Positions 1-32,223 of a stretch of 32,223 nucleotides of DNA are shown piece after piece. The stretch's first letter is position 1; each line of letters opens with the position of its first letter. The stretch lies in assembly GCA_017302505.1 (NCBI GenBank), contig JAFLDH010000017.1, positions 1-32,223 of the forward strand, read 5' to 3'. The DNA is from Burkholderiales bacterium (GTDB lineage: Bacteria; Pseudomonadota; Gammaproteobacteria; Burkholderiales; Burkholderiaceae_C). The notes under the pieces were generated by a model, which saw only the letters and a list, made by a program, of their open reading frames with translations, made no database searches and was not told where the DNA came from. Position numbers and translations under genes: made by a program.

Positions 1-135
1 CATCAGCGCGTCCAGCGCGGCATAGTCCAGCCGCTCGTCGCCCGCGGCCAGCGCCAGGTGCTGCGGCCGCGCCGCCGCATGCCGGCGGATCAGGTCGGGA
101 ATGGTCTGGAACGCGGTGTCGAAGGCAGTGCTCAT
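1..135 (-). CDS. AMP-forming ligase / acyl-CoA synthetase, N-terminal fragment
   Basis: The first 45 codons of a gene that runs off the left edge. The translation starts MSTAFDTAFQTIPDLIRRHA and continues with ARPQHLALAAGD and LDYAALDALM. This resembles the opening of ANL-superfamily enzymes (acyl-CoA synthetases and AMP-dependent ligases), where an 'IPDLIRxxAxxxPxxxAL' helix precedes a 'LxYxxLxxxx' segment. The catalytic P-loop and adenylation motifs lie outside the window, so substrate and exact subfamily cannot be told. Its ATG overlaps the stop codon of the upstream receptor gene (ATGA), which implies translational coupling in one minus-strand operon. Such ligases often activate an organic acid, which would fit the receptor and hydrolase beside it; that link is inference. 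Confidence 0.65.
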   Translation of the reverse strand, partial: MSTAFDTAFQTIPDLIRRHAAARPQHLALAAGDERLDYAALDALM

Positions 136-1112
136 TTGGCGGCCAGCCCCAGCTTCTCGATGAAGCGCTTTTCCTTCACATAGGTCACGCGCACCCACTG
201 CGCATAGGCCTCGCTGCTCTGGTACCACAGGTCCTGGCTCAGCTGGGCCAGCAGCTCCAGGTGCCTGGGGTCGTCCATCGCCTTCTTGAAGGCATCGTGC
301 AGCGTCTTGATCACCGCCGGCTCCATGCCCTTGGGGCCCACCAGGCCGTAGGGCGAGGTAGAGACCACGCCGTAGCCCAGCTCGGTGGCGGTGGGCACGC
401 TGGGCCAGCGCTTGGTGCGCTTCTCGCCGAAGGTGACCAGCAGGCGCATCTGCCCGCCGTCGACGTACTTGTCCCAGCCGCTGGCATCGCTCTGCGCCAT
501 CACATGGCCGCCCAGCAGCGCTTGCGTCAGGTCGGCGTTGCCCTTGTAGGGCACGTGGTTCAGCGTGACGCCGGCGTTCTGCGCCAGCTCTTCCATGTGC
601 AGGTGCGGGCTGCTGCCCACGCCGGTGGAGCCGTAGTCGATCTTGCCGGGCTGCTTGCGCGCGGCCTCGATGTAATCCTTGAAGCTCTTGTACGGCGAGT
701 CGGTGCGCACCGTCAGGCCGAAGGTGTAGCCGCTGATGCCGATGATGAAGCTGAAGTCGGTCAGCGGGTTCCACTGCGTGCGCTGCATGTGCGGCACGCG
801 CAGCATGCCCATCGGGAACTGGGCGATGGTGTAGCCGTCGGGTTTGGCGTTCAGCGCCATGTTGCCGGGGCCGGTGGTGCCGCCACCGCCGGGCCGGTTC
901 TCGACCACCACGTTCTGTCCGAGCTGCTTGCCGGCCAGCTCGGCCAGCAGGCGGAAATGCCGGTCGGTGGAGCCACCCGCCGGGAAGGGCACGATCAGCG
1001 TGATCGGCCGCGTCGGGAAGGCCGCCTGCGCGGCCCCGTGGCCAGCGGCCGCCAGCAGGCCGGCGCCGGCAGTGGCCTGCAGCAGCCTGCGGCGGGTGGG
1101 GTTCGTGGGCAT
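132..1112 (-). CDS. Bug-family tripartite tricarboxylate transporter substrate-binding protein
   Basis: A 326-residue periplasmic solute receptor of the Bug/TctC family, which is greatly expanded in Burkholderiales and binds small carboxylates or related metabolites. The N-terminus has a twin-arginine-like TRRRLLQ followed by a hydrophobic Ala/Gly/Leu stretch and a likely cleavage after AQA (residue 30). The mature part starts FPTRPITLIVPFPAGGSTD, the family signature, and later shows VVENRPGGGGT, YGSTGVGSSPHL and VPYKGNADL. I chose the ATG at 1112 because AGGAGA lies about 8 bases upstream; an in-frame ATG 14 codons earlier lacks this. No membrane permease genes (TctA/TctB type) are visible nearby, as is common for orphan Bug receptors. 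The ligand is unknown. The stop overlaps the start of the ligase gene downstream. Confidence 0.9.
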   Translation of the reverse strand: MPTNPTRRRLLQATAGAGLLAAAGHGAAQAAFPTRPITLIVPFPAGGSTDRHFRLLAELAGKQLGQNVVVENRPGGGGTTGPGNMALNAKPDGYTIAQFPMGMLRVPHMQRTQWNPLTDFSFIIGISGYTFGLTVRTDSPYKSFKDYIEAARKQPGKIDYGSTGVGSSPHLHMEELAQNAGVTLNHVPYKGNADLTQALLGGHVMAQSDASGWDKYVDGGQMRLLVTFGEKRTKRWPSVPTATELGYGVVSTSPYGLVGPKGMEPAVIKTLHDAFKKAMDDPRHLELLAQLSQDLWYQSSEAYAQWVRVTYVKEKRFIEKLGLAAK

Positions 1113-1170
1113 CCGATGTGTCTCCTGTGCGGCGCAGGCAGCGCCGGGGCGCATTCTGCCGCCCGCGCGG

Positions 1171-2409
1171 CTACAGCTCGTTCTTGTAGAGCTGGCCGTC
1201 CTTCATGATCAGCTTCAGGTGGCGCTGCGGGTCGAGCAGCACGCCGATGTCGCTGAGCGGGTCGCCGTCCACCACCAGCAGGTCGGCGCAGGCGCCTGCG
1301 GCCAGCGTGCCCAGCTTGCCGGCCTGCATCATCAGCGCGGCATTGGTGACGGTGGCCGAGCGCAGGATGGCCGCCGGCGTGTCCAGGTCGCGGCGCATCT
1401 CGAATTCGCGCAGCTGCGCGAGTTGCGCCTCGGGGCCCCACAGGTCGGTGCCCAGGCCGATCGGCACGCCATGCCGGCGCGCCCAGGCATAGACCTGCCG
1501 GCCGCGTGCGATGGTGCGCTGCAGGTTGGCCACGATGCCCGGCGCCAGGCCGTGCTCGGCGGCGCTTTCCACCCGCTGCACCAGCGAGATGAAGGTGGGC
1601 ACCAGGTAGGCGCCGGCCGCGCCGATCATCGCCACCGTCTCCTCGGACACGAAGTTGGCATGCTCGATCGAGCGCACTCCGGCGGCCAGGCAGCGGCGCA
1701 CCCCCTCGTCGGTATAGACATGCGCCATCACGTAGGTGCCGCGGGCCTCGGCTTCCTCGACCGCGGCGCGCAGCTCGGCATCGCTGAACTCGTAGCGCGT
1801 GGCATGACCCTCGGACGGGAAGACCACGCCGCCCGAGGCGAAGAGCTTGATCTGCGCCGCGCCCTTGCGCAGCTCTTCGCGGGCGGCGCGGCGGATCTCG
1901 TCCACGCCGTCGGCAATGACCGACATGATCGAGAAGGGGCCGACATGGCCGCAGGGGTCCAGGTGCTCGTCGGGCGTGCGGAAGTCGGCGCCGCCGCCGG
2001 TCTGCGTGAGCGCCTTGCCCGAATAGAAAAGGCGCGGGCCGATCGCCGTGCCGTCGGCCAGCAGCCGCGCGGTGCCATGGTCGGCGCCGCCGGCCTCGCG
2101 GATGGTGGTGAAGCCGTCCATCAGGCAGTTGCGCAGGTAGCGGACAGAGGCCATCGCGATCTCGCCGGGCGGCACCGCGATGTTCTTCGGCGTCAGCGAC
2201 AGGCCGGTGATGTGCGCATGGGCGTCGATCAGCCCCGGCATCAGCGTGCGGCGGCCGGCGTCGATGACGGCGGTGCCGGGCGCCTGCGGCAGCGGGCCGG
2301 GGCCGACAGCGTGGATCAGGCCGTCCTCGACCAGCAGTTCCAGCCCGTCCTGCAGGCGGTCCTGGCCGTCGAGCACCAGCCGGGCATTGCGGAACAACGT
2401 GCGTGCCAT
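1171..2409 (-). CDS. Metal-dependent amidohydrolase, imidazolonepropionase/prolidase-like
   Basis: A 412-residue member of the amidohydrolase superfamily. The N-terminal beta-sandwich (MARTLFRNARLVLDG) leads to the metal site DAHAH (His64, His66). The other expected ligands are in place: Lys188 in IKLFASGG (probably carboxylated), His230 in MAHVYTDE, His250 in SIEHANF and Asp322 in GLGTDLWG. The C-terminus returns to the sandwich with LGTLAAGACADLLVVDGDPL. This pattern fits the binuclear subgroup that includes Xaa-Pro dipeptidases and imidazolonepropionase-related enzymes; the substrate cannot be read from sequence. The ATG at 2409 follows a purine-rich AGGGGGGA site. It sits 58 bases upstream of the Bug receptor start and probably forms one operon with it, suggesting uptake and hydrolysis of an amide or cyclic compound (inference). 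Confidence 0.88.
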   Translation of the reverse strand: MARTLFRNARLVLDGQDRLQDGLELLVEDGLIHAVGPGPLPQAPGTAVIDAGRRTLMPGLIDAHAHITGLSLTPKNIAVPPGEIAMASVRYLRNCLMDGFTTIREAGGADHGTARLLADGTAIGPRLFYSGKALTQTGGGADFRTPDEHLDPCGHVGPFSIMSVIADGVDEIRRAAREELRKGAAQIKLFASGGVVFPSEGHATRYEFSDAELRAAVEEAEARGTYVMAHVYTDEGVRRCLAAGVRSIEHANFVSEETVAMIGAAGAYLVPTFISLVQRVESAAEHGLAPGIVANLQRTIARGRQVYAWARRHGVPIGLGTDLWGPEAQLAQLREFEMRRDLDTPAAILRSATVTNAALMMQAGKLGTLAAGACADLLVVDGDPLSDIGVLLDPQRHLKLIMKDGQLYKNEL

Positions 2410-2515
2410 GCGTCCCCCCTGGACAGCGATGCCGTGTCGGTGGCATGGTACGCGGCCCCGGCCGACGCGTTCTGGCACCATCGGCCGACGCACGCCACCG
2501 CTGCAGGAGCCCCGC
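2410..2515. promoter_or_regulatory. Divergent intergenic region with a 10-bp direct repeat
   Basis: This 106-base gap separates the minus-strand amidohydrolase operon from the plus-strand peroxiredoxin and must hold both start regions. CGGCCGACGC occurs twice, at 2459-2468 and 2482-2491, 23 bases apart start to start (about two helical turns), which could be a regulator site. I see no convincing -35/-10 pair for either direction. In such G+C-rich DNA the repeat may be chance. Confidence 0.25.
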
Positions 2516-3058
2516 ATGAAACGAGCCTTTGCCTTGCTGTGCCTGCTGCTCGGCCTGCAGGGGCCGGTGCTGGCGGCGCTGGACGTGGGCGACCCGGCGC
2601 CGAACTTCAGCGTGCCGGCGGCGCTGGGCGGCAAGACCTTCCAGTACCAGCTGTCCGATGCGCTGGCCAAGGGGCCGGTGGTGCTGTATTTCTTCCCGGC
2701 AGCCTTCTCCGAAGGCTGCTCGATCGAGGCGCACCAGTTCGCCGAGGCCATCGGCCGTTTCGAGGCGCTGGGCGCGTCGGTGATCGGCGTGTCGGGCGAC
2801 GACATTGGCGTGATCACGCGCTTTTCGGTGCAGGCCTGCCAGGGCAAGTTTCCGGTGGCGGCCGACGAGACCAAGGCGGTGATCAAGGCCTACGACGCAG
2901 CCATGCAGACGCGGCCGGACTTTGCCAACCGCGTGTCCTACGTGATCGCGCCGAACGGCAAGGTGGTCTACAGCTACCTGAGCCTGAACCCGAACCAGCA
3001 CGTGGAGAAGACACTGGCCGCACTGGCCCGCTGGACCAAGGACAACCCGCGGCGGTAG
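2516..3058 (+). CDS. Exported peroxiredoxin (AhpC/TSA family)
   Basis: A 180-residue thiol peroxidase. Residues 1-20 form a signal peptide (MKRAFALLCLLLGLQGPVLA) so the enzyme should act in the periplasm, reducing hydrogen peroxide or organic peroxides. The mature protein has the family start DVGDPAPNFSVPA, then VVLYFFPAAFSEGCSIEA with the peroxidatic cysteine at Cys68; the usual Pro-x(3)-Thr-x(2)-Cys has Ser for Thr. Cys108 in VQACQGKFPVA could be a resolving cysteine. The end matches the family segment VSYVIAPNGKVVYSY. The ATG at 2516 follows GGAG and fits the signal peptide. It is transcribed away from the amidohydrolase operon and its stop is only 16 bases before the probable trp promoter -10 box. 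The in vivo reductant is unknown. Confidence 0.9.
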   Translation: MKRAFALLCLLLGLQGPVLAALDVGDPAPNFSVPAALGGKTFQYQLSDALAKGPVVLYFFPAAFSEGCSIEAHQFAEAIGRFEALGASVIGVSGDDIGVITRFSVQACQGKFPVAADETKAVIKAYDAAMQTRPDFANRVSYVIAPNGKVVYSYLSLNPNQHVEKTLAALARWTKDNPRR

Positions 3059-3074
3059 GCGCCTGCCGGTGCGC

Positions 3075-3080
3075 TAGACT
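3075..3080 (+). promoter_or_regulatory. Candidate trp operon -10 box
   Basis: TAGACT at 3075-3080 matches the TATAAT consensus at T1, A2, A4 and T6. No good -35 hexamer lies 16-18 bases upstream, in the end of the peroxiredoxin gene, so an activator or weak promoter is possible. Standard spacing puts transcription start at 3087-3088, which is the ATG of the leader peptide. It is supported mainly by its position in the short gap ahead of the leader peptide. Confidence 0.4.
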
Positions 3081-3087
3081 TCGGCCC

Positions 3088-3162
3088 ATGTTCACGTCCC
3101 GCAAGCACAGGTCGCTCGACCGGGGAGCCTGGCCCTGGCGTCGCTGGCATTCGCTCGGCTAG
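3088..3162 (+). CDS. trpL: trp operon leader peptide (three Trp codons)
   Basis: A 24-codon frame, ATG to TAG, encoding MFTSRKHRSLDRGAWPWRRW followed by HSLG. Three TGG codons fall at 3130-3132, 3136-3138 and 3145-3147, within six codons. Tryptophan is rare, so a short cluster just upstream of trpE is the hallmark of a ribosome-stalling attenuator peptide: uncharged tRNA-Trp stalls the ribosome and alters RNA folding downstream. No Shine-Dalgarno sequence precedes the ATG (the bases are CTTCGGCCC), and the likely -10 box ends 7 bases before it. The peptide may therefore be translated from a leaderless transcript, as described for the Sinorhizobium trp leader. Seen: the frame, the Trp cluster, no SD. 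Inferred: leaderless start and regulatory role. Confidence 0.82.
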   Translation: MFTSRKHRSLDRGAWPWRRWHSLG

Positions 3163-3256
3163 CTTGCTGCCGGCCCTGGGCCGGTGTTGGACCCCCTTGC
3201 AGATTGGATGTGCCGTGACCGGGCCCCGCCCGGCTGCCCCGCGGTCTGCAGACTTC
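3129..3256 (+). promoter_or_regulatory. trp attenuator: competing RNA pairings ahead of trpE
   Basis: Several pairings exclude one another. Segment 1, CTGGCCC (3129-3135, over the first Trp codon), can pair with segment 2, GGGCCGG (3178-3184). Segment 2 can instead close a local hairpin with CCGGCC (3170-3175), or pair with segment 3, CCGGGCCC (3219-3226), with one bulge. Segment 3 otherwise forms a 6-bp hairpin with segment 4, GCCCGG (3228-3233). An outer stem joins 3198-3206 to 3242-3250, just before the trpE ribosome site (GAGG, 3257-3260). A stalled ribosome would cover segment 1 and shift the balance. No T-run follows the 3:4 hairpin, so intrinsic termination is doubtful; Rho-dependent termination or blocked trpE translation are alternatives. 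Confidence 0.55.
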
Positions 3257-3267
3257 GAGGAATCGAC

Positions 3268-4752
3268 GTGATCACCGAACTGGAATTCAAGAGCCTGAGT
3301 GCGCAGGGCTACAACCGCATCCCGCTCATCGCGGAAGCCTTCGCCGACCTGGAAACCCCGCTGTCGCTGTACCTGAAGCTGGCTTACGCCAGCGGCGGCG
3401 GCAAGCACAGCTTCCTGCTGGAAAGCGTGGTCGGCGGCGAGCGCTTCGGCCGCTACTCCTTCATCGGACTGCCGGCGCGCACGCTGCTGCGCGCCACCGG
3501 CCCGCGCACAGAGGTCGTCACCGACGGCGAGGCGGTGGAGGTGCACGAGGGCAACCCGCTGGACTTCATCGCCGAGTATCAGAAGCGCTTCAAGGTGGCG
3601 CTGCGCCCGGGGCTGCCGCGCTTCTGCGGCGGGCTGGCCGGCTACTTCGGCTACGACGCGGTGCGCTTCATCGAGCCGAAGCTGGCGGCGGTGCGCAAGA
3701 CCGGCGGCATCGGTACGCCGGACATCCTGCTGCTGCAGTGCGAGGAACTGGCCGTCATCGACAACCTGTCGGGCCGGCTGTACCTGATCGTCTATGCCAA
3801 TCCGGCCGAGCCCGAGGCGTTCTCCAAGGCCAAGCGCCGCTTGGCGGCGCTGAGCGACAAGCTGCAGTACAGCGTCACCGCGCCGGCAGTGAAGCGCGGC
3901 GCCAGCCATTCGGTGGAGCGCGAGTTTGCCAAGGCCGACTACCTGGCGGCGGTGCTGAAGGCCAAGGAATACATCGCCGCAGGCGACATGATGCAGGTGC
4001 AGGTGGGTCAGCGTCTGCGCAAGCGCTACACCGAAAGCCCGCTGAGCCTGTACCGCGCGCTGCGTTCGTTGAACCCTTCGCCCTACATGTACTTCTACGA
4101 CATGGGCGACTTCCAGATCGTCGGTGCGTCGCCCGAGATCCTGGTGCGGCAGGAGCACACGCCCGAGGGCGAGAAGGTGACCATCCGCCCGCTGGCCGGC
4201 ACGCGGCCGCGCGGCGCCACGCCGGAGCAGGACAAGGCGCTGGAGGAAGAACTGCGCGGCGACCCGAAGGAGCGCGCCGAGCACGTGATGCTGATCGACC
4301 TGGCGCGCAACGACATCGGCCGCATCGCGCGCACCGGCAGCGTCAAGGTCACCGAGGCCTTCGCCATCGAGCGCTATTCGCACGTGATGCACATCGTCAG
4401 CAACGTCGAGGGGCTGTTGCTCGACGGCATGAGCAGCCTGGACGTGCTGCGCGCCACCTTCCCGGCCGGCACGCTGACCGGCGCGCCCAAGGTGCGGGCG
4501 ATGGAGATCATCGACGAGCTGGAGCCGGTGCAGCGCGGCATCTACGGCGGTGCCTGCGGCTATCTGAGCTTCGCCGGTGACATGGACGTGGCCATCGCCA
4601 TCCGCACCGGCATCGTCAAGGACGGCACGCTGTACGTGCAGGCCGCGGCCGGCGTGGTGGCCGATTCGGTGCCCGAGCTGGAGTGGAAGGAAACGGAAGC
4701 GAAGGCGCGCGCGCTGATGCGTGCGGCCGAACTCGTCGAGGAGGGCTTCTGA
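3268..4752 (+). CDS. trpE: Anthranilate synthase component I
   Basis: A 494-residue enzyme that turns chorismate into anthranilate with ammonia supplied by TrpG, the first step of tryptophan synthesis. The N-terminal LLES motif (residues 50-53) belongs to the tryptophan feedback site. The C-terminal chorismate-binding domain shows [45 protein letters not shown] and [11 protein letters not shown] chose GTG at 3268 ([10 protein letters not shown]) because GAGG lies 7 bases upstream and close relatives begin at this point; an in-frame ATG at 3184 lies inside the attenuator stems. trpG starts one base after the stop. Expression is probably controlled by the leader peptide upstream as well as by feedback inhibition. 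Confidence 0.96.
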
Positions 4753-4753
4753 C

Positions 4754-5341
4754 ATGTTGCTCATGATCGACAACTACGACAGCTTCACCTACAACCTGGT
4801 GCAGTACTTCGGCGAGCTGGGCGAGGAGGTGCGTGTCTTCCGCAACGACCAGATCACGCTGGAAGGCATCGCCGGCCTGAAGCCTGATTCGCTGGTGCTG
4901 TCGCCGGGGCCTTGCTCGCCGGCCGAGGCCGGCATCTGCATCGACGCGATCCGCCACTTCCAGGGCAAGCTGCCGATCCTGGGCGTGTGCCTGGGCCACC
5001 AGTCCATCGGCGCGGCGCTGGGCGGCAAGATCGTGCGCGCCAAGGTCCAGATGCACGGCAAGACCAGCGTCATCAGCACCGACGAGCGCGGCGTCTATGC
5101 CGGGCTGCCGCGGCGGTTCACGGTGAACCGCTACCACTCGCTGGTGATCGAGCGGTCCAGCCTGCCGGCGGCGCTGGAGGTCAGCGCCACCGCCGACGAC
5201 GACGGCGAGATCATGGGCGTGCGCCACCGCGCGCTGGCCGGCACGCGCACGCCGCTGGAAGGTGTGCAGTTCCATCCGGAGTCGATCATCAGCGAGCATG
5301 GGCATGCGCTGCTGAAGAACTTCCTGGAGGCGGCCCGATGA
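4754..5341 (+). CDS. trpG: Anthranilate synthase component II, glutamine amidotransferase
   Basis: A 195-residue class I glutamine amidotransferase that releases ammonia from glutamine for TrpE. It starts [19 protein letters not shown], the family opening. The oxyanion region is [11 protein letters not shown], the nucleophile is Cys79 in [11 protein letters not shown], and the other triad residues are His174 and Glu176 in VQFHPES. In some bacteria the same subunit also serves 4-amino-4-deoxychorismate synthase; no pabB is seen here. The ATG at 4754 follows GAGGAGGG in the end of trpE; the ATG at 4763 is a less likely start. Its stop overlaps the start of the threonine aldolase gene (ATGA), so these genes are translationally coupled. 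Confidence 0.96.
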
Positions 5342-6360
5342 TCGTCGACCTGCGCAGCGACACCGTCACGCGGCCCACGCCCGCGATGCGCGAGGCGATG
5401 CAGCGCGCGCCGCTCGGCGACGACGTCTTCGGCGACGACCCCTCGGTCAACGCCCTGCAGGAACAGATCGCGGACATGCTGGGCAAGGAGGCGGCGCTGT
5501 TCATGCCCAGCGGCACGCAGAGCAACCTGGCCGGCATCATGAGCCACTGCGGCCGCGGCGACGAGTACATCGTGGGTCAAGGCGCGCATTGCTATCGCTA
5601 CGAGGCCGGCGGCGCGGCGGTGCTGGGCAGCGTGCAGCCGCAGCCGCTGCCGAACCAGCCCGACGGCAGCCTGGCGCTGGCCGACATCGAAGCCGCCATC
5701 AAGCCCGACGACGAGCATTTCGCACGGAGCCGGCTGCTGGCGCTGGAAAACACGCTGGGCGGCAAGGTGCTGCCGCTGGGCTACCTGGCCGAGGCGACAT
5801 CGCTGGCGCGTGAGCGCAGCCTGGGCACCCACCTGGACGGCGCGCGGCTCTTCAACGCGGCAGTGGCGATGGGCGGCGATCCGCGCGCGAATGCGCGGGC
5901 CATCGCGGGCCATTTCGACAGCGTTTCGGTGTGCTTCAGCAAAGGTCTGGGCGCACCGGTGGGTTCGGCGCTGGTGGGCTCGAAGGCGCTGGTGCAGCGC
6001 GCGCACCGCTGGCGCAAGATGCTGGGCGGGGGCCTGCGCCAGGCCGGCGTGCTGGCGGCGGCAGCACAGCACGCGCTGGCGCACCACATCGATCGCTTGG
6101 CCGAAGACCACGCGTTGGCGCTGCACCTGGCCCAGGGACTGCAAGGTATCAAGGGCCTCGAGCTGCAGATGCCGCAGACGAACATCCTGTTCGTGCAGGT
6201 GCAGGGCGGCCGGGGCCAGGCCTTGCTGGCCCACCTGAAAGAGCTGGGCGTGCTGGCCACGGGCCTGAGTGGCCTGCGCTTCGTGACCCACCTGGATGTG
6301 GACCGTGCCGGCATCGACCGGGCGATTGCCGCCGTGCGCGGCTTCTTCGGGGAGCATTGA
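5338..6360 (+). CDS. ltaE: Low-specificity L-threonine aldolase
   Basis: A 340-residue fold-type I PLP enzyme that cleaves L-threonine or L-allo-threonine to glycine and acetaldehyde. It starts [20 protein letters not shown], the family signature. Further marks are [30 protein letters not shown] (Asp167 contacts the PLP pyridine) and [12 protein letters not shown] with Lys202 as the Schiff-base lysine. The ATG overlaps the trpG stop (ATGA), with GGAGG 7 bases upstream, and trpD begins one base after its stop, so it is embedded in the trp operon. It has no step in tryptophan synthesis; the placement may tie glycine/threonine or serine-glycine metabolism to tryptophan demand, or be a historical insertion. 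Stereospecificity (L against L-allo) cannot be told from sequence. Confidence 0.92.
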
Positions 6361-6361
6361 T

Positions 6362-7396
6362 ATGCCGATCACCAACACCGAAGCGCTGACGCGCTGCATC
6401 GACCACCGCGAGATCTTCCACGACGAGATGCTGTCGCTGGTGCGGCGCATCATGAGTGGCGAGATGTCGCCGGTGATGATGGCCGCGCTGCTGATGGGCC
6501 TGCGCGTCAAGAAGGAGACCATCGGCGAGATCACGGCCGCCGCGCAGGTGATGCGCGAGTTCGCCACCAAGGTCGAGGTGGCCGACCGCAGCCACCTGGT
6601 GGACATCGTCGGCACCGGCGGCGACAGCTCGCACAGCTTCAACATCAGCACCTGCAGCATGTTCGTGGCCGCGGCGGCCGGCGCGCGCGTCAGCAAGCAT
6701 GGCAACCGCGGCGTCAGCAGCAAGTCCGGCAGCGCCGACGTGCTGGAGGCGCTGGGTGTGCCGATGACGCTGATGCCGCAGGCCATCAGCCGCTGCATCG
6801 CCGACACCGGCATCGGCTTCATGTTCGCGCCCAACCACCATCCGGCGATGAAGAACGTGGCGCCGGTGCGCCGCGAGCTGGGTGTGCGCACGATCTTCAA
6901 CATCCTGGGGCCGCTGACCAACCCGGCCGATGCGCCGAACATCCTGATGGGCGTGTTCCATCCCGACCTGGTGGGCATCCAGGTGCGCGCGCTGCAGCGC
7001 CTGGGCGCCGAGCATGCGGTGGTGGTCTACGGCCGCGACGGCATGGACGAGGTGTCGCTCGGCGCCGCCACGATGGTCGGCGAATACAAGGACGGCGGCA
7101 TCCACGAGTACGAGATCCACCCCGAGGACTTCGGCCTGACCATGGCCAGCAACCGCGCGCTGAAGGTCGATTCGGCCGAGGCCTCCAAGGCGCTGCTGCG
7201 CTCGGTTCTGGACGACGAGCCCGGCCCGGCGCGCGACATCGTGCTGCTTAACGCCGGCGTGGCGCTGTACGCGGCCAATGTGTCGGCCACCATGGCCGAG
7301 GGCGTGGCGCTGGCGCGCGAGACCATCGCCTCGGGCAAGGCGCTGGCCAAGATGCACCAGTTCGTCGCGCGCACGAAGGAGCTGGCCTCGACATGA
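6362..7396 (+). CDS. trpD: Anthranilate phosphoribosyltransferase
   Basis: A 344-residue enzyme that transfers phosphoribose from PRPP to anthranilate, the second step of the pathway. Key motifs are [14 protein letters not shown] (PRPP pyrophosphate loop, from residue 84), [21 protein letters not shown] (from residue 112; anthranilate and ribose contacts), [14 protein letters not shown] and GRDGMDEVS. The length is normal for a stand-alone TrpD, with no fusion to TrpG. The ATG at 6362 lies one base after the ltaE stop and has GGGGAG about 8 bases upstream. Its stop overlaps the trpC ATG (ATGA), so the two are coupled. Confidence 0.96.
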
Positions 7397-8181
7397 GCGA
7401 CATCCTGCAGCGCATCGTCGCGGTCAAGCGCGAGGAGATTGCCGCAGCCAGGCGGCAGTGCGACGCCGCTGCAATGCGCGACGCGGCACTGGCCGAGCCG
7501 CCGCCCCGCGATTTCGTCGGCGCACTGCGGGCCAAGCTGGCGTCGGGCCGGTCGGCGGTGATTGCCGAGATCAAGAAGGCCAGCCCCAGCAAGGGCATCA
7601 TCCGCGAGCACTTCGTGCCGGCGGACATCGCGGCCAGCTATGCCCGCCATGGCGCTGCCTGCCTGAGCGTGTTGACCGACCGTGGCTTCTTCCAGGGCGA
7701 TGCGGCCTACCTGCAGCAAGCGCGCGCAGCCTGCGATCTGCCGGTGCTGCGCAAGGACTTCATGGTCGATGCCTACCAGGTGGATGAAGCCCGGGCCTGG
7801 GGTGCGGACTGCATCCTGCTGATCGCCGCCTGCCTGGACGACGCGCAGATGGCCGACCTGGAAGCCCAGGCGCTGGCCCTGGGCATGGCGGTGCTGGTGG
7901 AAGTGCACGACGGCGCCGAACTGCAGCGCGCGCTGCGCCTGAAGACGCCGCTGCTGGGCATCAACAACCGCAACCTGAAGACCTTCGAAGTCACGCTCGA
8001 CACCACGCTGGGGCTGCTGCCGCAGGTGCCCGCCGACCGGCTGCTGGTCACCGAAAGCGGCATCCTGGGTCGTGCCGATGTCCAACGCATGCGGGCTGCC
8101 GGCGTGCACGGCTTTCTGGTGGGCGAGGCCTTCATGCGGGCCGAGGACCCAGGCGCCGCACTGGCTGACCTGTTCCGGTGA
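7393..8181 (+). CDS. trpC: Indole-3-glycerol phosphate synthase
   Basis: A 262-residue single-domain TIM barrel that decarboxylates and closes CdRP to indole-3-glycerol phosphate. It is monofunctional: no TrpF domain follows. Catalytic and binding residues are visible as Glu59 and Lys61 in [11 protein letters not shown], Lys121 in LRKDF, Glu170 in LVEVHD, the [10 protein letters not shown] phosphate region, and Glu221-Ser222 in TESGI. The ATG overlaps the trpD stop, and its own TGA overlaps the GTG start of the glycosylase gene. trpF, trpB and trpA are not in the window; in many betaproteobacteria they sit at a separate locus. Confidence 0.96.
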
Positions 8182-8930
8182 CGGCCCAGGCCAAACCGGG
8201 CTGCCTGGTTCGGCCGCTGGGCGAACTGCTGGATGCGTTCGGCCCGGGCAACGAATGGACCCCGCTGCTGCAAGCCTGGCGCGACAGCCCCGCCGGCCGC
8301 CGGCTGATCGACGCGGTGGATGCGCGTGTGGCGGCCGGCGGCACGGTCTACCCGGCCGAGGTGTTCCGGGCGCTGGCGTCGACGTCCCTGTCGCGGGTGC
8401 GGGTTCTGATCCTGGGCCAGGACCCCTACCACGGCCCGGGTCAGGCCGAGGGGCTGGCCTTCTCGGTGGCGCCGGGGCAGCGCTGGCCACCCAGCCTGCG
8501 CAACATCCTGGCCGAATGGCAGCGCGATCTCGGCCTGCCACTGCCGGTGCACGGCAGCCTGTTGCCGTGGACGCGGCAGGGCGTGCTGCTGCTGAACACC
8601 GCGCTGACGGTGGAGGAGGGCCGGCCTGCCAGCCATGCCAAACTAGGTTGGGAAGTGCTTACTGACGAAATTATCTCGGCGGTGGCGTCCGATGCGGCGC
8701 CGAAGGTGTTCATGCTTTGGGGTGTGCACTCCCAGGCCAAGGTGGCGCGGATCGAGGCCGCCGGCCGTGGGCATTTGGTGCTGCAGTGCAACCATCCGTC
8801 GCCACTGTCGGCGCGGCGGCCGCCGGTGCCCTTCATCGGCTGTGGCCACTTCAGTCGCGCCAACGCCTGGCTGGCGGCGGCCGACCCCAGGGCCGGCGGG
8901 CTGGACTGGGGTCTCGCGGACAGCGCCTGA
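8178..8930 (+). CDS. ung: Uracil-DNA glycosylase, family 1
   Basis: A 250-residue base-excision repair enzyme that removes uracil from DNA. Motif A is [18 protein letters not shown] (residues 80-97) with catalytic Asp82. The uracil-binding strand is [12 protein letters not shown] (from residue 137). The Leu-loop is HPSPLSARR (from residue 206), giving the second catalytic histidine, His206, and the minor-groove leucine. The start is GTG at 8178, overlapping the trpC stop as GTGA; no other start gives a better fit to the family. Coupling to trpC suggests it is expressed with the trp operon, although it has no metabolic link. Codons for residues 155-166 are unusually A/T-rich compared with the rest of the gene. 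Confidence 0.95.
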
Positions 8931-8963
8931 ACGCTACACCGACGCCGAAAAGCCGCTGAACGG

Positions 8964-8972
8964 TGGTATAGT
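8964..8972 (+). promoter_or_regulatory. Extended -10 promoter for the tRNA-tuf operon
   Basis: TGGTATAGT is an extended -10 element (TGn followed by TATAGT at 8967-8972, five of six consensus bases). No clear -35 box is present 16-18 bases upstream, which extended -10 promoters tolerate. Transcription would start near 8979, about 8 bases before the mature 5' end of tRNA-Tyr. Confidence 0.6.
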
Positions 8973-8986
8973 CTGAGGTTCGCCTC

Positions 8987-9072
8987 GGAGGGGTGCCCGA
9001 GTGGCTAAAGGGGGCAGACTGTAAATCTGTTGGCTTACGCCTACGCTGGTTCGAATCCAGCCTCCTCCACCA
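8987..9072 (+). tRNA. tRNA-Tyr (GUA)
   Basis: A class II tRNA of 86 bases including an encoded CCA. The acceptor stem GGAGGGG pairs with CTCCTCC (9062-9068) with one G-U. The anticodon stem GCAGA/TCTGT encloses the loop CTGTAAA, giving anticodon GTA. A long variable arm precedes the T arm, whose loop is TTCGAAT. It is first of four tRNAs around the first tuf gene, the same Tyr-Gly-Thr-tuf order as in E. coli tufB. Confidence 0.97.
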
Positions 9073-9113
9073 GGCGACTGGACTTGTCGTGTTCCGCGTA
9101 CAGGGCTGACCAA

Positions 9114-9187
9114 GCGGGAGTAGTTTAATGGCAGAACCTTAGCCTTCCAAGCTAATGGCGCGGGTTCGATTCCCGCTTCCCGCTCCA
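9114..9187 (+). tRNA. tRNA-Gly (UCC)
   Basis: A 74-base tRNA with encoded CCA. The acceptor stem GCGGGAG pairs with TTCCCGC (9177-9183). The anticodon stem TTAGC/GCTAA encloses CTTCCAA, giving anticodon TCC. The T arm is GCGGG-TTCGATT-CCCGC. It lies 41 bases after tRNA-Tyr in the same transcription unit. Confidence 0.97.
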
Positions 9188-9242
9188 GTGGCGGAGCCGT
9201 CGCCACAGGCCTGGATACCGAGGTGTCCAAGCCCGTGTCGAT

Positions 9243-9317
<75 letters not shown>

Positions 9318-9360
9318 ACCACAAGCATTGTCTGGATTGTCGATTTCAGGAGAAGACGAA

Positions 9361-10551
<1,191 letters not shown>

Positions 10552-10564
10552 CGGAGAGTTCCGC

Positions 10565-10640
10565 AGGGGCATAGCTCAACTGGCAGAGCGTCGGTCTCCA
10601 AAACCGAAGGTCGGGGGTTCGATCCCCTCTGCCCCTGCCA
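10565..10640 (+). tRNA. tRNA-Trp (CCA)
   Basis: A 76-base tRNA with encoded CCA. The acceptor stem AGGGGCA pairs with TGCCCCT (10630-10636), with discriminator G. The anticodon stem TCGGT/ACCGA encloses CTCCAAA, giving anticodon CCA. It starts 13 bases after the tuf stop and lies upstream of secE, the usual betaproteobacterial place. Confidence 0.97.
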
Positions 10641-10674
10641 CCCGATCCTGACGAAGCCGGCGCGCACCGGCCGG

Positions 10675-10705
10675 CCTGGGCCACCGCCCTTTGGTGGCGC
10701 CCAGG
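10675..10705 (+). other. Hairpin between tRNA-Trp and secE
   Basis: CCTGGGC (10675-10681) pairs with GCCCAGG (10699-10705), and CACC with GGTG inside, separated by a two-base bulge. No T-run follows, so it is more likely a processing or mRNA 5'-end structure than a terminator. Confidence 0.4.
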
Positions 10706-10737
10706 CGCCGCGGGGTCACGGCCCGGAAGAGAAGTAG

Positions 10738-11124
10738 ATGAGTACCAATACCCAAGTCGAGACCGTTTCAACGGGTGCGGACAAGGCCAAGCTGGCCGGC
10801 GCAGCCGTGCTGCTGGTCGGCGCGGTGGCGGTGTTCTATCTGTTGGGCAAGCAGGACCTGTGGCTGCGCGTGCTGGCGCTGCTGGCGTTGCTGGCCGCTT
10901 CGGTGGGGGTGTTCTTCATCTCCGAGCCCGGCAAACAGTTGATCGCCTTCGGCCGCGATGCCGTGCGCGAGACCAAGAAGGTCGTCTGGCCCACCCGCAA
11001 GGAGGCGATGCAGATGACCGGCTACGTCTTCGCCTTCGTCTTCGTCATGGCGCTGTTCCTCTGGCTCACCGACAAGACGCTGGAATGGGTGCTCTACGAC
11101 CTGGTTCTGGGCTGGAAACGCTGA
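10738..11124 (+). CDS. secE: Preprotein translocase subunit SecE
   Basis: A 128-residue inner-membrane protein that clamps SecY in the SecYEG channel. It has three membrane segments, as in E. coli: about residues 20-40 ([15 protein letters not shown]), 43-62 ([19 protein letters not shown]) and 101-120 ([13 protein letters not shown]). Between the second and third lies the conserved cytoplasmic amphipathic helix with [15 protein letters not shown], the family signature. The ATG at 10738 follows a GGAAGAGAAG purine tract. nusG follows 10 bases after the stop, as in nearly all bacteria. Confidence 0.95.
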
Positions 11125-11134
11125 AAGGTTGGTC

Positions 11135-11725
11135 ATGAGCGAGCAAGCTGAAGGCAACACTCCCGCCGCCGACGCCGTGGCCGCGCCGGCCAGCGCCCTG
11201 CGCTGGTACGTGGTGCATGCCTACTCGGGCATGGAGAAGGCTGTCGAGCGCAACCTGCGCGAGCGCATCGAGCGCTCGGGCATGCAGGCCAAGTTCGGCC
11301 GCATCCTGGTGCCCACCGAAGAGGTGGTGGAGCTGAAGAACGGCAAGAAGTCGGTCACCGAACGGCGCTTCTTCCCCGGCTACGTGCTGGTGGAGATGCT
11401 GATGGACGACGACAGCTGGCACCTGGTCAAGCACACCAGCAAGGTCACCGGCTTCGTCGGCGGCGCGCGCAACCGGCCGGCCCCGATCTCCGAAGCCGAG
11501 GTGATGAAAATCGTCAACCAGATGCAGGAAGGCATCGACAAGCCGCGCCCCAAGGTGCAGTGGCAGGTGGGCGAGCTGGTGCGGGTGAAGGACGGCCCGT
11601 TCACCGACTTCAACGGCGCGGTCGAGGAAGTCAACTACGAGAAGAGCAAGGTCCGCGTGTCGGTCACCATCTTCGGCCGTGCGACACCGGTGGAGCTGGA
11701 CTTCGCGCAGGTCGAAAAGGTCTGA
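11135..11725 (+). CDS. nusG: Transcription termination/antitermination factor NusG
   Basis: A 196-residue factor that binds RNA polymerase at the clamp and connects it to Rho or to ribosomal protein S10. The N-terminal domain begins at [10 protein letters not shown] (residue 23) after a variable Ala-rich tail. It includes [10 protein letters not shown], which faces the polymerase. The C-terminal KOW domain holds [16 protein letters not shown] and ends FAQVEKV. The ATG at 11135 has GAAAGG upstream; a TTG two codons earlier is less likely. It is translated with secE and followed by a strong hairpin before rplK. Confidence 0.96.
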
Positions 11726-11731
11726 TTGGTT

Positions 11732-11763
11732 GCCGCGGGCGCAGCTGACCCAGCGCCCGCGGC
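11732..11763 (+). terminator. Strong hairpin between nusG and rplK
   Basis: GCCGCGGGCGC (11732-11742) pairs perfectly with GCGCCCGCGGC (11753-11763), an 11-bp stem with a 10-base loop, followed by CTCTTCAA and not a T-run. It could be a partial terminator or processing site at the end of secE-nusG, or part of the rplK leader where L1 regulates rplKA in other bacteria. The stem is seen; the role is inferred. Confidence 0.5.
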
Positions 11764-11828
11764 CTCTTCAACGGGTCAAACGCGAGGAGCTCGCTGCGGC
11801 GGGCGCTTGAACTCGATAGGAGCCATTC

Positions 11829-12260
11829 ATGGCAAAGAAAATCGTCGGCTTCATCAAGCTGCAGATTCCCGCCGGCAAGGCGAACCCCTCGCCGCCGGTC
11901 GGCCCGGCCCTGGGCCAGCGCGGCCTCAACATCATGGAGTTCTGCAAGGCGTTCAACGCCCAGACCCAGGGTGTTGAGCCGGGCCTGATGCTGCCGGTGG
12001 TCATCACCGCGTTCGCGGACAAGTCCTTCACTTTCGTCATCAAGACGCCGCCCGCGACGGTGCTGATCAAGAAGGCGATCAAGCTCGACAAGGGCTCGGC
12101 CAAGCCGCACCTGGACAAGGTGGGCAAGATCACGCGCGCCCAGCTCGAGGACATCGCCAAGACCAAGATGAAGGACCTGACGGCGGCCGACCTGGACGCC
12201 GCGGTCAAGACGATCGCCGGTTCCGCCCGATCGATGGGCGTCACGGTGGAGGGGGTCTGA
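11829..12260 (+). CDS. rplK: 50S ribosomal protein L11
   Basis: A 143-residue protein of the GTPase-associated centre that binds 23S rRNA with L10/L12 and is needed for RelA activation. The N-terminal domain has the family signature [20 protein letters not shown] with [15 protein letters not shown]. The C-terminal rRNA-binding domain ends [14 protein letters not shown]. The conserved Lys-rich N-terminus (MAKKIVGF) is a target of PrmA trimethylation in relatives. The ATG at 11829 follows AGGAG. rplA begins one base after the stop. Confidence 0.98.
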
Positions 12261-12261
12261 G

Positions 12262-12963
12262 ATGAGCAAGCTGACCAAGAAGGCCAAGGCCCTGCAGGGC
12301 AAGGTCGACAGCAACAAGCTGTACCCGATCGGTGATGCGCTGAGCATCGTCAAGGAATGCGCCACCGCCAAGTTCGACGAGTCGATCGACGTGGCGGTGC
12401 AACTGGGCGTGGACGCGAAGAAGTCCGACCAGGTGGTGCGCGGCGCCGTGGTGCTGCCCAACGGCACCGGCAAGACCAAGCGCGTGGCCGTGTTCGCCCA
12501 GGGCGCCAAGGCCGAGGAAGCCAAGGCCGCCGGCGCCGACGTGGTGGGCATGGACGACCTGGCCGCCGAGGTCAAGGCCGGCAACCTGAACTTCGACGTG
12601 GTGATCGCCTCGCCGGACACGATGCGTGTGGTCGGTACGCTGGGCCAGATCCTGGGCCCGCGCGGCCTGATGCCGAACCCGAAGGTCGGCACGGTGACGC
12701 CCGACGTGGCGCAGGCCGTGCGCAATGCCAAGGCGGGCCAGGTGCAGTTCCGTGTCGACAAGGCCGGCATCGTGCACGCGTCGATCGGCCGTCGTTCCTT
12801 CGAGGCCGACAAGCTGACCGGCAACCTGCGCGCACTGATCGATGCGCTGAACAAGTCCAAGCCGGCGTCGAGCAAGGGTGTGTACCTGCGCAAGGTGGCG
12901 GTGTCGTCGACGATGGGCGTCGGTGTCCGTGTGGACACGGCCTCGCTCGCCGAGACGGCCTGA
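12262..12963 (+). CDS. rplA: 50S ribosomal protein L1
   Basis: A 233-residue protein of the L1 stalk, which moves with E-site tRNA. It starts [16 protein letters not shown] and has the family segments [37 protein letters not shown] and the RNA-binding end [19 protein letters not shown]. In E. coli L1 represses rplKA by binding its leader; here the candidate leader is the hairpin region upstream of rplK. It is separated from rplJ by a 313-base structured gap. Confidence 0.98.
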
Positions 12964-13276
12964 ACGTATGGAAAGCGCGGCGTGCCGGGTCTGGGCGCGC
13001 CGCGGCAAGGAGTTGGTGGGCTGCCGCCTCCCCGTGGGGCGGCAGGTCATCCAAGACCGCTGGTGCGGTGGCCGGTCCTTCGGGACGGGCAGCCGCTTAA
13101 TCGGCAGGCCCTCGGGCTTGTGGCCAGCGCAGATGGCGGTCCCGCCGTACAGGATGCAGGGCCGGTGTGCACCGCAAGGCGCATGCCGGTCAGGGGTTCT
13201 GGAGGGCAAGGTCGCTGAATTGGTAGTGCCCGAGGGCCTGCAAGGGCCCGAAGGCAGCTGACGTGAGGAGAAGACC
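12964..13276 (+). promoter_or_regulatory. rplJ leader region with several hairpins
   Basis: This 313-base gap holds no convincing gene. Visible stems are CGCGGCG (12976-12982) with CGCCGCG (12998-13004); CTGCCGCC (13021-13028) with GGCGGCAG (13038-13045); and GTCC-TTCG-GGAC (13075-13086), a stable UUCG tetraloop. None is followed by a T-run. In E. coli the matching gap carries the rplJ promoter and the L10-L12 repressor site; a similar role is likely by position. I could not pick a clear -35/-10 pair. Confidence 0.55.
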
Positions 13277-13780
13277 TTGAGTCTGAATCGCAACGAGAAG
13301 GCAGCCGTGGTGGCGGACGTGTCGGCGCAAGTCGCACGCTCGCAGACCCTTGCGCTGGCCGAGTACCGTGGTCTCACCGTGGCGCATCTCGATACGCTGC
13401 GCCGGCAGGCGCGCGACAAGGGCGTGTACCTTCATGTACTGAAGAACACGCTCGCCCGTCGCGCGGTGGCCGGCACGCCCTTCGAGGTGGCCCAGGAGAC
13501 CATGGTCGGCCCGCTGATCTACGGCTTTTCCGAGGACGCCGTCGCCGCGGCCAAAGTCATCGCCGACTTTGCCAAGGGCAACGACAAGCTCGTCATCAAG
13601 GGCGGGGCCTATGCCGGCAAGGTTCTGGACGCCGATGGCGTCAAGACCCTGGCGGCCGTGCCCAGCAAGGAAGTGCTGCTTTCGCAACTGCTCGGCCTGA
13701 TGCAGTCGCCGGTGGCGCGCTTTGCCCGCGTGCTGGCGGCCGTGGCCGAGAAGAAGGCCGAAGCCCCCGCGGCGGCCTGA
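13277..13780 (+). CDS. rplJ: 50S ribosomal protein L10
   Basis: A 167-residue protein that anchors L7/L12 dimers to the ribosome stalk base. The sequence [20 protein letters not shown], then [15 protein letters not shown] and [10 protein letters not shown], is typical of betaproteobacterial L10. The C-terminal helix that binds L12 dimers ends in an Ala-rich tail. The start is TTG at 13277, supported by GAGGAG (13265-13270) six bases upstream and by the family N-terminus; no in-frame ATG fits. A rare start on a tightly dosed protein suggests that translation is tuned, in keeping with the structured leader. Confidence 0.96.
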
Positions 13781-13831
13781 GGCCTGCTAGCCCTTATCCC
13801 TATCGAACCCCAATTTTCAGAGGTAACCCAA

Positions 13832-14212
13832 ATGGCATTCGACAAAGACGCATTCATGACCGCCCTGGACAGCATGTCCGTCATGGAACTGAACGACCTG
13901 GTCAAGGCGATCGAAGAGAAGTTCGGCGTGTCCGCCGCGGCGATGGCCGCCCCGGCTGCCGGTGGTGGTGGCGGCGCCGCCGCTCCTGCGGCCGAGGAGC
14001 AGACCGAGTTCACGCTGATGCTGACCGACGTCGGCGCGCAGAAGGTGGGCGTCATCAAGGTGGTGCGCGAGCTGACCGGCCTGGGCCTGAAGGAGGCCAA
14101 GGATCTGGTGGATGGCGCGCCGAAGCCGGTCAAGGAAGGCATGGCCAAGGCCGACGCCGAAGCCGGCAAGAAGAAGCTGGAAGAAGCCGGCGCCAAGGCC
14201 GAGCTGAAGTAA
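13832..14212 (+). CDS. rplL: 50S ribosomal protein L7/L12
   Basis: A 126-residue acidic stalk protein present in several copies per ribosome, recruiting translation GTPases. The N-terminal dimerisation domain ([20 protein letters not shown]) is joined by an Ala/Gly hinge ([16 protein letters not shown]) to the C-terminal factor-binding domain with [20 protein letters not shown] and a Lys/Ala-rich end. The ATG at 13832 follows AGAGGT. It must be made in excess over L10; rplL has its own good ribosome site, 51 bases after rplJ. Confidence 0.98.
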
Positions 14213-14225
14213 ACGACACGCGAGC

Positions 14226-14257
14226 GGGCTCGAGGCGCCTGGCGCCTCGGGCCCTTT
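14226..14257 (+). terminator. rplL-rpoB attenuator hairpin
   Basis: GGGCTCGAGGCGC (14226-14238) pairs along 13 positions (one T-G wobble) with GCGCCTCGGGCCC (14242-14254), leaving a CTG loop, then TTTCC. The stem is strong but the T-run has only three bases, as expected of a partial terminator. In E. coli an attenuator in this same gap lets only a fraction of polymerases reach rpoBC; the same role is likely here. Confidence 0.7.
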
Positions 14258-14274
14258 CCGGTTGCGAGAGCAGC

Positions 14275-14322
14275 GCTAAGCCCTCGGGCTTGGCAGTGTT
14301 CTCTGATCCGACTGCAGAGAAC
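14275..14322 (+). other. Tandem hairpins in the rpoB leader
   Basis: GCTAAGCC (14275-14282) pairs with GGCTTGGC (14287-14294) around CTCG, and GTTCTCTG (14298-14305) pairs perfectly with CAGAGAAC (14315-14322). They follow the attenuator. In E. coli an RNase III site lies in this gap, and these stems are candidates for a processing site. Confidence 0.45.
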
Positions 14323-14473
14323 CGGTTTGGTCGGGCTGGGGTGCAATGCCCCGGTTGTCCGCCAGCGGCTGGTAGTGGCCAGCCACCAAGCTTCGGACGC
14401 AATGTCCGGGTCGCCAGTCGCCGACGACACATGGGCCACCTGACAGGCCCAGGTTCAAGGGCACGGAGTATTC

Positions 14474-18595
<4,122 letters not shown>

Positions 18596-18606
18596 GGAGC
18601 AGATGC

Positions 18607-22845
<4,239 letters not shown>

Positions 22846-22865
22846 GGCCGGCTGTTCGCGCAAGA

Positions 22866-22893
22866 GGGCGGCCTGCGGGCCGCCCTTTTTCTT
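22866..22893 (+). terminator. rho-independent terminator after rpoC
   Basis: GGGCGGCC (22866-22873) pairs perfectly with GGCCGCCC (22878-22885) around TGCG, followed by TTTTTCTT. This is a textbook intrinsic terminator. It lies 8 bases from the stop codon of the convergent PIN gene; on the other strand the stem is followed by TCTTGCG, a weak T-run. Confidence 0.93.
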
Positions 22894-22900
22894 GGCTGAC

Positions 22901-23377
22901 TCAAGTGCCGTAGGCGCGCAGCCACTGTGCCGGACTCAATACTTCCACGCCCAGCGGCCGGGCGGCGCGGGCCATTTCGAGCAGGGCGCGGTCGCGGCTG
23001 AACAGCCATCGCGCTTGCTGGTGACAGGCCAGGTCCAGGAACTTCTGGTCGTCCGGATCGCGGCAAGTCCGCAGCGCTGCTTGAGGAGGCGGGCCGACCG
23101 GTGAGTCGATCATTCGCACCCGCCTATCGAAAAACGTAAGTACGTGCTCGCAATCAATGAGGTTGTCACGCCAGCGCAACCGCGGCAGCACATCGGCCAA
23201 CTCGGCCCGCATGGCGGGCGTGGCATGCCAGGTCCAGGCACCGGCAGCCAGTCGACGCGCCAGCGGACGGAAGGCCGGATCCTCGAAGACGAGCCAGTCG
23301 AGCACCACGTTCGTGTCGAGCACGACGACCGCGGCGTCGGTTGCAGGGCACACGCCGAAGGCTTCCTGTTGCTGCAT
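22901..23377 (-). CDS. PIN-domain protein, putative VapC-like ribonuclease
   Basis: A 158-residue PIN-domain protein, a fold of metal-dependent RNases found in VapC toxins. Acidic residues of the active site appear as the Asp in VVVLDTNVVLDWL, the Glu in MRAELADVL, and Asps in CRDPDDQKFLDLA and LFSRDRALL. This order fits the 'putative toxin component, PIN family' group. It is convergent with rpoC and divergent from rpsL. No antitoxin frame adjoins it on either side. The ATG at 23377 has no ribosome site and lies in the rpsL promoter spacer; GTG at 23353 has AGGAAG eight bases upstream and may be the real start (150 residues). The target RNA is unknown. Confidence 0.8.
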   Translation of the reverse strand: MQQQEAFGVCPATDAAVVVLDTNVVLDWLVFEDPAFRPLARRLAAGAWTWHATPAMRAELADVLPRLRWRDNLIDCEHVLTFFDRRVRMIDSPVGPPPQAALRTCRDPDDQKFLDLACHQQARWLFSRDRALLEMARAARPLGVEVLSPAQWLRAYGT

Positions 23378-23397
23378 GACTGGGCAGGCAATATAAT
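23369..23397 (+). promoter_or_regulatory. str operon sigma-70 promoter
   Basis: TTGCTG (23369-23374) and a perfect TATAAT (23392-23397) are separated by 17 bases. Transcription would start near 23404, giving a 5' leader of about 180 bases before rpsL. The -35 box and spacer overlap the first codons of the minus-strand PIN gene. Confidence 0.8.
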
Positions 23398-23408
23398 GGA
23401 AGGCTTTT

Positions 23409-23462
23409 CAGCAGATCGCTGCTGCGCTCTTTGCAGAGCGGCCCGCCCCGGGCATGCCCGCG
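23409..23462 (+). promoter_or_regulatory. Tandem hairpins at the start of the str mRNA
   Basis: Two perfect 6-bp hairpins abut: CAGCAG-ATCG-CTGCTG (23409-23424) and CGCTCT-TTGC-AGAGCG (23425-23440). A third inverted repeat, CGGGCATGCCCG (about 23449-23460), follows. They lie within 60 bases of the predicted transcription start and could stabilise the mRNA or bind a regulator. The stems are seen; the function is inferred. Confidence 0.55.
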
Positions 23463-23582
23463 CCGCTGTGTCGGCCAGGGCAGCCTTCCGGATTGGAGCC
23501 TGCCTCCCGCTGCGGCGCACCCTCGCGTCGATCCGCCGAGCGTAGAACGAAGAGTCTGACTTCAACCGGAAACAGGTTACCT

Positions 23583-23960
23583 ATGCCAACCATCAACCAG
23601 CTCGTGCGTCAGGGTCGTGAGACCGAGACCATGAAGTCCAAGTCGCCGGCCATGCAGGGCAGCCCGCAACGCCGGGGCGTGTGCACCCGCGTGTACACCA
23701 CCACGCCGAAGAAGCCGAACTCGGCGCTGCGCAAGGTGGCCAAGGTGCGCCTGACCAACGGCTTCGAGATCATCTCGTACATCGGCGGTGAAGGCCACAA
23801 CCTGCAGGAGCACAGCGTGGTGCTGGTGCGTGGCGGCCGCGTCAAGGATCTGCCGGGTGTGCGCTACCACATCGTGCGCGGCTCGCTGGACCTGCAAGGC
23901 GTCAAGGATCGCAAGCAGGCCCGTTCGAAGTACGGCGCCAAGCGCCCGAAGAAGGCGTAA
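23583..23960 (+). CDS. rpsL: 30S ribosomal protein S12
   Basis: A 125-residue protein of the decoding centre. The family start [13 protein letters not shown] is followed by [20 protein letters not shown] (Lys43) and [15 protein letters not shown] (Lys88). Both lysines are the wild-type forms at the positions where streptomycin resistance usually arises. The Asp at 89 is the site of beta-methylthiolation in relatives. The ATG at 23583 opens the str operon after a long structured leader; the site upstream is AACAGGTT, a weak AGG. rpsG follows after 122 bases. Confidence 0.98.
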
Positions 23961-23977
23961 TCGACGCCCCACCCCAA

Positions 23978-24059
23978 GAGCTGGCCGGTCGGCCGGCTCA
24001 GTAAGTGAAGGGTCCTGATGGCCCTTCGAGGTGCCGGCCCCCGCAGGCCGGTGCCAGCT
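23978..24059 (+). promoter_or_regulatory. rpsL-rpsG intercistronic structure, candidate S7 site
   Basis: Three hairpins fill the gap: GAGCTGGCC (23978-23986) with GGCCGGCTC (23991-23999); GAAGGG (24007-24012) with CCCTTC (24022-24027); CCGGCC (24034-24039) with GGCCGG (24046-24051). AGCTGG (23979-23984) can alternatively pair with CCAGCT (24054-24059), closing the whole region. In E. coli, S7 binds this gap to repress rpsG and fusA; the equivalent is probable. Confidence 0.5.
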
Positions 24060-24082
24060 GAAACGAAAGAAGGAAGAGTCCC

Positions 24083-24553
24083 ATGCCGCGTCGTCGCGAA
24101 GTTCCCAAGCGTGAAGTGCTGCCCGATCCGAAGTTCGGCTCGGTCGACCTGTCCAAGTTCATGAACGTGATCATGGAAGGCGGCAAGAAGGCCGTCGCCG
24201 AGCGCATCATCTATGGCGCCCTCGACCAGATCGAGAAGAAGGTCGGCAAGGATCCGCTGGAGATCTTCGTCGTCGCGCTGAACAACATCAAGCCGATGGT
24301 CGAGGTGAAGAGCCGTCGCGTCGGCGGTGCCAACTACCAGGTGCCGGTGGAAGTGCGCCCGGTGCGCCGCCAGGCCCTGGCTATGCGCTGGCTGAAGGAA
24401 TCGGCGCGCAAGCGCGGCGAGAAGTCGATGGCCGCGCGCCTGGCCAACGAGCTGCTCGAGGCCTCGGAAGGCCGCGGCGGCGCGATGAAGAAGCGCGACG
24501 AAGTCCACCGCATGGCCGAGGCCAACAAGGCCTTCTCGCACTTCCGCTTCTAG
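24083..24553 (+). CDS. rpsG: 30S ribosomal protein S7
   Basis: A 156-residue primary assembly protein of the 30S head, next to the E site. It starts [20 protein letters not shown] and has [39 protein letters not shown] and [20 protein letters not shown], all family features; it ends AFSHFRF. The ATG at 24083 follows AAGGAAGAG. S7 is the translational repressor of the str operon in E. coli, and the gap upstream is rich in stems that could form its mRNA site. Confidence 0.98.
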
Positions 24554-24580
24554 AGCCGAAGCCGAACCTAACCGCCTGAC

Positions 24581-24618
24581 GGCCGCTCTTACGGGTTATC
24601 ACCAACCCGAGGGCGGCC
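24581..24618 (+). other. Hairpin between rpsG and fusA
   Basis: GGCCGC (24581-24586) pairs with GCGGCC (24613-24618), extended inward by weaker pairs, and GGGTT (24593-24597) pairs with AACCC (24604-24608). It ends about 13 bases before the fusA ribosome site. No T-run follows. Confidence 0.4.
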
Positions 24619-24638
24619 CCTGTATTTGGAGTGACACC

Positions 24639-26741
<2,103 letters not shown>

Positions 26742-26774
26742 GCCGCCGCACGGTCTTCGGCCCCGGTGCCCTGC

Positions 26775-26820
26775 TGCCAGTGGCGGGGCGATGCGCGGAG
26801 ACCTTAAACGCACACTGGCA
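26775..26820 (+). other. Long-range stem between fusA and tuf copy 2
   Basis: TGCCAGTG (26775-26782) pairs perfectly with CACTGGCA (26813-26820) around a 30-base loop. It occupies most of the fusA-tuf gap and ends shortly before the tuf ribosome site (CGGAGA). It may set tuf mRNA ends or be chance. Confidence 0.35.
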
Positions 26821-26843
26821 CAGCTCTTTTCCCGGAGATTGAA

Positions 26844-28034
<1,191 letters not shown>

Positions 28035-28045
28035 GGCGGACCATC

Positions 28046-28357
28046 ATGCAAAAACAGAAGATCCGCATTCGCCTGAAGGCCTTCGACTACAAGCTGATCG
28101 ACCAGTCGGCGCTGGAGATTGTCGAGACCGCCAAGCGCACCGGCGCCATCGTGCGCGGCCCCGTGCCGCTGCCGACGCGCATGCAGCGTTTCGACATCCT
28201 TCGCTCGCCGCACGTCAACAAGACCAGCCGCGACCAGTTCGAGATCCGCACGCATCAGCGGCTGATGGACATCGTCGACCCGACCGACAAGACCGTGGAC
28301 GCGCTGATGAAGCTCGACCTGCCGGCCGGCGTGGACGTGGAAATCAAGCTGCAGTAA
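28046..28357 (+). CDS. rpsJ: 30S ribosomal protein S10
   Basis: A 103-residue protein of the 30S head, also known as NusE, partner of NusB in antitermination and of NusG in transcription-translation coupling. It starts [20 protein letters not shown] and contains the flexible loop segment [20 protein letters not shown] with [15 protein letters not shown]. The ATG at 28046 follows AAGGCGGA. It is coupled to tuf at its 5' side and separated from rplC by 155 bases holding a new promoter, so here S10 belongs more to the str unit than to the S10 operon. Confidence 0.98.
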
Positions 28358-28385
28358 GGCAACTCTAGGCGGCTGCGCTTGCAGC

Positions 28386-28394
28386 TGCTACAAT
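28386..28394 (+). promoter_or_regulatory. Extended -10 promoter for rplC operon
   Basis: TGCTACAAT is an extended -10 element (TG, one base, then TACAAT at 28389-28394, five of six consensus bases). No good -35 hexamer is seen 16-18 bases upstream. Transcription would start near 28401, about 110 bases before rplC. A short stem (GCTGC-GCTT-GCAGC, 28372-28385) overlaps the upstream part. Confidence 0.65.
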
Positions 28395-28406
28395 AGAGAG
28401 CTTTTC

Positions 28407-28440
28407 TCGGCGCGCTGCCTCGCAAGAGGCGGTGTGCCGA
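28407..28440 (+). promoter_or_regulatory. rplC leader hairpin with GNRA loop
   Basis: Bases 28407-28421 pair with 28426-28440 over 15 uninterrupted positions (three G-U pairs) around GCAA, a GNRA tetraloop. It begins about 6 bases into the predicted transcript. A second pairing joins CAGCCC (28447-28452) to GGGCTG (28497-28502), next to the rplC ribosome site. In E. coli, L4 controls its operon through a leader; L4 is encoded just downstream here, so a similar role is plausible but unproven. Confidence 0.6.
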
Positions 28441-28512
28441 ATTCATCAGCCCGGCCAATCGATGTCGGGTTTGTCAAACAAAGGCTCCGCAACCCGGGGC
28501 TGGAGAAGAACC

Positions 28513-29181
28513 ATGAGTCTGAGCCATCGTCTCGGATTGCTGGGTCGGAAGGTGGGCATGATGCGCATCTTCACGGACGACGGCGACGCCGTGCCCGTGA
28601 CCGTGCTGGACGTGTCCAACAACCGCGTCACCCAGGTCAAGACCGAAGCCGTGGACGGCTATAGCGCCATCCAGGTTGCCTTCGGCGAACGCAAGGCCTC
28701 CCGTGTCACCAAGCCCGAAGCGGGCCACCTGGCCAAGGCTGGCGTGATGGCGGGCGAAGTGCTGCGCGAATTCCGCGTCACGCCCGAGATCGCCGCCGAG
28801 TACAAGCCCGGCGCGACGCTGCCGGTGGGCCTGTTTGCCGTCGGCCAAGCGGTCGACGTGCAGGGCACCTCGATCGGCAAGGGCTTCACCGGCACCATCA
28901 AGCGCCACAACTTCGGCTCGCAGCGCGCGTCGCACGGCAACAGCCGTTCGCACAACGTGCCGGGCTCGATCTCGATGGCGCAGGACCCGGGCCGCGTGTT
29001 CCCGGGCAAGAAGATGTCCGGCCATCTGGGCGACGTGACCGTCACCACGCAGAACCTGGACATCGTGCGCATCGACGAGGCGCGCTCGCTGCTGCTGGTG
29101 CGCGGCGCCGTGCCGGGTGCCAAGAACGGCCATGTGGTCGTGCGCCCGGCGGTCAAGGCCAAGGCGAAGGGAGCCAACTGA
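28513..29181 (+). CDS. rplC: 50S ribosomal protein L3
   Basis: A 222-residue early assembly protein near the peptidyl transferase centre. It starts [20 protein letters not shown] and has [20 protein letters not shown], then [20 protein letters not shown] with the loop that reaches towards the catalytic site; the Gln in this loop is the usual PrmB methylation site. The ATG at 28513 follows GGAGAAG; upstream in-frame ATGs fall in the leader and do not fit the family. Its stop overlaps the rplD start by one base (TGATG). Confidence 0.98.
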
Positions 29182-29801
29182 TGCAACTCGAGCTCCTGAA
29201 CGAACAAGGGCAGTCCACCGCCAAGGTCGACGCCCCGGACACCGTGTTCGCGCGCGACTACAACGAAGCGCTGGTGCACCAGGTGGTGGTGGCCTACCAG
29301 GCCAACGCCCGCCAGGGCACGCGCGCGCAGCTGACCCGCGCCGAAGTCAAGCATTCGACGAAGAAGCCGTTCCGCCAGAAGGGCACCGGCCGCGCCCGCG
29401 CGGGCATGACCTCGTCGCCGATCTGGCGTGGGGGTGGCCGCACCTTCCCGAACAAGCCGGACGAGAACTTCGCGCACAAGGTCAACAAGAAGATGTACCG
29501 CGCCGGCATGGCGTCGATCCTGTCGCAGCTGGCCCGTGACGGCCGCCTGGCGGTGGTGGATTCGATCGCCGTCGAGGCGCCGAAGACCAAGCTGCTGGCG
29601 CAGAAGTTCAAGGCCATGGGCCTGGATTCGGTGATGGTCATCGCCGACCGCGTCGACGACAACCTGGCGCTGGCCTCGCGCAACCTGGCCAATGTGCTGG
29701 TGGTCGAGCCGCGCTACGCCGACCCGCTGTCGCTGGTGTTCTACAAGAAGGTGCTGGTCACCAAGGGCGCCATCGACCAGCTGAAGGAGATGTACGCATG
29801 A
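29181..29801 (+). CDS. rplD: 50S ribosomal protein L4
   Basis: A 206-residue protein with a globular domain and a long loop that lines the exit tunnel. The loop region holds [20 protein letters not shown] followed by [13 protein letters not shown] and [11 protein letters not shown], where macrolide-linked changes arise in other species; it is wild type here. In E. coli L4 also represses its operon at both transcription and translation. The start overlaps the rplC stop, and the stop overlaps the rplW start (ATGA), so the series is translationally coupled. Confidence 0.98.
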
Positions 29802-30124
29802 GCACGCCCAAGACCGCCAAGAAGCCCGACGAGGGCCGCCTCGCGCAGGTGCTGGTCGCGCCCATCATCTCGGAGAAGGCCACGCGCATTGCCGAGAAGC
29901 AGAACCAGGTGCTGTTCAAGGTGCTGCGCAACGCCACCAAGCCCGAGATCAAGGCTGCCGTCGAACTGATGTTCAAGGTGGAAGTGGCTTCGGTGCAGAC
30001 CGTCAACCAGATGGGCAAGACCAAGCGCTTCGGCCGGTCGATCGGCCGCCGTGACCACGTGAAGAAGGCCTATGTGTGCCTGAAGCCGGGTCAGGAGCTC
30101 AACTTCTCCGGGGAGGCCGCGTAA
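29798..30124 (+). CDS. rplW: 50S ribosomal protein L23
   Basis: A 108-residue protein at the tunnel exit, docking site for trigger factor and SRP. It has [40 protein letters not shown] and [20 protein letters not shown], all characteristic. The N-terminal [14 protein letters not shown] extension is slightly longer than the E. coli form, as in other Burkholderiales. The ATG overlaps the rplD stop, and its TAA overlaps the rplB ATG by one base. Confidence 0.97.
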
Positions 30125-30948
30125 TGGCCGTCGTCAAAGTCAAGCCGACCTCGCCGGGCCGCCGGGCGGTGGTCAAGGTGGTGCACAAGCACCTGCACAA
30201 GGGCAAGCCGGAAGCGTCGCTGCTGGAGCCGCAGTTCCAGCAGGCCGGCCGCAACAACAACGGCCACATCACGATGCGCCACAAGGGTGGGGGTCACAAG
30301 CACCACTACCGCGTCGTCGATTTCAAGCGCAACAAGGACGGCATCCCGGCGAAGGTCGAGCGCATCGAGTACGACCCGAACCGCACCGCCCATATCGCGC
30401 TGGTCTGCTACGCCGACGGCGAGCGCCGCTACATCATCGCCCCGCGCGGGCTGGAGGTGGGCGCCACGATCGTCAGCGGCGCCGAGGCTCCGATCAAGGC
30501 CGGCAACACGCTGCCCATCCGCAACATCCCGGTGGGTTCCACCGTGCACTGCGTCGAGATCCTGCCCGGCAAGGGCGCGCAGATCGCGCGTTCGGCCGGC
30601 ACCTCGGTGACGCTGATGGCGCGCGAAGGCATCTACGCCCAGCTGCGCCTGCGTTCGGGTGAAGTACGCAAGATCCACATCGACTGCCGCGCCACCATCG
30701 GCGAGGTCAGCAACGAAGAACACAACCTGCGCCAGTACGGCAAGGCCGGCGCGCGCCGCTGGCAGGGCATCCGCCCGACGGTGCGCGGCGTGGCGATGAA
30801 CCCGATCGACCACCCGCATGGTGGCGGCGAAGGCCGCACCGGCGAGGGCCAGGCGCCGGTGTCGCCGTGGAACACGCTGACCAAGGGCTACCGCACGCGC
30901 AGCAACAAGCGCACGCAGACGATGATCGTCTCGCGTCGCAAGAAGTAA
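30124..30948 (+). CDS. rplB: 50S ribosomal protein L2
   Basis: A 274-residue protein needed for subunit joining and peptidyl transfer. It has the SH3-like and OB domains with [40 protein letters not shown] and the C-terminal [17 protein letters not shown]; the conserved histidine in this last motif is at about residue 230. It ends with a basic tail, TMIVSRRKK. The start ATG at 30124 overlaps the rplW stop (TAATG). rpsS follows after 12 bases. Confidence 0.98.
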
Positions 30949-30960
30949 GGGGCCAGCAGC

Positions 30961-31236
30961 ATGGCACGTTCCCTCAAGAAGGGTCCCTTCGTGGACCACC
31001 ACCTGATGGCCAAGGTCGAGAAGGCCGCCGCCATCAAGGACAAGAAGCCGGTGAAGACCTGGTCGCGCCGCTCGACGATCCTGCCCGAGTTCATCGGCCT
31101 GACGATCGCCGTGCACAACGGCAAGCAGCATGTGCCGCTGTACGTGACCGACCAGATGGTCGGCCACAAGCTGGGCGAGTTTGCCCAGACGCGCACCTTC
31201 AAGGGTCACCCGGCCGACAAGAAGGCCAAGAAGTAA
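30961..31236 (+). CDS. rpsS: 30S ribosomal protein S19
   Basis: A 91-residue protein of the 30S head that contacts S13 and the intersubunit bridge. It opens [20 protein letters not shown] and contains the family motif [20 protein letters not shown] and [16 protein letters not shown], ending in a Lys-rich tail. The ATG at 30961 follows TAAGGGG. rplV begins 12 bases after the stop if the second of its two candidate starts is used. Confidence 0.98.
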
Positions 31237-31248
31237 GGGATGCCTACG

Positions 31249-31578
31249 ATGGAAACCAAAGCAATCGTGCGTGGTGTGCGCCTGTCGGCCGACAAGGGCC
31301 GGCTCGTCGCCGACCTGGTGCGCGGCAAGAAGGTCGACCAGGCGCTGGACATCCTGAGCTTCACGCCCAAGAAGGCTGCCGGCATCATCCGCAAGGCGCT
31401 GGCCTCGGCCATCGCCAATGCCGAGCACAACGACGGTGCCGACATCGACGAACTGAAGGTCAAGTCGATCTACGTCGAGCAGGGTGCCACGCTGACGCGT
31501 TCGTCGGCCCGCGCCAAGGGCCGCGGCAACCGCATCAGCAAGCCCACGTGTCACATCTACGTGACGGTCGGCAACTAA
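31249..31578 (+). CDS. rplV: 50S ribosomal protein L22
   Basis: A 109-residue protein whose beta-hairpin lines the nascent-peptide tunnel. It starts [20 protein letters not shown] and has [40 protein letters not shown] and [19 protein letters not shown]; the hairpin residues at which macrolide resistance arises look unaltered. I chose ATG 31249 because AAGGGA lies 8 bases upstream; an in-frame ATG at 31240 is part of that ribosome site and would give 112 residues. Confidence 0.95.
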
Positions 31579-31599
31579 GGCAAGGGCAGAGCAAAGACC

Positions 31600-32223
31600 A
31601 TGGGACAGAAAATCCACCCGACCGGTTTCCGGCTGCCCGTCACGCGTGCCTGGGCGTCGCGCTGGTTCGCCACCAAGCGCAACTTCAGCCAGATGCTGGC
31701 CGAAGACCTGCACGTGCGCGACTTCCTGAAGACGCGCCTGAAGAGCGCCGCCGTCTCGCGCATCCTGATCGAGCGCCCCGCCAAGAACGCCCGCATCACC
31801 ATCTACTCGGCGCGGCCGGGCGTGGTGATCGGCAAGAAGGGCGAGGACATCGAGAACCTGAAGGCCGAACTGGCCAAGCGCCTGGGCGTGCCGGTGGCGG
31901 TCAACATCGAAGAGATCCGCAAGCCGGAGATCGACGCCCAGCTGATCGCCGACAGCATCACCCAGCAGCTCGAGAAGCGCATCATGTTCCGCCGCGCCAT
32001 GAAGCGTGCGATGCAGAACGCCATGCGCCTGGGTGCGCAGGGCATCAAGATCATGTCCTCGGGCCGCCTGAACGGCATCGAGATCGCGCGCTGCGAGTGG
32101 TACCGCGAAGGCCGCGTGCCGCTGCACACGCTGAAGGCCGAGATCGACTACGGCTTCTCGGAAGCCAAGACCACCTACGGCGTCATCGGCGTCAAGGTCT
32201 GGGTCTACCGCGGTGACCGCCTG
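31600..32223 (+). CDS. rpsC: 30S ribosomal protein S3 (truncated by the window edge)
   Basis: The first 208 codons of S3; the gene runs off the right edge and lacks only its C-terminal tail. It starts [20 protein letters not shown]. The KH domain has [15 protein letters not shown] with the GxxG RNA-binding loop. The C-terminal half holds [20 protein letters not shown] and [20 protein letters not shown], part of the mRNA entry helicase region. The ATG at 31600 follows GGCAGAG, 21 bases after the rplV stop. rplP and rpmC would be expected next. Confidence 0.97.

Follow-up and report, generated by a model that had tools for sequence, protein, structure and literature searches.

Attenuation of trp operons is a textbook example of control at the RNA level. 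In E. coli, the trp leader is a short ORF led by a Shine-Dalgarno (SD) sequence; it contains two Trp codons, its start pairs with distal RNA and a terminator with a U-tract is found further on. Leaderless leaders have also been described. In S. meliloti, trpL is a leaderless leader with Trp codons that encodes a peptide of 14 residues; its attenuator ends in a terminator and releases the sRNA rnTrpL (PMC7298713). In Streptomyces lividans, TrpL1 is transcribed leaderless upstream of trpE and has three consecutive Trp codons, with hairpins and a uridine-rich stretch for Rho-independent termination (PMC8079986). A leaderless trpL is in itself therefore already published, for these two organisms. 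In mycobacteria, leaderless short ORFs of the polycysteine type have been called translation attenuation (PMC13236596, citing Canestrari 2020). As for C. jejuni TrpL, it was identified through a small-ORF search that required a ribosome-binding site (PMC3847290). For trp attenuation in Burkholderiales, a search of one open-licence literature library returned no description.

The present study concerns a short ORF located before trpE in a Burkholderiales bacterium. The window, that is, the whole stretch of DNA analysed (32,223 nucleotides), corresponds to contig 79 of a genome of 5.5 Mb. As in E. coli, the leader is a short ORF with two conserved Trp codons, the start of which is predicted to pair with RNA further along; unlike the E. 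coli leader, it has no SD sequence and no terminator was found in the window. With S. meliloti trpL it has in common Trp codons in an apparently leaderless ORF that precedes trpE(G), but it has 24 codons instead of 14 residues, no terminator was found in the window, and its 5′-end is predicted to pair with the trpE start (PMC7298713). The resemblance to S. lividans TrpL1 lies in the apparently leaderless layout, the three Trp codons and the position of trpE as the next gene, the Trp codons being consecutive and the termination Rho-independent only in the Streptomyces case (PMC8079986). The mycobacterial ORFs are leaderless and short and contain codons for the sensed amino acid, but this amino acid is cysteine and the phylum is another one (PMC13236596). 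The main new finding is a coevolved pairing between the leader start and the trpE start, which extends beyond the region 3075-3162 where the leader had been noticed.

The leader and the trp genes of the window

The features of the locus, in window coordinates, are as follows.

3075-3080, + strand: -10 element TAGACT; relatives mostly have TACACT, TAGACT or TAAACT
3088-3162, + strand: trp leader ORF of 24 codons, MFTSRKHRSLDRGAWPWRRWHSLG, predicted to be leaderless from sequence, conservation and -10 spacing
3089-3098, + strand: 5′ strand of the helix, in the start region of the leader, antisense to the trpE start (pair probabilities, coevolution)
3121-3140, + strand: conserved core CGGGGAGCCTGGCCCTGGCG (RGAWPWR)
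3130-3132 and 3136-3138, + strand: the two conserved Trp codons, within the core (codons 15 and 17)
3145-3147, + strand: third Trp codon, not conserved
3257-3261, + strand: SD-like GAGGA of trpE, read from the sequence
3265-3274, + strand: 3′ strand of the helix, including the trpE start GTG at 3268-3270 (pair probabilities; trpE -15 to +10 is the coevolving partner)
3268-4752, + strand: trpE, the regulated gene (Pfam Chorismate_bind 1.2e-89, Anth_synt_I_N 2e-29)
4754-5341, + strand: trpG, following trpE in the operon (the frame 4721-5338 matches Pfam GATase, 6.7e-58)

The leader ORF extends from an ATG at 3088-3090 to a stop codon at 3160-3162, with TGG codons at 3130, 3136 and 3145; a spacer of 7 nt, TCGGCCC, separates TAGACT from the ATG. 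The 24-codon, Trp-rich frame before trpE to which an earlier note on this DNA had drawn attention is thus present, with the coordinates and the three TGG codons claimed. Position 3184, the mechanical ORF start, was rejected as the trpE start; from the GTG at 3268, homologues align from residue 1. According to Pfam, the gene order is trpE, trpG, a Beta_elim_lyase gene, trpD and trpC. The Beta_elim_lyase family gene lying between trpG and trpD (4912-6360, Pfam 1.1e-97) is threonine-aldolase-like. Shortly downstream of the trp genes, at 8987-10640, tRNA-Tyr, tRNA-Gly and tRNA-Thr are followed by tRNA-Trp(CCA).

General searches gave little. No consensus -35/-10 pair was found in 2800-3400. A scan of the window with Rfam 15 at the gathering threshold retrieved only tRNAs and no leader match; in 2900-3400, with E up to 5, the one match obtained was at chance level and none was to a trp leader. 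Rfam covariance models did not match at the leaders of 8 relatives either. In folding energy, the whole leader does not exceed shuffled sequences in stability (z 0.36). Three matches to a looser pattern elsewhere in the same genome, considered as further copies of the leader, were by eye without leader context and were rejected.

Conservation across the family

Conservation was examined upstream of 110 trpE loci, namely the best 80 named among the matches listed and 30 from a genome search, one of which is the window. The pattern GCN-TGG-NNN-TGG occurs within 500 nt upstream of trpE in 89 of these 110 loci; among the 21 loci without it, one (L042) has just 116 nt of upstream sequence. Of 299 family genomes, 231 contain the 20-mer core pattern, mostly in a single copy; its backward-read control was matched in 2 genomes. 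All 30 loci fetched through the core-pattern search lie upstream of a trpE-like frame. A cluster of two Trp codons, the conservation of which the earlier note had suggested checking in related genomes, is conserved, and the proposal of an apparently leaderless trp leader in a trpE-trpG operon of Burkholderiales holds across the family. The leader can be regarded, from sequence comparison, as a confirmed, family-wide feature, far from chance.

A set of 117 curated leaders was assembled from 87 of the 89 loci and the 30 core-pattern loci. Left out were L093, with a GTG start, and L036 (Ottowia beijingensis), which has both the -10 element and the ATG but carries its Trp core in a different frame from that ATG, as a result of either a broken leader or a sequencing error. 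Two pairs of leaders are identical (L009/L114 and L050/L127). The peptides contain two Trp in 97 cases, three in 18 and four in 2, the constancy of two Trp codons being demanded by the search pattern. Of the three Trp codons reported in the earlier note, two are conserved in the family and form the cluster of codons for the regulating amino acid, but the third, TGG 3145, has a counterpart in only 17 of 117 loci. The first Trp codon never occurs before codon 15, in 117/117 curated leaders and in 33/33 further loci. Many Comamonadaceae-type genomes have a leader of the form MF[IV]H...RGAWPWR; in Rubrivivax, the part 5′ of the core is more variable. Four distant relatives (L061, L064, L067 and L071) have another type of leader, with a WRWWR end instead of RGAWPWR. 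In L047, L173, L198 and L210, no leader TGG-NNN-TGG precedes trpE, which may reflect a loss or a rearranged upstream region; the upstream sequences of L047 and L173 are identical over the stretch compared.

The core is under constraint at synonymous sites. These sites were counted in the 89 loci, because the 30 others had been found through the core pattern itself. The core Arg codon is CGG in 78/78 cases and the Gly codon is GGA in 73/84, whereas in trpE of the same genomes CGG accounts for 12% of Arg codons and GGA for 2.4% of Gly codons. Three causes of this invariance were considered and set aside. The core hairpin CCGGGG-AGCCUGG-CCCUGG is insufficient, since 50% of synonymous recodings are at or below the native 24-mer. 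Pairing of the core with downstream RNA, including a match by eye to the trpE SD, is no better than in shuffles (mean z -0.27 in the genus, -0.06 in the other loci). An internal SD-like site 5′ of the Trp codons (-7.3 kcal/mol, equalled or exceeded by 3.3% of recodings) is weakly supported: the codon GGT would pair better, yet it is unused.

A probable leaderless start

A hexamer TA[ACG]ACT ending 6-11 nt 5′ of the leader ATG is found in 108 of the 117 curated leaders, a count that is favoured in 20 loci because, where several in-frame ATGs were available, the start was set by hand in 17 loci and shifted in 3 more with the -10 element as a guide. The same spacing occurs on average 0.2 times, and at most twice, in 200 shuffles, and at none of the 117 trpE starts. 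The ATG lying 7 bases after a -10-like TAGACT, as the earlier note had it, belongs to a spacing class shared by the family. The lack of an SD sequence, also part of that proposal, is likewise seen in the family: SD-like tetramers at -20 to -4 are present in 2 of the 117 leaders, in 21 sequences when one shuffle of each is taken, and at 91 trpE starts. The mean energy of the duplex with the anti-SD is -0.73 kcal/mol at the leaders, as compared with -3.50 in shuffles and -6.24 at trpE starts. Moreover, five extra leaders (L088, L093, L175, L203 and L206) have a GTG start exactly 6 nt after a TANNNT hexamer, a fixed distance that would be expected if the start codon and the transcription start are tied together.

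With usual promoter spacing, a gap of 6-11 nt corresponds to a 5′ UTR of about 0-4 nt, so the leaders would be leaderless or nearly so. A leaderless leader ORF is thus well, though indirectly, supported by these comparisons. Judging by the position of the -10 element, transcription in the window would start at 3087-3088; read-through from the gene upstream may also reach the leader. By its sequence, the leader is a short ORF with regulatory codons and without an SD, at the predicted 5′-end of the transcript. Among 24 loci from other Burkholderiales families, examined for the leaderless layout, 15 gave an ORF with two close Trp codons, but several of these ORFs were plainly spurious and the -10 spacing was unclear by eye.

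Pairing of the leader 5′-end with the trpE start

Where codon 17 is the first Trp codon (78 leaders), the initial ~15 nt show a tendency to pair outside the ORF. In the window, nucleotides 3089-3090 and 3092-3098 are predicted to pair with 3273-3274 and 3265-3271; for three transcript lengths, the probabilities of these pairs lie at 0.49-0.98. This helix contains the U and the G of the leader AUG and the entire GTG of trpE, so that both starts would be closed together.

Coevolution was analysed in the genus, taken here to be Rubrivivax in the GTDB sense. The genus set comprises 62 loci, the first 29 and 33 new ones retained from 44. Among the unused loci, the trpE start was missed by the regular expression in L169, L193 and L200, L184 has 45 nt of upstream sequence only, L175, L179, L203 and L206 have no ATG start, and no leader was found in L173, L198 and L210. 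L088 was kept in the analysis although its ATG is unlikely to be the true start. The 33 new loci provide no independent test of the -10 element, because this element was required for inclusion. In both tested segments, L012 is identical to L103 and L190-L192, and L020 to L197.

The first pairing test covered three regions in two sets of loci. In the 29 genus loci, leader nucleotides 1-16 pair with their own trpE -15 to +10 region at -11.71 kcal/mol, versus -9.70 kcal/mol for mismatched pairs (1 of 5000 permutations), and no signal was obtained with -110 to -15 (2958/5000) or with all RNA past the stop codon (353/5000). When the test, now fixed, was repeated with the 33 new loci, the values were -12.09 for own pairs and -9.22 kcal/mol for mismatched ones (0 of 20,000 permutations), and own pairing was lower in energy than with every one of 100 shuffled versions of the 5′-ends. 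The result was the same, 0/20,000, for the 24 new loci left after deduplication, with 5′-ends previously unseen. The value was also 0/20,000 for the 32 family loci with leaders other than MF[IV]H that were left once two overlapping the genus set had been removed; this set is not fully independent, because some of its members are Rubrivivax relatives. Three control regions, -60 to -35, -40 to -15 and +12 to +37, were null in the combined 62 loci (6373, 12101 and 8095 of 20,000).

A scan of 1060 pairs of 14-nt segments in the 62 loci placed leader 1-14 with trpE -10 to +4 first (t -7.8) and an adjacent pair second (t -6.6), all others lying between -3.3 and +3.7. No second coevolving pairing, such as would indicate an antiterminator-like fold, emerged from this genus scan. 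Contrasts between near relatives, which lessen an effect of shared ancestry that permutations do not fully remove, favoured the own pairs in 23 cases and disfavoured them in 6, another 2 being tied (p 0.00024). Among the own pairs, 21 of 62 contain a run of at least 6 Watson-Crick pairs, versus 12% of mismatched pairs.

What carries the signal is the fit between the leader and the trpE start of the same locus, rather than raw pairing strength. In the genus, there is no enrichment of runs of at least 8 Watson-Crick pairs at any downstream position (2/62 versus 1.2 expected). Taken locus by locus, complementarity to the whole of the downstream RNA is weak (mean z -0.64; rank of 5% or better in 14/117), and pairing is weak in some genus loci, such as L182 (-2.8), L101 and L099. 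In the genus, the leader start and the initiation region of trpE have coevolved as pairing partners. Masking of this downstream initiation region by the leader is indicated by computation, through the coevolving helix.

Other genera

The MF[IV]H leaders behave differently. Their 5′-end matches a UGAAUGAAC-like element, located mostly 45-60 nt before trpE. The motif GAATG[AG][AC]C is found past the leader stop in 27 of 88 non-genus loci, versus 0.38 in shuffles; of these 27 loci, 25 belong to the 54 with MF[IV]H leaders and 2 to the remaining 34, and the genus has none (0/62). In the 54 MF[IV]H leaders, the trpE start was not the partner (1136/20,000), so that a single mechanism may fail to account for all members of the family. 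In the scan of segment pairs in the 88 non-genus loci, leader 1-14 with trpE -10 to +4 reached only t -2.1; the top pair was a local hairpin just past the leader stop, with weak coevolution (t -4.4). RNA pairing can account for the conserved N-terminus, because the sequence encoding MF[IV]H has a complementary element in the RNA downstream. The possibility that the UGAAUGAAC-like element is the start of a second small ORF was rejected, no consistent frame being seen by eye in a few loci.

Terminators

In the window, a simple consensus scan of 2800-3400, which atypical terminators would escape, found no intrinsic terminator. Between the core and trpE, the genus has terminator-like sites in 1 of 62 loci (0.6 expected), and the non-genus loci in 14 of 88, versus 6.0 (sd 1.8) expected, so some of these relatives may possess a terminator. 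The arrangement known from Sinorhizobium, which the earlier note had suggested for this DNA, is thus recovered in part: an apparently leaderless Trp leader before trpE is there, but a released sRNA is unsupported in the window because its terminator was not found. In the window, where the scan saw no terminator-like site, the leader would most naturally act on the translation of trpE.

A possible switch at the trpE start

We propose that the Trp-sensing leader acts on trpE translation, its own 5′-end being the masking strand; our confidence in this reading is evenly balanced. What was computed is the ORF with its conservation, the -10 spacing, the absence of an SD, the coevolved pairing and, for the window, the absence of a terminator; where transcription starts, that ribosomes stall and queue, and in which direction control works are inferred. 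Transcription would begin at the leader AUG or within a few bases, and ribosomes would hence load on a leaderless message. On an unoccupied leader, the first ~16 nt would pair with the ribosome-binding and start-codon region of trpE. When charged tRNA-Trp is scarce, a ribosome would stall at the two conserved Trp codons (15 and 17 in the window). A ribosome halted there would itself leave nucleotides 1-16 uncovered. As the first Trp codon never precedes codon 15, there would be room for a second ribosome on the AUG. This following ribosome would park on the leaderless AUG, thereby keeping the 5′-end unpaired and trpE open. When Trp is plentiful, the leader would be translated and vacated fast, and the helix would close.

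The cost of opening the trpE start was calculated in this framework. Occupying the 5′-end in addition to the stall site lowers this cost by 1.35 kcal/mol on average in the 62 genus loci, as compared with 0.33-0.40 kcal/mol in three sets with shuffled 5′-ends. In the window, the cost decreases from 8.2 to 6.6 kcal/mol. The gain exceeds 2 kcal/mol in 22 of 62 genus loci, versus 9, 8 and 5 in the shuffled sets, and is 2 kcal/mol or less in the other 40. In the non-genus loci, it amounts to 0.60 versus 0.21-0.32 in shuffles (87 of 88 loci, one long leader being omitted). These modest energetics would fit, rather than prove, a switch that opens trpE at Trp shortage. Taken as a whole, the layout would be new: a leaderless leader start that is the antisense of the trpE start, two start codons that are mutually exclusive and a queue of ribosomes that senses the shortage. 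We regard this complete scheme as plausible but somewhat doubtful.

Alternative readings

In E. coli, the trp leader limits itself through 5′ pairing after the first ribosome passes. The 5′ pairing seen here might likewise merely block repeated translation of the leader, which contains its AUG within the paired strand, with Trp control exerted elsewhere, for instance through Rho-dependent termination before trpE. For such a role, any downstream segment would suffice, but coevolution in the genus involves the trpE initiation region, with no signal in the segments beside it. We consider a purely self-limiting role rather unlikely. It is nevertheless a serious rival, because the energy effect is modest and because the MF[IV]H partner sits upstream of the trpE start, where pairing would close the leader and not trpE directly; termination would also agree with the terminators that some non-genus relatives may have.

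Another reading is a transcription attenuation of the Sinorhizobium or E. coli kind, with Trp-dependent termination before trpE and a released sRNA possibly active in trans. A leaderless leader with Trp codons upstream of trpE has been published for S. meliloti (PMC7298713), and the excess of terminator-like sites outside the genus points the same way. The simple consensus scan, however, found no such site in the window and about the expected number in the genus, and transcription attenuation is improbable here.

The 24-residue peptide might itself be active, either by nascent-chain arrest involving RGAWPWR, the amino acids of which are conserved amid varying flanks, or in trans once released, as the earlier note had suggested for an Arg-rich peptide. 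The latter proposal found no support: upstream of RGAWPWR the genus peptides vary widely, and pairing of the RNA can explain MF[IV]H. Outside the core, they also differ widely in length as well as in sequence, and the constraint on the synonymous sites of the core points to RNA. A function of the peptide seems quite improbable. Finally, a chance ORF without function would agree with the lack of a consensus -35 and of an Rfam match, but with its position, -10 spacing and core conserved across the family, this idea has a negligible probability.

Significance

The conserved N-terminus MF[IV]H carries a warning, in that conservation of a leader peptide at this end need not imply a functional peptide. 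Concerning the preferred reading, in which the leader start masks the trpE start, two consequences may be envisaged if it is true. The coevolved helix would supply a reason for having a leaderless leader at all. Furthermore, this family-wide, leaderless version of trp attenuation would show a leaderless start doubling as a regulatory antisense strand.
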